Origin: an uncultured Flavobacteriales bacterium | Lineage (GTDB): Bacteria; Bacteroidota; Bacteroidia; Flavobacteriales_G; Salibacteraceae | Reading direction: 5' to 3' | DNA: 64,000 nucleotides | Assembly: GCA_937121175.1 (NCBI GenBank) | Contig: CAKZKD010000027.1 | Location: 1 to 64,000 of the forward strand | In this document: one piece after another, positions 1 to 64,000 of the stretch | How positions within the stretch are numbered: position 1 is the first letter of the stretch | Layout of the letters: the number at the start of each line of letters is the position of its first letter | Translations under genes and position numbers: made by a program | The notes under the pieces: model-generated | Database searches by the model: none | What the model was told of the DNA's origin: nothing | Seen by the model: only the letters and a program-made list of their open reading frames with translations

Positions 1-104
1 CGAATAACATCTGCACCTAATTGGGCTAGCGTCATTCCGCCTAGAGGGGCCGCAACAAATGCAGACGCTTCCACGACACGCATCCCTGATAAAATAGCTT
101 TCAT
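1..104 (-). CDS. CaiB/BaiF-type CoA transferase, N-terminal fragment
   Basis: Only the first 34 codons are present and the frame runs off the start of the window. The translation begins MKAILSGMRVVEASAF and continues with VAAPLGGMTLAQLGADVIR. This is the signature N-terminus of family III CoA transferases (G-x-R-V-V-E, then L-A-x-x-G-A-D-V-I). A purine-rich stretch (AAGAGAG) lies just upstream of the ATG at 104. The fragment is richer in G+C and in C/G-ending codons (GTC, GCG, GCC, ACG) than everything downstream, and family members of this style are common in Proteobacteria. I infer that it comes from another genome and was joined here. The family call is firm for so short a piece; the substrate cannot be told. 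Confidence 0.7.
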   Translation of the reverse strand, partial: MKAILSGMRVVEASAFVAAPLGGMTLAQLGADVI

Positions 105-159
105 ACTCTCTTGCCTATTTTGATTAATTTTTAAACTTAATCTTTTTATTAAAACTTAA

Positions 160-387
160 ATGGGATTAGAGGTATTAAAATTAGTTGGTGGTGGTGCAGC
201 AGCTATTTCTTTAAGTGGTGCCGGTGTTGGTATTGGTGTTGTTTTTGCGGGTTTAATGTTAGCTTATGCTAGGAATCCATATTTATTAAAACAATTATTT
301 ATTTATGCAATTTTAGGTTTTGCTTTAACTGAAGCTATTGCATTATTTGGTTTAATGGTTACTTTTTTAATTTTATTTGCTTTCTAG
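160..387 (+). CDS. atp9: ATP synthase F0 subunit c, mitochondrial type (atp9)
   Basis: A 75-residue hydrophobic hairpin with the c-ring signatures. The first helix has the glycine-rich [14 protein letters not shown]. The polar loop is ARNPYLLKQ. The second helix, [20 protein letters not shown], contains the proton-carrying glutamate in FALTEA. The length and loop match mitochondrial Atp9 of algae and other protists better than the AtpE of Bacteroidota. The gene stands alone, with no atpB or atpF beside it, in very AT-rich flanks (130-160 and 388-420), and uses almost only A/T-ending codons. A bacterial genome would place atpE in the atp operon. I therefore infer a protist organelle fragment captured by chimerism rather than a native gene. 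The identity as a c subunit is certain; the organelle origin is likely but needs a database search. Confidence 0.85.
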
Positions 388-422
388 TTTTAAATATTAA
401 AACTGTGAAGTAAAAAAAAATG

Positions 423-493
423 GCGTATCTTGGACTATTGTCTGGGATACGCTGAGAAGCTGACAAAATTTTTAGCGTGTAGATAACTACACG
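423..493. other. Two short stem-loops ahead of the 509 gene
   Basis: GCGTATC (423-429) pairs with GATACGC (446-452). CGTGTAG (476-482) pairs with CTACACG (487-493) around an ATAA loop. Neither is followed by a T run, so they do not look like terminators. They may be an intergenic repeat or a leader structure. The likely junction with the mitochondrial-type segment lies just upstream, at roughly 390-420. Confidence 0.35.
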
Positions 494-508
494 AAATTAG
501 GCATTTTT

Positions 509-912
509 ATGTTATTAAGCGTATTAAAAAAAAATGTGGTAAATGTATTGTTTTAAATTCTGAAAAAGAAATAGGTGTTTTCAAACCTGAAAATATATGG
601 AAACTACACTATATTTTGAATGTTGAAAACGAATCTTATGAAATAATTGGGCATAAGGGACACAAGGTTTCAATTTTTAAAGATGGAAGTCAAATTGCTT
701 GGTTCCATAAAATTTCGATTTCTTGGTTTAATGGAATTAATTACACCTTGACTTGTAATTCCGATTCGAATAAAAAAGCCTTGGCCTTAATCGTACTCTG
801 TTGGAATGATTTTAATGAAGGGAATGATTCAGAAGATACCACAGTGACTTTTGACTTAGGTAACATTGGACCTGAAGCGAAGAAATTTGACACGAAATGG
901 AAAGAAAAATAA
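509..912 (+). CDS. Hypothetical protein with apparent frameshift in an A9 run
   Basis: The open frame that ends at 912 contains KKCGKCIVLN, then GVFKPENIWKLHYI, GSQIAWFHK and a C-terminal DLGNIGPEAKKFDTKW. It has no ATG in its own frame; only TTG at 616 is available. The ATG at 509 starts MLLSVLKK in another frame, and the two frames would join exactly across the nine-A run at 526-534 if one base were added. The joined product would be a ~134-residue soluble protein with a CxxC near the N-terminus. From memory, small proteins of this layout occur in Bacteroidota, but I cannot name the family or a function. The frameshift may be a sequencing error, a real lesion or slippage on A9. No neighbour informs its role. 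Confidence 0.45.
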
Positions 913-1065
913 TAATGTTTGCCAACAACTAAGTTTCTGTTTTGCCCACCTGCCATAAATTAAAATTGTGCTGAAGAACCCGAAGCAACAGATGATGTAT
1001 CTTAACGAACATACGATGAACATAAACTATCAACTTACAAATTCGGATTTTTTAGAGTATCAGCT

Positions 1066-4000
1066 CTATACTTCTTCAAAATCTGAATTACATTGTTGAG
1101 CACTATATTGTTGAGTATCACAACTAGCAATTCCATCAACTGAGATAACATAACTTCCAACATCAAGATCTGAAGTATCTACAATAACATCCTCACCATC
1201 TACTCTCACATTAGAAGAACTTGAACCATTTAATTTTGCTTCTAGACCAACAGATAACTTATTAGAATCATTAGATCCAACTGAGTAAGTAGGAGCTAAA
1301 ATATATACTTGAGCATCATCTCCTTGAGTAACTTCAGTACTTGATCCATCAAATTCCCCGCCATCTGAGCTAAGAGTTACTTGAGTTACATCATAACTAC
1401 CTAAAGATTCATTAGATACATTACCATTAGAATCTTGAGCTCTTACTGAATAAGAAATTTCATTAGCATCAATTACTGAATGTAATTCATCAAAATTAGC
1501 TTCAGAACTAACTCCATCATTTTTTGTCAACATATATGTAACACCATCTTCTAAAGTAATTGAAGCACTAGTTAGAGCATATTCTGGAATTGAACCATCT
1601 TCATTTGTAATTGTTGAGCTAATTGTTCCATTAATTTCAGGACCTTGAGCTTCTGTAATTGTTACTCTAATTGAACCATTTAATAAATTCTCTAAATCTC
1701 CATTTTTTGCAACACAGTTTTCTAAAGTAGTTTCTCCATTATTAAAATTAGCTCTAATTTGATCGCTAGTAGAATATCCAAAAGTAGATACATTATCTTC
1801 AGTACCACTTAGAGGAATTTCCTCTCCATCACAAGTTAGAAGATCTACTTTTGATCCAATTTCAAAACCAGAACCAGTAATTGAACAATCAAGGCCATTT
1901 GCATTATCAACACAAGTAATATCTTGAACAATCCCTTCTTTTACAATTTCAAGAGGTGCACCATTAACCTCTAAAGATGCAATATCTTGAGCTAAATCAG
2001 AGCTTGAAGTATAAAGAGGTAATTTATGAGCAACATTTGCTGAAGTTGAATTAGTTGAATCAGGATTTGAGTTAAAACCTGAGACATTAATTGGAGAATT
2101 ATGATTAAAAACAGCTAATCTTTGATCCTCACCACTATCTAAAGTCGCAATTGGTGTTTGTCCATTAATTCCTACTCCACCTTGAGACGCTCTAGAGTCC
2201 TCTAAAATTGTTGAGAGAACTTCATCTTGATTTAAATTACAAGTAATTCCAATAGTTTCAGTATCACTTCCACCATTCCCATCAGTTACAGTTACAATGT
2301 ATCTCGTTCCTGCTGCTAAATTTGTTGCAACACTATCCATTCCCACTTGAGTCACTACTCCAAGTGGCCAAGCAAATCCATAACCCGGTGTTCCTCCTGT
2401 TACTTGAACACTCACTGAACCATTTGTCGCTGCATTACAGGCTAATGGGGTAATTATAGTTGTACTCAAGGCTATTGCGGTAGCTGGTTCTGTAATAATG
2501 AATGTTGTATCGTAATCACATCCACTTCCATCTTCCACAGTCACCGTGTAGCTTCCATCAACTAAATTGCTCGCTGTAGCTGTAGTACTTCCTCCAGCCG
2601 ACCAACGGAAGTTAGTATATGGTAGTGTTCCGCCTGCTGGTACTACAGTTATTTCTCCAGTTGCTGAGTCTTTACACAGAACATCGGTTACTGTACTTGA
2701 ACCAAACGTCACTCCTGTAGCAGGTTCGGTAATAGTAAACGTTGTATCACCCTCACAACCGTTTGCATCTTCTGCGGTTACTCGGTAAGTTCCTGCGGCT
2801 AGGTTGGTAACGTTAGCCGTTGTGCCGGTGGCAACTGGGTCCCAAACGTAGGTATTGCTGTATGGAGTTGTTCCTCCGCTCAACACTACATTGATACTGC
2901 CTGTACTAGCTCCTTTACACGTTACATCTAACTGGGTACTGTTGCCAAATGTTAGTGTGTCCGTTGGCTCACCTACTGTAAATAATGTGTCTTCTTGACA
3001 GCCGTTAGCATCCTCTGCAGTTACTCGATAAGTACCCGCTACTAAATTCGTGACATTAGCCGTTGTGCCGGTTGCTACTGGATCCCAAACGTATGTATTG
3101 CTAAACGGTGCCGTTCCGCCACTTGGAACTACTGTTATCTCTCCCGTATTTGAACCTTTACAGTCTGCATCAACTACTGCACTTGAACCAAACGTAATCG
3201 CAGTGGGTTCTGTTAATTCGATTGAGATCGTATCCTCGCAACCTTTAGAATCCGTGACGGTAACAATATACTTTACTCCACCTTCTAAGTTTATGGCTAC
3301 ACTGTCCATACCCACTTGAGTATTTACTCCAAGTGGCCAAGCGAACATAAAACCCGGAGAACCACCGGTAACTTCAACACTGGCTGATCCATCATTATCT
3401 CCGGCACAATCAATAGTATTTAGTACAGTTGTTCCTAGCACCAAACCTACGGGAGGTTCAGTTAAAGTTACGGTGTCTTTAGCCTCGCAACCTGCTAAAT
3501 TAGAAGCGGTAACTACAAATGTTCCTGCCGGAAGATTATCGGCAGTGCTGTCTGTTTGGACGGGCGTTGAATTCCATGAATAATTAATACCCGGTTCACA
3601 AAAATGAAACTCAATATTAGGCCGAGTATTAGTCTCCACGCTAGATGTATCTGATAAGCAAGCACTTAAAGCGTTTTCTGTATGATAAGCCACAGATGTA
3701 AATGCAGTAACTGTGTGCTTTACCTGGCTATTAAATGTTGCTGATTTTGAATTACATATTTGGATGATGATATTGGAATTTCCATCCCATTCGAATTCTT
3801 TACTAAATTCAATTGCTGGCTCTAATGAAATCAAATCATTTGGCGTAAAACCATGAGAGTTAGCACTATAAACCTGAAAGCCCCCGTTAATAAATCCGCT
3901 AGCTAAATCTGTTGAGTCGGTGCATCCAATAGCAAATTCATAATCTGTAAAGCTGGAGACAAATGAACCTTGTAATTGAAATTTAATTTTTGATATCCTT

Positions 4001-6132
4001 CCTTTAGTAAAACCAGCTGCCTTAAGCTCTGAGGCCAAATACAGATATTGTTGCTTCGCATTCAGACTTGCAGCAAATGGTGTAGGATAACCGGTAAAGC
4101 CATTGGATGCATTGCCTGAACCAATTGTGATACTATCAGTAGTTGCACATTTAACAGCTAAATTTGGGTAAACTCCACATTCTAGAGTTCTAGCTGAAGA
4201 CTCAGCTTCACCGTCGCGTCCTCCCTTACATGAAATATCAGTACTGTCAGTAATTACAACCCCAATAACAGGTTTTTGAGAAACAAAAAATTGTTCGACC
4301 GTGTCGCAACCGTTATCATCAGAAACCGTAACTAGATGAGAGCCAGCACACAACGAATCTGCTGTGGCAATTGTATCATTCGAATTATTCCATTTGAAAA
4401 AGTAACCATTAACCCCAGGAGTACTTGTATTTCCACCTGTTACAGAAGTAATCTCAATTTTTCCCGTACATCCACCATCGCAGTCAATGTCTGTTACCAA
4501 GTTGGCAACTACTCGTACTGGAAAAGTAGGAGGTAAATTCTGGCCAACTGACTGAACACTAGCCATGTTAAAACTATCAGTAATAACCACTGAGTATGAA
4601 TTTGCGCTTGAAACGTTTGTCAATACATTCGTGTCTAAGCGAAGTGTATCCGTTCCGTCCTTAATCCAGTAATAACCGAACGGTCCAATCCCACCTTCGA
4701 AGGATGCTGTGAACCTTCCATCAGATTCTCCGTTACAACTTTCTTTAGTTGGTGTTAATGTAGCATTTGAAATTGGTTCTTCTATTTGAATCCGAACCGC
4801 AACTGACGTAGCTGCCTTAACAGGACAATTATCATCCTTCGATGTAAAGGTCAAGGTGTAATTAGAAAGAGGGTTAGCAGGTGGTGTCCAACAAATTTCG
4901 GTAGTATCTGCATTAACCCCTGTTATTGATTCAGTGGCTCCGACAAGCGCCACCAGCCTGTTATTCGAAGTGGTTATAGTGTCTCCTGCATCCGCATCCT
5001 GGAATGATGTTTTAAAACACAGGTTGGAAGTTGCCAGGGTTTTAACAGTTAGTGAATCAACTTTAAGTCCACCTGTGACACTATGAATTCCACCAGAAAC
5101 TAGCTCTGGAGCACTATTTCCTGAGCAAGCATCAATTTGAAATTGAATATCTCGCACCATTTCACTTTTGATACTATCAGGGTTATTTTTATCGTACTCT
5201 GTGACTTTTAAAACAACGACATATCGACCTTTCACACGCTGTTTAAAAGTAATATTCCCAGTCACTGGGTTTATTACGGCATCATGCAACGGTTGTGAAG
5301 ATGTGTATTCCGGTTGCCTGTAATTTAAAAACGCTTGTCTAAAATTGATAATGTTGGTGTCTGTAAATACGCTGTTACCCGATTTATTTTGAATGTAAGA
5401 ACCCGGCACCAATGAGTAAGAAAGACTATCTCCATCAGCATCAATTACGGAATAATTGTAGGTTGAAACTAAATCTTTACAGAAATAAGGTATTGGGTCT
5501 GCAGTAAAAATTGGGCTTGAATTTCCAGAGGCGAAGGTGTAATCATTATTGATTTTAACTTCAATGTAAAATGGCCTCCCGTTGAGTGGGGCTATTGGAG
5601 GAACACGATTGGTATCTTGGTATGAACCGTTGGGGTTCTCAACATTCATAGAGGCGCTTCTAGCGTTAAAGTAATGTGCCACATACCATGAATTACACTT
5701 AAATGGGATTGTTATGGTACCCTCGTAAACGAATTTTTCCAATCCCGCATACTTTCGCTTTGCAGCCTGAGATGAGCAAGCACTACTATCCGCTACTTCA
5801 GCACAAAGCTGCGAAACTTCAGTTCCACCAATGTTTGTTAACGGTAAAAAATGAGTTGAAAATGGATGGCTATAAAAAGTACCGTAAGACGATCCAGGCA
5901 CGGTTGCGCAACTTTGCGAATGAAATAGGTTTACACGCTGGCTACCATTTCCTATATTCACAGTTGCTTGACAGTCCCGATAAATTGTCAAAGTCACCAA
6001 ATAATCCGTATCATTCAATGCTTTGTAAGTTATCTCCCCACCAGCTATATGCGTAGCATTTGCCGAGTTATAACAGCCCCCAATAGCCAATAAAACTAGA
6101 AGGATTCGAAGGTTGCGTAAAATTGAATTCAT
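1066..6132 (-). CDS. Giant SprB-repeat surface protein, C-terminus probably chimeric
   Basis: The start is the ATG at 6132. It gives a signal peptide (MNSILRNLRILLVLLAIGG...) followed by ATHIAGGEITYK, the N-terminal domain shared with four other giants here. That domain ends around residue 385 with DADGDSLSYSL and RDIQFQIDAC. The in-frame extension to 6267 has no signal-like features. SprB-like repeats follow (SCNGESDGRFTASFEGG and similar). A ~180-residue module lies at residues ~664-845, and then several ~80-residue repeats sharing TANVTNLAAGTYRVTAEDAN. From about residue 1290 (below base ~2300) the protein changes. It becomes acidic and Ser/Asn/Asp-rich with almost only A/T-ending codons, lacks SprB motifs, and ends in DFEEV without any T9SS sorting domain. 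Every comparable protein in the window ends in such a domain, so I infer that the native 3' end is replaced. Otherwise it would be a secreted or cell-surface adhesin-like protein. Confidence 0.75.
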   Translation of the reverse strand: MNSILRNLRILLVLLAIGGCYNSANATHIAGGEITYKALNDTDYLVTLTIYRDCQATVNIGNGSQRVNLFHSQSCATVPGSSYGTFYSHPFSTHFLPLTNIGGTEVSQLCAEVADSSACSSQAAKRKYAGLEKFVYEGTITIPFKCNSWYVAHYFNARSASMNVENPNGSYQDTNRVPPIAPLNGRPFYIEVKINNDYTFASGNSSPIFTADPIPYFCKDLVSTYNYSVIDADGDSLSYSLVPGSYIQNKSGNSVFTDTNIINFRQAFLNYRQPEYTSSQPLHDAVINPVTGNITFKQRVKGRYVVVLKVTEYDKNNPDSIKSEMVRDIQFQIDACSGNSAPELVSGGIHSVTGGLKVDSLTVKTLATSNLCFKTSFQDADAGDTITTSNNRLVALVGATESITGVNADTTEICWTPPANPLSNYTLTFTSKDDNCPVKAATSVAVRIQIEEPISNATLTPTKESCNGESDGRFTASFEGGIGPFGYYWIKDGTDTLRLDTNVLTNVSSANSYSVVITDSFNMASVQSVGQNLPPTFPVRVVANLVTDIDCDGGCTGKIEITSVTGGNTSTPGVNGYFFKWNNSNDTIATADSLCAGSHLVTVSDDNGCDTVEQFFVSQKPVIGVVITDSTDISCKGGRDGEAESSARTLECGVYPNLAVKCATTDSITIGSGNASNGFTGYPTPFAASLNAKQQYLYLASELKAAGFTKGRISKIKFQLQGSFVSSFTDYEFAIGCTDSTDLASGFINGGFQVYSANSHGFTPNDLISLEPAIEFSKEFEWDGNSNIIIQICNSKSATFNSQVKHTVTAFTSVAYHTENALSACLSDTSSVETNTRPNIEFHFCEPGINYSWNSTPVQTDSTADNLPAGTFVVTASNLAGCEAKDTVTLTEPPVGLVLGTTVLNTIDCAGDNDGSASVEVTGGSPGFMFAWPLGVNTQVGMDSVAINLEGGVKYIVTVTDSKGCEDTISIELTEPTAITFGSSAVVDADCKGSNTGEITVVPSGGTAPFSNTYVWDPVATGTTANVTNLVAGTYRVTAEDANGCQEDTLFTVGEPTDTLTFGNSTQLDVTCKGASTGSINVVLSGGTTPYSNTYVWDPVATGTTANVTNLAAGTYRVTAEDANGCEGDTTFTITEPATGVTFGSSTVTDVLCKDSATGEITVVPAGGTLPYTNFRWSAGGSTTATASNLVDGSYTVTVEDGSGCDYDTTFIITEPATAIALSTTIITPLACNAATNGSVSVQVTGGTPGYGFAWPLGVVTQVGMDSVATNLAAGTRYIVTVTDGNGGSDTETIGITCNLNQDEVLSTILEDSRASQGGVGINGQTPIATLDSGEDQRLAVFNHNSPINVSGFNSNPDSTNSTSANVAHKLPLYTSSSDLAQDIASLEVNGAPLEIVKEGIVQDITCVDNANGLDCSITGSGFEIGSKVDLLTCDGEEIPLSGTEDNVSTFGYSTSDQIRANFNNGETTLENCVAKNGDLENLLNGSIRVTITEAQGPEINGTISSTITNEDGSIPEYALTSASITLEDGVTYMLTKNDGVSSEANFDELHSVIDANEISYSVRAQDSNGNVSNESLGSYDVTQVTLSSDGGEFDGSSTEVTQGDDAQVYILAPTYSVGSNDSNKLSVGLEAKLNGSSSSNVRVDGEDVIVDTSDLDVGSYVISVDGIASCDTQQYSAQQCNSDFEEV

Positions 6133-6334
6133 AAAAAATATGTTTGCGTCAATAGTTAACTGTAAGACGTGCTTTCCAACCAAAAGTTGGGGTACACGCA
6201 AGCGTACATAACCTGTAAAAATACAACCTTTTTGAAAGCTATAATTAACATCGCTTAAGAATTGCAAATGAGAGCTTTATACACCCTAAAAAATCAAATG
6301 TAAATTGTGAACAACCGCTGAAAGTTTAATTAAG

Positions 6335-6360
6335 TTGAAATCATCAAGAAACTACTTTTG
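6335..6360 (+). promoter_or_regulatory. Bacteroidota-type promoter for the aspartate kinase gene
   Basis: TTG at 6335-6337 and TACTTTTG at 6353-6360 fit the -33/-7 pattern of Bacteroidota sigma-ABfr (TTTG, then TAnnTTTG), with a 15-base spacer that is shorter than usual. The ATG at 6382 lies 22 bases downstream of the -7 box. Confidence 0.4.
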
Positions 6361-6381
6361 ATAATTACCAAAAATTACATT

Positions 6382-7641
6382 ATGAAAAACGTGGTTTTCA
6401 AATTTGGAGGTGCCTCTATCAAAGATGCTGACGCAATAAAAAACGTAGCTAGTATTGTTCTCCAACAGCAACCAAAATTGGTGGTAGTCTCCGCTATCGC
6501 TAAGACCACCAATGCATTTGAAAATCTTGTAAATCAACACATTAAATCCGAATCTATTTCCGAACAGTTAAAGAAAATTCACCATTTTCATTCTGAAATT
6601 ATTAACTCCCTTTTTGATGGTGAGGAAAACGAAGCCACTGAAAATTTGAATAAAATAATACAGTATTGTGAGCAATATCTTGCACACAACAAAGAGACTG
6701 ATTACGACGAAGTTTACGATCAAATAATACCCGCAGGGGAACTTTTATCCTCAAAAATCTTAGGCAGTTATTTGCAATCACTCAATGTAAATTTAACGTG
6801 GTTAGATGCGCGCAAAATTTTGCGAACCAACAATCGATTCCGAAAAGCAGAACCAAAAATCGATGAATCGAAAACAAATTTGAATTCAAGTTGCAACGAA
6901 AACTCCATTCACTTAATTCAGGGTTTTATTGGCGGAACTGACCAAAATTTAATGACTACCATCGGGCGTGAAGGCTCTGATTACTCTGCTGCGTTGTTCG
7001 CCAGTTTTTTAGATGCGGACGAACTGGTAGTTTGGAAGGATGTAGATGGGGTTTTAAATGCAGACCCTAGGTATTTTAATGACCCAGAATTAATCCCTAG
7101 TTTGAATTACAAGGAGGCCATTGAATTGAGTTATTATGGGGCAACAATTATTCACCCAAAAACCATTCAACCTCTTGCACAAAAAAATATTCCCCTAAGT
7201 GTTCGTTCTTTTCAAAATACTGATAATAAAGGAACTACAATTAATAATTCAGGCAAAATTGCCCCCTCAACATCCATTTACATTTACAAACCCAATCAGC
7301 TTTTAATTACCCTAGAATCAGAAGATCTTTCGTTTTTTGGCGAGGATAAAATGCAGCAGATTTATCATCATTTATTTGAGCATAAATTGGAGGTAAACCT
7401 TGTGCAAAATTCTGCTGTAAATTGTTCCATTTGTGTGGATAACGACCCTCAAAAAACGGAATCGCTGATTGAATCACTTAGTTCCGACTACAAACTTTTG
7501 TACAACGAGCATTTAGAATTGTTGACCGTTCGGCAATATCAAGAGCAATTATTAGAAGGTCTTATTCAAAAGAAGGAAATAGTAATTGAGCAAAAAACAC
7601 GGTCAACGGTGAAGTTGTTGCTTAAAAGTAAAACTGCTTGA
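6382..7641 (+). CDS. Monofunctional aspartate kinase
   Basis: Phosphorylates L-aspartate, the first step towards lysine, threonine and methionine, in the cytoplasm. The 419-residue product starts MKNVVFKFGGASIKDADA, the nucleotide-binding KFGG motif of the amino-acid kinase fold. GREGSDYSAALFA and WKDVDGVLNADPR are the conserved aspartate/ATP-site segments, and YYGATIIHPKTIQPL follows. The last ~120 residues look like a diverged ACT regulatory region (LLITLESEDLSFFGEDKM onward). The ATG at 6382 is chosen because KFGG must lie close to the N-terminus; an ATA/ATT-rich run precedes it. No homoserine dehydrogenase domain is fused, unlike ThrA. The gene stands alone between cell-surface genes, so the context does not say which pathway branch it serves. 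The family call is firm. Confidence 0.9.
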   Translation: MKNVVFKFGGASIKDADAIKNVASIVLQQQPKLVVVSAIAKTTNAFENLVNQHIKSESISEQLKKIHHFHSEIINSLFDGEENEATENLNKIIQYCEQYLAHNKETDYDEVYDQIIPAGELLSSKILGSYLQSLNVNLTWLDARKILRTNNRFRKAEPKIDESKTNLNSSCNENSIHLIQGFIGGTDQNLMTTIGREGSDYSAALFASFLDADELVVWKDVDGVLNADPRYFNDPELIPSLNYKEAIELSYYGATIIHPKTIQPLAQKNIPLSVRSFQNTDNKGTTINNSGKIAPSTSIYIYKPNQLLITLESEDLSFFGEDKMQQIYHHLFEHKLEVNLVQNSAVNCSICVDNDPQKTESLIESLSSDYKLLYNEHLELLTVRQYQEQLLEGLIQKKEIVIEQKTRSTVKLLLKSKTA

Positions 7642-7712
7642 ATTTCCTGAGTTTCTCGAACCAACTCTTTCACCCCCCGCCTGTTCTATGGTTATAAACT
7701 AGATTTGTTGTT

Positions 7713-9992
7713 ATGCGAAAAACAGGAATTGTACTTTTAATTTTGTTGGGTTTCTCAGCTGTGCAAGCGCAACACGCGCAACTTTCTGATTATCGGATTT
7801 TCGACTCTGTTGTAGTCACCAATGGCAATGACACCCTAAACTTTCCTTGGTCTGGTGGATTTTTAAGACCCCTGTTTTCTGACATTAACCTTAATCACGA
7901 TTCACTGCAAGACCTCATCGTTTTTGACAAAGGCTCTTTTCAGCATCAAACTTTTATTAGAACCGCCGAGGGAAGCAATTTTCAATTATCAAGAAATTAT
8001 ACAGGTAGCCTGTCTTCCAGTAGGTTTTTTAGTTTGTTCGAGGATTTCAACAATGATGGTTTGGAAGACCAAGTATTTAACCAAGATGGAATACTGGGAT
8101 TCAATAAAAACGTATCCACTAATCCAAATGAATTGGTTTTTGAACGCATACTTTTCCCTGACCCCAATAACGCTCAAAACCGAAGTATAAATTCGAGTTT
8201 TATGTTCAATAACAAACCCAATAGCTTCACCATTGGCGCGAGCGAAATCCCCGCTATTGCTGATGTCGATGCAGATGGGGATTTAGATATTGGAGTTTTA
8301 ATTGTTGGTTTGGGTTCTGTATATTTATACGAAAACACCGGCGTAAACGATCATGGAACTTTTGACACCTTGGAGTTTTCTCTTACCGATTTTTGCTGGG
8401 CTGGGTTTTCAGATAATCTAAGCGAGTTTTACGTGAATTTAGGCAGTTGTAATGGCAAATTACTAAAAAATGCGTCCCGACACGGAGGAGCAAACATTAC
8501 TGCTACGGACTTGGACTGCAATGGATTACCCGATTTAATTATTGGATTTCAAGGAGAAGAACGTGTTATTGGACTGTACAACGAAGGCATTCCATCATCC
8601 GCAAAAATGACCCGCCAAGACACCATGTATCCAGTTACTACAACCACAATTAGGTCCCCATTATTTCCTTACGTAAATAGTCTGAAGATTAACTCGGATA
8701 GCATTGATGATTTCCTGATTTCACCAACGGATGAATTAAACGGAGCCAACCACAAACAAGTCCAGTATTACGCCACAAGACCTGACACAACTTGTTTTCA
8801 GCGTTTCCTTTCGCAAGATTTTGTGTCTAATCAGCACATTGATATTGGAGAAGATTCAAGATTTATATTAATCGATATTAATGGGGATAGTTTACTAGAC
8901 ATTTTGGGAACAAGTTTGAGGTTGCACAACGGAGACTCCACCTGGAATGCAGTTCACTACTGGAAAAATTCAGGTACTAAAAATCGCCCACAATTCGAGT
9001 TAGTATCCGAAAATTACTTGGACATCCCTTTTGCAAACAAAAACGATTTGAGCGTTTATGCTGTCGATTTAAACAACGACAGCTCCATGGATTTGGTAAT
9101 GGCCAACGAAGACGGATTACTGAAATGGCTAAAAAACACAGCACTTCCCGGAGATTCTGCTGTTTTTGTGCAAACTGGATCTAGCTTAGATTCCTTAAAA
9201 TTGGATCCCTTTCCAAGGTGTAAGTTTTATGATTTTAATGGCGATTCGCTGCCAGACTTGTTAGCAGGTTCATACATTGCTGAGTTGGATTATCACCAAA
9301 ATGTAGGAACCAAGTCAAACGCCGAATTCAAAAAATCACCTACTCTACCAAATTTTGGAGGCATTAATCACCGCGACAACAGCAACAACGGATTCTTGCA
9401 AGCTACTGTTATTCAATCAGATACCAATGGATTAAATGCCGATTCGGTTTCGTTGGCAACCTACTTATATATCGGATGCTCAAACGGTTGGCTGTACCAA
9501 TATGTAAAAGATTCTGGCGGTTCGGTTGATGACTATTCCTTGTTGGATAGTGTGTTCCTGTACAACAGAAATATTACGCCATCGGCTGGTGACATAAATG
9601 GAGACTCCAAGCCAGACTTAATTTACGGAATGATTACCGGCGGTGCTTCTTTGCTGATGAAAGACAACGGATTTGTAATTCCGCCACCCAAAGAAGAGGA
9701 CAAGGACCCTGATGTTAAAGACACTACAAACATCAATGAGAAGAAAATGGAGTTACCACAGTGGGATTTATTCCCGAACCCAACATCAAATACAATTACA
9801 ATTTCTTCGAAAAACCAAGAGTTCGACCTGACCCAGTTGAGCATTATCAACATTAATGGTCAAACGGTTTTTTCTGCTAGTTTGAATCAAAACCAACAAG
9901 AAATTGATGTTAGTGAAATACCGGCTGGTGTTTATGTGGTTTTACTTAAAAATGAGACTACATCTCAGTCGATTCGGTTAATCAAAAACTAA
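7713..9992 (+). CDS. FG-GAP/VCBS-repeat protein secreted by T9SS
   Basis: A 759-residue secreted protein. Residues 1-19 are a signal peptide (MRKTGIVLLILLGFSAVQAQ). The body has repeated calcium-binding-like blades such as DINLNHDSLQDLIVF, DVDADGDLDIGVL, DLDCNGLPDLIIG, DINGDSLLDILG, DLNNDSSMDLVMAN, DFNGDSLPDLLAG and DINGDSKPDLIYG. These are the FG-GAP (VCBS) repeats that build an integrin-like beta-propeller. A short PPPKEEDKDPD linker leads to a type A T9SS sorting domain: LFPNPTSNTITIS, then LSIININGQTVF and IPAGVYVVLL. The mature protein should be exported and attached to the cell surface or released. TAGATTTG (7700-7707) resembles a -7 box but sits only five bases before the ATG. The gene converges with, and overlaps by four bases, the peptidase gene. 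The ligand is unknown. Confidence 0.88.
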   Translation: MRKTGIVLLILLGFSAVQAQHAQLSDYRIFDSVVVTNGNDTLNFPWSGGFLRPLFSDINLNHDSLQDLIVFDKGSFQHQTFIRTAEGSNFQLSRNYTGSLSSSRFFSLFEDFNNDGLEDQVFNQDGILGFNKNVSTNPNELVFERILFPDPNNAQNRSINSSFMFNNKPNSFTIGASEIPAIADVDADGDLDIGVLIVGLGSVYLYENTGVNDHGTFDTLEFSLTDFCWAGFSDNLSEFYVNLGSCNGKLLKNASRHGGANITATDLDCNGLPDLIIGFQGEERVIGLYNEGIPSSAKMTRQDTMYPVTTTTIRSPLFPYVNSLKINSDSIDDFLISPTDELNGANHKQVQYYATRPDTTCFQRFLSQDFVSNQHIDIGEDSRFILIDINGDSLLDILGTSLRLHNGDSTWNAVHYWKNSGTKNRPQFELVSENYLDIPFANKNDLSVYAVDLNNDSSMDLVMANEDGLLKWLKNTALPGDSAVFVQTGSSLDSLKLDPFPRCKFYDFNGDSLPDLLAGSYIAELDYHQNVGTKSNAEFKKSPTLPNFGGINHRDNSNNGFLQATVIQSDTNGLNADSVSLATYLYIGCSNGWLYQYVKDSGGSVDDYSLLDSVFLYNRNITPSAGDINGDSKPDLIYGMITGGASLLMKDNGFVIPPPKEEDKDPDVKDTTNINEKKMELPQWDLFPNPTSNTITISSKNQEFDLTQLSIININGQTVFSASLNQNQQEIDVSEIPAGVYVVLLKNETTSQSIRLIKN

Positions 9993-11125
9993 ATCCCTAA
10001 CTTCTTACGAATTGCTTTGGGCACTGCATCCTTGTGCACCATAATCGCAACCGTCTTTAATTTAAAGTACGTTTCGGATGTATAAAGAAAACCTCCACAA
10101 CTGTTTCTATCTGACCCCCAACTGTTTTTCGTGTAATAAAAAGTATTTCCGTTTTGGTCTTTACATTTTCCAGTAATGTGCATCAAATGATCGTCGGTAG
10201 TTGCAAAATTATTGAACAGCTCTTGCCTAGTTTCCGGAGTTACTTCGGCTTCTTTAATTACAGTTTCGAAAATTGTGTCTTTTTCTGCTCTAGACATTTG
10301 CGCCCAAGGAGTTTCTGGAACAACAGCCAACCCATTTTTGAATGAGAAACCGCGCTCGCTTACATCCGCATCCCATGCAACGCTAAAACCTTGGTCTAGG
10401 GCATTGTTCATAATGCTTACTAGATCATCCAACGGCACATTATAGTAGCTGCTCATTGTCCAATTATCAGGAATAAACAAAATTTCTTCTTCGTACTCGC
10501 CCAAATGGGTGAATGATGTAAACTCAATGTAATCGTCTAGGTTTATTCCCGTCGCTTTCAAGGTTTCTGCTCCTTTAGCATCGGTATCTTCATTTACTTC
10601 ACCAAGGTACTCGTCAAGCGTGGCGGTGTATGCTGGCCACCAACTATCAGAGAGTGTTTTGTTTGGGCGTTTTACAGCCACTTCTACCATTGATTTGGTA
10701 ATTGCATCTAATTCGGCATGAACAGGTTTACCGTACGAAACAGGCTTTTCATCATAATCCGATTCTTTCATGAATCCGTGCTTTTTTGCCACTTCAATAA
10801 TGTCATGAAACTGCCCGCCTGGACCAAACTGAAACTTGCCATGCATACTTAAATAACGTTCGGCTTTCATTTCGTAAGCATGACGAACAATGTACATCTC
10901 CGATAAATTTATAGCCGGCATCCCCATTCTAATCATTTCGGACTCAAAGAAGCTTAGCCCACCAAAACTCCAACAAGTACCTGACCTGTATTGATTAGAA
11001 ACCGGCAGAGCCTCCAAGTTTGTGCAATCATTAAACTCATAAGCACCCACTTTTTCATTATTTTCCTGAGCCGAAATGCCTACAGAAGCAATTAGAATTA
11101 TTGATAGTGTATATATCCTTTTCAT
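9989..11125 (-). CDS. Secreted C1-family peptidase (PepC/bleomycin hydrolase-like)
   Basis: A papain-fold cysteine peptidase of the aminopeptidase C family. Starting at 11125 gives a signal peptide (MKRIYTLSIILIASVGISAQ). The oxyanion Gln and the catalytic Cys lie in NQYRSGTCWSFGG, with Cys at about residue 51. The His is in DDHLMHITG and the Asn in YYTKNSWG. At 378 residues it is shorter than cytosolic PepC (~440-450). Classical PepC is cytoplasmic, so the signal peptide points to periplasmic peptide trimming, as in other Bacteroidota copies. An upstream in-frame start at 11149 would overlap the permease gene and spoil the signal peptide. With the start used here, the gap to the upstream LolE-like gene is 10 bases, so the two are probably co-transcribed. 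Confidence 0.88.
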   Translation of the reverse strand: MKRIYTLSIILIASVGISAQENNEKVGAYEFNDCTNLEALPVSNQYRSGTCWSFGGLSFFESEMIRMGMPAINLSEMYIVRHAYEMKAERYLSMHGKFQFGPGGQFHDIIEVAKKHGFMKESDYDEKPVSYGKPVHAELDAITKSMVEVAVKRPNKTLSDSWWPAYTATLDEYLGEVNEDTDAKGAETLKATGINLDDYIEFTSFTHLGEYEEEILFIPDNWTMSSYYNVPLDDLVSIMNNALDQGFSVAWDADVSERGFSFKNGLAVVPETPWAQMSRAEKDTIFETVIKEAEVTPETRQELFNNFATTDDHLMHITGKCKDQNGNTFYYTKNSWGSDRNSCGGFLYTSETYFKLKTVAIMVHKDAVPKAIRKKLGI

Positions 11126-11135
11126 ATTCAAAAAT

Positions 11136-12359
11136 TTAAGTACGTTCAAAATTGGAGTTTTTATTCAATAACCATCGCGTTGGCAACCAAGAACACGCAA
11201 AACCAATTATTCCAACAATTCCAACAACGGAAATAATGTCCAAGATTTGAATTTCTATTGGGTAAAATGGTGCAACACTCCCGGCTTGCAGCTTCAAAAG
11301 CCCCACATGCTGTTGCAATAAACAGAGTATAAGTCCAAGCAAAATTCCACCTCCTCCTCCAATGAGACTAATAAGCATTCCTTCCATCAAAAACGTTTTT
11401 TGCATTTCCGATTTTCCGAATCCCATAGCGCTAAGGGTGTATAAGTCGTTCTTTTTTTCGAGAATCAATACAGTAAGAGAACCCAACATATTAAATGAAG
11501 CAATTCCTAAAATGAACGTTAGAATAAAAAACGTAATCCACTTTTCGGTTTGATTCGTTTTGTAAAGCAGCTCGTTTAATTGAAATCGAGTTTTAGCTAT
11601 AAACCCATTTGGAATTTGAGCTTGAATTATTTGAGCATACTGCTCTGAATCTAATTCTGGCTCAAGACCGACTTCATAAGAAGTGACTTTATTTTCTTGC
11701 TGCAAAAGTGCGGAGGTAAAATCATAAGGCATCACAGCATATTGATAATCGAATTCTGGATTAATACTAAAAATAGCCGATGGATATAAAATATCGGTAT
11801 TGAATGCCTCGGTAATATTATTTCCAACTTTCGAATTTCTTTTAGCTGCATACGCCTTTACCGGTTCAAAAATGTGATTAAGAAAAACGTTTAGCTGATC
11901 AGCCACTCCGTAGCCTAGTATTACATAGTTGGTTTCTTCATCTTTCAATAGCAATTTACCGTCAAAAAGCATAGAATCTAATCGACTCATTTTCAAAAAA
12001 TCATCAGTAACCCCTTTTGCTGTAACAAAAAACTGCGCCTTTTTATATTTCAATAAAACGGTTTCTTCAATACTCGGAGAAACGTATTTAACTCCTTCAA
12101 TTGCTCGAATTTGTTCCTCTGGAAGACTGTCCAAATGAAACGTCTTACCTTCCTTCAACTCAATTCTAATGTCCGGCTGAAAGCTGCTGTACATGCTTCC
12201 AACTAATGTTTCAAGTCCATTGAAAGCAGAAAGCACTACTACCAACGCCATAGCACCAATACCTACACCGAGCATAGATATACCAGTAATTACATTGATA
12301 ATATTATGCGATTTTTTCGCAAAAAAGTACCTGCGAGCTATTAGAAACGGAAGGTTCAA
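11136..12359 (-). CDS. LolC/LolE-like ABC permease (lipoprotein release, MacB/FtsX fold)
   Basis: A 407-residue inner-membrane protein with the LolC/E layout. A first helix (IINVITGISMLGVGIGAMALVVVLSAFNG) is followed by a ~230-residue periplasmic domain. Three helices close the protein: WITFFILTFILGIASFNMLG, GMLISLIGGGGGILLGLIL and ILDIISVVGIVGIIGF. The start MNLPFLIARRYFFAKKSHN is typical of the family. Known members pair with the LolD ATPase to move lipoproteins from the inner membrane towards LolA; no lolD is adjacent. It lies two bases downstream of rbfA, an order I recall from other Bacteroidota, and is probably in one transcript with rbfA and the peptidase gene. Other FtsX-type exporters remain possible. 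Confidence 0.85.
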   Translation of the reverse strand: MNLPFLIARRYFFAKKSHNIINVITGISMLGVGIGAMALVVVLSAFNGLETLVGSMYSSFQPDIRIELKEGKTFHLDSLPEEQIRAIEGVKYVSPSIEETVLLKYKKAQFFVTAKGVTDDFLKMSRLDSMLFDGKLLLKDEETNYVILGYGVADQLNVFLNHIFEPVKAYAAKRNSKVGNNITEAFNTDILYPSAIFSINPEFDYQYAVMPYDFTSALLQQENKVTSYEVGLEPELDSEQYAQIIQAQIPNGFIAKTRFQLNELLYKTNQTEKWITFFILTFILGIASFNMLGSLTVLILEKKNDLYTLSAMGFGKSEMQKTFLMEGMLISLIGGGGGILLGLILCLLQQHVGLLKLQAGSVAPFYPIEIQILDIISVVGIVGIIGFACSWLPTRWLLNKNSNFERT

Positions 12360-12361
12360 AC

Positions 12362-12700
12362 TTATTTTTTAAGCAACTCGTCGATGCGTTCGCTATAATC
12401 TAAACTATCGTCAACATGAAAGGCCAACTCAGGAATAATTCGAACTTGCTTCCCTATTTTTTTTCCTAATATTCCTCTAATAAAAGAGGCGTTTTTACGA
12501 ACCACTGCAATTACGGTACTTGCGTTCTTACTCGGAAAAACACTCAAATAGACTTTAGCAAAAGACAGGTCTGGACTGATGCGAATAACCGTAACCGAAA
12601 CCATTTCGTTAATGCCAAATCCACGAGTTTCAGCCTGAAAAATTGTACTCAAATCTCTTTTCAGTAAACTCTCAACTTTTTCTTGTCTTATTCCGCTCAT
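12362..12700 (-). CDS. rbfA: Ribosome-binding factor A
   Basis: A 112-residue KH-fold protein that binds immature 30S subunits and helps 16S rRNA maturation, including at low temperature. Visible hallmarks are the N-terminal RQEKVESLLKRDLSTIF, then VTVIRISPDLSFAKVYLSVF and IIPELAFHVDDSLDYSERIDELL; the last is the conserved C-terminal P-x-L-x-F-x-x-D signature. Length is normal. It is the first gene of a likely rbfA, LolE-like permease, C1 peptidase operon on the minus strand and faces the divergent ABC exporter gene across about 110 bases. Confidence 0.93.
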   Translation of the reverse strand: MSGIRQEKVESLLKRDLSTIFQAETRGFGINEMVSVTVIRISPDLSFAKVYLSVFPSKNASTVIAVVRKNASFIRGILGKKIGKQVRIIPELAFHVDDSLDYSERIDELLKK

Positions 12701-12812
12701 GGCAACAAAGTTAATGTTCTTGTTTATGTGTCGCCATTGTTTACCCCGTTGATTGTTAGTTAATAAAGCCCAATAGCTAACGGTACTTTTAGGTTTGATT
12801 AATTTTGCTTTC

Positions 12813-14660
12813 TTGAAAAACCTGATAAAAATATTGAGCCTCGTTCGTAATTACAAACGCTTTGCGTTTATGAACTTGTTTTTCAATCTATTAGCTGTCA
12901 TTTTTTCCTTGTTTTCAATGACCTTATTAATTCCTTTTTTGGACCTGATATTTGTAAAAGGCGACGATGAATTCCAAGAGTTTTACAATAAAGGATTGGT
13001 AACTTTTGATTTTTCCATTGAAAGTGCCATTGATATTTTCAATTACCATCTTAGCAAACTGATTATTGAAGCACCAAGCATTATGGATGGAAAAGGTGAT
13101 GCTCTGTTGTTTTTATGTGTGATAATTGTTTTTGCATTTTTCTTCAAAAACCTTTTTGGTTACTTGGCACTATTTGTAATGGCCAAAGTCAGAAATGGCG
13201 TATTGCGAGATTTGCGAGAAGGCACCTACAAAAAGTTATTGGTTCTGCCGCTTTCTTATTACAGTGAAGAGAAAAAAGGTGACATAATTTCCAAAATGAG
13301 CAACGATGTCGTTGAAATTGAGTGGTCTGTATTGTTGGGTATTGAATTAATTTTTAGAGAACCACTAAGTATCGCGTTAATTCTAAGCACCATGATTTAC
13401 ATCAGCCCAGAGCTTACCATTTTTGTTTTTGCCATGCTTCCGTTAACCGCACTATTAATTGGAAAGGTTGGTAATTCGCTAAAACGCACATCTACCAAAG
13501 GTCAAGAAATGGCCGGTAGTATTATTGCTTCGCTCGAAGAGACTCTTGGTGGGCTTAGAATCATAAAAGCTTTTAATGCAGAAGCGACAAGCATCAAAAA
13601 ATTTGAAAACCTCAACCTTAAGTATTTCAACCTAATGGTTAACATGTACCGAAAACGAGATTTGGCCTCTCCAATGAGTGAGTTTTTAGGAGTAGGGATT
13701 TTGGTTATCATTCTCTGGTTTGGCGGTAAAATTGTGCTAGATGGAGAAATGGATCCTTCGGAATTCATTGCCTTTATTATGCTTTTTTCTCAGATAATTT
13801 CGCCAGCCAAATCATTAGCTAAGGCCTGGTATAATGTACAAAAAGGCGCGGCAAGTGCAGACCGACTTGGCGAATTGGTTAATGCCAAAAACACGATTAC
13901 TGATGAAAAAGATGCTGTTGATATCAGTTCTTTTTCAAAAAGTATAGAATATAAAAATGTGAGTTTTAAGTACGACAAAGATTTAGTGCTTAAAAATGTG
14001 TCACTTTCCTTAGAAAAAGGAAAAACTATTGCTTTGGTTGGCGCCAGTGGTGGTGGCAAATCAACCTTAGCCGATTTACTTCCACGGTTTTATGACCCAA
14101 TTGAAGGTGACATTTTAATTGACGGAACTCCGATTCGGAAAGCAGGTATAAAAAGTGTTCGAAATCAAATGGGTATCGTAACGCAACAATCCATTCTGTT
14201 CAACGATTCGATAGTTAACAACATTGCGTTTGGCTCAGAAAACGCCACGATGGAAGATGTTATTGAGGCTGCAAAAATTGCAAATGCCCATGACTTTATT
14301 TCAAAATTTCCGGATGGTTATCAAACCAATATTGGAGATGGTGGTGGAAAATTATCTGGAGGTCAGAAACAAAGAATTAGCATTGCCAGAGCTATTCTAA
14401 AAAACCCGCCAATTTTAATTCTGGATGAGGCCACTTCTGCTCTCGACACCGAATCGGAACAATTGGTTCAGAGTGCCTTGAACAATCTAATGAAAAACAG
14501 AACATCTCTAGTGATTGCCCACCGATTATCTACCATTCAAAATGCCGATACAATTTTAGTAATAGATGCTGGCGAAATTGCCGAAAGCGGCACGCACGAT
14601 GAATTGATATCTTTGAAGGGAATTTATTATAACCTTTGCCAACTGCAAAGCTTTGCATAA
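12813..14660 (+). CDS. MsbA-like ABC exporter (fused permease and ATPase)
   Basis: About 615 residues. An ABC transmembrane domain of six helices (residues ~15-345) precedes a nucleotide-binding domain. That domain has Walker A GASGGGKST, signature LSGGQKQR, Walker B ILILDEATSALD and H-loop IAHRLSTIQ. In this family (MsbA, lipid A flippase and related exporters) a homodimer flips lipids or drugs out of the inner leaflet. The start is not obvious. TTG at 12813 gives MKNLIKILSLVRNYKRF, the best match to usual family N-termini; TTG at 12795 would add six residues; the first in-frame ATG (12870) would cut into helix 1. It is followed closely by a T9SS cargo gene (28-base gap), but a functional link is not evident. 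Substrate unknown. Confidence 0.88.
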   Translation: MKNLIKILSLVRNYKRFAFMNLFFNLLAVIFSLFSMTLLIPFLDLIFVKGDDEFQEFYNKGLVTFDFSIESAIDIFNYHLSKLIIEAPSIMDGKGDALLFLCVIIVFAFFFKNLFGYLALFVMAKVRNGVLRDLREGTYKKLLVLPLSYYSEEKKGDIISKMSNDVVEIEWSVLLGIELIFREPLSIALILSTMIYISPELTIFVFAMLPLTALLIGKVGNSLKRTSTKGQEMAGSIIASLEETLGGLRIIKAFNAEATSIKKFENLNLKYFNLMVNMYRKRDLASPMSEFLGVGILVIILWFGGKIVLDGEMDPSEFIAFIMLFSQIISPAKSLAKAWYNVQKGAASADRLGELVNAKNTITDEKDAVDISSFSKSIEYKNVSFKYDKDLVLKNVSLSLEKGKTIALVGASGGGKSTLADLLPRFYDPIEGDILIDGTPIRKAGIKSVRNQMGIVTQQSILFNDSIVNNIAFGSENATMEDVIEAAKIANAHDFISKFPDGYQTNIGDGGGKLSGGQKQRISIARAILKNPPILILDEATSALDTESEQLVQSALNNLMKNRTSLVIAHRLSTIQNADTILVIDAGEIAESGTHDELISLKGIYYNLCQLQSFA

Positions 14661-14687
14661 CGTCTAATGATTAGAAAATAACACACT

Positions 14688-16214
14688 ATGAAATTAAAAC
14701 AATACTCAATTTTAAGTCTGTTGACTTTTGGAATATTCAGCCTTTCGGCACAAATTGTAGTCGATAGTTCAGATTTGTATGTCTCGCCTGACACCATAAA
14801 CGTTGTAAAAACAACAAACGCTTCTATTCTAGACCTTAATGACTTAACAGGATCGGGTAATCAGTCTTGGGATTTTACCCCACTAAAAGCAGATTCGGTT
14901 CAACAAATAATAATTAGAAATACAGACAACAGCAATCCGGTTGACAACAAATTTACGGATGCTAAAATGGTAGTTCAAAGGCCTGGTGAAGGTAATGCAT
15001 ACTTGTTACTAACCGCCGATTCTCTGACTGTAGATGGTTTTGCTGATTTTGTTTTTGATGCCGGAATAACTGCAGATGTAAACCTCGATCCGAACCTAAA
15101 ATTAATTGATTTGCCTGTTTCATATTTAGATGTTTATTCAACATCTGCCAGAATTGATTCTACTATTGATTCCAATATTTTTTTAGGCCCTATTCGCGTT
15201 GCAGACTCAATAAGAGTAGAAGCTATTCTCGAACAAACCACAACCGTTGGAGCTTATGGCCCACTAAAAACGGTTCAGACAAACTTCAACACGCTCAGAC
15301 TTAAAACCGTTGAAAAGCAAACAACCATAGTTTACATCCATCAAATAGCAGGTGGTACAGGTTGGAGAGAACAGGACCGTAGTGTTGCAACTATAAACCG
15401 ATACACTTGGTTGGCAAAGGACAGAGGTTATCAAGTAGCAGAAGTGACAACAGATAGTGCTGAAACTAGTATTCTAACTGCTCAGTTTATGTTAATTGAT
15501 TCATTGTACGGGTTTATGACAGATCAAGTGAACCCTAATTGTTATGGCGAAGACCAAGGAACTGCCACCTTCAAAAAGGTTATTGGGTCTAATAATATTA
15601 CATACGCCTGGAGCGCAAGTACAGGGAGTCAAACCACAGCTACTGCTACTAAGTTGACCGCGGGAACTCACACAGTTACGGTTACAGACAATAACAGTAA
15701 TCAAACCTTTGTAGATTCGGTAGTCCTTACAGAACCAGATTCTTTGCAAATAAATATTATATCAGTAATTGATGAAACCAATGCTGGAAAAGATGGCTCA
15801 ATTGAAATTGCTGTTGCGGGTGGTTCTCCACCTTACACTTTCTCCTGGGATAAATCGACTAGTAATATTGCCCTTGCTCAAAATTTGGAAGGAGGCACGC
15901 ACACCATTACAGTAAAAGATGTTCCGGGTTGCACAAAAATCATCACCCAAGACCTTACGTCTGCAGTTGGTATGACAGAATTACACATGAGTAACATTGA
16001 AGTGTTCCCTAATCCAGCTACTTCTAAAATTCAAATTAGTGGATTTGAGGGTCAAGCAACTATTTCTATAATCAACTATGCCGGCCAATTAGTGTTAGAA
16101 AAAGATATTTTAAATAGTGAATTTGTGTCTATTGAAAACCTCGAAAAGGGAGTTTACTTTCTTAATATTTACAACGAGGAAGCTTCGACTACACACAGCA
16201 TTGTTGTTCAATAA
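14688..16214 (+). CDS. T9SS-secreted protein with two SprB-like repeats
   Basis: A 508-residue protein with a signal peptide (MKLKQYSILSLLTFGIFSLSAQ). A ~250-residue N-terminal region of unknown fold (TGSGNQSWDFTPLKADS and onward) precedes two SprB-like repeats. The first is NPNCYGEDQGTATFKKV with AGTHTVTVTDNNSNQ; the second is DGSIEIAVAGGSPPYTFSWD with GGTHTITVKD. A type A T9SS sorting domain follows: EVFPNPATSKIQISGF, ISIINYAGQLVLEK, LEKGVYFLNIY. The opening 'GSGNQSWDF' style is common in secreted Bacteroidota proteins of unknown role. It should be exported through T9SS and cut at the sorting domain. The + strand terminator at 16240-16270 ends the transcript. Confidence 0.85.
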   Translation: MKLKQYSILSLLTFGIFSLSAQIVVDSSDLYVSPDTINVVKTTNASILDLNDLTGSGNQSWDFTPLKADSVQQIIIRNTDNSNPVDNKFTDAKMVVQRPGEGNAYLLLTADSLTVDGFADFVFDAGITADVNLDPNLKLIDLPVSYLDVYSTSARIDSTIDSNIFLGPIRVADSIRVEAILEQTTTVGAYGPLKTVQTNFNTLRLKTVEKQTTIVYIHQIAGGTGWREQDRSVATINRYTWLAKDRGYQVAEVTTDSAETSILTAQFMLIDSLYGFMTDQVNPNCYGEDQGTATFKKVIGSNNITYAWSASTGSQTTATATKLTAGTHTVTVTDNNSNQTFVDSVVLTEPDSLQINIISVIDETNAGKDGSIEIAVAGGSPPYTFSWDKSTSNIALAQNLEGGTHTITVKDVPGCTKIITQDLTSAVGMTELHMSNIEVFPNPATSKIQISGFEGQATISIINYAGQLVLEKDILNSEFVSIENLEKGVYFLNIYNEEASTTHSIVVQ

Positions 16215-16239
16215 ATAAATTTTCAATCCAAAAACATTG

Positions 16240-16270
16240 AAAGCCGTGCATTTATTGCGGGGCTTTTTTT
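16240..16270 (+). terminator. Intrinsic terminator after the 14688 gene
   Basis: AAAGCC (16240-16245) pairs with GGCTTT (16261-16266), with additional CCG/CGG and GCA/TGC pairing inside, and the stem runs into a seven-T tail. It lies 26 bases after the stop codon at 16214. Confidence 0.65.
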
Positions 16271-16454
16271 GGCTCTTTCTAGTAAATCGTTCAAATACAT
16301 GATTAGCCGCGCTGAGCGCCTTCTTCGGTTCTGAAACTGTTTACTCACCAGCAGGAACATTGCCCTAATAGGGACAAGTCTCACATTATTCTAAACCACT
16401 GCCTTTTTTTGATTTACAATCAAATCGTTGACTAATGTTTTCAAAAAACAGGTC

Positions 16455-16491
16455 AAAAAAAAAGCTCAATTCCGTAATGAAATTGAGCTTT
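16455..16491 (-). terminator. Strong intrinsic terminator of the candidate small RNA
   Basis: A perfect 11-bp inverted repeat (AAAGCTCAATT at 16461-16471 with AATTGAGCTTT at 16481-16491) and a nine-base loop, followed on the minus strand by nine consecutive T (16463-16455). The + strand side is weaker (TTTAAATTTTT), so the main direction is minus. Confidence 0.85.
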
Positions 16492-16557
16492 AAATTTTTG
16501 ATTTTCGATTTGGGACCTGAGGTTCCCTCTGCTTGTGTAAACACAAACCCTATACAG

Positions 16558-16673
16558 AGGGAGGTCCCAACCAACCAATCTTGAATATCTAAAAGTAGCT
16601 TTCTGTTTTTTTAGGACCTTGAGTCCCTTCAGTAATAGGGTGTACCGAAGGGAGGTCCCAACCAACCAATCTT
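16558..16673 (-). repeat. 25-base direct repeat, two copies, within the small RNA
   Basis: Bases 16558-16582 and 16649-16673 are identical over 25 positions, spanning the 3' arm of each hairpin on the + strand plus the adjoining CCAACCAACCAATC. The stretch between the copies is not repeated, apart from the paired arms that fold back on each copy. Confidence 0.9.
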
Positions 16674-16711
16674 TGAAAACTACTGTTTTCTGCTTTGTTA
16701 AAGAACTGGCG

Positions 16712-16740
16712 CAAATGTAATTCTTTTTTTATCCCTCACA
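16712..16740 (-). promoter_or_regulatory. Promoter of the candidate small RNA
   Basis: Read on the minus strand, TGTG (16740-16737), a 17-base spacer and TACATTTG (16719-16712) match the Bacteroidota -33/-7 consensus (TTTG, then TAnnTTTG) with one mismatch. The expected start of transcription is near 16705. It lies entirely between the stop of the Hpt gene (16753) and the first hairpin, so the RNA does not need read-through from that gene. Confidence 0.55.
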
Positions 16741-16752
16741 CGATTTTAACTT

Positions 16753-17094
16753 TTATTTAATTTCTTTTTTTAATTCGGCACACAGGACTGGTAATTCTTC
16801 ATTCAACTTGGTTATCAACACTGGAATTTGGTCCATATTGGTTTGTTTTCCGGAGTATTCATTCAGATCCATTATAGTCTGTTTCAATCCATTTGCGTGC
16901 ACTACTAAAATGGAAGGTTTTATCTTGTGTGCAAAAAACTTCACTTGCTTCCAATCACTTGACTTTAACGCGAGATTTAACTCCTCAAGATACTGAGTAT
17001 TGTTGGTAACAAACAACTCAATCATTTCTTTTAAGAATGATTCATCGTTCCCACTCATCTCTCGTATTTCTGATAAATCGTATAACTTTTCCAT
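16753..17094 (-). CDS. Hpt-domain phosphotransfer protein
   Basis: A 113-residue all-alpha histidine phosphotransfer protein. The phosphorylatable His is at about residue 56 in FFAHKIKPSILVV, the Hpt signature (A-H-x-x-K-x-S). It would carry a phosphoryl group between receiver domains in the cytoplasm. It starts one base after the stop of the sigma-54 response regulator gene, so the two are almost certainly co-translated and functionally paired. No histidine kinase is encoded in the window, so the kinase (probably a hybrid one) must lie elsewhere. The reading is firm for the domain; the direction of phosphotransfer is not shown. Confidence 0.85.
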   Translation of the reverse strand: MEKLYDLSEIREMSGNDESFLKEMIELFVTNNTQYLEELNLALKSSDWKQVKFFAHKIKPSILVVHANGLKQTIMDLNEYSGKQTNMDQIPVLITKLNEELPVLCAELKKEIK

Positions 17095-17095
17095 A

Positions 17096-18439
17096 TTAAT
17101 TCAGTTTAACCTCTCCATTTTTAATTAATCGATAAATAGTCGATTTACCCACATCCAGTTTTTCAGCAACCCTTACAACATTACCATTATTTTTAATAAG
17201 ACTGTGTTGGATTATTGCATTGGTATATTCCCTTAGGGTCTTTTCTTCTAACAATAAATCAGAGACACTAGAAGTTGAATTCAACGTGATATCCTTTTCT
17301 TCAATAGTATTTGCATCAGCAAGAATTGTTGCTAATTCAATTACTGCTTTTAATTCTCTTACATTTCCAGGCCATGGGTATCGCATAAGCTTAATTTTCG
17401 CTGCTTTGGAAATCAATTTGGGTTCTATTTCATTTTCTTGTGAAAATTCATCACTAAAATGTTTTGCGAGTGAATAGATATCACTTTTACGCTCCCGCAA
17501 GGGAGGCACGTGTATAGGTAAGCCTAAGATTCTGTATAGCAAGTCATTCCTAAAATTCCCTTTTTCTACTTCCTTGTTTAAGTCCTTATGTGTCGCGACA
17601 ATAATTCTTAATTTTAATTTTATAGGTTTATTTGCACCTACCCTTACCACCTCTCGTTCTTGGAGTACTCGTAAAAGTTTGGCCTGCATCGGAACTGGCA
17701 ACTCCCCAACTTCGTCCAGAAATAATGTACCACCGTTAGCTTCTTCAAACTTCCCAATCCGTTGCTGATCGGCTCCGGTGAATGCTCCTTTTTCATGGCC
17801 AAACAGTTCGGTTTCAATTAATTCTACTGGAATCGCCGCCATGTTTACCGCAACAAAGGGTTTATTTGCGAATACGGAATTGTAATGTATCGCTTTTGCC
17901 ACCAACTCTTTTCCTGTTCCCGTTTCACCAGAAATCGAAACAGTAATATTGCTTGAGATAGCTTTATTCATTTTGGCGAAAACCCGTTCAATTTCTTGAC
18001 TACCACCTTTTATTAAACTTCGAAAATTGTATTTTGAATAAACGGCATCTGAAAGATGTTCAATTTCTTTCTCAAGGTTCACTCTTTCACTCAGATGACG
18101 CAGTGTATTGTGCAGATGCTCTTTCGTATCATCACCTTTTACTACGTAATTAAACACGCCATTTTTGAGTAATTGAACAGCAGTACTCACGTCCTCCTGC
18201 GCAGAGACGACAATAATGCTCGACCTTATCCCCTTCAATCTGAGCTGCTTTATCAATTCTTCACAGGTTAAATCTGGAAGGGAATAGTCTAGTGAAACAA
18301 CATCAAACTCTTTGACTGAAGAGTCTAAAAACTCTGCTCCATCTTTAAAGCAAGTAACATGGTACGAGGCAATTAACTCTATTATATGTTGAAGATACCT
18401 TCTGTAAAAATCATCATCTTCAACAACCGCAATTCTCAT
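17096..18439 (-). CDS. Sigma-54-dependent response regulator, NtrC family
   Basis: 447 residues in three domains. The receiver domain (1-~120) has acidic DDD at 8-10 and phospho-acceptor Asp at about 51 in VVSLDYSLPD. The AAA+ domain (~145-370) has Walker A GETGTGKE (172-179), the sigma-54 contact loop GAFTGAD (219-225), Walker B GGTLFLDEVGE and an arginine-finger segment FRNDLLYRILGLPIHVPPLRER. The C-terminal Fis-type helix-turn-helix is NGNVVRVAEKLDVGKSTIYRLI. Phosphorylation should allow hexamer formation and opening of sigma-54 promoters. It forms a two-gene unit with the Hpt gene. Its targets are unknown; I saw no clear GG-N10-GC -24/-12 element beside the neighbouring small RNA. Confidence 0.93.
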   Translation of the reverse strand: MRIAVVEDDDFYRRYLQHIIELIASYHVTCFKDGAEFLDSSVKEFDVVSLDYSLPDLTCEELIKQLRLKGIRSSIIVVSAQEDVSTAVQLLKNGVFNYVVKGDDTKEHLHNTLRHLSERVNLEKEIEHLSDAVYSKYNFRSLIKGGSQEIERVFAKMNKAISSNITVSISGETGTGKELVAKAIHYNSVFANKPFVAVNMAAIPVELIETELFGHEKGAFTGADQQRIGKFEEANGGTLFLDEVGELPVPMQAKLLRVLQEREVVRVGANKPIKLKLRIIVATHKDLNKEVEKGNFRNDLLYRILGLPIHVPPLRERKSDIYSLAKHFSDEFSQENEIEPKLISKAAKIKLMRYPWPGNVRELKAVIELATILADANTIEEKDITLNSTSSVSDLLLEEKTLREYTNAIIQHSLIKNNGNVVRVAEKLDVGKSTIYRLIKNGEVKLN

Positions 18440-18539
18440 TTGTAGATTTTTCCCAAATATAGAAAATCGAAATTCAAAGAGACGGAACTACCACCGGCTC
18501 ATTTAACCCTATTTTAATCTTTTAAGCCTCTATAATCGG

Positions 18540-18547
18540 TAAATTTG
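18540..18547 (+). promoter_or_regulatory. Possible -7 box before the 18556 gene
   Basis: TAAATTTG matches the TAnnTTTG -7 consensus. No good -33 element stands at the right distance, and the ATG is only eight bases downstream, which would leave almost no leader. Confidence 0.25.
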
Positions 18548-18555
18548 TAAAGCAG

Positions 18556-21246
18556 ATGAAGTACTTCAATTTCATATTAATTTCTGCTCTATTTTTTGGG
18601 CTGTCGTTTCAAGCGTACTCAACCCATAACAAAGCCGGGGAAATCACTTACAGAAAACTTAATGGTTTTACCTATGAAATTACGATTACAACATACACTG
18701 ACCCACAATCAACTGCCGCTGATCGTTGCGAACTAGGAATATTTTTTGGAGATGGAAACTCAGATACTATACCCAGAATTAATCACCCTACTCCTTGTAA
18801 CTCAACGATAAGCTGCAACTGTAATGGTGAAATAATTGTTTCGGGAAAAATCAAGAAAAACGTTTACAGAACTACGCACACTTATCCTGGCCCAGCTGAA
18901 TATATCATCACGGTAGAAGACCCAAACCGTGTTGATCTTGTGCAAAATATTCCCAAGTCTGTTAGTATTCCTTTTGCCCTGCGCTCAACACTAATTATAA
19001 ACCCCTTAGTTGGGTCAAATAGTTCACCTGTACTGACTTTTCCACCTGTAGATGATGCTTGTATTTGTAATCCTTTTTACCACAATCCAGGCGCAGTTGA
19101 CCCAGATGGAGATTCTTTATCATACAGTCTTTCCGTTTGTTATGGTTTAAATGGAGACCCTATTCCCGGATACACATTCCCTCCTGCGTTATGCCCTTCG
19201 AATACCTTCGAAATTGATGCAAAAACAGGCACCTTGACCTGGGATGGTCCTGGCGTTCAGGGAATTTACAATGCTTGTATCCTAATAACGGAATACAGAA
19301 AAAACAGCCGTGGTCAATGGCTAAGAATTGGTGACGTTCTTAGAGATATGCAAATAAATGTAACTGTTTGCGACAATGCACCCCCGCAATTTTTGGAAAA
19401 CGAAGACATTTGTGTAGAAGCTGGAACAACAATTTCCGAGACCGTTATTGCTGTTGATTCCATATTTCAAAATGTATCACTAACTGGAACTGGAGAACCA
19501 TTATTTCTAACCAATTCCCCTGCTCGATTTAATTCGGCTCGTTCTAATGGACAAGTGAGTTCTTCCTTTGACTGGAATACTCAGTGCGTTCACATCAGAA
19601 ATTCTTGGTATCAGATGAATTTTAAAGCTGAAGATGATGGCTCTCCAGTAAGCTTGGTTAACTTTCATAATTTTCAAATTCGAGTAATTGGCCCAGCCCC
19701 TAAAAACGTTCGTAGTTCGACAGGAAAAAATGCTATTACTGTAAGCTGGAATGCATCTGGTTGTGAAAATGCAGTTGGTTATGATATATACAGAAAAATA
19801 GATTCTACTAATTGGTCTCCTGACAGTTGTACTATTGGCATTCCTGCTAATCTAAAATTTACTAAAATTGGCTCCACCAGCGGATATAACTCCACTTCTT
19901 TTTCGGACAACAACAAAGGAATAGGACTGTACCATGGACTGGTATATTGTTACCGTGTTGTTGCCATTTATCCTGGAGAAACGCCCGGCTATTCCTCAGA
20001 AGAAACCTGCAACGAGCTTCCATTTGATGTACCGATAATAAACCGAAATTCAGTGGCTTTAACGAGTGAAACTGGAGGTATCGATAGTGTATCATGGGCA
20101 AAACCCCAAGAAATAAACCTAAACCAGTATGCAGGTCCGTATTATTTCAATGTTTACCGTTCGCCTGAAATAAATTCAGCGAATGACCTCATTTTTACTT
20201 CGGAAAAGGAAGCCAATTATTTTGAATTAGATACACTTTTGAGATACGGCGATTTGAACACCAAATCATCTATCCAAACCTATCTAATTGAATTATTCAG
20301 CGACGATTCTTTGATTGGAACCACACACACTGCGAGCAGTCCTTTTTTGACTGTAGCCTCCGATGATAAACGTTTGCATTTAACACTTGACTTACAGGTT
20401 CCATGGGACAATTTTTTATTCGAAATTTACCGAGAAGATGCTAGTAGCAATTTTGTACTTATTGATACTACGGATGAACCAAATTACACAGACACAGGAT
20501 TGGTGAATGAGAGAGAATACACCTACCAGGTTAGAACAATTGGCAGATACAGTATTGAAGAACTACCAGATACCATTTACAATTTCTCTCAAATTGCAAG
20601 TGGAATTCCAAAGGACACTATTCCCCCGTGTCCACCAGACAAACCTAATATCGATAGCAAATGTGAGCTTTTTCAGAATGAACTTACTTGGAATAATGTG
20701 AACAACACTTGCCAATATAAAGACGCAATTGGATACAACATCTACCGTTCAGAATTTGTTGGTAGCGAGTATAAGTTGGTAGGAAGTACAACAAGCCCAA
20801 GTGACACAACGATTTTTTTCGATGAATTATTATCAGTCGCTGGATGCTATGCTGTTACTGCAATAGATTCTTTTGAGAATGAATCACAGTTTAGTCCTAG
20901 AGTTTGCGTGGATAATTGTCCTTTGTACGAGCTTCCAAACGTTTTTAGTCCAGGAGGCGATGGAATTAATGATGTTTTTCATCCTATTTATCCTTGGAGA
21001 TATGTTCAAGATGTTGACATGACTATCTTTAACCGATGGGGTCAAATAGTTTTTGAAACCGATAATCCAGAAATTTTATGGAACGGAATAAACCAATTAA
21101 CAAGTGAAACTTGCCCTTCAGGCGTGTACTTCTATGTTTGTGTAGTGAATGAAATAAGACTTTCAGGAATTATACCAAGAGAAATAAAAGGAAGTATTAC
21201 GTTACTAAATCAACCCGATTACCAAAAGCCAAAAAACGCTGAATAG
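18556..21246 (+). CDS. Large secreted protein with fibronectin-like repeats and CHU_C sorting domain
   Basis: 896 residues. A signal peptide (MKYFNFILISALFFGLSFQAYS) is followed by THNKAGEITYRKL, the N-terminal domain shared with the other giants. That domain closes with DPDGDSLSYSL and LRDMQINVTVC. Fibronectin-III-like units follow, with repeated x-Y-x-I-Y-R-x motifs: VGYDIYRKID, YYFNVYRSPE, FLFEIYRED and IGYNIYRSEF. From about residue 791 there is a CHU_C 'gliding motility-associated' domain (LPNVFSPGGDGINDVF, MTIFNRWGQIVFE, CPSGVYFYVCVV), a T9SS type B signal. It is the smallest of the five paralogs and lacks the nested module of the other four. Seven bases separate it from riboflavin synthase, so read-through is likely, but I see no functional tie. 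Confidence 0.88.
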   Translation: MKYFNFILISALFFGLSFQAYSTHNKAGEITYRKLNGFTYEITITTYTDPQSTAADRCELGIFFGDGNSDTIPRINHPTPCNSTISCNCNGEIIVSGKIKKNVYRTTHTYPGPAEYIITVEDPNRVDLVQNIPKSVSIPFALRSTLIINPLVGSNSSPVLTFPPVDDACICNPFYHNPGAVDPDGDSLSYSLSVCYGLNGDPIPGYTFPPALCPSNTFEIDAKTGTLTWDGPGVQGIYNACILITEYRKNSRGQWLRIGDVLRDMQINVTVCDNAPPQFLENEDICVEAGTTISETVIAVDSIFQNVSLTGTGEPLFLTNSPARFNSARSNGQVSSSFDWNTQCVHIRNSWYQMNFKAEDDGSPVSLVNFHNFQIRVIGPAPKNVRSSTGKNAITVSWNASGCENAVGYDIYRKIDSTNWSPDSCTIGIPANLKFTKIGSTSGYNSTSFSDNNKGIGLYHGLVYCYRVVAIYPGETPGYSSEETCNELPFDVPIINRNSVALTSETGGIDSVSWAKPQEINLNQYAGPYYFNVYRSPEINSANDLIFTSEKEANYFELDTLLRYGDLNTKSSIQTYLIELFSDDSLIGTTHTASSPFLTVASDDKRLHLTLDLQVPWDNFLFEIYREDASSNFVLIDTTDEPNYTDTGLVNEREYTYQVRTIGRYSIEELPDTIYNFSQIASGIPKDTIPPCPPDKPNIDSKCELFQNELTWNNVNNTCQYKDAIGYNIYRSEFVGSEYKLVGSTTSPSDTTIFFDELLSVAGCYAVTAIDSFENESQFSPRVCVDNCPLYELPNVFSPGGDGINDVFHPIYPWRYVQDVDMTIFNRWGQIVFETDNPEILWNGINQLTSETCPSGVYFYVCVVNEIRLSGIIPREIKGSITLLNQPDYQKPKNAE

Positions 21247-21253
21247 ATAGAAT

Positions 21254-21850
21254 ATGTTTACAGGAATTATTGAAGACCTAGGCACAGTAGTAGCAATTAA
21301 CCATTCGGAATCCAATATTGATCTCACCATAAAAAGTAAGGTCTCGGGTGAACTAAAAATTGACCAAAGTATTTCTCATAATGGGGTTTGCTTGACCGTT
21401 GTCGAGTTACCAAGTAACGATTCACATATAGTAACAGCAATTGATGAAACTCTTCAAAAAAGCAATCTTGGTGAGTTAAAAATAGGAGATGTTGTCAACT
21501 TAGAACGTTGTATGCAAATGAATGGTAGATTAGACGGCCATATTGTGCAAGGCCACGTTGATCAAACTGGCAAAGTAGAATCTATTTCAGAAAAAGAAGG
21601 CAGTTGGTTCTTTACAATTTCCTATGACGATTCTTTAGGCAATGTTACCGTTGAAAAAGGTTCGATTTGCCTAAACGGAACTAGTCTTACCGCCTTCAAT
21701 TGCTCCGCTGGTACTTTCACGGTTGCAATTATTCCTTACACCTTTGAACATACTTCTTTCAAGAATCTTCTAATTGGTGATACGGTTAACTTAGAGTTCG
21801 ACATACTTGGCAAATACATCAAAACCTACATGAATCAACTTTCTTTATAG
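21254..21850 (+). CDS. ribE: Riboflavin synthase, alpha chain
   Basis: Joins two molecules of 6,7-dimethyl-8-ribityllumazine to give riboflavin. The 198-residue protein has the two lumazine-binding barrels in tandem. The first opens [12 protein letters not shown] and contains [12 protein letters not shown]; the second follows [14 protein letters not shown] and contains [12 protein letters not shown]. Length is standard. It sits directly behind a surface-protein gene and away from other rib genes, and no FMN riboswitch can fit in the seven-base gap. Its end overlaps the convergent carboxylase gene by six bases. Confidence 0.95.
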
Positions 21851-23389
21851 GGGAATATTACCGTGTTTTTTCTTTGGTAATGTATCAACCTTGTTTGATA
21901 ACATTCTAAATGCCTTGATAAGCTTGGTTCTTGTATCTTTTGGTTCAATGACCTCATCGACGTAACCTCTCGCTGCTGCATTATACGGATTTGCAAAAAG
22001 CTCTGCATATTCGGCCTCTTTTTCTTGAAGCTTCTCCGTTGGATTTTCAGCACTTTTTATTTCATTCTTAAAAATGATTTCTGCTGCTCCTTTTGCACCC
22101 ATTACCGCAATTTCCGCAGTTGGCCAAGCAAAATTCATATCTGCCCCAATGTGCTTGGAATTCATTACGTCATAAGCGCCACCATATGCTTTTCGAGTAA
22201 TTACCGTAATACGTGGAACTGTTGCCTCACAAAAAGCATAAAGTAATTTCGCGCCATTGCTTATTATTCCGTTCCATTCTTGGTCTGTTCCAGGTAAGAA
22301 TCCAGGCACATCCTCAAACACTAATAGTGGAATGTTAAAACTATCGCAGAAACGCACAAACCTTCCACCTTTTCTACTCGATTGAATATCGAGAACTCCT
22401 GCCAAAACCGCTGGCTGATTAGCAACTATACCAATAGATTTCCCTCCAATTTTGGCGAAGCCAACAACAATATTTTCAGCAAAATCCTTATGCACTTCCA
22501 TGAACGTATCAGCATCCACGGTTTCCTCAATCACCTCTCTGATATCATAAGGTTGATTTGGGTTCTCAGGAATGATGTCGTTTAACTTTAAGCGGTCTTC
22601 ATTTGAACTTATATCATAAGTTTCTGTAGGCGATTCCTCTTCACAATTCTGAGGAATATAGTTCATCAATTGTTTGATGTTATTAATAGCTACAATTTCG
22701 TTTGCACAACTAAAATGAGTAACTCCAGACTTGGTAGAATGTGCCGATGCCCCTCCTAAATCTTCGGCTGAAACTTCTTCGTGAGTCACTGTTTTTACAA
22801 CGTTTGGTCCTGTGACAAACATGTAAGAAGTGTTTTCCACCATAAAAACAAAATCCGTTAAGGCTGGGGAATAAACTGCTCCTCCTGCGCATGGACCCAT
22901 AATAGCCGATATTTGAGGAACTACACCACTTGCTCGGGTATTACGGTAGAAAATGTCGGCGTATCCGCCTAAGGAAACAACACCTTCTTGAATTCGAGCT
23001 CCGCCACTATCGTTGAGTCCAATTACGGGTGCACCATTCTTTACGGCCATGTCCATAATTTTGCAAATTTTTTCCGCATGTGCCTCCGCCAAAGAACCAC
23101 CTAGTACAGTAAAGTCTTGTGAAAAAACATAAACTAGTCTCGAATTTATAGTTCCATAACCCGTAACCACTCCATCGCCAAGAAACTTCTGCTTATCTAA
23201 GCCAAAATTGGAACTACGATGTGTAACAAGCATTCCTATTTCTTCAAAAGAACCTTCGTCTAATAAAAAATGAAGGCGCTCTCTCGCTGTAAGCTTAGAT
23301 TTTTTGTGCTGAGCATCAATTCTTAATTGCCCACCACCAAGCTTTGCTTCTTCTCTTCGTTCGTTTAAATCGCGAATTTTTTCTTGCAT
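21845..23389 (-). CDS. Acyl-CoA carboxylase, carboxyltransferase (beta) subunit
   Basis: A 514-residue crotonase-fold carboxyltransferase that moves CO2 from biotin to an acyl-CoA, most likely propionyl-CoA. Motifs seen: [19 protein letters not shown] at the start, [14 protein letters not shown] with the oxyanion glycines, [18 protein letters not shown], and in the second half [23 protein letters not shown] and [14 protein letters not shown]. The ATG at 23389 ([20 protein letters not shown]) is the usual family start. The alpha (biotin carboxylase) and carrier subunits are not adjacent. The substrate preference (propionyl rather than acetyl, methylcrotonyl or methylmalonyl) rests on general similarity only. 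Confidence 0.9.
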
Positions 23390-23429
23390 ACAGCCTCTTT
23401 TTGTTACAATGTAGGGGACCAAAAATAAA

Positions 23430-23457
23430 AAAGACCGCTCTGTTAGAAGCGGTCTTT
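23430..23457 (-). terminator. Terminator of the 23485/28682 operon
   Basis: AAAGACCGCT (23430-23439) pairs with AGCGGTCTTT (23448-23457) around an eight-base loop. On the minus strand the stem is followed by TTTTTATTTTT. It lies between the end of the giant gene (23485) and the carboxylase start (23389), so the carboxylase needs its own promoter. Confidence 0.85.
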
Positions 23458-23484
23458 ACAATTATTGTATGAATTAGTTTAAAA

Positions 23485-26400
23485 TTATTGTTTCTCGGTA
23501 TAAACTATGGTCACTGTTCCTCGATACTCGTGACGCTCGGCTTCATCAAATGTATCTCCAATAAGGAATCTATACGGGTAAACACCTGCCTTCATAAATT
23601 CGCCGCTTCTACTATCTTTACCGTCCCAACCATCTGCGTAGTCACTAGATTCAAAGAGTAGTTCTCCCCATCGATTATAAACAAACATTTGATACTGATT
23701 AAAATCTATCCCTTTACCGATAGGCTTGAATACGTCATTTATTCCATCTCCGTTAGGTGAAAATGCTTTTGGTATAAACAGCGAGAATTCAGGTCCAATT
23801 TCCACATTATAAACGGTATCACTTGTACACCCGTTAGGCGCAGTTACTTCCAATTTAACAGGATATCGATCTTGATGAGTTTCTGGAAAGGTAAGTTCAG
23901 GGTGTTGTTCTTCACTAGTTGCAAAAGTTCCGAAAGTCCAGTTCCACTCTTGAATATCAATTAAAGATTTATCCACAAATTGCACATCAGGATTCTGAGT
24001 TGTAGGCTTTTTGGGTTCCCAATCAAAAAGAGGAATTGGTGAACGAAGAACATTTACAAAAGATTCTTTAGTCAAACTATCCCTACACCCGTGTTCATCT
24101 GTAATGGAAAGGGTCACATCATATAATCCCGGCAGTTTATAAAACGAAGGCGCTTGATTGCAACCGTAAAATTCAATTCCATTACCAAAGTCCCAAATAC
24201 AATTTACCCCTTGCTTAGGACTCGTATTTGTATAGATAATTTTCGCAGGGTGACATGCCTCAACTACATCCGCATCAAAATTTACAACGGGTAGCGGGAG
24301 AACTTCCACGGTCATTGAATTCGAAACGCTTGGAGAGCCACATTGATCACGCACAGTAACAGTATAAGTTGTTGGTTCACCTGGACTTGCCAAAGGGTTT
24401 GGCAAATTCGGGTCATTGATTCCAAGTTTTGGTGACCAATCGTAAATAAAACCTCTACCATCACCACCAGCTGCCGTAACTGGCAACTGTGTGTTTTCGT
24501 TCAAGCATACTGTTCTATTTTCAGGCATTTCTACACTCAATGAATCAAACAGTTCAACTCTAATTTTTCGAGTGAGGCTAATACATCCTGCAGTATCCTG
24601 AGCATACACCCAATATGTTGTACTTTCTTCCGGGCAAACTCGTTGTGCCTGAACCGTACTTGATATTCCGGGAATCCATTGATAAGAATACTCCGCACTA
24701 TTCCCACCAGTTGCGTTTACAATCATATCTGCACAAGTACTTACACAAATAGTAGTAGAATCGTATGTTGAAGTAAGTTGAACTTCTGGTGGTTCAATGA
24801 CCGTAATGGTGTCGAAAACACTACAATCGTTGATATCTTTAACTCTTATAAAATAGGTTTCTGGTTCAAGTTTATTGAATGAACTTATCTGACTGTATGT
24901 AGCGCCTTGATTTCGAGTGTAGAACAAAGCCTGCTTTCCACCACGCGCATAAATTTCAATTTGCCCATCATCTGTGCCGTTACAGGTACCGTTTTTATGA
25001 ACTATACTATCAACCACAACCTTAGGATACTCCTGAATAGTAATGTTTTTCACGAACGTACAGTTGTTTGCATCAGTTAAAATCAGTGAGTCTGGCCCAC
25101 CTGAAAGCCTCAGCGCTGAATCTCGAGTAGAGCCATTCCCCCATTGATAATTGTAAGGTGTAACACCACCTACAGCTACACCATGAGCCCACGCATCCGC
25201 ATCACCATTACAGGTAACCTCGGAGTAGTACAAGTCCGCATACAAGGAATCTGGATGCCACAAGGTAACTTCTATTGGCTTAGTTTGACAAACTGGATTA
25301 CTAGCTGACTGCACCACCACAGTATATTTACCCGAATCTAACCCCGTGAAAACTGGGTTATTAGGTATGAAACTTGAACTTGGGTTAATGCTGTACGACA
25401 GTTGACCTACTCCTTGGCTTGCAAAAATGTTTATCTCACCATTACCAGCATTGAAACAATCCAAATCCTTTGTAGTGATAGAGTCAATAATTGGTGCATC
25501 ATTCGTAAATGTATCGATAAACTCGCGGAAACATTTCCCAGCATCTGTAACTCTTATAGTGTAGTATCCATTGTTCAAGTTATTGAACATCCCATTACTA
25601 TTCGCTAAGTTTTTACCACCACCAACTAAGGTGTATGAATACGGAGTCAACCCACCAACTCCTGTAATTTGAATCGACCCATTATCAAAACCACAACTAG
25701 GTGGGTTAGGGGTTACGACCGGATCAGGTAAGGCTCTCATGTTTATGCGAAATGTATCGTTTATGTTGCAACCACAAGTATCACCAAAAGTTAAATAGAA
25801 TTCTGTGTTTACTGTTGCCATTAATCTAGGGTTAGCAATAGTATCATTTGATATGTAAGCAGAAGTATCACTTGCAGTCCAACGATAAAATCGATCTCCA
25901 GGACAAGAAGTTCTTGTATTTACATTTACAGAAATTGTATCAAACGGACATAAAATTGTGTCTTTACTTACGTCTAACTTTATTAAATCCAAATGAATTT
26001 TTGTCGAAGTACCAGAACACTTATTGAAAGTGTCTTGAACAAATGCCTGATAGGTAATTGAATCTGTGATACTTGCGATCGGATTATAAATGGTGTCAGT
26101 GTTCAAAAATTTACTTGGCGTCCAAGTATATTTATATGCCATAGGATCGGGAGCTTGACAAACATTAAATTTAATATTCGGCCTGTTTTTGTCGTTAAAC
26201 AAAGACGGGATTGGAATTGCACATGCTCCAGAGGCCGCAGTTGCCCCTCTAACAGAAGAGTATGAAGTCGTAGTGTATCGAATTCGACAATTTTCTGAAG
26301 TTCCAGAATTTAAATAACATATTTCGATAAGAAGGTTCGATGTGCCATCATAATCATAACCAATATCAAAAGGGTGGTAGTTCCATCCCTGTTGTACAAC

Positions 26401-28671
26401 GTATGTTTTGGGATTATAAACCTGACCTAAGCCACTAGTAACTAATCCAGTAAGACTAGATAAATTTGTACATCCCATTTTTATTGTGTATCCACCATAA
26501 TTAGTTGTCCCTTTTATTTCATCAACGTAAAAGCTAATTCCTTGAATAATTCCATTACTGATACTCGCTGCGGAAAGCTCACTTGCTCTAAATAAATATT
26601 GTTGACGTGCACTTTTTTGCAAATTACCATAGGGAGTTGGCCAAGTATCAAAACCGCTACCAGTTGCAGCGTTTCTAGTTGTATCCGTACCAATTGTTAA
26701 GTCTTGAGATGCTCCAGAGCACGCCCCTTGTGTTAGACCGCAAGAGGTTGGACGATATCCCATTTCCAATGACAAATACGATTTTGCTCCTTTACAAATT
26801 ACTGTATCAGAGGCAGTTGCAATAATATTATCTGGAAAAGGCGGAGTAACTCGCAGATTCATGGAATCTAACCGAACGCAGCCCGAATCTGACGTTACCG
26901 TAACATGGTATTTCTTATCCGTGAGCGGAGTCGCTATTGGATTTCCAATGCTATCATAATCCAATGTTCTAGAATCGTTCCACTTGTAGGAATAGGTAGG
27001 TAAAAGTTTGTTTGGTGTTACATTTAATTGAATGCTGGAGTCATTAAAACAAATTAAAGTATCATTCGTGATGGAGAGCCTAAAGGTATCTGCCACAGTT
27101 ATTTGAATCGAATCTCTAACACTACAAGCTTGCGCTTTTACACAACCTTGTTGTAAATCTGACCATACTTCAAGCAACGTAGTCTTGCTCGGTAAAAACT
27201 TCATAGTTCTATTCGTATCTACAGCCGTGGTATCTGACCAAACATTTTGATTTGGCCCACTATAATAGAGCGAATCTCCCCAAACACTTTTCCATTGGTA
27301 GAGTTTGCCTCCTGCTGCGTCTAACCTTACAGTATCTCCAGCACAAACAGCAGTATCCCTTCCGGCATTTGTGCTATTTCTAACATTAATTTCAAATACT
27401 GAAAAACCGTTACCTGGGTACTGACAATAGTTATCATTGAAAACAAGGTAGAATATTTTAACTGGATTCAAGCCAATTGTCGCCCTCCAGTTCCATCGCA
27501 CCACTGCTTTAGTTCGTGACAGGTAATTAATGCTCATTGTGGCTCCAGGAAGTACTTTATCAAAGTTGGACTGAAATAACAATGTGTCAATTGTAGTAAT
27601 TCCGGAATCAATATCTACAATGGTATCTTCCCAAGAAATATATTCTCCATTGCAAACTTCTAGTTGATAATCTCCAATTCTAGTATAGTTGTCGCCTTGA
27701 ATATTTGAAATTCCAGAAACATCTCGAGGAACATTATTTGAACAAGTTTCAATTCTAAATTGAACATCACGCAGTGTTTGTGCCTTGAGGACTCCAGTAC
27801 AACGTTCATATTCTTTCACCCAAAATGCAACTACCCGTTTTCCACCTGTAGTCGGCGTAAACTCGATCAACCCAGTTGCACTATCCATAATAAGACCTGA
27901 TGCGGGCGCAGTTGCAGAAAAACCTCCATTATAATTTGCACACTGAACTACACCACTTGTAACACCTAGCGCACAATCTAATTCAAACCTTAGACTGTCT
28001 CCGTCGTTATCAATTGTTCCAATTCCGTAAAGCACCTTTTTACCAATACATGCTGAAGGTATTGGCTTAACTTCATCTGCAAAATCAGGTGCAGAATTCG
28101 TAGGAAAGTTAAGTGAATTAAAGAATGTGTGAACATACATTGAGCTGGTACTAATATTACTTCCAGCGTTATTTCTACAACAGACTGGCTCAAAGCCAAT
28201 CCTTTGCCAAGCACAAGGAGTCAAGGTTAGAATTGTAGAAAATTTAAATCTCAAGTATCCTTGAGCACCTCCTGCTGAACGACAACGAGAAGTTGGCGTA
28301 GTGTTCGGATTTAATATATTATCACATACATCAGATATTTCCTCAGCTATTAATGTGTTGCTTCCTTGCGTTATTGTGACACCTGCATATGGGCCTCCAA
28401 ATGGTGCAGGTGTAGGTGCAACAAAAGCTAAATGTGTTACTGTTTGCACACTAGTCACGGCTGTAGGTACGCACTCCACATCTAACGTTTCCGTAAAAGA
28501 GCTATAAGTGGCACCAGAGCAATCTCTGAATACCGCAGCTTCAATATACCATTGGTTACTACCTAATGATTTGTATTTGATACTTCCCCCAGAAATATGG
28601 GAGGCTTTTGATTGTAATGCAACACCCGTGAGTAAAAAAGTTATTGCAAGAAATTTGATAAATGATTTCAT
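23485..28671 (-). CDS. Giant T9SS surface protein, tandem paralog 2
   Basis: 1728 residues. Signal peptide MKSFIKFLAITFLLTGVALQ; then SHISGGSIKYKSL and the shared N-terminal domain (to ~residue 330: DNDGDSLRFEL, EYERCTGVLK, LRDVQFRIETC). A second conserved block runs to ~530. The nested module is at ~655-840 (TWPTPYG, ARQQYLFRASELS, NLLIEICY, RPNIKFNVC). PKD/SprB-like repeats follow, e.g. CFNAGNGEINIFASQG and CNGTDDGQIEIYARGG. A CHU_C domain from ~1627 (FIPKAFSPNGDGINDVFKP, MFVYNRWGELLFES) marks it for type IX export. The first ~530 residues are nearly identical to those of the upstream gene, although the DNA differs at many third positions. The gap to that gene is ten bases, so they share a transcript. 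Likely an adhesin-like or matrix protein; ligand unknown. Confidence 0.88.
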   Translation of the reverse strand: MKSFIKFLAITFLLTGVALQSKASHISGGSIKYKSLGSNQWYIEAAVFRDCSGATYSSFTETLDVECVPTAVTSVQTVTHLAFVAPTPAPFGGPYAGVTITQGSNTLIAEEISDVCDNILNPNTTPTSRCRSAGGAQGYLRFKFSTILTLTPCAWQRIGFEPVCCRNNAGSNISTSSMYVHTFFNSLNFPTNSAPDFADEVKPIPSACIGKKVLYGIGTIDNDGDSLRFELDCALGVTSGVVQCANYNGGFSATAPASGLIMDSATGLIEFTPTTGGKRVVAFWVKEYERCTGVLKAQTLRDVQFRIETCSNNVPRDVSGISNIQGDNYTRIGDYQLEVCNGEYISWEDTIVDIDSGITTIDTLLFQSNFDKVLPGATMSINYLSRTKAVVRWNWRATIGLNPVKIFYLVFNDNYCQYPGNGFSVFEINVRNSTNAGRDTAVCAGDTVRLDAAGGKLYQWKSVWGDSLYYSGPNQNVWSDTTAVDTNRTMKFLPSKTTLLEVWSDLQQGCVKAQACSVRDSIQITVADTFRLSITNDTLICFNDSSIQLNVTPNKLLPTYSYKWNDSRTLDYDSIGNPIATPLTDKKYHVTVTSDSGCVRLDSMNLRVTPPFPDNIIATASDTVICKGAKSYLSLEMGYRPTSCGLTQGACSGASQDLTIGTDTTRNAATGSGFDTWPTPYGNLQKSARQQYLFRASELSAASISNGIIQGISFYVDEIKGTTNYGGYTIKMGCTNLSSLTGLVTSGLGQVYNPKTYVVQQGWNYHPFDIGYDYDGTSNLLIEICYLNSGTSENCRIRYTTTSYSSVRGATAASGACAIPIPSLFNDKNRPNIKFNVCQAPDPMAYKYTWTPSKFLNTDTIYNPIASITDSITYQAFVQDTFNKCSGTSTKIHLDLIKLDVSKDTILCPFDTISVNVNTRTSCPGDRFYRWTASDTSAYISNDTIANPRLMATVNTEFYLTFGDTCGCNINDTFRINMRALPDPVVTPNPPSCGFDNGSIQITGVGGLTPYSYTLVGGGKNLANSNGMFNNLNNGYYTIRVTDAGKCFREFIDTFTNDAPIIDSITTKDLDCFNAGNGEINIFASQGVGQLSYSINPSSSFIPNNPVFTGLDSGKYTVVVQSASNPVCQTKPIEVTLWHPDSLYADLYYSEVTCNGDADAWAHGVAVGGVTPYNYQWGNGSTRDSALRLSGGPDSLILTDANNCTFVKNITIQEYPKVVVDSIVHKNGTCNGTDDGQIEIYARGGKQALFYTRNQGATYSQISSFNKLEPETYFIRVKDINDCSVFDTITVIEPPEVQLTSTYDSTTICVSTCADMIVNATGGNSAEYSYQWIPGISSTVQAQRVCPEESTTYWVYAQDTAGCISLTRKIRVELFDSLSVEMPENRTVCLNENTQLPVTAAGGDGRGFIYDWSPKLGINDPNLPNPLASPGEPTTYTVTVRDQCGSPSVSNSMTVEVLPLPVVNFDADVVEACHPAKIIYTNTSPKQGVNCIWDFGNGIEFYGCNQAPSFYKLPGLYDVTLSITDEHGCRDSLTKESFVNVLRSPIPLFDWEPKKPTTQNPDVQFVDKSLIDIQEWNWTFGTFATSEEQHPELTFPETHQDRYPVKLEVTAPNGCTSDTVYNVEIGPEFSLFIPKAFSPNGDGINDVFKPIGKGIDFNQYQMFVYNRWGELLFESSDYADGWDGKDSRSGEFMKAGVYPYRFLIGDTFDEAERHEYRGTVTIVYTEKQ

Positions 28672-28681
28672 ATTTTCCTCC

Positions 28682-31600
28682 CTATTTTACAATGGTTACA
28701 GTTCCAAAACGCTCGTAGAGACTCTTTTCACTACCATCTTCACTTATTACCACTCGCCAAGTATAAACCCCAACAGCAGCCTTTTCACCACTTTCATTTA
28801 TAGTTCCATCCCAACCATCAGCATAATTTGAAGTTGCAAAAACTTGAGTTCCCCATCTGTCATAAACAGAAACATCATAGTAATCTGCCTCAAAACCAGC
28901 ACCTACTGGTTTCCAAACATCATTCTTTCCATCACCATTTGGAGTAAAGCTTGAAGGTACATACATGAAAAATTGAGGGTCAATATTTACATTTCTAATA
29001 GTGTCATCACTACACCCAAAAATATTCGTAACCTCCAACTTAACCGGGTATATTCCCTTCTCTTCATCCGGAAATTTGAATTTCGGATTTGCTTCTTGGG
29101 AAGTATCAATACTTGAAAAATTCCATTCATACTGATTAACTTTCCCTTCGGATAAATCCGTGAAATCCAATTCAGAATCCATAATTGTTGTAGGCTGCGG
29201 GCTCATGGAAAAATTAGCTAATGGAACAGGATGAATTGTCAAATAATTATCCCTCACTAATGAATCAACACAACCATCAGTACCAATTACCTTTAGCTTA
29301 ACATTGTAAGTGCCCGATTGGGAGTACAGCTTAGTTACATCTCCACATGTAGTTGCTTCCGAACCATCTCCAAACTCCCAAGTACATCGGTATGAATCAT
29401 TAGTCTTATTATCAAAATAGACTTCGAAAGGAGGGCAACCAGTCAACGAATCTGTAGAAAAATCAACAATTGGTTGAGGTAAAATTGAAATTTTAACGCT
29501 ATCCATCACTTCTGGGCTTCCACATTTATCATTTACTGTAAGAGTGTAAGTAACATCTTCTTCAGGAGAAGCAATAGGATTCTTAATGAAGGCATTTGTA
29601 AGGTTTGCAAATGGTTGCCATAAGTAAGTCAACTCAGTTCCGTCACCTCCAGTTGCATTTGCATCAAATTCCACAAAAGCGCCATCGCAAATAGCCGTAT
29701 CAGTAGGCATATCAATTCGTAATGAATCAAATAAATTAACCTTAAGGATAACAGTATTTGAAATACACCCTTTTTCATCACTTGCATACACCGTAAACAA
29801 GTTTTCTTTTTCAGTAGGGCAAACTGGAGCAACATTGATAGTCGTAATTGCAGGAGTCCAATTGTAATTATGATTTAAAGAATTACCTCCAGATGAATTT
29901 ACTTCCAATTTAGCGCAAGTATTCACACAGATTTTAAAGCTGTCCTGGGGTGTCGTTAATTGCATTAATGGCGGTTGGGTAACCGTTACCAAAGAATCGA
30001 TTCTACATCCATATTTATCAATAGTGGTAATGTTGTAATTTCCAATAGGCAAAGCCTTAATTGGGCCATCAGTTGTATCCAACTCTATCCAATCAGCGCT
30101 AGTAGGCGTAGGAATTATCATTGTATTAGCACTATCTATACTAAATTCAAAAGGTCCAGTTCCTCCTTTCAGTCCAACAAATATTTTAGCATCCATGTAA
30201 TCGAAACATGCTGGCTCCGAAATACTTATAGAGTCATATAGAAGTTCATCACTTTCAAGAATTTCAAATGTTGTATCTACTTCACAGCCATTGCTATCAA
30301 GCACCTTTAAGGAATACGAATCATAGGCAAAGAGCTTAGTTATCACAGTATCAGCAACTTGTAATGGTAAATGTGTAGCATTTGGGCTTACACCAGCCCA
30401 AGTAAAAGTGTAAGGTTTAATTCCACCTGTAACAACACCCTTGGCTTCTCCCAAACCAACATTAAAACACGAATCGATTATTGTACTAAATCTGAGCTTA
30501 AAGGAATCTGGCTCAGACAGCGAAATGCGTTCTGGAAAAGAAGTACAACCTAAATTTCCTCTTGCATAAACCACATAGTTCCCTGGCTTCAAATTCTTTA
30601 CAACTGAATCTGGCCCCCAATTTTGCCCAGCATCAACGCTATACTGAAACGAAGGTACTCCTACGCCAGGTTTAGTTTCAATACGTATTTCACCATCAGC
30701 AAAACCTGCACAAGAAACATCCTTGGGTATTAATGCAGTAATTTGAGGGGCATTATCATTGAACAAGGTGTCTGCAACCATTGGACTTATACAACCAATA
30801 GAATCAATGATTTGCGCATTATAGAATCCAATACGTTGATTTATAAAAGTATCAACCGCATTAAAAGTGCGCCCTGAGTCAAGACTAAAAAGGTAAGGCC
30901 CAAAGCCACCAACCGCATTTATTTTTATACGGCCATTAGATAATCCACAGTCTGGATTATACATTGCCATGTCTGGTTCTTTTAAAGAATCTGCATAGAC
31001 CATTAAACTGTCTGTCAACGCGCAACCACAGTTATCGTGAAAGGTAACTGTTACCATGGTGGTTTTTGGCACAGAGACAATTGCGTTCTTAACGGAATCA
31101 TCTTTAAAGTATTGAGACGGAGTCCAAACAAACACCCCATTTCCACCACAAGATGTTACCACATCAGGAAACAGTTGAACACTGTCATTAGGACACATGG
31201 ACGTATCAGGACCAGCATCAATAGACGCAATATTAATTTTTAGACTAGTCGTATCTTGACAACCACCAGCCGTATCTGTTAGTGTAACCGTGTATGTCAT
31301 TGAAGAATCAATGTTGGCGATAGGGTTTTTAACTGTATCAAAATTCAAACCTAGTGAAGGGGTCCACTTGTATGTAAATTCACTAGAATCCCTTTGTCCA
31401 CAGAATGAAAGCTTTAAATTAGGCCTGTTAACTCTACTCGCAAGCCAAGGAGTTGGATCAGTACAACGAGGCCCCGTACCGTATGTTGTGATACATGAAT
31501 TAAAAGTAGCAGCCGTAGGAGAAATCGCAACCGCAGCGTTCGAAGTAGTAGCCACACCAGTATTATCAAAGCAAATTTCTACAATCAGATTGTTTCCACT

Positions 31601-33946
31601 TGCTATTTCGTAATTGACATCAAAAGTGTGCATATTCCAACCCTGAGCAATGGTAATGTTTTTAGGGTTAAACACCGTTGTAAGGTTTCCAGCAAAAGAG
31701 TTAACAAACTGCGGTGACGTGGTACAAGCTAACTTAATTGTGTAGTTACTAAAATTTTGAGCTCCACGAACATTAACCACATTAAAACCAAGAGCGTCGA
31801 TTACTCCGCCATTAAGTCCCATAGCTTGTAATTCTGCAGAAGTGTACATAAATTGCATTCTAGCTGAAGGCTCAGCAGCGCCATAAGGGCAAGGCCAAGA
31901 AGCCACAGGAGATGCCGTACCAGAACCTCCCGCATTAGTTGTAGTAGTATTGTTACTTGTTGCAACTTCCCTTGAAGAGTAACAAACTTCATTTGAAGCT
32001 CCGCAAGTTGTAGGAGTAAATCCAATTTTCAAATCAATTGGAGCATCTATTCCAACACATGTTGGATCTGAAATAGTACTGGCAACTATGTTTCTTGGTA
32101 AAGGCAGTGTAACATTAACCAAAGAAGAATCGGAACGAGAACAACCTGAATCTGACTCAACGGTTACATAATACATCCTAGAAGTAAGCGGCGTTACCAT
32201 TGGATTGAAAACAGTGTCTTCCGAAATGGAAGTATGAGGTGCCCATTTGTAACTATACCCAAATTGCACAGAATCAGGACGTGTTTCAATTTGAATAGTA
32301 CTATCTTCAAAACATATAGTAGTATCCAGGGATGTTGTCAATTTAAATGGGCTTGCAACCGTAATTTGCACCGAATCTCGAACACTGCATGCTTGAGCTT
32401 TTACACAGCCTTCTTGCAAATCTGACCAAACTTCAAGCAAGGTTGTTTTGGAAGGCAAAAACTTCATTGTCCTATTTGTATCATCTACTGTTGTATCAGA
32501 CCATACATTCCGGTTTGGCCCGCTAAAGTACAAGGAGTCTCCCCAGACACTCTTCCATTGGTAGAGTTTTCCACCAGAAGCATCTAGTCTAACTGTATCG
32601 CCCCTACAAACTGCCGTATCTCGTCCCGCATTAGTACTGTTTCGTACATTTAGTTCAAAAACCGAGAAGCCATTTCCAGGATACTGGCAATAATTGTCGT
32701 TAAATACTAAATAGAAGATTTTAACCGGGTTGAGGCCAATTGATGCTCTCCAATTCCAACGAACAACTGCCTTTGTACGTGACAAATAATTGATGCTCAT
32801 TGTTGCTCCTGGTAATACTTTATTAAAATTTGATTGAAAAACCAACGTATCAAGTGTTCCAACAGTACTGTCTATATCAACAATTGTATCTTCGAAGGAT
32901 ATGTATTCACCATTACAAACCTCTAGTTGAAAATCACTTACCCTCGTGTAGTTATCTCCTTGAATATTAGAAATCCCTGAAATATCTCTTGGCACGTTAT
33001 TCGAGCAAGTCTCAATTCTAAATTGCACATCTCGCAAAGTTTGGGCTTTTAAAACACCAGTACATCTTTCATACTCCTTAACCCAAAAAGCAACTACTCG
33101 TTTACCACCTGTTGCAGGAGTAAACTCAATTAATCCAGTTGCACTATCCATAATAAGACCTGATGCGGGAGCAGTTGCAGAAAAACCATTTGCGTAAACA
33201 ACACACGCTGTAGCGCTTTGTAGTGCACAATTGAGTTCAAATCGCAGACTATCACCATCATTATCAATAGTTCCTATACCATAAAACACTTTTTTACCAA
33301 TACAAGCAGATGGTATTGGTTTTACTTCATCCGCAAAATCTGGGGCTGAATTATTTGGAAAATTCAGAGAATTGAAAAAAGTATGTACATACATATTACT
33401 CGAACTTGTATTACTACCACCTGTGTTTCTACAACAAACAGGCTGAAAACCTACACGCTGCCATGCACAAGGAGTAAGTGTAAGAATCCCTGAAAACTTA
33501 AATCGCAAGTACCCTTGAGCACCACCTGCATTACCCCTACATCTAGAGTTTGGGGTTGTGTTGGGGTTTAGAATATTATCGCAAACGTCAGAAATTTCCT
33601 CTGCCACTAATGAATTCCCACCTGATGTTACAGTTACGCCTGCATACGGCCCGCCAAATGGAGCCGGAGTAGGCGCCACAAATGCCAAGTGTGTCACCGT
33701 TGGCGTACTAGTTAGTCCAGTAGGAACGCATTCAACATCTAAGGTCTCTGTAAATGAACTGTATGTTGCACCGGCACAATCTCTGAATACCGCAGCCTCA
33801 ATGTACCATTGGTTACTACCTAATGATTTATACTTTATACTACCCCCAGAAATATGAGTCCCTTGGACATCAACACCCATGAAGAGCATAATCAACCCAA
33901 GAACAACAAACTGCAAGTAACCTTTATAAAAATTTTGATTCGTCAT
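28682..33946 (-). CDS. Giant T9SS surface protein, tandem paralog 1
   Basis: 1754 residues. Signal segment YLQFVVLGLIMLFMGVDVQG, then THISGGSIKYKSL and the shared N-terminal domain with CVPTGLTSTPTVTHLAF and DNDGDSLRFEL. The nested module is at ~662-849 (VASWPCPYGAAEPSARMQF, NLIVEICFDN, RPNLKLSFC). SprB/PKD-type repeats follow (CGLSNGRIKINAVGGFGP, CFNVGLGEAKGVVTGG, PKDVSCAGFADGEIRIE). A C-terminal CHU_C domain begins at ~1662 (MYVPSSFTPNGDGKNDVW, VSVYDRWGTQVFATS). Cysteines are frequent and evenly placed, and a surface protein exported through the periplasm would have them oxidised. It is the promoter-proximal gene of a two-gene unit with 23485-28671. Beyond ~530 the two proteins diverge strongly, so they probably face different partners. 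Precise function unknown. Confidence 0.88.
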   Translation of the reverse strand: MTNQNFYKGYLQFVVLGLIMLFMGVDVQGTHISGGSIKYKSLGSNQWYIEAAVFRDCAGATYSSFTETLDVECVPTGLTSTPTVTHLAFVAPTPAPFGGPYAGVTVTSGGNSLVAEEISDVCDNILNPNTTPNSRCRGNAGGAQGYLRFKFSGILTLTPCAWQRVGFQPVCCRNTGGSNTSSSNMYVHTFFNSLNFPNNSAPDFADEVKPIPSACIGKKVFYGIGTIDNDGDSLRFELNCALQSATACVVYANGFSATAPASGLIMDSATGLIEFTPATGGKRVVAFWVKEYERCTGVLKAQTLRDVQFRIETCSNNVPRDISGISNIQGDNYTRVSDFQLEVCNGEYISFEDTIVDIDSTVGTLDTLVFQSNFNKVLPGATMSINYLSRTKAVVRWNWRASIGLNPVKIFYLVFNDNYCQYPGNGFSVFELNVRNSTNAGRDTAVCRGDTVRLDASGGKLYQWKSVWGDSLYFSGPNRNVWSDTTVDDTNRTMKFLPSKTTLLEVWSDLQEGCVKAQACSVRDSVQITVASPFKLTTSLDTTICFEDSTIQIETRPDSVQFGYSYKWAPHTSISEDTVFNPMVTPLTSRMYYVTVESDSGCSRSDSSLVNVTLPLPRNIVASTISDPTCVGIDAPIDLKIGFTPTTCGASNEVCYSSREVATSNNTTTTNAGGSGTASPVASWPCPYGAAEPSARMQFMYTSAELQAMGLNGGVIDALGFNVVNVRGAQNFSNYTIKLACTTSPQFVNSFAGNLTTVFNPKNITIAQGWNMHTFDVNYEIASGNNLIVEICFDNTGVATTSNAAVAISPTAATFNSCITTYGTGPRCTDPTPWLASRVNRPNLKLSFCGQRDSSEFTYKWTPSLGLNFDTVKNPIANIDSSMTYTVTLTDTAGGCQDTTSLKINIASIDAGPDTSMCPNDSVQLFPDVVTSCGGNGVFVWTPSQYFKDDSVKNAIVSVPKTTMVTVTFHDNCGCALTDSLMVYADSLKEPDMAMYNPDCGLSNGRIKINAVGGFGPYLFSLDSGRTFNAVDTFINQRIGFYNAQIIDSIGCISPMVADTLFNDNAPQITALIPKDVSCAGFADGEIRIETKPGVGVPSFQYSVDAGQNWGPDSVVKNLKPGNYVVYARGNLGCTSFPERISLSEPDSFKLRFSTIIDSCFNVGLGEAKGVVTGGIKPYTFTWAGVSPNATHLPLQVADTVITKLFAYDSYSLKVLDSNGCEVDTTFEILESDELLYDSISISEPACFDYMDAKIFVGLKGGTGPFEFSIDSANTMIIPTPTSADWIELDTTDGPIKALPIGNYNITTIDKYGCRIDSLVTVTQPPLMQLTTPQDSFKICVNTCAKLEVNSSGGNSLNHNYNWTPAITTINVAPVCPTEKENLFTVYASDEKGCISNTVILKVNLFDSLRIDMPTDTAICDGAFVEFDANATGGDGTELTYLWQPFANLTNAFIKNPIASPEEDVTYTLTVNDKCGSPEVMDSVKISILPQPIVDFSTDSLTGCPPFEVYFDNKTNDSYRCTWEFGDGSEATTCGDVTKLYSQSGTYNVKLKVIGTDGCVDSLVRDNYLTIHPVPLANFSMSPQPTTIMDSELDFTDLSEGKVNQYEWNFSSIDTSQEANPKFKFPDEEKGIYPVKLEVTNIFGCSDDTIRNVNIDPQFFMYVPSSFTPNGDGKNDVWKPVGAGFEADYYDVSVYDRWGTQVFATSNYADGWDGTINESGEKAAVGVYTWRVVISEDGSEKSLYERFGTVTIVK

Positions 33947-34005
33947 TTTACGATATTTTAAAATGCGCTTTTTCGCAATATAAAAGTAGTGCTTCTTTTA
34001 AACAA

Positions 34006-34034
34006 AAAAAGCACCCTTTTGTAGGGTGCTTTTT
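34006..34034 (-). terminator. Terminator of the 34068 gene
   Basis: AAAAAGCACCCT (34006-34017) pairs with AGGGTGCTTTTT (34023-34034) around TTTGT. On the minus strand a seven-T run (34010-34004) follows the GC part of the stem. It separates 34068-38963 from the next giant gene, whose start is at 33946. Confidence 0.85.
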
Positions 34035-34067
34035 GAACTTTACAGTTAGAGTTTTAGGCTTTGTGAA

Positions 34068-37000
34068 CTATTTTCCTCTAATAAGAGTAATAGTTCCTTG
34101 CTCTTCAAATACTTCTTCTGAGGCAGACTTTATTTTCATTTCTATGGTAAACATATAAATTCCATCAGGCTGTTCATTACCCGATTTATTATCGCCTTTC
34201 CAAAACGGATTTTCTAAGCTCAACTCTTGAACTTTTCTACCCCATCTGTCATAGATATATCCAGATATCTCCAAGAATTGATTCAAGTATGCTTCTTTGA
34301 GTAAATCTTCATTGTAATCACAACATTCCGAAGGACTAATTGCCGACCACCAATCATTAATTCCATCACCATTTGGTGTAAAAACATTAGGGAATTTAGG
34401 TTCCACTATTTGATCAATGTACAGCACATATTGAGTAGAATCAGCACATCCAATTTCATTTGTACCCACTAAACGAACTAATTCAACACCAAATGTTTCA
34501 CCTTTTCTAACCAAAGGATTATAATCCGCTGAAGGTAAACTATAGCTATTACTAATAGTAGAATCATTGAAGCCAATAATATCAAAACCTAACAGGTCCT
34601 GATCTACGCTTCCATACACCCATTGAAATGTCATAGGCAATTCATCGTATTTAGTAGTGTTTTCATAAGTAACTTCTTCTCCCACTCTAATAGTGTCAAC
34701 AGAGCGGTCGAAAGTTACTTTAGGATAACCATAAACTTCATACTCAACTTTTTCAGCTTGACTCAGACATCCTTTCGCGTCTCTTAATCTTGCAAAAACT
34801 TCTCCATTCGCAGAAGGAATAAATGATTCAAAATCAGCGTCACTAGTGATAGGGTTACCGGTTGCTATGGCATTTTCCTTTTCTAATTCTACCCCATCTT
34901 CATACCATTCTAGAGTAAGATTTGGGTCATAATCCGCGAATCTTAAATTAGGCAGTGAATCTCCAGCGCACAACTTGTACTCGTCTTCAGTAACTAAAGG
35001 AGCATCCGGGGTTTTTGAGATATAGATTGCAGTATCGAAAGTAAAGGAGCAGATAGAATCTGGGTGATTCGTAGTACTTCTATACCTGTGAGCCATAGTG
35101 TAGCTTAATGGATAGCGTCCTTCATCCAACGTACAAAACGGAAACTCTGCTTTATAAGGAAAAATCAACCATGGCGTTCCGTCCCACTTTGTTTGTAAAT
35201 CCGACTCAATAAGACTTGGCCATCCCGAATTCGCAGTTGTAGCAGTAACTACATCTACATACGAATTTGCGTTTGAAGGGTCAATTACCTTATTAGGGAA
35301 GTTAGCAACACGGACAAAAATTGTTTTCTTACGGTCTGCAGGTCTAATTTCACTTGCAGAGCAATCGCCAGGTTCACTAAAACAAAAATCTTTTGCCAAA
35401 ATCTCTACTTGTGGTGGAGAGAATACAGTTATCTCGTACCTTCCAGTGTCACCACAAAATCCTTCCTTACCAATTTCAATGTACAATTTATTTGCACCGG
35501 TTGTACCAGCTCCATCATTGATTGCACGTGGATTAAATACTCCTCGAACCGAATCAATCATCGCTCTAGAATTATTAGGATTAGATGGTGAGACAACTCT
35601 CCAAACCCCTCCTACACCATCACCAGATAATGTATCAGGAGTTCCTGTAGAACAAAATTCCGTAGTCATAATAGGGACTCCATTTGACAATACACCAGTA
35701 TAGGAAACATCAAACGGAGCAATGACTGGGATTTTTGTAATTGAGTCATGTAAACACCCAAGAAAAACTTGATACTTTACATAAGCCGTATCAGGTAAAG
35801 CTAACGTTGGACTAAATTTAGTACCGTCAACAAAATAGTGCTTTACTGGAGGGAACCCTACAAAAGCAGAATCTACACCAAAGCCACTAAACCAGCCTCC
35901 TGGAATTTTAGGAACCAATCTATGTCTTGTATCATCACCATAAAGCACACAAATCTCATTCGGATTCGTTAAGCCAGGATCGGGAAGACCCGCAATGTTT
36001 AAGGTCATACTGCCACTATTAGCACAAGCATCTCCACTAACCGTATAAGTTACAGGAAACGAGCCTGCACCTGATACTGTTGGATCCCATAATCCTAAAG
36101 TATCATCAATAATTCCTGTACCGACCCATTTACCGCCAGGTGTAGAAATATTTGGAGGCGTAGGCGATGTTAAACGAATTAATCCACTTGTTACACACTG
36201 CAACGGCAGTGTGTCTGGCGTCACATTGTATTTAGAAACGACATTTATGGTAAGCGGAAGAGTATCAAAACATACGTTTGATGTATCCGAAACCAATACT
36301 GTGTATTTTTTCGCTGTAGTTAGATTCACGCTAGCGCTAACAGAATCTCTATTGGTAGGCGTGGTAAAGCCTCCAGTAGTCAAAGGATCTGAAATCCAAT
36401 TAAAATTGTAGTTAGAGGAACTGACGCCTGAACAAATACCAAATTTAGTTTTCGGCAACAACGACATTGGGTTTGTAGTTGGAGTTCGTGCCTGACAAGC
36501 ATCATTAGCAGTTGTTGAATAATATCGAATAGAAGCAGGGTATGTTGTCGTGTTAAACCTCATGATTTCATCACTTCCGACAGTGTTTGAGCCATTATCC
36601 CAACATATATCAACCAATAAATTGGAAACGCCATCCCAAACGTACGACCTGTCAAATACATGGTCATTCCATCCTTGAACAGGAAAAACTGTTTTAGCAT
36701 CAAATACGGTCCTTAAGCCATCAACAAAAGCAGATCCAATTTGTTGTGAAGACGAACAACCCATTCTGATAGAAAACGCGTTAAATGGATTTGCTCCCGA
36801 AAAGGCTAAAACGTCAATTTCGAAGGCAATTGAATTAATAGGACCAGCAAATATTCCACGTGCATTTAAATCTGCAGCAGTATATAAAAACTGAGCTCTA
36901 ACAGAACGGTTTCTTCCAGAGTAAATTGTAGGAGTATTAGTACCTGTGGTAGTATTTCTAACATTACCAGAACCATAGATTCTATCAACAGTAGAGCCGA

Positions 37001-38963
37001 TACAAGGGTAAATTGCAGTATCGCAAGAACCATAATTAACCGAGCCAGTATTTACCCAAAGATCAATATTATCTTGAAGACAAATTAATGTGTCTGAAGC
37101 TACGGCACTCATATTTTGAGGGAATGGATTGGAAACATCGACAACTGTACTGCCCTCCCTGACACAACCGCTATCCGAAGTTACCGTAACTTGGAAATTT
37201 GTTTTCACCAAAAGGTTGGAGAACCTAGGTGTTTTGATGGTATCATTATTTAAATTTTTACTAGGAGTCCACTTGTAAGAGTACCCTAATAGCGGCTTAG
37301 TAGAATTTACATCTAATTGACCTTCACCTGGGTTACACAAAATAGTATCGTTGGGTAAAGAAATTTGAAAGGATTCAGGTACATAAATTTTAATGGTATC
37401 CACTGTATCACAACCGAGCACCTCAGCACCACACAAATCCCTTACGTTAGCTACTTCAATAATTAGCGAAGTAGTTTGGGTAGGCAAGAACTTTACAAAT
37501 TTATTTGTATCAAATCCGATGTTAGTGTCTGGAAACCAATTGACCCCATCATTAATAGGGGTACCACTTAAGCTTCGCCATCTAAATGTGTTACTACCAT
37601 ATCCTTGAATAAAAGCGGTATCACCTTTGCAAACATATATGTCCTCTCCGAGTGTAGCGGACGGTTTAACCTCTAATTCAAATACAGAAAAACCACTACC
37701 CGGAACCTGGCACTTATTATCTGTGAATGAAATAAAGAAAGACTTAATTGGGTCAATACCCATAACTGCTCTCCAAGTAAACCGTGCAACTACCACGTTT
37801 TTCTGCCCCGTTGGAATTATAGCCATTGAAGCATTCGGCAGTACTTGTTGGAGGTTAGATTGTACTAAAATAGTATCGTTAGCATCTGCATCAAATAAAG
37901 TATCGTCCCAAGATAATAATTCACCATTACAAACTTCCATTTTATAAGTTGATAACAATGTTGCTTTACCTTGGATATTAGAGATTCCACTCCTATCTAT
38001 TGGAATGTTATTATTCCCATTACATTGTTCAACCCGGAATTGAATTTCTCTATAGGTTTTACCTTTTAAAATACCGGTACATCGCTCATATTCACTAACG
38101 TAAAAAGCCACAACCCAAGCACCTTGTGTTTGTGCTCTAAACGAGATAAGACCTGTAGCAGGGTCAATAAATACACCTGGAATAGCACGAGCACAAGTTG
38201 CTCCGTTTCTTGGATTCATTGCAGCTAAGTTCGGACGGCCTACGGACGTATTAGTAGCCCAAGGGCAAGTTGCTTCAAATCTCAAGCTATCTCCATCGGC
38301 ATCATAAGTACCAATTCCATAAAATACATTTTGACCAACACAAGCTGAAGGAAATGGTTTTGCTTCATCTGCAAATTGAGGCGCACTGTTAGCTGGAGCC
38401 CCGCCAGGATTACCTCTAGGAGACCAAGAAGTATTAATAAACGTCTCTAACGCAACATTGCCTCCTCCGGTAAAATTCTGTATCGGGTTTCTACAGCATG
38501 TACATGTCTGATAAGTTAAGCGCCAAGAATTGCAACGTGGTAAATCTACGGTTGCTTCAAAGAAGTAAACTTCATACCCACTTAAGGCCTGATTATTCCC
38601 TTGACATCTCGACTGAGTTCCAGAACAAATATCTGACACATCTTTTGCGCCTCGTGCGTTTGTTCTTTCACCCGGTTTTGGAACATAAGGAACTGCAGTT
38701 AGAAGTATGGGGCCTATCTGAGCACCAGAAGAGGTACAAACACCATACAATTGACTTGGAGTAGTACCACAATTAAATGTGATACCACGACAATCTCTCA
38801 TCATACTTACCGTAATCTTATACCTCCACAAGGTTGTAGAACCTGGAGTAGGACCAACATAATCGTAACGGATACTACCACCGGCAAGGTGAGATGCACT
38901 TGCATCATAAGTCATTGTCAATCCGAGGATTACCCCAAAAACAATAGCGACTAACTTTTTCAT
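34068..38963 (-). CDS. Giant T9SS surface protein, third member of the cluster
   Basis: 1631 residues. Signal peptide MKKLVAIVFGVILGLTMTYDASA, then SHLAGGSIRYDYV and the shared N-terminal domain (DADGDSLRFEA, EYERCTGILKGKTYREIQF, CNGELLSWDD). The nested module is at ~661-844 (SVRAQFLYTAADLNARG, NLLVDICWDNG, LPKTKFGIC), flanked by YSYKWTPSKNLNND and FNWISDP, halves of Ig-like units. The second half has fewer SprB repeats and more unique sequence (GGKWVGTGI, GGVWRVVS). A CHU_C domain from ~1520 (KFPNVFTPNGDGINDWW, YIYDRWGRKVQEL) gives T9SS export. It has its own promoter and terminator. It is more distant from the tandem pair than they are from each other. Function unknown beyond surface location. 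Confidence 0.88.
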   Translation of the reverse strand: MKKLVAIVFGVILGLTMTYDASASHLAGGSIRYDYVGPTPGSTTLWRYKITVSMMRDCRGITFNCGTTPSQLYGVCTSSGAQIGPILLTAVPYVPKPGERTNARGAKDVSDICSGTQSRCQGNNQALSGYEVYFFEATVDLPRCNSWRLTYQTCTCCRNPIQNFTGGGNVALETFINTSWSPRGNPGGAPANSAPQFADEAKPFPSACVGQNVFYGIGTYDADGDSLRFEATCPWATNTSVGRPNLAAMNPRNGATCARAIPGVFIDPATGLISFRAQTQGAWVVAFYVSEYERCTGILKGKTYREIQFRVEQCNGNNNIPIDRSGISNIQGKATLLSTYKMEVCNGELLSWDDTLFDADANDTILVQSNLQQVLPNASMAIIPTGQKNVVVARFTWRAVMGIDPIKSFFISFTDNKCQVPGSGFSVFELEVKPSATLGEDIYVCKGDTAFIQGYGSNTFRWRSLSGTPINDGVNWFPDTNIGFDTNKFVKFLPTQTTSLIIEVANVRDLCGAEVLGCDTVDTIKIYVPESFQISLPNDTILCNPGEGQLDVNSTKPLLGYSYKWTPSKNLNNDTIKTPRFSNLLVKTNFQVTVTSDSGCVREGSTVVDVSNPFPQNMSAVASDTLICLQDNIDLWVNTGSVNYGSCDTAIYPCIGSTVDRIYGSGNVRNTTTGTNTPTIYSGRNRSVRAQFLYTAADLNARGIFAGPINSIAFEIDVLAFSGANPFNAFSIRMGCSSSQQIGSAFVDGLRTVFDAKTVFPVQGWNDHVFDRSYVWDGVSNLLVDICWDNGSNTVGSDEIMRFNTTTYPASIRYYSTTANDACQARTPTTNPMSLLPKTKFGICSGVSSSNYNFNWISDPLTTGGFTTPTNRDSVSASVNLTTAKKYTVLVSDTSNVCFDTLPLTINVVSKYNVTPDTLPLQCVTSGLIRLTSPTPPNISTPGGKWVGTGIIDDTLGLWDPTVSGAGSFPVTYTVSGDACANSGSMTLNIAGLPDPGLTNPNEICVLYGDDTRHRLVPKIPGGWFSGFGVDSAFVGFPPVKHYFVDGTKFSPTLALPDTAYVKYQVFLGCLHDSITKIPVIAPFDVSYTGVLSNGVPIMTTEFCSTGTPDTLSGDGVGGVWRVVSPSNPNNSRAMIDSVRGVFNPRAINDGAGTTGANKLYIEIGKEGFCGDTGRYEITVFSPPQVEILAKDFCFSEPGDCSASEIRPADRKKTIFVRVANFPNKVIDPSNANSYVDVVTATTANSGWPSLIESDLQTKWDGTPWLIFPYKAEFPFCTLDEGRYPLSYTMAHRYRSTTNHPDSICSFTFDTAIYISKTPDAPLVTEDEYKLCAGDSLPNLRFADYDPNLTLEWYEDGVELEKENAIATGNPITSDADFESFIPSANGEVFARLRDAKGCLSQAEKVEYEVYGYPKVTFDRSVDTIRVGEEVTYENTTKYDELPMTFQWVYGSVDQDLLGFDIIGFNDSTISNSYSLPSADYNPLVRKGETFGVELVRLVGTNEIGCADSTQYVLYIDQIVEPKFPNVFTPNGDGINDWWSAISPSECCDYNEDLLKEAYLNQFLEISGYIYDRWGRKVQELSLENPFWKGDNKSGNEQPDGIYMFTIEMKIKSASEEVFEEQGTITLIRGK

Positions 38964-39028
38964 AATTTTTATTTTTAGTGTGTTTTACGAGTTCTAGACG
39001 TCATTTATTACAGAGGGTTGCCCGTCCG

Positions 39029-39059
39029 CAAATAAAAATAGGCGGCTAAAATATGCAAA
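39029..39059 (-). promoter_or_regulatory. Promoter of the 34068-38963 gene
   Basis: On the minus strand TTTG (39059-39056), a 19-base spacer and TTTATTTG (39036-39029) fit the Bacteroidota consensus with one mismatch in the -7 box. It predicts a leader of about 60 bases. Confidence 0.45.
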
Positions 39060-39117
39060 TTTCACATTGATTATAAACCTCCCAACAATACTTCACTCTC
39101 ATAAATGAAAACGAACC

Positions 39118-39125
39118 TACATTTG
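39118..39125 (+). promoter_or_regulatory. -7 box before msrC
   Basis: TACATTTG is a full match to TAnnTTTG, 19 bases before the ATG at 39145. A clear -33 element was not found. Confidence 0.35.
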
Positions 39126-39144
39126 AACCACAAAGATTCAAATA

Positions 39145-39603
39145 ATGAGTACGAAAGGAACGGTAGTCGAACAAGCACAAGCTTTAATTGAAGGTGAGTC
39201 GAACCTAATCTCGGCCTTAGCAAATGTGGCGGCAGTTATTCATGCAGAGTGGTCTGAGGTTGCTTTATGGTCAGGGTTTTATTTAGTTCAGAATGACCGA
39301 CTGGAACTTGGTCCTTTCCAAGGGCCTGTTGCCTGTACTAAAATAGAATATGGAAAAGGGGTTTGTGGAACGAGTTGGAAAAACAACGAATCAATAATCG
39401 TAGATGATGTTCATAGACATGAAGGCCACATAGCTTGTTCTAGTTTTTCAAATTCTGAAATTGTAGTTCCAATTATTAACGCTAAAAATTTGGTTGTAGG
39501 TGTTTTAGATTTAGACAGCGATAAATTTGCAGCCTTTACAAACGACCATAAAAAAGATTTAGAGTTAATTTGCACCTCCATTGCTCAACAATTTTTCAAT
39601 TGA
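39145..39603 (+). CDS. msrC: Free methionine-(R)-sulfoxide reductase (GAF domain)
   Basis: Reduces free methionine-R-sulfoxide in the cytoplasm, with electrons from thioredoxin. The 152-residue protein is a single GAF domain. The three family cysteines are at residues 64, 74 and 98 (GPVACTKIEYGKGVCGTSW and HIACSS), with the same 10- and 24-residue spacing as in the Escherichia coli enzyme. NSEIVVPI and GVLDLDSDKF are also typical. The stop codon overlaps the TTG start of the next gene in TTGA, so the two are translationally coupled. The nearby aminotransferase and omega-amidase also act on methionine or its keto acid, which strengthens the call. Confidence 0.93.
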   Translation: MSTKGTVVEQAQALIEGESNLISALANVAAVIHAEWSEVALWSGFYLVQNDRLELGPFQGPVACTKIEYGKGVCGTSWKNNESIIVDDVHRHEGHIACSSFSNSEIVVPIINAKNLVVGVLDLDSDKFAAFTNDHKKDLELICTSIAQQFFN

Positions 39604-41192
39604 AGTATTTACTCTATTCGCTAGTCGCTCTTATTCTTTTTTCATGTGCCCAAATTCAGAATCCTGACGGAGGGCCAACTGATGAAATACCCCCAAAAAT
39701 AAAAAAGGCTTACCCTAACATAGGTGCTACCAATTTTAATGATAATGAAGTAAAGGTAATATTCGACGAATTTATTGTGCTTAATCAAATCAACCAAGAG
39801 GCAATCGTCTCCCCCCCTATGAGCACGGATCCAGAATACAAAGTGAATAATAAAACACTTAAGGTTTCTTTAGGTGAAGCTTTATTACCAAATACCACCT
39901 ATACCATAAATCTTGGCAACGGAATAAAAGATTTTCATGAAGGAGTTGTATTAGATTCTAATGTTTTAGTTTTTTCTACTGGAGATTACATTGATTCCCT
40001 GTCCATTTCTGGAACCGTAAAAAATGCTCTGGACTTAAAACCTCAAGAAAAGTTTTTAGTACTAATGTATGAAAGTGACCGTGATTCTATTCCATCAAAA
40101 AAGCGTCCGTACTATTACACTAAAACTGATGAGTTTGGAAATTTCAAACTCAATTATTTAAAAAGTGGCCCCTTCTCCCTATTTGTTTTAGAAGACAAAA
40201 ATTCTAACCGGTTCTATGACTTACCAAATGAACAAATTGGATTTTTAATGGAACAGGTTAACACTTCAAATGCAGATTCTTTATACACCATTCACTCTTT
40301 TCAACCGGACAATGAAAAACAATTCGTGGTTTCTCTTAAAGAAGAGAAACCTGGGAAATTGATTTTGATCTTAAATAAACCCGCTGAAGCAGTTGACGTG
40401 AAAATTCTTGGTCGCACATTTAAAAAGCCTTGGTACGAAAGTGACACAATACTTCAAGGAGATACGGTAAGGCTTTGGACTGACTTGGCAAGACTTGAAG
40501 AGCAAGAAGTAGGAATTGTTGTGACCGCTGATAATGCAATTCTTGATACGGTTAAGCTTAAGTTGAGTGAATTTGACAGTTCTAAAATTCAAACGCCTAC
40601 TCTATCTACGAATATCAAAAGTGGTTTCGCAAAGTATTTTGATCCTTTGTACATTTATTCAGACATTCCAATAAAATCATTCAACGATTCAATACTACTG
40701 ACAATTGGAACAGAGGATACCATTAAGGTAGGCGTTTCAAAGGTCGGATCCAAAAAATTACAAGTGAACTATAATTTGCAACAAGAATCAAGTCATACTC
40801 TTATTCTACCTGATTCGTTTGCTACTGATATTCTAGGTTTCAAGTCCAAGGAATTAGTGGGTCAGTTTAAAACAAAAAGTGACATTGAGTACGCCAATCT
40901 GAAATTGGGAATTGAATTAACATCTTCTGAGCATGTAATTCTTCAATTCTTAAATAAAGCGGGAACCATTTTAAGGGAAGTAAAATTCGTAGGCAACCAA
41001 TCCTTTGAATTCATTAATCTATCCCCGGGTGAATACCAGCTAAAAATGATTTTTGACTCGAATATTGATGGCAAATGGACAACAGGGAAATATATTCCTA
41101 GAACATTACCAGAGCGCGTTATCTTCTATTCCGAAAAGCTAGAAATGAAAGAGGGCTGGGATAAAGATATTACGTGGACTATCCCTGAATAG
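39600..41192 (+). CDS. Lipoprotein with N-terminal Ig-like (Big_5) domain
   Basis: About 530 residues. The start is taken as TTG at 39600, overlapping the previous stop in TTGA. It gives MKYLLYSLVALILFSCAQ, a lipoprotein signal with Cys at the LFSC lipobox. The alternative upstream frame lacks a signal sequence and lies inside msrC. An Ig-like domain with the Bacteroidota opening DGGPTDEIPPKI, then NEVKVIFDEFIVL and NTTYTINLGNGIKDFHEG, follows directly. The rest is beta-rich (ISGTVKNALDLKPQEKF, LFVLEDKNSNRFYD, LSPGEYQLKMIFDSNIDGKW). It should be anchored in the outer or inner membrane facing the periplasm or surface. The function of this family is unknown. Its 3' end overlaps the convergent omega-amidase by 14 bases. 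Confidence 0.8.
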   Translation: MKYLLYSLVALILFSCAQIQNPDGGPTDEIPPKIKKAYPNIGATNFNDNEVKVIFDEFIVLNQINQEAIVSPPMSTDPEYKVNNKTLKVSLGEALLPNTTYTINLGNGIKDFHEGVVLDSNVLVFSTGDYIDSLSISGTVKNALDLKPQEKFLVLMYESDRDSIPSKKRPYYYTKTDEFGNFKLNYLKSGPFSLFVLEDKNSNRFYDLPNEQIGFLMEQVNTSNADSLYTIHSFQPDNEKQFVVSLKEEKPGKLILILNKPAEAVDVKILGRTFKKPWYESDTILQGDTVRLWTDLARLEEQEVGIVVTADNAILDTVKLKLSEFDSSKIQTPTLSTNIKSGFAKYFDPLYIYSDIPIKSFNDSILLTIGTEDTIKVGVSKVGSKKLQVNYNLQQESSHTLILPDSFATDILGFKSKELVGQFKTKSDIEYANLKLGIELTSSEHVILQFLNKAGTILREVKFVGNQSFEFINLSPGEYQLKMIFDSNIDGKWTTGKYIPRTLPERVIFYSEKLEMKEGWDKDITWTIPE

Positions 41193-41955
41193 AAAAACTA
41201 TCAGCATCTAAATACGCAGGAAACTTTGTTCGATACGTCTTAAGTTCAGCGTACTTTAAAGTTGCCGTTCTAACCCCTTCGATCGGTTTTTCAAAATCAA
41301 CCACTGTTTCCCCTTTTGCATTATAAACTGCCGAATTACCAACATAGTCAATTCCTTTTCCATCGCGCCCTACTCTATTTACTGCAATCACCGGACTAAG
41401 GTTTTCAATCGCTCGTGCTTTACAAAGTGTTTCCCAAGCGTTATCTCTTACCGCTGGCCAGTTGGCAATAAAAATCAATGCATCATAATCGTTTTGGTTT
41501 CTACTCCAAACTGGGAATCGTAAATCGTAACAGATTAATGGACAAATTCTCCAACCTTTAATTATTGGGTATATTTTAGAAACACCCTCAGAAAACTGTT
41601 CATCCTCCCCTGCCATTCGGAATAAATGTTTTTTATCGTAAAAGCTAACTTGTCCATCCGGTCGCATCCAAACTAAACGATTGTAACAGCCATCATCGGT
41701 TTGAATAATTAAACTTCCTGCAACTGTAGCACCTTTTTTATCTGCAACTTTTCGCATCCATTCAATGGTTGGTCCGTTCATTTTTTCTGCATTGGTTTTA
41801 ACATCCATTGTAAAACCAGTAGTAAACATCTCAGGCAAGACAATTAAATCTGTGCGCTCTACAGAAAGCAACAGAGAATCAATCTTCTTTAGGTTTTTAG
41901 CAGGGTTTTGCCAGGCTATATCGAACTGAACTATACTTACTTTTAGATCTGGCAT
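41179..41955 (-). CDS. Nitrilase-family omega-amidase (YafV-like)
   Basis: A 258-residue carbon-nitrogen hydrolase with the Glu-Lys-Cys triad: E42 in VLPEMFTTGF, K108 in YDKKHLFRMAGE and C142 in LICYDLRFPVWSRN. Within the superfamily the YDKxHLF and CYDLRFP forms point to omega-amidases, which hydrolyse 2-oxoglutaramate or 2-oxosuccinamate. It lies two bases downstream of the YbdL-like aminotransferase. In the known glutamine transaminase / omega-amidase pathway the aminotransferase makes 2-oxoglutaramate from glutamine, and the amidase pulls the reaction forward. The pairing therefore supports both calls. Cytoplasmic; no signal peptide. Confidence 0.88.
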   Translation of the reverse strand: MPDLKVSIVQFDIAWQNPAKNLKKIDSLLLSVERTDLIVLPEMFTTGFTMDVKTNAEKMNGPTIEWMRKVADKKGATVAGSLIIQTDDGCYNRLVWMRPDGQVSFYDKKHLFRMAGEDEQFSEGVSKIYPIIKGWRICPLICYDLRFPVWSRNQNDYDALIFIANWPAVRDNAWETLCKARAIENLSPVIAVNRVGRDGKGIDYVGNSAVYNAKGETVVDFEKPIEGVRTATLKYAELKTYRTKFPAYLDADSFSIQG

Positions 41956-41957
41956 AA

Positions 41958-43115
41958 CTATATTTCACTTAAAATTTTAGCTGCTGCTGCAATAGTTTCG
42001 TCTTGCTTTGCAAAGCAAAAGCGCAACACATTATGATGCACTGGTTGCCTGTAAAAAACGGAAACTGGAATAGAACTTACTTTTACTTCTTTGGTCAATC
42101 GAGTTGCTAAATCAGTATCCTTTTCTTCACTGATGGCTTTATAATCTAACAATTGAAAGTAAGTCCCTGCACTGGGACGAATTTCGAATCTTGAATCTTT
42201 TAGCAAGGAATTAAAAAGGTCTCTTTTATATTGGTACATACTACCAATATTTGAATAATTATTTTCATCCAATAAATATTCAGCCAAGGCAGCTTGCATT
42301 GGGTGGTTACAAGCAAAAACTTGAAACTGATGCGTTTTTCGAAATTCATGCATCATTTTCTCTGGTGCAACACAGTAACCTAATTTCCAACCTGTTGCAT
42401 GAAATGTTTTACCAAATGAATAAACGATAAAACTACGTTCAGCTAATTTAGGAAAGCGTGCAACACTCTGGTGCTCATATCCATCAAATATGATATGCTC
42501 ATACACTTCGTCACTCAGAATCATAATATCACTATTGGAGGTAATTTTCTCCAACTCCAACATATCCTTCGCGGACAAAATAGTTCCTGTAGGATTATGC
42601 GGTGTATTTATGATTATCAGCTTAGTTCTGTAGTTTACGGTCTTTTTGACCTCCTCCCAATCAATGTTATAATAAGGTGGTTGCATTTGAATATAAACAG
42701 GTTTACCACCATTCAACTCAATCGTTGGTCCATAACAATCGTAGGCTGGGGTGAATAGAATAACCTCATCCCCCTCTTTAATGACTGCCGAAATTGCCGA
42801 GTAAATCGCTTGGGTAGCACCTGCAGTAATAGTAACTTCCGAATTGGGGTCATAAGAGGTACTGTAAGACTTTTCCATTTTGGCTGCCAAGGCTTGGCGC
42901 AGAGGCAATATACCTGGCATGGGTGCGTACTGATTGTACCCTTGCTTCATGTATTTGTCCACCAAATTCAATAAAACTGAGTCAACTCCAAAATCTGGAA
43001 AACCTTGGCTCAAATTAATTGCATTTTGTTCTGCACTTAATGCCGACATTGTCGCAAAAATTGAAGTTCCAACTTGGGGCAGTTTTGAACTTAAAGAACC
43101 GTGGAATGTAGGCAT
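41958..43115 (-). CDS. Methionine/glutamine aminotransferase (YbdL-like, PLP fold I)
   Basis: A 385-residue class I aminotransferase. The PLP lysine is K236 in YSFGKTFHATGWKLGYCVAP, whose form is close to the YbdL/KAT III group. INTPHNPTGT, ITAGATQAI and SDEVYEHIIF are the usual cofactor-binding segments. YbdL-type enzymes transaminate methionine and its keto acid 4-methylthio-2-oxobutyrate, with glutamine as a good partner. Together with the adjacent omega-amidase this can regenerate methionine in salvage. Start ATG at 43115 (MPTFHGSLSSKLPQVGTSIF) matches the family. The pair forms a two-gene unit facing msrC and the lipoprotein gene. Confidence 0.88.
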   Translation of the reverse strand: MPTFHGSLSSKLPQVGTSIFATMSALSAEQNAINLSQGFPDFGVDSVLLNLVDKYMKQGYNQYAPMPGILPLRQALAAKMEKSYSTSYDPNSEVTITAGATQAIYSAISAVIKEGDEVILFTPAYDCYGPTIELNGGKPVYIQMQPPYYNIDWEEVKKTVNYRTKLIIINTPHNPTGTILSAKDMLELEKITSNSDIMILSDEVYEHIIFDGYEHQSVARFPKLAERSFIVYSFGKTFHATGWKLGYCVAPEKMMHEFRKTHQFQVFACNHPMQAALAEYLLDENNYSNIGSMYQYKRDLFNSLLKDSRFEIRPSAGTYFQLLDYKAISEEKDTDLATRLTKEVKVSSIPVSVFYRQPVHHNVLRFCFAKQDETIAAAAKILSEI

Positions 43116-43228
43116 TTATCGAAAGTTTTATTCCTAACAAACTTACGAGTTCAATCTATTTTAATAAAAAATGAGAGTCTATACGGGCTTCAATTTATCA
43201 ACACAAATTGAAATTAAAATGCATAAAA

Positions 43229-43250
43229 AAAGCCCTATAGATAGGGCTTT
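43229..43250 (-). terminator. Terminator of the sdh operon
   Basis: AAAGCCCTAT (43229-43238) pairs with ATAGGGCTTT (43241-43250). On the minus strand the stem ends in seven T, 24 bases after the end of sdhB. The very short loop (AG) probably opens by one or two pairs. Confidence 0.8.
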
Positions 43251-43273
43251 CAAAATATCAATGTGTTTATAAT

Positions 43274-44026
43274 CTAGCTATCTGAGGACATTGAAGCCGA
43301 CAAATACTCTCGATTCATTCGTGCAATGTTTTCTAATGAAATTCCTTTTGGACATTCCACTTCACAGGCTCCTGTATTTGTACAGTTACCAAAACCTTCG
43401 TGGTCCATTTGTTCAACCATGTGTGTAGCTCTTCTTTTTGCTTCAGGTCGTCCTTGCGGTAACAATGCCAATTGACTAACTTTTGCAGAGACGAATAACA
43501 TTGCAGAAGCATTTTTACATGTGGCAACGCAAGCACCACATCCTATACAAGTAGCTGCGTCAAAGGCGTTATCAGCATCTTCTTTTGGAATTGGAGTTGC
43601 ATTTGCATCCTGAGTATTACCCGAGGTATTTACAGAAACAAAGCCACCAGCATTCATAATTCTATCGAATGAAGAACGGTCCACAACTAAATCTTTTTCA
43701 ACCGGAAAAGCATTTGCTCTCCAAGGTTCAATATGAATAGTCTCGCCATCCTTAAACTTACGCATGTGCAGTTGACACGTAGTAACCATTCTATCTGGCC
43801 CATGCGCTTCTCCATTTATATACATAGAGCATGAACCACAAATTCCTTCTCGACAATCGTGGTCAAAAGCAACAGGGTCTTCACCTTTTTCAATCAATTC
43901 GTTATTCAATAAATCCATCATTTCTAAGAATGACGAATCTGGAGATACTCCTTTGATTGGGTAAGACTTCATTTCGCCTTTAGCTTCCCTATTTTTTTGT
44001 CTCCAAATCTTTAACGTTAAATCCAT
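43274..44026 (-). CDS. sdhB: Succinate dehydrogenase/fumarate reductase iron-sulfur subunit
   Basis: A 250-residue electron-transfer subunit between the flavoprotein and quinone. The plant-type 2Fe-2S cysteines are in [20 protein letters not shown] and MVTTCQLHM. The bacterial ferredoxin half has [17 protein letters not shown] and [15 protein letters not shown] for the 4Fe-4S and 3Fe-4S clusters. It is the last gene of sdhCAB, 26 bases after sdhA, and is followed by a terminator. Length and the DFNNxL-less N-terminus fit the single-cytochrome (type B) enzymes of Bacteroidota. Confidence 0.95.
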
Positions 44027-44052
44027 AACTTTTAGTTATTAGTGACTAGTTA

Positions 44053-46056
44053 CTATTTGTAACTACGTTGTTTCAATTCAATATCTTTAAACTCAAGTTC
44101 TTCCTTGTGGAGAACTGCATCTTTTGGTTCACCAGTGTATTCCCAAGCTGCTACATAAGCATATTGGTCATCATGTCTTAAAGCCTCACCTTCTTCAGTT
44201 TGAGATTCTTCTCTAAAATGACCACCACAAGACTCATTTCGTTCAAGTGCATCTTTGGCAAATAATTCACCTAATTCAAGGAAATCGGCTACTCTACCAG
44301 CTTTTTCTAGCTCAGGATTAAGACCATCAACACTTCCAGGAACTCTAACATCTTCCCAGAATTCTTTACGAATTTGTTGAATTTCAGCAATTGCTTCCTT
44401 CAACCCTTTTTCATTACGCGCCATTCCAACTTTATCCCACATCACCTTACCTAAGCGTTTATGGAAATAATCAACAGAATGTGTTCCTTTATTGTTTATC
44501 AGCTTGTTTAAGTCGTCTTTAACAACCTTTTCAGCTTCCACAAACTCTGGTGAGTCTATTGAAATTGGACCTGTTCGAATATCATTTGCCAAATAATCAC
44601 CTATGGTATATGGCAATACGAAATAACCGTCTGCAAGACCTTGCATTAATGCCGAAGCACCCAATCTGTTTGCTCCATGGTCGGAGAAATTTGCTTCTCC
44701 TAAAGCATAACAACCTTCAATAGAGGTCATTAGGTTATAATCAACCCAAATACCGCCCATAGTGTAATGCACCGCGGGGTATATCATCATCGGAGTTTTG
44801 TATGGATTTTCATCAACGATTTTCTCGTACATCTGAAATAGGTTTCCATACTTGGCCTCTACAACGCCCTCTCCCAATTCTCTAATTTCCTTATCAGAAG
44901 CGTTTTCAATTCCGTCAACCGTTGCCTTCTCTTTTCCGTAACGCATAATTGCAGAAGAGAAATCTAAGTAAACAGCTTCACCAGTTTTGTTAACTCCAAA
45001 ACCAGCATCGCAACGTTCTTTGGCAGCACGAGAAGCAACATCACGTGGAACTAGGTTACCAAATGCTGGGTAACGTCTTTCCAAATAATAATCTCTCTCA
45101 TCTTCCTTCAGCTGAGTTGGTTTTAATTTTCCAGCTCTAATCGCATCAACATCTTCCTTTTTCTTTGGAACCCAAATTCTACCGTCGTTTCTTAAGGACT
45201 CTGACATCAAAGTCAATTTAGACTGGTGGTCTCCTGAGCGTGGAATACACGTAGGGTGAATTTGTGTGTAACAAGGATTTGCGAAGTAAGCACCTTTCTT
45301 GTGAATTTTCCACGCTGCGGTTACGTTAGAGCCCATTGCATTCGTAGATAGGAAGAAAACATTACCGTATCCACCCGAACAAATTACAACTGCATGTGCT
45401 GAGTGTCTTTCAATTTTTCCAGAAACCAAATCACGAGCAATAATTCCTCTGGCTTTTCCGTCAACCTTTACAACGTCAAGCATCTCGTGACGGTTGTACA
45501 TTTTGATTTTTCCTTTACCAATTTGGCGAGACATTGCTGAGTAAGCGCCCAACAACAACTGCTGACCCGTTTGGCCTTTGGCATAAAAAGTTCTTGAAAC
45601 CAATACCCCACCAAACGAACGGTTATCTAATAATCCACCATAATCTCTTGCGAAAGGGACTCCTTGAGCAACACATTGGTCAATAATATTTGCTGAAACC
45701 TCAGCCAAACGATAAACGTTTGCTTCTCTAGAGCGGTAATCGCCTCCTTTTACGGTATCGTAAAACAACCGGTAAGTGGAATCACCATCATTTTGGTAAT
45801 TCTTAGCAGCATTTATTCCCCCTTGTGCAGCAATAGAGTGCGCCCTTCTTGGAGAATCTTGAAAACAAAAAGCTTTTACGTTGTAACCCATTTCTGCCAG
45901 CGAGGCTGCCGCAGAACCGCCAGCTAAACCTGTACCCACGACGATAATGTCAATCAAACGTTTGTTAGCAGGGTTAACAACGTTGATTTCGTTTTTATGC
46001 TTTGTCCATTTTTCAGCTATTGGACCTTCTGGAATTTTTGCATCTAATTTTGTCAT
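44053..46056 (-). CDS. sdhA: Succinate dehydrogenase/fumarate reductase flavoprotein subunit
   Basis: 667 residues; oxidises succinate to fumarate with covalently bound [24 protein letters not shown] is the dinucleotide-binding motif. The FAD-bearing His is about residue 73 in [18 protein letters not shown]. The dicarboxylate site includes [12 protein letters not shown] and the later [12 protein letters not shown] and [20 protein letters not shown]. The protein is longer than the enterobacterial SdhA (~590) and fits the type B enzymes paired with one large cytochrome b. It lies 15 bases downstream of sdhC. Confidence 0.95.
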
Positions 46057-46071
46057 AATATCTGAATTGGA

Positions 46072-46752
46072 TTATGCGTTTAGAAAATGAAATACAGCAA
46101 TCGTAACGAATCCAAGTGGAACCATAATCGCATAAATGTCACCCAATTTTTTAATCATTGGCGTGTATTTGTTGTGTCTAAAACCTACCGACTGAAAAGC
46201 CGACTGAAACCCATGTAACAAGTGAAGTGCTAGAAACAAAAACGATACTACGTAAAGCCCTGTTCTAATCGGGTCATGAAACTTATGTTGCAATTCTTCG
46301 AAATAACGAAACTCGCCGGCAGCATTGAGTCCTGACATATCGCCTTGAATGAACTTTACATTTAACTCTGGCAACCAAAAATCATAAAAATGCAGCCCTA
46401 AGAAAAGCATAATCATAATTCCTGTGATAATCATATTTCTGGACATCCAAGTTGCGTTTTCACCGGGTTTGTTCATCGCATATTTTACTGAACGTGCATT
46501 GTTGTTTTGCAATTCAAGCATAATTCCCATTCCTAAATGAAATACAACCCCAAAGGCCAAAACAGGTTGCAAAGCGAATTGCACCATTGGATTTGTTCCC
46601 ATGAAATGAGATACTGTGTTAAACATTTCGGGAGAGATAACCGACAGCATATTAATTACACAATGCTGCAATAAAAACACAAGGAGGAAAAAGCCCGAAA
46701 GAGCCATAAAAAACTTCCTTGTAATTGACGTCATTCCGTTCGTTGTTGACAT
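46072..46752 (-). CDS. sdhC: Succinate dehydrogenase cytochrome b subunit
   Basis: About 226 residues with five membrane helices, the single large diheme cytochrome of type B succinate:quinone oxidoreductases. The start at 46752 gives MSTTNGMTSITRKFFMALSG, the usual beginning; an upstream in-frame ATG at 46869 would add 39 basic residues unlike the family. Helix segments include FFLLVFLLQHCVINML, VLAFGVVFHLGMGIML and VVSFLFLALHLLHGFQSAF, which carry the histidines expected to bind the hemes. It leads the sdhCAB operon and lies divergent to pepP. Confidence 0.92.
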   Translation of the reverse strand: MSTTNGMTSITRKFFMALSGFFLLVFLLQHCVINMLSVISPEMFNTVSHFMGTNPMVQFALQPVLAFGVVFHLGMGIMLELQNNNARSVKYAMNKPGENATWMSRNMIITGIMIMLFLGLHFYDFWLPELNVKFIQGDMSGLNAAGEFRYFEELQHKFHDPIRTGLYVVSFLFLALHLLHGFQSAFQSVGFRHNKYTPMIKKLGDIYAIMVPLGFVTIAVFHFLNA

Positions 46753-46921
46753 AGGATTTTTTGTTTTTTGTAATTGAGAACAAATGTAACCGCTGGTTAG
46801 TTTTGGCTTTGTTTTTACAGTTTTTATCTTTCTTTTTTGGAATGATTCTAAATAACCAAAAAACTTCAAGTATACTGGGAATAAGAGCTTGTCTTAAGCC
46901 TTAATTATTGACTGAGAATGA

Positions 46922-46929
46922 TAAATTTG
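46922..46929 (+). promoter_or_regulatory. -7 box before pepP
   Basis: TAAATTTG matches the TAnnTTTG consensus and lies 20 bases before the ATG at 46950. No matching -33 box at the usual distance. Confidence 0.3.
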
Positions 46930-46949
46930 GAGTCCAATAAAAATTTGAT

Positions 46950-48242
46950 ATGAAGTATTTACCGATAGACAAGGAACTTTACATAAAAAACAGAAAGAAA
47001 TTTGTTGCTCAAATGGAACCAAAATCTTTGGCCATTTTCAACAGCAATGATATTTTTCCGATTAGTGCAGACAGCACAATGCCGTTTAAACAGCACAGAG
47101 ATATCCTTTACTTATCGGGCGTTGACCAAGAAGAAAGCATTTTAGTAATTTTTCCAGATGCACATGACGGACACCATACAGAGGTCCTTTTCTTGAAAGA
47201 GACTTCAGAATTAATTGCGATTTGGGAGGGTGAAAAACTGACTAAGGAAACAGCTTTTAAAACCTCAGGAATTAAGAGTGTTTTTTGGTTACAGGACTTT
47301 GATGTTCAGCTAAAAAACATGATGGCTCAGGCTGAGAATGTGTACATTAACACCAACGAACATTTAAGGGCGAATACTGAAGTTCAAACACGCGAAGACC
47401 GCTTTATTGAAGGACTTCAAAAGAAGTATCCTGCCCACAATTACAAAAAGTCAGCGCCAATAATGCACAGCATTCGTTCGGTAAAAGAACAAATTGAGAT
47501 TGACTTAATGCAGAAAGCATGTAACATTACTGCTAAAGGCGTACAGCGTGTGCTAGACTTTATGAAACCGGGAGTTTGGGAATATGAAATTGAGGCTGAA
47601 ATTATGCATGAATTTTTAAGAAATCGCTCTGCAGGATTTGCCTACACTCCTATCATCGGGAGTGGTTATAATGCGTGTGTTTTGCACTACATAGAGAATA
47701 ATCAACAGTGTAAAGCTGGCGATGTAGTTCTAATGGATTTTGGCGCTGAATACGCCAACTACGCATCCGATTTAACACGTTGTTTTCCTGTAAGTGGAAA
47801 GTTTACAGACAGACAAAAGGCGGTTTACAACTCTGTACTAAAGGTTAAAACAGAATCTGAAAAACTGCTTGTTCCAGGAACTTATCTAGCCGATTATCAC
47901 AAAGAGGTGGGTGAACTTATGGAAAGTGAACTACTTGGGCTTGGATTGATTGACAAAACAGACATCAAAAACGAAGACCCAGCTTGGCCAGCATATAAAA
48001 AGTACTTTATGCACGGAACTTCACATTACATTGGTTTAGATACTCATGATGTTGGTTCTTGGACGGAGCCGATTCAAGCCGGTAATGCATTTACTTGCGA
48101 ACCTGGAATCTATATTCCAGAAGAAAACTTGGGCATTCGATTAGAGGATGATTTGGTGGTTCAAGAAAATGGAGCGCCATTCAATTTGATGCACGACATT
48201 CCAATTGAAGCCGAGGCGATTGAAGATGCTATGAACTCATAG
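46950..48242 (+). CDS. pepP: Xaa-Pro aminopeptidase (aminopeptidase P, M24B)
   Basis: Removes N-terminal residues that precede proline. 430 residues with an N-terminal creatinase-like domain (FPISADSTMPFKQHRDILYLSGVDQEE) and the pita-bread catalytic domain. Metal ligands are visible as the two Asp of MDFGAEYANYASDLTRCFP, the His of MHGTSHYIGLDTHD, and the Glu residues of CEPGIYIPEENLGIRLEDDLVV. No signal peptide, so it is cytoplasmic. It is transcribed alone, divergently from sdhCAB. Family and length are both standard. Confidence 0.93.
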   Translation: MKYLPIDKELYIKNRKKFVAQMEPKSLAIFNSNDIFPISADSTMPFKQHRDILYLSGVDQEESILVIFPDAHDGHHTEVLFLKETSELIAIWEGEKLTKETAFKTSGIKSVFWLQDFDVQLKNMMAQAENVYINTNEHLRANTEVQTREDRFIEGLQKKYPAHNYKKSAPIMHSIRSVKEQIEIDLMQKACNITAKGVQRVLDFMKPGVWEYEIEAEIMHEFLRNRSAGFAYTPIIGSGYNACVLHYIENNQQCKAGDVVLMDFGAEYANYASDLTRCFPVSGKFTDRQKAVYNSVLKVKTESEKLLVPGTYLADYHKEVGELMESELLGLGLIDKTDIKNEDPAWPAYKKYFMHGTSHYIGLDTHDVGSWTEPIQAGNAFTCEPGIYIPEENLGIRLEDDLVVQENGAPFNLMHDIPIEAEAIEDAMNS

Positions 48243-48333
48243 GTCTTTGGATAATCTGCGGCATTTTTCTATGAAGGGCATTTTTAATTCCAAATAACGA
48301 AACTTTAAAATTAGAAGTACGTTTCTTTGGCGG

Positions 48334-51300
48334 ATGAAATTGGTAGCGGTAATAGTTCTATCTAGTTGGTTCGCAGCGAGCTTGCCGGCTCAAACTTTTA
48401 GGACGGTAAATAACCCTCCCAACTTTCTTTGGTCAGATCCAAATTCATGGGATTTAGCTTCGGTTCCGACTATAGGTGACACAGTGATTTTTAACAACAA
48501 TCATACTATCGTCGTTAATAGCACAACCGGAATAGATCGAGTAATCTTGAGAGGTAATTCGAACCTAACCGTAAACAATGGCATCTCTTTGAATATTGCG
48601 GAACGCCTTATAGTACAACAAATTAGTGCGAATAACACTCAAAATCTAGTTGCAGATGGAACAATAAATGTTGGAGATCGGTTTCTAGTGCGCAGCTCGC
48701 GAGATCCAAACGGAACATCTAATATTTCTGGAACGGGTTCAATTAACGTAACCGATAGAGCCGTATTCCAGGGAGACACAAGCAATTTCACAGTTAACCT
48801 TACAGTACCTATTCAAACTGGTACACTGTTCATTTGTCAATTAACGAGAGCTGACGCGGAAATGACAATAAATGCTCAAAGCTCAATAATTGTAGGCACC
48901 AACTTTATTCTAAATGCGAACAATGGTTCAGATTCCTTGAACAATATATTCAACATGCAGTTTGCCGGAAGTAGTTTACAAGTGGGCAACAACATCAATT
49001 TGAACAATAGTGGTGGTTTTTTACAAAACAATTCTACTACCTCTACCTCCGTTATTCTCACCACCTTTAACAAGTATAGAACAGATAGTCGTTTACAGTT
49101 TCATGATTTACATTTCATTACTACAGGTGTGGTAAATGGTGACCGAACTGTAGCCAACGTTCTTGGGAATTTTATTATTAATAGTGGCTGCAATCTCAGT
49201 CTAAATAGGAGAACACTTAACATTGAAAACGCGAATCTAATTGTTAATGGAACTATTGGTACTGTAAATAACGATGACTCCTTAATTCTGTCAGGAAGCT
49301 CAGCGCAAACTATATCAGGAACAGGAAACATTGAAACGGAATATTTGATAGTTAATAATTCCGCTGGAGTCTCCAATTCTGTTTCCACTACTATAAATAG
49401 AGGCTTAAAAATTCAATCGGGTAATTTTAATACAGGAAATGTGGTTCGATTGAACTCAACCTCAACTCGTTCAGCTTATTTAAACGAAATTGGCAACAAT
49501 GGTGTTGGTGCTTCAATTTCTGGTAATTTAATTTGCGAAAGAAACATTGACGGTGTAACCACTGTTGATTACAGGCATTTTACATCTCCGGTTTCTGGGT
49601 CAACACTTCTCGACATTCAGGACGGAGTTAGCCCAGAAGGGTTTTGGACATATGGCTACACAGGCTCTAATACTCCTAGTGCTGGAGGTGTGGCCTCATG
49701 CTATACTTATGACCCTAATGGTACTTGGGTTGCGGCCACCTCAACTGGAAATAATATTTCTGCAAATAATGGATTATCAGTGTACTGCGGAGGCGCTTCT
49801 GGGACCAATGGTGCAGGAGCAAAGTCAAGCTACGACATTGAAGTTACTGGAACACCTAATGTTGGGCCAATAACTTTCACAAGTGTTAATAGTACCATTT
49901 CTGGAAATTCTGCAGCTGGTGTTAATCAAGGCTTCATTGGCAATCCTTTTCCGTCAACTATAAATTGGAATGCCGTCACCAAGTCAAACGTTTCAAACAT
50001 AGCGCAAGTGTATGGCAGCCAAGATTATGGCGGCTACCGAGCTACTAACTTTAATGCTGTTGCGGCGAGAATTCCCCCGTTTCAGGCGTTCTGGGTTCAG
50101 ACAACAGGATCGTCTCCTTCCGTAACGTTTAACGAAAACGACAAGATTTTAAATAATATTCCCTTTAGAAAAAATGCACTGTTCGAGGAGCGCTTTTATT
50201 TTCATTTAATCCCAAACGCAACTCAAGACACTGTTTCCGCCACAGTTGAGTTAAATAATAACTCTACAGGCAATTATGATGCAAATAATGACGGTTTGGT
50301 CTTCGAGAATCCATACCCACTACCATCTTTGTATAGCTTGGTTAATGATTCCCTTTTTGCTCAGGTTAATAGTTTGCCAAGAAACACTTATGTAGAAATA
50401 CCAATTGTCACTAAAATTCAGCCTAACCAACACGGCAACCATACTTTTTTCTTTTCTGAATATCCAAAACATGCAATCTGCGCGAGGTTGCGAGACAGCC
50501 AAACTGGATCGGTTATAAACATCTATGACCAACCTTCTTACCAATTCTATGCTAGTTCAACAGATTTTCAACCGCGATTCACGTTGATTTTGGATCCGCT
50601 TATCTCCGAAACTTCTACGAAAAACCTTAGTTGCTTTGGAGAGCAAGACGGCGAATTGTCGGTTGAATTTAATGCTAAGAGGTTCACTGCAAACCTTTAT
50701 TCAAACAACAAAAAAATCCCTTTTTCTACCTCAGGCAATCATCTCAAAGCACAAAAATTAAGGTCTGGAAATTACTATTTGGTCTTAGAAGATCAGGCAG
50801 AATTATGTCGAATTGACACACTTTATTCTACCATTTTCGAGCCTTCCGAAATAACAGCTGGATTTTTGCTCGAGCATAAAGCTAACTATTCTCAGATTAG
50901 GTTGACCGACACTTCAATTGGAAGTTCTCAAAGAATTTGGAGAATAGAAGGGAATCAGTTTTACGATAAAGAAATCACGTATCAATTTGATAAAAATGGG
51001 GATAAAGAAATTGAGTTAATTGTATACAATCACAAATCATGTGCAGATACAGTGAAACAGAAGTTTGTGATTAGCACATTAACAGAATCCGAAAATCAAG
51101 TGCCTGAAATTGGATTTACCCTCGAATATTCACACGGAGAGTTTAAAATAAGAAGTCTTTCAGACCAAAATAATGTGGAGGGAAAGGTATTTGATTCAAC
51201 AGGGTCCGTTGTAGAACAATTTAGGATTTCTTCGGTAGGTGCCAATCAACATATTGATTTGAAAAGGCATGTCAACACTGCGCTGTTATTTGTTGAAATC

Positions 51301-51351
51301 TCCTCCGATGGTGGATACTCAACTTTTAAACTCCCTGCCTTTTCGCAATAA
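48334..51351 (+). CDS. Secreted beta-helix-like protein with weak T9SS type A end
   Basis: 1005 residues. A signal peptide (MKLVAVIVLSSWFAASLPAQ) leads to PNFLWSDPNSWDLASVPTIGDTVIF, the start common to secreted Bacteroidota proteins with parallel beta-helix passenger regions. Asn/Ser/Thr-rich turns follow to ~residue 400 (e.g. GTINVGDRFLVRSS, GSLQVGNNINLNNSGG-like units). A middle domain with GNPFPSTINWNAV and IPPFQAFWVQTTGSSPSVTF is shared with many T9SS cargo proteins. Then come a SprB-like unit (CFGEQDGELSVEFNAKRF) and a PKD-like stretch. The last ~75 residues (VEGKVFDSTGSVVEQF, ALLFVEISSDGG) resemble a degenerate type A sorting domain without the usual FPNP motif. Export by T9SS is likely; ligand or substrate is unknown. 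Confidence 0.75.
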   Translation: MKLVAVIVLSSWFAASLPAQTFRTVNNPPNFLWSDPNSWDLASVPTIGDTVIFNNNHTIVVNSTTGIDRVILRGNSNLTVNNGISLNIAERLIVQQISANNTQNLVADGTINVGDRFLVRSSRDPNGTSNISGTGSINVTDRAVFQGDTSNFTVNLTVPIQTGTLFICQLTRADAEMTINAQSSIIVGTNFILNANNGSDSLNNIFNMQFAGSSLQVGNNINLNNSGGFLQNNSTTSTSVILTTFNKYRTDSRLQFHDLHFITTGVVNGDRTVANVLGNFIINSGCNLSLNRRTLNIENANLIVNGTIGTVNNDDSLILSGSSAQTISGTGNIETEYLIVNNSAGVSNSVSTTINRGLKIQSGNFNTGNVVRLNSTSTRSAYLNEIGNNGVGASISGNLICERNIDGVTTVDYRHFTSPVSGSTLLDIQDGVSPEGFWTYGYTGSNTPSAGGVASCYTYDPNGTWVAATSTGNNISANNGLSVYCGGASGTNGAGAKSSYDIEVTGTPNVGPITFTSVNSTISGNSAAGVNQGFIGNPFPSTINWNAVTKSNVSNIAQVYGSQDYGGYRATNFNAVAARIPPFQAFWVQTTGSSPSVTFNENDKILNNIPFRKNALFEERFYFHLIPNATQDTVSATVELNNNSTGNYDANNDGLVFENPYPLPSLYSLVNDSLFAQVNSLPRNTYVEIPIVTKIQPNQHGNHTFFFSEYPKHAICARLRDSQTGSVINIYDQPSYQFYASSTDFQPRFTLILDPLISETSTKNLSCFGEQDGELSVEFNAKRFTANLYSNNKKIPFSTSGNHLKAQKLRSGNYYLVLEDQAELCRIDTLYSTIFEPSEITAGFLLEHKANYSQIRLTDTSIGSSQRIWRIEGNQFYDKEITYQFDKNGDKEIELIVYNHKSCADTVKQKFVISTLTESENQVPEIGFTLEYSHGEFKIRSLSDQNNVEGKVFDSTGSVVEQFRISSVGANQHIDLKRHVNTALLFVEISSDGGYSTFKLPAFSQ

Positions 51352-51386
51352 TATTGTAGTTCTCGTTTAAGTTAAATTTCAAAAAA

Positions 51387-52172
51387 TTGCCTAAAGCTAA
51401 TTTCAAAAAAGCTAAGATTCATTATTCCGATTCTGGCAAAGGACCTGCTGTTGTACTCATTCACGGTTTTTTAGAAAACTCCACCATGTGGAAGCGATTT
51501 GTTTCTGATTTTAGCCAACGAAACAGAGTAATTCTTATTGATTTACCAGGCCACGGAAAATCGGAGTGCTTTGGCTACACGCATACCATGGAGGAAATGG
51601 CAGGTTGTGTCGAAGCTGTTTTAAAGCAATTAAAGATTCGTAAAGTAAAATTAGTAGGCCACTCACTTGGTGGATATGTTGCATTGGCTTTTGCAGATTT
51701 ATTCCCTGATAAAACCAAAGGAATTTGTTTGTTTTTTAGCACCACTCGCGCTGACTCACCCCAAAAGAAAAAAGACCGAACTAGAGCCATTAACGTGGTT
51801 AAAGAAAATCACAAATCATTCATTAGAGTTGCTTTTCCCATGCTTTTTCGCTCCAAATTTAGAAAGCTGAAAAAGAAGGAGATAAAAACCGCGAAATTGA
51901 AGGCACTTCAAACTAGTAAGCAGGGAATTATAGCCTCTTTAGAGGGGATGAAAAAACGCCCTTCTAGAGAAATACTGCTTAAGTTCCCGCCCTATCCCAT
52001 CCATATAATTTCTGGTGAGCGAGACCCAATAATTTCGGTAAAAACCATGCAACAACAAATGACACGTTCTGAGAATGTAACAGGAGTTGTATTAAAAGAA
52101 CCCGGACACATGGGGCATATCGAAGCCCCGGAAGAATGTTTAAGGGAATTACAGTTTTTTTTAAAAAAATAA
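51387..52172 (+). CDS. Alpha/beta-hydrolase
   Basis: 261 residues of the alpha/beta-hydrolase fold. The oxyanion segment is VVLIHGFLENSTMW, the nucleophile Ser is in LVGHSLGGYVAL, the acid Asp in ISGERDPII and the His in EPGHMGHIEAPEE. The start used is TTG at 51387 (MPKANFKKAKIHYSDSGKGP), since no ATG lies between the fold's first strand and the previous stop. The short lid is Lys-rich (KKKDRTRAINVVKENHK). No signal peptide, so cytoplasmic. The substrate cannot be predicted. Its 36-base distance to the previous gene allows co-transcription. Confidence 0.85.
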   Translation: MPKANFKKAKIHYSDSGKGPAVVLIHGFLENSTMWKRFVSDFSQRNRVILIDLPGHGKSECFGYTHTMEEMAGCVEAVLKQLKIRKVKLVGHSLGGYVALAFADLFPDKTKGICLFFSTTRADSPQKKKDRTRAINVVKENHKSFIRVAFPMLFRSKFRKLKKKEIKTAKLKALQTSKQGIIASLEGMKKRPSREILLKFPPYPIHIISGERDPIISVKTMQQQMTRSENVTGVVLKEPGHMGHIEAPEECLRELQFFLKK

Positions 52173-52227
52173 AAACCACAATAATCCTTGTTAAACGAGT
52201 CTTTTTTTTGACGACGCTTTTCAAATG

Positions 52228-52374
52228 AGCTTGGCAATTCCCATTTTCAAGAGATTGCTTTGCCATCTCTAATAAGTAATCTTGTACCCAACTAAAAGCC
52301 ATTTCGCATTTTGCGAAATCAGTCATTTTTTATGCCTCCTTGCTCAAGCAAGCTTGGCAATTCGGCATAAAAAA
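52228..52374. other. Repeat-rich gap with an inverted repeat and a mini-gene candidate
   Basis: The 378-base gap between the hydrolase and the ABC transporter holds tRNA-Val and its terminator plus this stretch. AGCTTGGCAATTC occurs twice (52228-52240 and 52351-52363). An 11-bp perfect inverted repeat, TTTTTTATGCC (52326-52336) with GGCATAAAAAA (52364-52374), encloses TTGC-TCAA-GCAA. On the minus strand a 12-codon frame (52368-52330, MPNCQACLSKEA) carries AAGGAGG, eight bases ahead of ATG at 52326. That ATG opens MTDFAKCEMAFSWVQDYLLE, and the frame then runs into the hydrolase gene in antisense. Real coding is uncertain. Confidence 0.35.
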
Positions 52375-52402
52375 AGCCTTCTCGTTTCCGAGAAGGCTTT
52401 TT
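52371..52402 (-). terminator. Terminator after tRNA-Val
   Basis: AAAAAGCCTTCTCG (52371-52384) pairs with CGAGAAGGCTTTTT (52389-52402) around TTTC: fourteen perfect pairs with a T run on the minus strand, starting five bases past the tRNA 3' end. Confidence 0.9.
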
Positions 52403-52406
52403 GTTG

Positions 52407-52481
52407 TGGGCGATGAGAGATTCGAACTCCCGACCCCCTGGGTGTAAACCAGGTGCTCTGAACCAACTGAGCTAATCGCCC
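52407..52481 (-). tRNA. tRNA-Val (anticodon UAC)
   Basis: On the minus strand the gene begins GGGCGATTAGCTCAGTTGG and closes with ATCGCCC plus discriminator A. The acceptor stem is GGGCGAT/ATCGCCC. The anticodon arm CCTGG-TTTACAC-CCAGG puts TAC in the loop, reading valine GUA/GUG/GUU. The T arm contains GTTCGAATC. CCA is not encoded. It lies between the ABC transporter gene and a strong terminator. Confidence 0.97.
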
Positions 52482-52550
52482 TAAAAATTGGGAGTGCAAA
52501 TATAATTTTTCTTCCTACTTCAACAATTATTTCAAAAAATAAATCGCAGC

Positions 52551-55547
52551 CTAATTTTTCCAGTTTAGCAAACGGGGTAATATGTTGAAATACAAAGCTA
52601 ATACTAAGGCAAAAACCGCTAACCACATCATGACTACATTGTAATAATAGGTTTTGTAATATGTTCCACCCATCAATTTCATAGGAGCAAAGTAGTGAGG
52701 GCTTCCTGTTTTCGGAATTTGAAAGGTTTGATTCTCCTTGTTCAATATTTCATTGTTGGCTACAATTATCTTGGTCAGGCTACTCTTGCTATTCAGATAG
52801 TCGTTCAATTGTTCATTCTGGTACATTTTTTTGAATTCGTTATAGGATTGGCCTTTTTCAAGTGACTTCTGAACGCTAGAAAACACCTCATCTTTTTTAT
52901 TTACTGCACTCGATAAGTTTCTTCCATAGTAGTCTTTAAGGATGGCTAAAAATTCATCGATTTTCTGCAAATCAGACAACGTGTACGTTTGTTTTTGGAG
53001 CAATTCTGTTTCTACTAATAAATATTTACGAACCTTCGCAGGCAACCTATCTAATTCGTTCTTTAACAGCAACCCCTTCTCAATAGTTTTAGGAGTACGT
53101 TCCAGTTTTACTTGGTTTTTTAAATAAAGCAGAGTAGTCTCCATTTCTGGGAGCCAGAAATTCTTCCGAAAGTTTGCATCCGCAAGCTTTACATTAATCT
53201 CAAAAAAATGCTTATCAAATTCATTATTTATTGATTGATTGACTACCAACGCTTCAAACAACCACCTAGAGGCCATAGCATCGCCAATAAGTGGCACTTC
53301 TTTCTCATCCGAAAACCAAGGGTTCAATCGTTCGTATTTGACCAGCAATCCGCTAAACATAATTTGGGGGATAATGATAAACGGGATAAGAATATAAATA
53401 GTAACAACTCTTTTAAAAGAGGCGGAGATGATAAGACCAGTAACGTTGGCTATAGCAGCAGCCGTAAAAAGGACAATCCAATAAGAGAAGTACATCCCTT
53501 TAATTTCAAGAATTGTATTTCCAATAATGACGTAAAGCGCAATTTGTATTGAAGAAAGTGTAAATAAAATCGCGATTTTTGAATTCAGATACCCTCCCCA
53601 ACTTAGGTTTAAAAAAGATTCTCTTTTGCGAATAGAGCGATCCTTAATTATTTCTTCGGCACTCACAGAAAGACCGATAAAAAGAGCAACGATAATAGAT
53701 ATGAATATATAAGCTAGAATATTCATGTTGTCCCGATACTCATAACCTTGTCCTCCATTATACCTCAAAAAACCGGCAATAATTGCTGCCAACATTGGCA
53801 TTTCGAGAAGATTAATAGCCAGGTATTGAGTATTAGCCAATTTGGCTCTTAAATCACGAGTAACAAAAACCCGGAATTGCTTTAAGTATCCTGGAATTTC
53901 AAAGTCCTGTTTTGGTATTTGCTTTTCCGTTTTGGTCGATACCCTTCCCGATTTTTGTGCATTGAAACGTTCGTACCAATTCTCGGGCTTTACCTTCCTT
54001 TCATTGGTGTATTCCCCAAACTCATCTACAATAGGCGCTTCGAGAATATCGAAAATTTGTTCTGCATTGACTACGAATTGAGAGTCAGATGCAATAACCT
54101 GGTCGCTAGCTTCTCTAAAATAGTTGATTCCATCGAGCGGATTCCCTTGATACACCAAATAGCCGCCCCTATCTAACACTAATAGCTGATCAAACTGTCT
54201 AAAAATTTCTGACGAAGGTTGGTGAATAACAGCATACACAATACATCCCTTAAGGGTCAATCCTTTAAGTAGATCCATTATTTTTTCGGAGTCCCGGGAA
54301 GATAATCCTGACGTTGGCTCGTCAACAAAAAGAACAGCGGGTTCTCGAATTAATTCTAATGCAATATTCAAACGTTTGCGTTGGCCTCCACTTATACTTT
54401 TATCTAGTGGGCTACCTACCTTTAGTTGCGAAACTTCGAATAAGCCTAGCTCTTGCAGAGTCTTTGCAACCTTTTTTTCTATAGACTCCTTTGTTAAACT
54501 GCCAAAACTCAATTGTGCACTATAAAACAAGTTTTGCCATACAGTCAAGTCTTCTAATAACAGGTCATCTTGGGGCACAAAACCAATCAACCCGTTTAAC
54601 TTTTGGTGCTCTTCATAAAGGTCGAATCCGTTTATAATTACATGACCAGACGTTGGTTTATTCGTTCCGTTTAAAATACTAAGAAGAGTGGATTTTCCTG
54701 TTCCTGAGCCGCCCATTATTCCGACCAGTTCACCAGATTTTGAGTCGAAATTCATGGGTTGAATTGCTACATTACCGTTTGGAAATTTAAAGGTAAGTTC
54801 TTCAACGGAAAGATTTATCGGCACTGCAATATTTTCTTGTGTAAAACGAATGAGAATATTGCTGTAATAAATCGCCTCCAAATTATTTCCACGAATTGCA
54901 GAACCTTTTTGCATAAGGTAAATTCGCTGATCTCTAATGGGAGCACCTGCTATCAAAAGCCCTTGATTATCCAGGCTTTTAAACGCCAGTAATCCGCTGT
55001 TTGCCAAATACAAGAAAACAAGCTGTCCTTGAATTCCAGCGCGCTCTAAGTGCTTTATTTCAGATGAATACGGCTTTTTTGATGCAATCAACAAAGAATC
55101 ACTTTCCGCAGCTACTTCTCCGAAACACACAAATTGCATGATAGCCTCAAACGCTTCCTGCTCAATGTTAAACGCATCGGAAATCACCTCTATAAATTCG
55201 CGGTTTTCTGCTGTTGAAATATTTCTACTGTAAACGAATTCGATAAGACGAAGAAGTGCAATCTGTTTTTGTGGTTTGGTCAAACTGCGATTAATTTCCG
55301 CTGCAATTCTCAGCATTTTAACCGAGTTTCTTGAAGTGCGTTTTATTGCACCATCTTTCGTTCGTTTTCTAAAGTGGTGATGCTGTATAAATTCGTCGTA
55401 AACCTGAAGGTATTTTTCAGTCTGAATTGCGTCTAATTCCTCTTCCAAAAAAATGCGAACGAACGAGCGACTCGTGTCATTTTCTCCATCGACATTTGCC
55501 ACTATGGCAAAAAGCTGCATTAGCGCATTTAAAATCGATTCACTCAT
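52551..55547 (-). CDS. Large ABCG-type ABC transporter with N-terminal regulatory region
   Basis: 998 residues. The first ~190 are helical (DGENDTSRSFVRIFLEEELD) and recall TerB-like folds. Residues ~190-245 resemble a worn FHA segment (GSAIRGNNLEAIYYSNI). The ABC domain follows, with Walker A GGSGTGKST, signature SISGGQRKRLNIALEL, Walker B AVLFVDEPTSGL and H-loop VIHQPSSEIF. These are the forms found in eukaryote-like ABCG half-transporters and bacterial ABC-2 fusions. The C-terminal part has about six membrane helices (YIFISIIVALFIGLSVSAEE, IYILIPFIIIPQIMFSGLLV, VVMMWLAVFALVLALYF) interrupted by a ~200-residue soluble loop. It is likely an exporter in the inner membrane; substrate unknown. 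Similar large proteins are frequent in Bacteroidota. Confidence 0.85.
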   Translation of the reverse strand: MSESILNALMQLFAIVANVDGENDTSRSFVRIFLEEELDAIQTEKYLQVYDEFIQHHHFRKRTKDGAIKRTSRNSVKMLRIAAEINRSLTKPQKQIALLRLIEFVYSRNISTAENREFIEVISDAFNIEQEAFEAIMQFVCFGEVAAESDSLLIASKKPYSSEIKHLERAGIQGQLVFLYLANSGLLAFKSLDNQGLLIAGAPIRDQRIYLMQKGSAIRGNNLEAIYYSNILIRFTQENIAVPINLSVEELTFKFPNGNVAIQPMNFDSKSGELVGIMGGSGTGKSTLLSILNGTNKPTSGHVIINGFDLYEEHQKLNGLIGFVPQDDLLLEDLTVWQNLFYSAQLSFGSLTKESIEKKVAKTLQELGLFEVSQLKVGSPLDKSISGGQRKRLNIALELIREPAVLFVDEPTSGLSSRDSEKIMDLLKGLTLKGCIVYAVIHQPSSEIFRQFDQLLVLDRGGYLVYQGNPLDGINYFREASDQVIASDSQFVVNAEQIFDILEAPIVDEFGEYTNERKVKPENWYERFNAQKSGRVSTKTEKQIPKQDFEIPGYLKQFRVFVTRDLRAKLANTQYLAINLLEMPMLAAIIAGFLRYNGGQGYEYRDNMNILAYIFISIIVALFIGLSVSAEEIIKDRSIRKRESFLNLSWGGYLNSKIAILFTLSSIQIALYVIIGNTILEIKGMYFSYWIVLFTAAAIANVTGLIISASFKRVVTIYILIPFIIIPQIMFSGLLVKYERLNPWFSDEKEVPLIGDAMASRWLFEALVVNQSINNEFDKHFFEINVKLADANFRKNFWLPEMETTLLYLKNQVKLERTPKTIEKGLLLKNELDRLPAKVRKYLLVETELLQKQTYTLSDLQKIDEFLAILKDYYGRNLSSAVNKKDEVFSSVQKSLEKGQSYNEFKKMYQNEQLNDYLNSKSSLTKIIVANNEILNKENQTFQIPKTGSPHYFAPMKLMGGTYYKTYYYNVVMMWLAVFALVLALYFNILPRLLNWKN

Positions 55548-55622
55548 TCTTACTAATCATTTTGTAAAGGGCAAGATAACTATTCATGTTGCCGATTACG
55601 CCTTTGAGGAAAAAATGTTCGG

Positions 55623-56018
55623 TTATTTACAGTCGTAAGATTTTTCCTTGACCTCTTTTAACGAAACCTGCTTTAATTGCGGTTCAATATTCTTTGCTAT
55701 ATAATTGATAATGTTAGTCAAATCAACGTCACTAAGATTGGGAAGTGATGGCATCTTCTGGTCGTACTTTTTGCCATTCACTAGTATTTCGCCATCAATC
55801 CCATAGCGCATCAAACACACTAAATCTGCTTGATTTTCGATAAGGTAATCAGCGCCTTTTATAGGTGGGTACAAATCCTGTAAACCTTGGCCTTCTATTC
55901 CATGACAATTTGCGCAATGCTTTGTATATAATTCGCTTCCATAATCGCGATTGCTATCTCCGCATCCATTAACCATAAAAATAATGGCGATTACAACTAC
56001 GAGTACACTAATCCTCAT
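55623..56018 (-). CDS. c-type cytochrome lipoprotein
   Basis: 131 residues from the ATG at 56018 (MRISVLVVVIAIIFMVNGCG), which gives a lipoprotein signal with Cys in NGCG. The in-frame ATGs upstream lie inside the SCO gene and would spoil the signal. The heme c motif is CANCH in YTKHCANCHGIEGQGLQDLYPPIKGADYL, and the distal Met is in the later QKMPSLPNLSDVDLTNIINYI. It is a class I monoheme cytochrome anchored in the periplasm. It overlaps the SCO gene by 11 bases and must be co-expressed with it. An electron-transfer role in cytochrome oxidase assembly or respiration is inferred. Confidence 0.9.
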   Translation of the reverse strand: MRISVLVVVIAIIFMVNGCGDSNRDYGSELYTKHCANCHGIEGQGLQDLYPPIKGADYLIENQADLVCLMRYGIDGEILVNGKKYDQKMPSLPNLSDVDLTNIINYIAKNIEPQLKQVSLKEVKEKSYDCK

Positions 56019-56634
56019 TGAGCAATAATCTAATATCATCGATTGCTTTCTGAACATCTTCTTCTTTTGTACCATCATAGTATGCTCTTATCCTCTGTTG
56101 ACCGTCCAACAATATAAATGCACCACTATGAATCAACCCGCCGGGTGCGTTTTTATCTTCAGCGGCACTAATCATAAAACCTTTGGCAAGCTCAAAAGTT
56201 TTCTTTTTCTCACAAATCATAAAATGCCAATTTTCATTTTCTACGTTTAATTTTTCGGCGTAATTTTTTAAAACTGGCACCGAATCGTGCAAAGCATCAA
56301 TGCTAAAAGAAAGTATTGCTACATTCGAATTTCCAGCGAATTCTTCCGAAATTTTTTTCATATTTCGAGACATTACTGGGCAAATGGTAGGGCAGGTGGT
56401 AAAGAAAAAATCGGCAATGGTGATTTTACCATCGATGTTCTTTTTTGATACCATTTTGGAGCGATGACTCTCGTACTTAAAATCTGGTACTTTGTAGAAA
56501 ACAGTATCCGTAACCACAGAAACCCCTTCCGTTCTACTATTGTATTCGTGTTGACCTAAAATTGGTAACGTGCGCTTATCCTTTGCGCAACTAACCAATA
56601 TTACAAGTAAACTAATGAATAGAATCCGTAACAT
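56008..56634 (-). CDS. SCO1/SenC copper chaperone for cytochrome oxidase
   Basis: 208 residues with a lipoprotein-type N-terminus (LRILFISLLVILVSCAKD, here read from ATG at 56634). A thioredoxin fold carries the copper-binding CxxxC in FFTTCPTICPVMSRNM and the distal His in GGLIHSGAFILLD. SCO proteins deliver copper to the CuA site of cytochrome c oxidase subunit II or keep its cysteines reduced. It sits between a small lipoprotein gene (23-base overlap at its start) and the cytochrome c gene (11-base overlap at its end), a tight three-gene unit. Confidence 0.92.
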   Translation of the reverse strand: MLRILFISLLVILVSCAKDKRTLPILGQHEYNSRTEGVSVVTDTVFYKVPDFKYESHRSKMVSKKNIDGKITIADFFFTTCPTICPVMSRNMKKISEEFAGNSNVAILSFSIDALHDSVPVLKNYAEKLNVENENWHFMICEKKKTFELAKGFMISAAEDKNAPGGLIHSGAFILLDGQQRIRAYYDGTKEEDVQKAIDDIRLLLNED

Positions 56635-57055
56635 ATTCTACAATTTTTGATGAAAAGGAAATTGCCTCATCCGTTTGTTTCTCTACTTGCTCAATTGCCA
56701 TTTTTTGGCCCAACAAGTACTTTCTAGCTTCTGCGAAGTCCACGGTATCTTTAGGTTCACGATACGTTCGCATCCATTGCATCATACTTTCATCCGCAAC
56801 CTCCAACAGGCCAATTGCAGAGTCCAAAATGCTGGAATCTGCATTGGAACGTAGTTTGAAGGAATTCAATTCCTCAATTGAAAGGTGAATTTCGTCCATA
56901 TATTCCATGGTGGAATCATGAACAGCCATTAGATCATTTACCAACTGTTTTTTCTCGCTTATTTGTTCTTCACTCCAAGTTGATTTTGGTGGGGCGTCAA
57001 CACCACTACAGGCTATCAAAAAGAATGTGGCAAGCAGATAAAATGAATTTTTCAT
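56612..57055 (-). CDS. Small helical lipoprotein in front of SCO1
   Basis: 147 residues. The lipoprotein signal is MKNSFYLLATFFLIACSG with Cys in the IACS lipobox. The mature part is charged and helical with heptad-like spacing (SEEQISEKKQLVNDLMAV, SIEELNSFKLRSNADSSI, GQKMAIEQVEKQTDEAI). MMQWMRTYREPKDT is the most distinctive segment, and its methionines (M-x-x-M and MHD-like spots) could bind a soft metal, but that is a guess. I do not recognise a named family. Its overlap with SCO1 suggests a role in copper or oxidase biogenesis at the periplasmic face. Confidence 0.75.
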   Translation of the reverse strand: MKNSFYLLATFFLIACSGVDAPPKSTWSEEQISEKKQLVNDLMAVHDSTMEYMDEIHLSIEELNSFKLRSNADSSILDSAIGLLEVADESMMQWMRTYREPKDTVDFAEARKYLLGQKMAIEQVEKQTDEAISFSSKIVEYVTDSIH

Positions 57056-57098
57056 GTACGAAATTTTGCTGCAAATTTATGGCTTAATTTCGCCTAGG

Positions 57099-58115
57099 AT
57101 GAAGGATACTAGCCAAAAGAAAAAGATCTTGATAATTGCGACAGGTTTGCTTGTCTTGATAGTGCTTTGGCAGCGCGAAATGGTTGCCTATTTATGGATG
57201 CAAGGTAAAGGGCAAATGAAAATTATTTCGAATACGGTTCCGATTTTGAAAGTTTTAGAAAGCGACACATTAAGCCCTAAGGAACGCTACTTTTTGCATC
57301 TCATACCGGAAATAAAAGAATTTGCAAGAACCGAACTTGGTTTAACGCCTAAAGACAATTACACTGAATTTTACAACCAAAAAGGTCAACCTATTTTATG
57401 GGCTTTAACAGCTTGTTCAGCCTACAATTTAGAGCCTTATCTTTGGAGCTTTCCTATTTTGGGTAACCTTGAGTACAAAGGGTTTTTCGATAAAAATATT
57501 GGAGAAATAGAAAAGCTTGAGCTTGAAAAAATGGGCTATGATGTTGACTTAGGTGAAGTAAGTGCATGGTCCACATTGGGTATCCTTTCTGATCCACTGC
57601 TAAGCTCTATGCTAGAGCTTGATACTGGTCGGTTTGTGCGTTTACTCATTCATGAATTAACACATACCACAATTTACATTTCGGACGACGCCATTTTCAA
57701 TGAGAACCTTGCCACATACGTAGGTGATAATGGAGGATTGGAGTTTATGAAGAAAACCTATGGTACTTCTAGTTCAGAAGTAGAGGAATACCAAGAAATG
57801 CTCGAGGACATTAAAACTTTTACAGAATACACTGTTGCCTATAGTAAAAGTTTGGAACTGACTTACGCCAGCCTGCCACAAAATGAACAGCTTTGGCCAA
57901 TGCTGAAAGAACGGTCTATTCAAAGCTATAAAGACAAGCTAAGATTGATTCCATTCAACAATAGAAAACGGTATTCTAGTTTTAGAAAACAGGAATTAAA
58001 CAATACCTTTTTTACTGGTTTTTTAATGTATCATAACCAACAGGACTCAATTCAACGATTGGTTTCAGAGAACTTCAATGGTAGTATAAAAGATTGGATT
58101 TCAGCGATGAAGTAG
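57099..58115 (+). CDS. Predicted membrane-anchored aminopeptidase (COG4324-like)
   Basis: 338 residues from ATG at 57099; the earlier ATG at 57054 overlaps the divergent lipoprotein gene. An N-terminal membrane segment (ILIIATGLLVLIVLWQ) is followed by the family opening YLWMQGKGQMKIISNTVPI. The zinc-binding helix is RLLIHELTHTTIYI (HExxH), with NENLATYVGDNGGLEF downstream supplying the third ligand. Members of this group are predicted periplasmic or outer-leaflet aminopeptidases; none is well characterised to my knowledge. It shares a ~45-base promoter region with the divergent lipoprotein-SCO1-cytochrome unit. It converges with the SPOR gene, three bases away. Confidence 0.82.
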   Translation: MKDTSQKKKILIIATGLLVLIVLWQREMVAYLWMQGKGQMKIISNTVPILKVLESDTLSPKERYFLHLIPEIKEFARTELGLTPKDNYTEFYNQKGQPILWALTACSAYNLEPYLWSFPILGNLEYKGFFDKNIGEIEKLELEKMGYDVDLGEVSAWSTLGILSDPLLSSMLELDTGRFVRLLIHELTHTTIYISDDAIFNENLATYVGDNGGLEFMKKTYGTSSSEVEEYQEMLEDIKTFTEYTVAYSKSLELTYASLPQNEQLWPMLKERSIQSYKDKLRLIPFNNRKRYSSFRKQELNNTFFTGFLMYHNQQDSIQRLVSENFNGSIKDWISAMK

Positions 58116-58117
58116 GC

Positions 58118-59488
58118 TTATTTCTTTCGCTTTTTCTTCTTTCCTTTTTGGTCCTGCGTGTTTTCTTCGCGAGCTTTTTCAATTTCTTGCTCTCGTTTAT
58201 GAATTAGGTATTGGTTGGCTTCTTCAATACTGATTTTTCTACCTTGATTGTAGGCCACTACGAAGGCATCAGGCACACCCATTTCTCGGATATTTGAGCA
58301 AAAAGCTTTTGCAATATCGTAATCCCCATATTCTCCTAAAGTAAGTACCGTAAGATCTTTTTGAATATCCTCGTTTATATTATCGAATTGCAAGTAAATC
58401 CGCATAATATCTTCAGGTATGTCTTCTTTAAATGCACCAATTTGCACCTTAAAATCAACATCTCCAGAAATTTCTCTTTTAATAGATTGATTATTTACCC
58501 GAACTACCTCTTCCTCAAAATTATCAGTTGAATTAATGTCAGCAATAAAAGCATCTTGATAACCAACTTCTCGCACGTAAGCAAGTAATTTCTCAGCCTG
58601 AGAGCGATATACAAATCGACCAATTACGTATCGGAACACCCCGTTATTATCAATATAAACCTCAACATTTTTCAGGTTTTTAAAATCCTTGGCGAAACGA
58701 GGTTTTATGAATGCCCCTATTTGAACTCCATAGAGCGAGGTATGAGCCGTATGACTAACGTCTCTGGTCATTACCTCTGGTCCACCAACTTCACCCACTC
58801 TTCTCAAGCGGTCTTTGTAGGGTGATTTTACAGCGGCAGCAACAACAGTTGTTGTGCTTGGTGTTGTAGATTCGGAATTACTATCTTCAGTGTTCAATAA
58901 GGTGTCACTTGTCGTAATTTCCGAAGTTGGATTTATACTATTTTCGATAGCTAATATGGTATCCGTTGGTGTGCTTGAAACAATCACCGAATCTTCATCT
59001 TCCCACTTATGTTTTCCGCATTCTCGGTACCACTTTTGCCCGTCAATCAAATACCATTCGTCTTCATAGGAATAAATTTTGTAAAAATCATTTAAGGTTG
59101 CAATGGTCTTTTTGCAATCGCCTTTAATGGAATAGGCTATTATTAAATAGTAATAAGCGTATTCACTAACTCCCCGCTCTGTAACCGAAGAACGATCGTA
59201 AAATTTTGTATAATCTTCTTTCGCTTTATCTAATAACGAAATGGCCTTGTTGATTTTTTTGAAGGATTTTACATAGCAAAGAGCCAGTAAATAAGCGGCG
59301 TTAGAATTTTCTTTATCTCTCGAATACATTTCTTCCAAAATTGGTATTGCCTCTGTTTGTTTTTGATTGGCTATCAGTAGCTTAGAGGCATTAAAAAGTT
59401 CAGAGTAGCTTTTGTTTTTTAATTCTTGGCCAAAACTCAATGCTTGGAAAAGCATCAAGGAAATTGCAATAAATAGGAATCGGAGCAT
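58118..59488 (-). CDS. TPR and SPOR-like periplasmic protein with Lys-rich tail
   Basis: 456 residues. Signal peptide MLRFLFIAISLMLFQALSFG. Residues ~25-150 form TPR-like repeats (IPILEEMYSRDKENSNAAYLLALCYVKSF). A Ser/Thr/Asp-rich linker follows. Two SPOR-like units come next: YGVQIGAFIKPRFAKDF with FRYVIGRFVYRSQAEKLLAYVREVGYQDAFI, then FKVQIGAFKEDIPE with TVLTLGEYGDYDIAKAFCSNIREMGVPDAFVVAY. SPOR domains bind denuded peptidoglycan at division sites. The tail KGKKKKRKK is very basic and may contact polyanions or envelope. Fits a family of Bacteroidota proteins of unknown precise role in cell envelope organisation. Confidence 0.78.
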   Translation of the reverse strand: MLRFLFIAISLMLFQALSFGQELKNKSYSELFNASKLLIANQKQTEAIPILEEMYSRDKENSNAAYLLALCYVKSFKKINKAISLLDKAKEDYTKFYDRSSVTERGVSEYAYYYLIIAYSIKGDCKKTIATLNDFYKIYSYEDEWYLIDGQKWYRECGKHKWEDEDSVIVSSTPTDTILAIENSINPTSEITTSDTLLNTEDSNSESTTPSTTTVVAAAVKSPYKDRLRRVGEVGGPEVMTRDVSHTAHTSLYGVQIGAFIKPRFAKDFKNLKNVEVYIDNNGVFRYVIGRFVYRSQAEKLLAYVREVGYQDAFIADINSTDNFEEEVVRVNNQSIKREISGDVDFKVQIGAFKEDIPEDIMRIYLQFDNINEDIQKDLTVLTLGEYGDYDIAKAFCSNIREMGVPDAFVVAYNQGRKISIEEANQYLIHKREQEIEKAREENTQDQKGKKKKRKK

Positions 59489-59594
59489 TCTAAGGAGTTT
59501 TGAAGTATGTACAAACCTAAAATCAAAGGTTAGGCCATTCTCATGCCAGACCTTATTTTGCTAACATCGGTAATTTGAAAAGCGTTAGAACCAA

Positions 59595-59960
59595 TTATTT
59601 GGTAGAAGCAATCATCTTTACTGCAATAACGAGCATTAAGACTCCGAAGGCTCTTTTTAGCCATACTTCCGAAAGTCCTAATGACATTTTAGACCCAAAG
59701 TAACCTCCAATAAAAAATGCTGCGGCAATAATTAATCCGTATTTAATATTGAGTTCGCCTTGCTGGTAATAGTTATAAGCAGCCAGTCCGCCAATGGGAA
59801 GCAACATTAATCCAATGCTCGTTCCTTGTGCATTGTGTTGTGTCATTCCCAATAAAAATACCATGGCAGGCACCATTACAACGCCTCCTCCAATTCCGAA
59901 TAATCCGCTTAGGGCGCCTGCCACAAAACCAATTAATACCAGTACTATTATTGTCTGCAT
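59595..59960 (-). CDS. Half-size TauE/SafE-family membrane protein
   Basis: 121 residues with about four membrane helices. The first, FVAGALSGLFGIGGGVVMVPAMVFLLGM, contains the GxxGIGGG(x)xxVP motif of the TauE/SafE (sulfite exporter) family. HNAQGTSIGLMLLPIGGLAAYNYYQQG and FFIGGYFGSKMSLGLSEVWLKRAFGVLMLVIAVKMI follow. Full-length members have two such halves (~250 residues); this is one half and would need to dimerise. No truncation scar is visible and a normal stop is present, so the short form looks genuine. It starts three bases after the stop of the 59964 gene. Substrate (sulfite, sulfonate or other organic acid) unknown. Confidence 0.85.
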   Translation of the reverse strand: MQTIIVLVLIGFVAGALSGLFGIGGGVVMVPAMVFLLGMTQHNAQGTSIGLMLLPIGGLAAYNYYQQGELNIKYGLIIAAAFFIGGYFGSKMSLGLSEVWLKRAFGVLMLVIAVKMIASTK

Positions 59961-59963
59961 ATC

Positions 59964-62900
59964 TTAAAAATCAAATCCCATTGAAACGTGGAAAATTGGT
60001 TTAAGAACTTGCCCATCTTCCACGCCATAAGCATAATCAAGCTTCAAAAAATAGCCCAATAATTTTGTTCTTAGTCCGCCACCAAATGCGCCAATAATTG
60101 GGTTTCGTTTATTATCTAATCGAACCGTAATTGGCCCTTCAACTACAGTGATAGTATTGAATTCATTGTCTTCTGAGAAAGGTGTTCTACCATTCCAAGC
60201 AGACCCAACATCACCAAAAGCAACAATTTGGAAATTATTTGTAAAATCAGATTTGAGCGGTTTACGAGCAAAATATTTAAATATTGGAAAACGAATTTCG
60301 TTGTTGATCACGCCAAAAGAGTTTCCGTTTCTTGCATTCTGAATAAATCCTCGCATTGGGCTTGCCAAGGCTTGAAATGTATAATTCTGGTCTTGAGCTA
60401 TTGGTGTTTGACGGTTGAAACGGTCTCGCGCTGGATTTAGCGTAATCCAATCATCAACCGAACCCATGTAATAGACCAATTTTCGTTGCCCCAATGACGT
60501 GCTAGCAGCAGCTCTGCTGGCCCAAATTAACGACCTACTAATTTTTTGATAGTGTCTGTAATCAAATCCAAATACATTAAGGTCGCTATTGATATCGTTA
60601 ATTAATTGGTAGCGCTCTGCAAACACCTTGAATTTAGTGCCATTGTACAAGTTTAGCCCCTTTCCTTTTGCGTTATCGAATACCAATTCCACCTTAGCTC
60701 CTGGCTGACTAACGGTTTGGTTTGGTTCGACAAGAGTTATATCATCTACAGCAGTCTCAATGGTGCGATCAACCCTGTAGTTTAGTTCACCTCGAACCGC
60801 CAAATATTCGTTAAACGGGTAGCTTACTTTATACTCTCCTTTGTAAATAATTACCTTGGTGGCAGACACATCGGTTGTGTATTTTAAGCTTTGCCGCTTG
60901 ATGATATAAGATTTATCGAGTCGTTTACTTCGATCATGCATTGCTAAAAAAAGTTCCAAGCTATTGTTTCTAAACCCAAGCCTTGCACCACCTTCTACTT
61001 TGTAATCTTGGAATAAATCAAACAAAGAAACTTTCATAAGTAATCCTAAGCCTGGGTTGGTATATGGGCCACCGTTAAACGGCTGGTACAATTGATTGGC
61101 AAAATTGAAATCCATCGTTGAAGTAATGTTGGTGTAAGAAAAATTCATGTTGTAATTCCGTTCTTGCGGCATGTCGAAAGGTTTGTTTTTATTCGTGTCC
61201 TTTGCAGCGTTTATCGCCTTTGAAGTAACAAAATTTTGACTTCCATCATCTTCCTCTGAATCGCGCTGTTCTCCACCAAAAGTGTAATCTTCTATATTCA
61301 CAAACCGTTCACTTTCATCCTCTTCCGGTTGTTCAATTACCACCGAGCTTACTTCTAACTGTATCAACTCTTCTTGTTCTTGATCTTTTGCGGTTGGCGA
61401 ACCCTCTTTCCTATAATCAGTTGGTTTTAAATCTTCATTTATTGCTTCTTCGCTCCGCTCAACTTCCGACTCAAATAGTCGGTACTTTTTATTCTTGTAC
61501 ACTAAGTCTAAGGCAAGGTTTTCTGGAGTAATAATCTGTTGTTCCGAAATATTTCGGTCGTTATTACTCAATGGGTTTGTATTCACTACATATCGGTAAT
61601 TTATCATGGTATCAACACTTGCGACTACGCTGTCCAATCTTGCCAGGTACCTGTTTTTCACTCCATTTTGGTCTCCTAAATAAACAAACTGGTTTTCGCC
61701 AAATGGGTAAGGTTGAATTTCGTCAGCTAAGGGTGAATTAGACAACCGAATTAGGGGTTGTGTTTTGCCCTTGAACAAAAACAAATCTTTAGTTGAATTC
61801 ATATCGTTTCTAAACTTCTTGTGCGTAAATAAAGAATCGGTTGGGCGATTACTTGAAAACACAATTTGTCCATTATCATTCACATATTGTGGATACACAT
61901 CATCATAAATATCGTCGGTTAATTTTTTTACGGTGTTTGCACTCAAGTTGTATTCCCACAAATCAGATTGGCCTTTAAGAGTTGCGGATAAAATAAGCTT
62001 TGTGCCGTCTGGCGAAAAAGCCATATCTACCACTTCATCTACCTTAAATACGGGCCGTTCATAGCCCATACCAGATTCTTTTTCGAACAACGTTAATACT
62101 GGTTCTGCATTTTTTTCTTCTATTACAGCAAGTACTTCTCCATCTGGCCGCCATGCAATTAATGGATAGGAATAATCTGGTAATCGGTCATACCGGATTC
62201 CGCCTTTTGCGATGGTATGCTTTCTGTTTTTATCCAAATCGAGGACTTGAACTTTGTATTTTCCTTCGTTGTTTTTTACATAAGCCAATTGATTTCCGTT
62301 AGGGCTTTTACTAACCTGATAATACTCTCTTTTCTTTTTAGTCTTGGCTTCAAGTTCGCTCTCTTCAGGAAAACTTTCCGTCTTGTTTTCCATGTCGTAC
62401 TTAACTTGATAATGCAACCAGGCATCTCGCGTGAGATCGTTGAGAGAAACCCCTAAAACGAACAAGAACCCACTTTCTATACTTCTGCTCACACGTGCCA
62501 TGTACAGGACGTTTGGAATAACCTCTGGCCCATAAACCTCAGCAATGTAATTCCAAATTGCGTGACCTGCGTACGTTCTATCTGTTTCGTTTAGGTGATT
62601 AAATTTTTTGAATCTTTTAGTCATTACCCCATCCCTAACACGATTGTCAATCTCAACGCTCCAAGGCTCAGATATGTACGAAACCAAACCATCTGTGTAC
62701 CATTTTGGAATGGTGAGTAGGGTTGCATTTCTAATCACTTCTTTCCAATTATCTCCAAAAAACATTCGATTCACCAACATTTGAGAAAGTCCTTGGCGCA
62801 TTTGCAAATCGAACTTGTTGTAGTCGCCCTCGAAGTACAGGAATACGTTTGAACTTGAAATTTCGGTAACACCTCCTGTTCCTGTCTCCAAATCGTCAAA

Positions 62901-63227
62901 GTCTATGTTACTCTGTTTGTACTCAGAAAGCTTGTTATAGAGAATGAAATTGAGATTTCCTGAAAATGCATAGCCAATTTTCTTCTCAATTGAGCGCAAA
63001 TTGGAGCGATAATTTCGAGCTACATACTCCGACAATTTTTCACCACCTCGATACTGATAAATGGTGTAGTCTTTAAACTCATAGTATGTCCAGAAAAACT
63101 GCTCGTGTTGAACTCGGTTTTTACCAAAATTCATCCGCATTCCATTATTGAATTGCCCCTTCAGACCTTGTGGCAAGAGTATCAAGCAAATCGCAAAAGC
63201 AGATAGAAGAAGCTTAAATGGTTTCAA
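59964..63227 (-). CDS. Large WD40-like / outer-membrane beta-barrel protein
   Basis: 1087 residues with a signal peptide (MKPFKLLLSAFAICLILLPQGLKG). Residues ~30-280 resemble a peptidase-MA (gluzincin) domain ending in LTIPKWYTDGLVSYI, but the HExxH expected just before is missing (RQGLSQMLVNRMF), so it is probably inactive. Residues ~290-520 have TolB/WD40-type blades (YYQVSKSPNGNQLAYVKNN, VVDMAFSPDGTKLILSA, QIVFSSNRPTDSL). An acidic linker (~640-720) precedes the last ~370 residues, beta strands ending in the aromatic IFHVSMGFDF that marks outer-membrane barrels. Bacteroidota carry such 'biopolymer transporter TolB'-like fusions; role unknown. It is the first gene of a two-gene unit with the TauE-like gene. 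Confidence 0.82.
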   Translation of the reverse strand: MKPFKLLLSAFAICLILLPQGLKGQFNNGMRMNFGKNRVQHEQFFWTYYEFKDYTIYQYRGGEKLSEYVARNYRSNLRSIEKKIGYAFSGNLNFILYNKLSEYKQSNIDFDDLETGTGGVTEISSSNVFLYFEGDYNKFDLQMRQGLSQMLVNRMFFGDNWKEVIRNATLLTIPKWYTDGLVSYISEPWSVEIDNRVRDGVMTKRFKKFNHLNETDRTYAGHAIWNYIAEVYGPEVIPNVLYMARVSRSIESGFLFVLGVSLNDLTRDAWLHYQVKYDMENKTESFPEESELEAKTKKKREYYQVSKSPNGNQLAYVKNNEGKYKVQVLDLDKNRKHTIAKGGIRYDRLPDYSYPLIAWRPDGEVLAVIEEKNAEPVLTLFEKESGMGYERPVFKVDEVVDMAFSPDGTKLILSATLKGQSDLWEYNLSANTVKKLTDDIYDDVYPQYVNDNGQIVFSSNRPTDSLFTHKKFRNDMNSTKDLFLFKGKTQPLIRLSNSPLADEIQPYPFGENQFVYLGDQNGVKNRYLARLDSVVASVDTMINYRYVVNTNPLSNNDRNISEQQIITPENLALDLVYKNKKYRLFESEVERSEEAINEDLKPTDYRKEGSPTAKDQEQEELIQLEVSSVVIEQPEEDESERFVNIEDYTFGGEQRDSEEDDGSQNFVTSKAINAAKDTNKNKPFDMPQERNYNMNFSYTNITSTMDFNFANQLYQPFNGGPYTNPGLGLLMKVSLFDLFQDYKVEGGARLGFRNNSLELFLAMHDRSKRLDKSYIIKRQSLKYTTDVSATKVIIYKGEYKVSYPFNEYLAVRGELNYRVDRTIETAVDDITLVEPNQTVSQPGAKVELVFDNAKGKGLNLYNGTKFKVFAERYQLINDINSDLNVFGFDYRHYQKISRSLIWASRAAASTSLGQRKLVYYMGSVDDWITLNPARDRFNRQTPIAQDQNYTFQALASPMRGFIQNARNGNSFGVINNEIRFPIFKYFARKPLKSDFTNNFQIVAFGDVGSAWNGRTPFSEDNEFNTITVVEGPITVRLDNKRNPIIGAFGGGLRTKLLGYFLKLDYAYGVEDGQVLKPIFHVSMGFDF

Positions 63228-63328
63228 TAGTGCGTAAAATAAAGGGCAGTAAAGGTAGTCATTAAATGTATTTTTGCTTCTAGTATAGCCACTTATAGCG
63301 CATTGATGACTTAAAATTTATAAACGAA

Positions 63329-63973
63329 ATGTCCACGTATTTAAAATCCTTTGTTTTTAGTCCGTTCCAAGAAAACACGTATGTCGTTTACGATGACACA
63401 AAACAGTGCGTAATTGTTGACCCAGGTTGTTACGAACAACGAGAAAAAGAGGAACTTAAAAACTGGATTGAATCTAAGGATTTAAAACCTGTTATGCTAC
63501 TGAATACGCACAGCCATCTTGACCATGTTTTTGGCAACGCTTACGTTGCCAGAACTTGGAATTTAATTCCACAAGTTCATGAGCTTGACCGTCCCGTTTA
63601 CGAGCGATTTGATGCAATGGCTTCCGCCTATGGAATTCCGGGAACGGAAACACCTCCAGAACCTGAATACAACCTAGAAGAAGGAAAGTCTATTTCGTTT
63701 GGTGCGACCAAATTTGAAGTACACTTTTTACCTGGACATTGCCCAGGTCATGTAGTTTTTGAGTGCAGTGAAGCCAATTGGATTTTAGGTGGAGATGTAC
63801 TCTTTAGAAGTTCAATAGGGCGAACTGATTTACCCGGTGGCGATATGGATACTTTAATGGATTCTATTAAAAACAAACTCATGAAACTCGATGAAAATCG
63901 TGTGGTATATTCAGGTCACGGACCAAAAACTACTTTGAGAGAAGAGAAAGCGACGAATCCGTTTTTACAATAA
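63329..63973 (+). CDS. MBL-fold metallo-hydrolase (glyoxalase II-like)
   Basis: 214 residues. The zinc motif is HSHLDH in LLNTHSHLDHVFGN. Other ligands are in FLPGHCPGHVVFEC, GDVLF and the final YSGHGPKTTLREEKATNPFL. The fold and lengths match hydroxyacylglutathione hydrolase-like proteins that lack the C-terminal glutathione domain (GloB2/YcbL type). NPFL at the end is characteristic of that subgroup. It acts on thioesters or related metabolites in the cytoplasm; exact substrate unknown. The gene starts about 100 bases from the divergent 63227 gene. Only 27 bases follow its stop before the window ends. Confidence 0.9.
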   Translation: MSTYLKSFVFSPFQENTYVVYDDTKQCVIVDPGCYEQREKEELKNWIESKDLKPVMLLNTHSHLDHVFGNAYVARTWNLIPQVHELDRPVYERFDAMASAYGIPGTETPPEPEYNLEEGKSISFGATKFEVHFLPGHCPGHVVFECSEANWILGGDVLFRSSIGRTDLPGGDMDTLMDSIKNKLMKLDENRVVYSGHGPKTTLREEKATNPFLQ

Positions 63974-64000
63974 TTATTTATTCGGCTCTTCCGTATCAAA

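Follow-up and report, generated by a model that had tools for sequence, protein, structure and literature searches.

The 64,000-nt window analysed here (the whole stretch of contig whose first lines stand above) contains, on its minus strand, two identical motifs that each open a long hairpin between promoter-like and terminator-like sequences, raising the question of whether the locus encodes an RNA with a conserved fold and what such an RNA may do in the cell. The sequence-only reading of this DNA had proposed a complete small-RNA gene of conserved structure, a proposal supported by homologues in six genomes that combine compensatory changes, a conserved -7 box and terminator-like repeats with no conserved ORF.

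Gene anatomy and predicted transcript ends

As read from the window sequence, the gene is complete, occupying 16719-16455 on the minus strand and specifying an RNA of ~253 nt (Table 1). Its -7 box, TACATTTG, fits TAnnTTTG, the housekeeping -7 consensus in Bacteroides and Flavobacterium (PMC7366714, PMC9723704), and is aligned as TANATTTG in all six homologues. Of the -33/-7 promoter read earlier the -7 half stands, and the -33 box is weak, unconvincing and not conserved; a scan of the locus for E. coli-type promoters gave no match, as expected since the phylum is Bacteroidota. Published -7 spacing places the probable transcription start at ~16707 on the minus strand, with an RNA that would begin AGUUCUUUAACA; this start and the predicted 3′ end at 16455 agree with the ends of 16705 and 16455 put forward previously. 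The two 25-base motifs were correctly described as identical and as opening hairpins, and so was the terminator with its nine T; each homologue is likewise followed by an inverted repeat of terminator type and a run of T, with differing stem sequences. No conserved reading frame was found in the RNA or its hairpins: the longest frames differ among the six sequences, and length differences between homologues break reading frames. Together these features point to an independent untranslated RNA, presumably transcribed from a promoter of the housekeeping sigma factor and ended by an intrinsic terminator.

Table 1. Positions of the features discussed, in window coordinates
Feature	Positions	Strand	Remarks
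Response regulator with sigma-54 AAA domain	17096-18439	minus	Beside Hpt in 4 of 6 carriers
Hpt-domain gene	16753-17094	minus	Upstream; adjoins RNA gene in 6 of 6 carriers
-7 promoter box TACATTTG	16712-16719	minus	Fits Bacteroidota housekeeping consensus TAnnTTTG
boxA-like GTTCTTTAACA	16696-16706	minus	About +2 from inferred start
Helix P1, 5′ strand AGUAGUU	16678-16684	minus	Pairs with 16600-16594; encloses hairpin 1
25-mer AAGATTGGTTGGTTGGGACCTCCCT, copy 1	16649-16673	minus	Single-stranded UUGGUUGGUU, then GGGACCUCC
Hairpin 1	16613-16659	minus	Outer stem GGGACCU/AGGUCCU invariant; inner stem covarying; ACUCA bulge; loop CACCCUAU
Loop 1 CCCUAU	16635-16640	minus	Proposed kissing partner of 16553-16548
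Helix P1, 3′ strand AGCUACU	16594-16600	minus	
25-mer AAGATTGGTTGGTTGGGACCTCCCT, copy 2	16558-16582	minus	
Hairpin 2	16512-16568	minus	Outer stem GGGACCU/AGGUCCC invariant; inner stem covarying; AACCUC bulge; apical UUGUG/CACAA stem
Hairpin 2 internal bulge AUAGGG	16548-16553	minus	Proposed kissing partner of loop 1
Intrinsic terminator	16455-16491	minus	13-bp stem, loop of 5, nine T
Terminator stem; T run	16491-16461; 16463-16455	minus	

Three features were absent from the sequence-only reading, namely helix P1, a kissing contact and a boxA-like 5′ end. The word GTTCTTTRA, to be compared with the boxA consensus GYTCTTTAANA of gamma-proteobacteria (PMC5725501), lies 3′ of the promoter in five of the six homologues (G002 has GTCCTTAAT instead) and recurs in the rrn leaders of G000, G001 and G014. 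Genome-wide, the boxA word after TTTG occurs at background frequency, so that its conservation at the RNA locus is the sole evidence of its importance. As in an rRNA leader, GTTCTTTRA stands at the 5′ end of the RNA, matching the rrn leaders of the same genomes; unlike in such a leader, it is found at ~+2 of a short non-coding RNA with no rRNA 3′ of it, where it would form a putative NusB/S10 site. A boxA-like end may shield this untranslated RNA from Rho, and the RNA may be a case of a boxA-like sequence outside rRNA operons in Bacteroidota. An extra short inverted repeat is present between boxA and P1 in the three more distant homologues (L004, L005 and L006; for example, GCTCCTAATTAGGGAGC in G005) and is missing from the same-genus sequences.

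Fold, covariation and a candidate tertiary contact

The 256-nt fold has a folding energy z of -6.6, with 0 of 200 shuffles as good. Where the earlier reading had named a lack of homologous hairpins and stem-breaking substitutions as counting against a conserved RNA, homologues are found in five other genomes and 99.7% of pair cells in the six-genome alignment pair in the drawn structure, a percentage favoured by construction, since the alignment was hand-adjusted (N placeholders were inserted in five of the six to bring the hairpins into register) and the six sequences were in view when the structure was drawn. Stronger evidence is provided by two-sided changes, seen for 13 of 51 pairs in one or more genomes; 0 of 500 shuffles equalled the structure on either value, and slid controls gave 38-52% paired cells and at most 3 two-sided pairs. 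The earlier observation that the inner stems differ and yet pair is thereby upheld: covariation seen only between the two copies of a single genome is slender evidence, and it is the comparison of six genomes that settles the pairing. From the unadjusted alignment, RNAalifold independently recovered P1 and hairpin 2, with covariation, and misfolded part of hairpin 1 at a misplaced gap.

Helix P1 includes three pairs changed on both sides, and the inner stem of hairpin 2 occurs as CCCUCUG/CAGAGGG, CCUCCUG/CAGGAGG, CCUCCCG/CGGGAGG and CCUCUCG/CGAGAGG. Among the six genomes the outer stems, GGGACCU/AGGUCC(C/U), are invariant and consequently silent on pairing by covariation, neither for nor against. 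In both units, conservation extends beyond the single-stranded parts to the bulges, the loops and the sequences of the outer stems; of the two bulges, previously given as 4-5 bases, one does have 5 nt (ACUCA, hairpin 1) and the other has 6 nt (AACCUC, hairpin 2). Mostly unpaired, by prediction, are UUGGUUGGUU, the bulges and, if no kissing contact forms, loop 1. The minus strand is identified as the functional one by 26 G-U cells as against 0 A-C cells, and no competition of a G-quadruplex with the fold was predicted. On this comparative evidence, the locus is a structured RNA gene with a conserved fold.

Pairing between loop 1 and the internal bulge of hairpin 2 is possible in all six genomes over 6-7 bp, with one U-A to U-G change (G002), and the kissing duplex, computed free, has an energy of -8.4 to -9.1 kcal/mol. 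Formation of this contact is plausible; its pairs are nearly invariant, which leaves it unproved by covariation.

The inner 5′ arms of the two hairpins (16647-16652 and 16555-16561) change in parallel between lineages, both reading CCCU in the genus and CCUC in the other three genomes. This parallel change suggests concerted evolution of the two units, which could reflect gene conversion between repeats or a shared partner. Swapping of arms between the hairpins was considered and rejected, the swapped pairings within a genome being weaker than, or at best close to, those of the hairpins themselves.

Distribution, neighbourhood and descent

A DNA search turned up clear homologues in five further genomes from the family, including two from the same genus; their titles denote Crocinitomicaceae/Flavobacteriales MAGs. 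The covariance-model scan that had been suggested with the original proposal detected the RNA once in each of 6 of 35 family genomes, and among 395 genomes of the class in two only, both members of the family. When about 85,000 species genomes were scanned by pattern, four known loci came up, along with one match in an archaeal MAG, dismissed as chance since the second unit is absent; the phages, plasmids and viral contigs searched held no copy of the RNA. The gene is single-copy in its carriers, each of which has exactly two copies of the 21-nt unit motif (up to 3 mismatches allowed); elsewhere in the family one 3-mismatch match to the unit, in apparent coding sequence of a related genome, was judged to be chance.

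In all six genomes the RNA is flanked by the Hpt-domain gene and by a convergent gene for a T9SS-sorted protein, followed by an ABC transporter gene. The Hpt homologues are 46-70% identical to that of the window, and in the more distant carriers the proteins of neighbouring genes, other than the ABC transporter, are down to 32-59% identity. Since the sigma-54 response regulator lies beside Hpt in just four of the six, and not in the same-genus G001 and G002 (L075, L076), which keep both Hpt and the RNA, the constant companion of the RNA is Hpt and not the regulator; conversely, response regulator-Hpt pairs lacking the RNA occur in G011, G016 and G020. The same-genus genome G003 has neither the RNA nor a close Hpt relative or CHU_C neighbour, and no divergent form of the RNA was seen in the regions downstream of distant Hpt homologues. 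In a tree of the CHU_C-domain neighbour, the six carriers fall on one side of a single branch with support of 100/100, so that one origin followed by vertical descent is the simplest history, and the RNA is apparently vertically inherited.

The earlier statement that no known family could be recognised agrees with the Rfam check, which returned no credible match for the RNA at gathering or relaxed thresholds: Rfam 15 at the gathering threshold yielded only a tRNA elsewhere in the window, and the best sub-threshold hit of the relaxed search, ohsC, reached 25.5 bits, where the gathering score is 50, and matched mostly over the terminator. Judged by sequence and predicted fold, the RNA is a new, lineage-specific small-RNA family, previously unnamed. 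Rfp18 of Flavobacterium psychrophilum resembles it as an independent, strongly structured, conserved and lineage-restricted flavobacterial sRNA (PMC9723704); unlike the present RNA, Rfp18 affects protease mRNAs, with pairing predicted via its third stem-loop (PMC9723704), and neither identical hairpins in tandem nor UUGG repeats were seen in reports on it, a distinction drawn from its description and not from its sequence. GibS and FopS of Bacteroides are likewise sRNAs of a phylum that is generally without Hfq, ProQ and CsrA (PMC11697453); FopS differs in consisting of a single-stranded 5′ seed and a terminator and in having many paralogues (PMC11697453), whereas the RNA described here has one copy per genome and is structured over almost its whole length.

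Function and competing readings

The folded shape of the hairpins has been kept across several related marine bacterial genera, and the RNA almost certainly has a cellular job for that reason. RsmZ and CsrB RNAs hold or titrate RsmA/CsrA by means of repeated hairpin units that display one binding site. The reading preferred here, tentatively and at a probability a little below even, is a comparable one, in which the structured RNA presents two copies of one protein-binding site. The RNA would fold into two near-identical bulged hairpins, with P1 closing in hairpin 1; the loop-bulge kissing contact would lock the two hairpins together and set the spacing of the two sites; UUGGUUGGUUGG and the bulged GGGACC hairpin, present twice, would form two copies of the site of one RNA-binding protein; and the RNA would hold or titrate that protein in the way that RsmZ/CsrB do RsmA/CsrA, with another protein and another motif. 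This reading is placed before base pairing on the grounds that dense conservation of stems, bulges and loops in two copies better fits a protein that recognises shape and sequence together, and the retention of the RNA sequence while neighbouring proteins diverged is counted in its favour; a search of the examined part of the genome for the RRM RNP1 motif gave no match, which counts against it. Repeated hairpin units that show the same presumed site several times are shared with RsmZ/CsrB; the repeated element is UUGG with a bulged stem here, in contrast to GGA in a hairpin loop in the CsrB type. A CsrA-sequestering RNA of the CsrB/RsmZ type itself was rejected, as GGGA lies at the stem base and not in a loop (loop 1 reads CACCCUAU, and the apex of hairpin 2 is a UUGUG/CACAA stem) and CsrA is absent from five of the six carriers, being encoded in G005 only (L114, G005:C4:90819-90974), the one instance among 35 family genomes. 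In most carriers, the partner supposed by the protein-site reading is not CsrA.

In a clade of six members, pairing with targets or the binding of a ligand could account for invariant sequence too. The main rival, a serious if somewhat doubtful contender, is a trans-acting base-pairing sRNA that alters the translation or stability of mRNAs by pairing its exposed UUGGUUGGUUGG repeats, or else its bulges and loops, with CCAACC-type sites in them, in the manner of GibS/FopS or Rfp18. Such sRNAs are documented in Bacteroidota, generally without Hfq (PMC11697453, PMC7366714, PMC9723704, PMC12119571), and the G/U-rich stretch is exposed, perfectly repeated and invariant. Target evidence leans weakly the other way: among CCAACCAACC sites sampled in three genomes, 3 of 39 precede start codons against about 2 expected by our own estimate, the three genes concerned are unrelated, no sampled site close to a start was conserved, and over 207 orthologous gene starts in two genomes the seed did no better than shuffled versions (20 of 30 controls were as good), in a screen that covered part of each genome with simple start calling and leaves room for seeds of <10 nt. 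The Hpt mRNA was discarded as a cis target, since its match beat shuffles in just a single genome. One of the top-scoring matches for the UUGG seed is a conserved CAAAACYAACCAGCG just upstream of a TTACATTTG promoter box, itself upstream of an sdhC-like gene (window about 46752-46800, minus strand), also found in the G001 orthologue; it probably lies outside the transcript.

In tandem riboswitch layouts, similar domains are set in tandem. The presence of two similar domains and a tertiary contact right before a terminator recalls this arrangement, and the RNA could be a tandem aptamer or attenuator-like small-molecule sensor ending at its own terminator; a downstream gene on the same strand is absent, however, the next gene being convergent in all six genomes, and unsystematic inspection brought to notice no conserved alternative partner for the terminator, which makes a sensor improbable. 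The RNA lies 3′ of Hpt, and on its strand, in each of the six carriers, which would suit a processed 3′ UTR by-product of the Hpt/response-regulator operon with no role of its own; yet the RNA possesses a conserved -7 box and a terminator to itself, is far better conserved than Hpt, and is missing beside the response-regulator/Hpt pairs of three related genomes, so this origin is the least credible of all. Hardly more credible is mimicry of the 16S 3′ end, by which ACCUCC would compete for Shine-Dalgarno-like sites or for anti-Shine-Dalgarno-binding proteins. The sequence-only reading had pictured UUGGUUGGUU exposed beside ACCUCC and this hexamer, as the anti-Shine-Dalgarno core, perhaps available for pairing. 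The six-base identity is real, ACCUCC occurring in both copies and, in two relatives, at the 3′ end of 16S (GGAAUACCUCCUUUUU), and UUGGUUGGUU is largely exposed; but ACCUCC is hidden by pairing within each hairpin stem, by prediction and conservation in all six sequences, its invariance is accounted for by pairing with AGGU and GG, and a few per cent of such RNAs would be expected to carry a 6-mer of this kind by chance. In addition, Bacteroidota ribosomes do not recognise Shine-Dalgarno sequences, according to a passage in PMC9976891.

Taken at its fullest, the protein-site reading would make the RNA a new protein-titrating class in bacteria that mostly lack CsrA, with two identical UUGG-repeat/bulged-hairpin sites in a pseudo-symmetric arrangement fixed by kissing, an rRNA-like 5′ end of boxA type and linkage to an Hpt phosphorelay gene, providing a route from signalling to RNA analogous to Gac/Rsm and built from unrelated parts; this whole is unlikely, if not negligibly so. 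Few structured small RNAs have been characterised in Bacteroidota, which are generally without Hfq, ProQ and CsrA, and with its well-supported structure, testable tertiary contact and two copies of a presumed site, the RNA would be a good bait for the RNA-binding protein on which such RNAs rely in this phylum.
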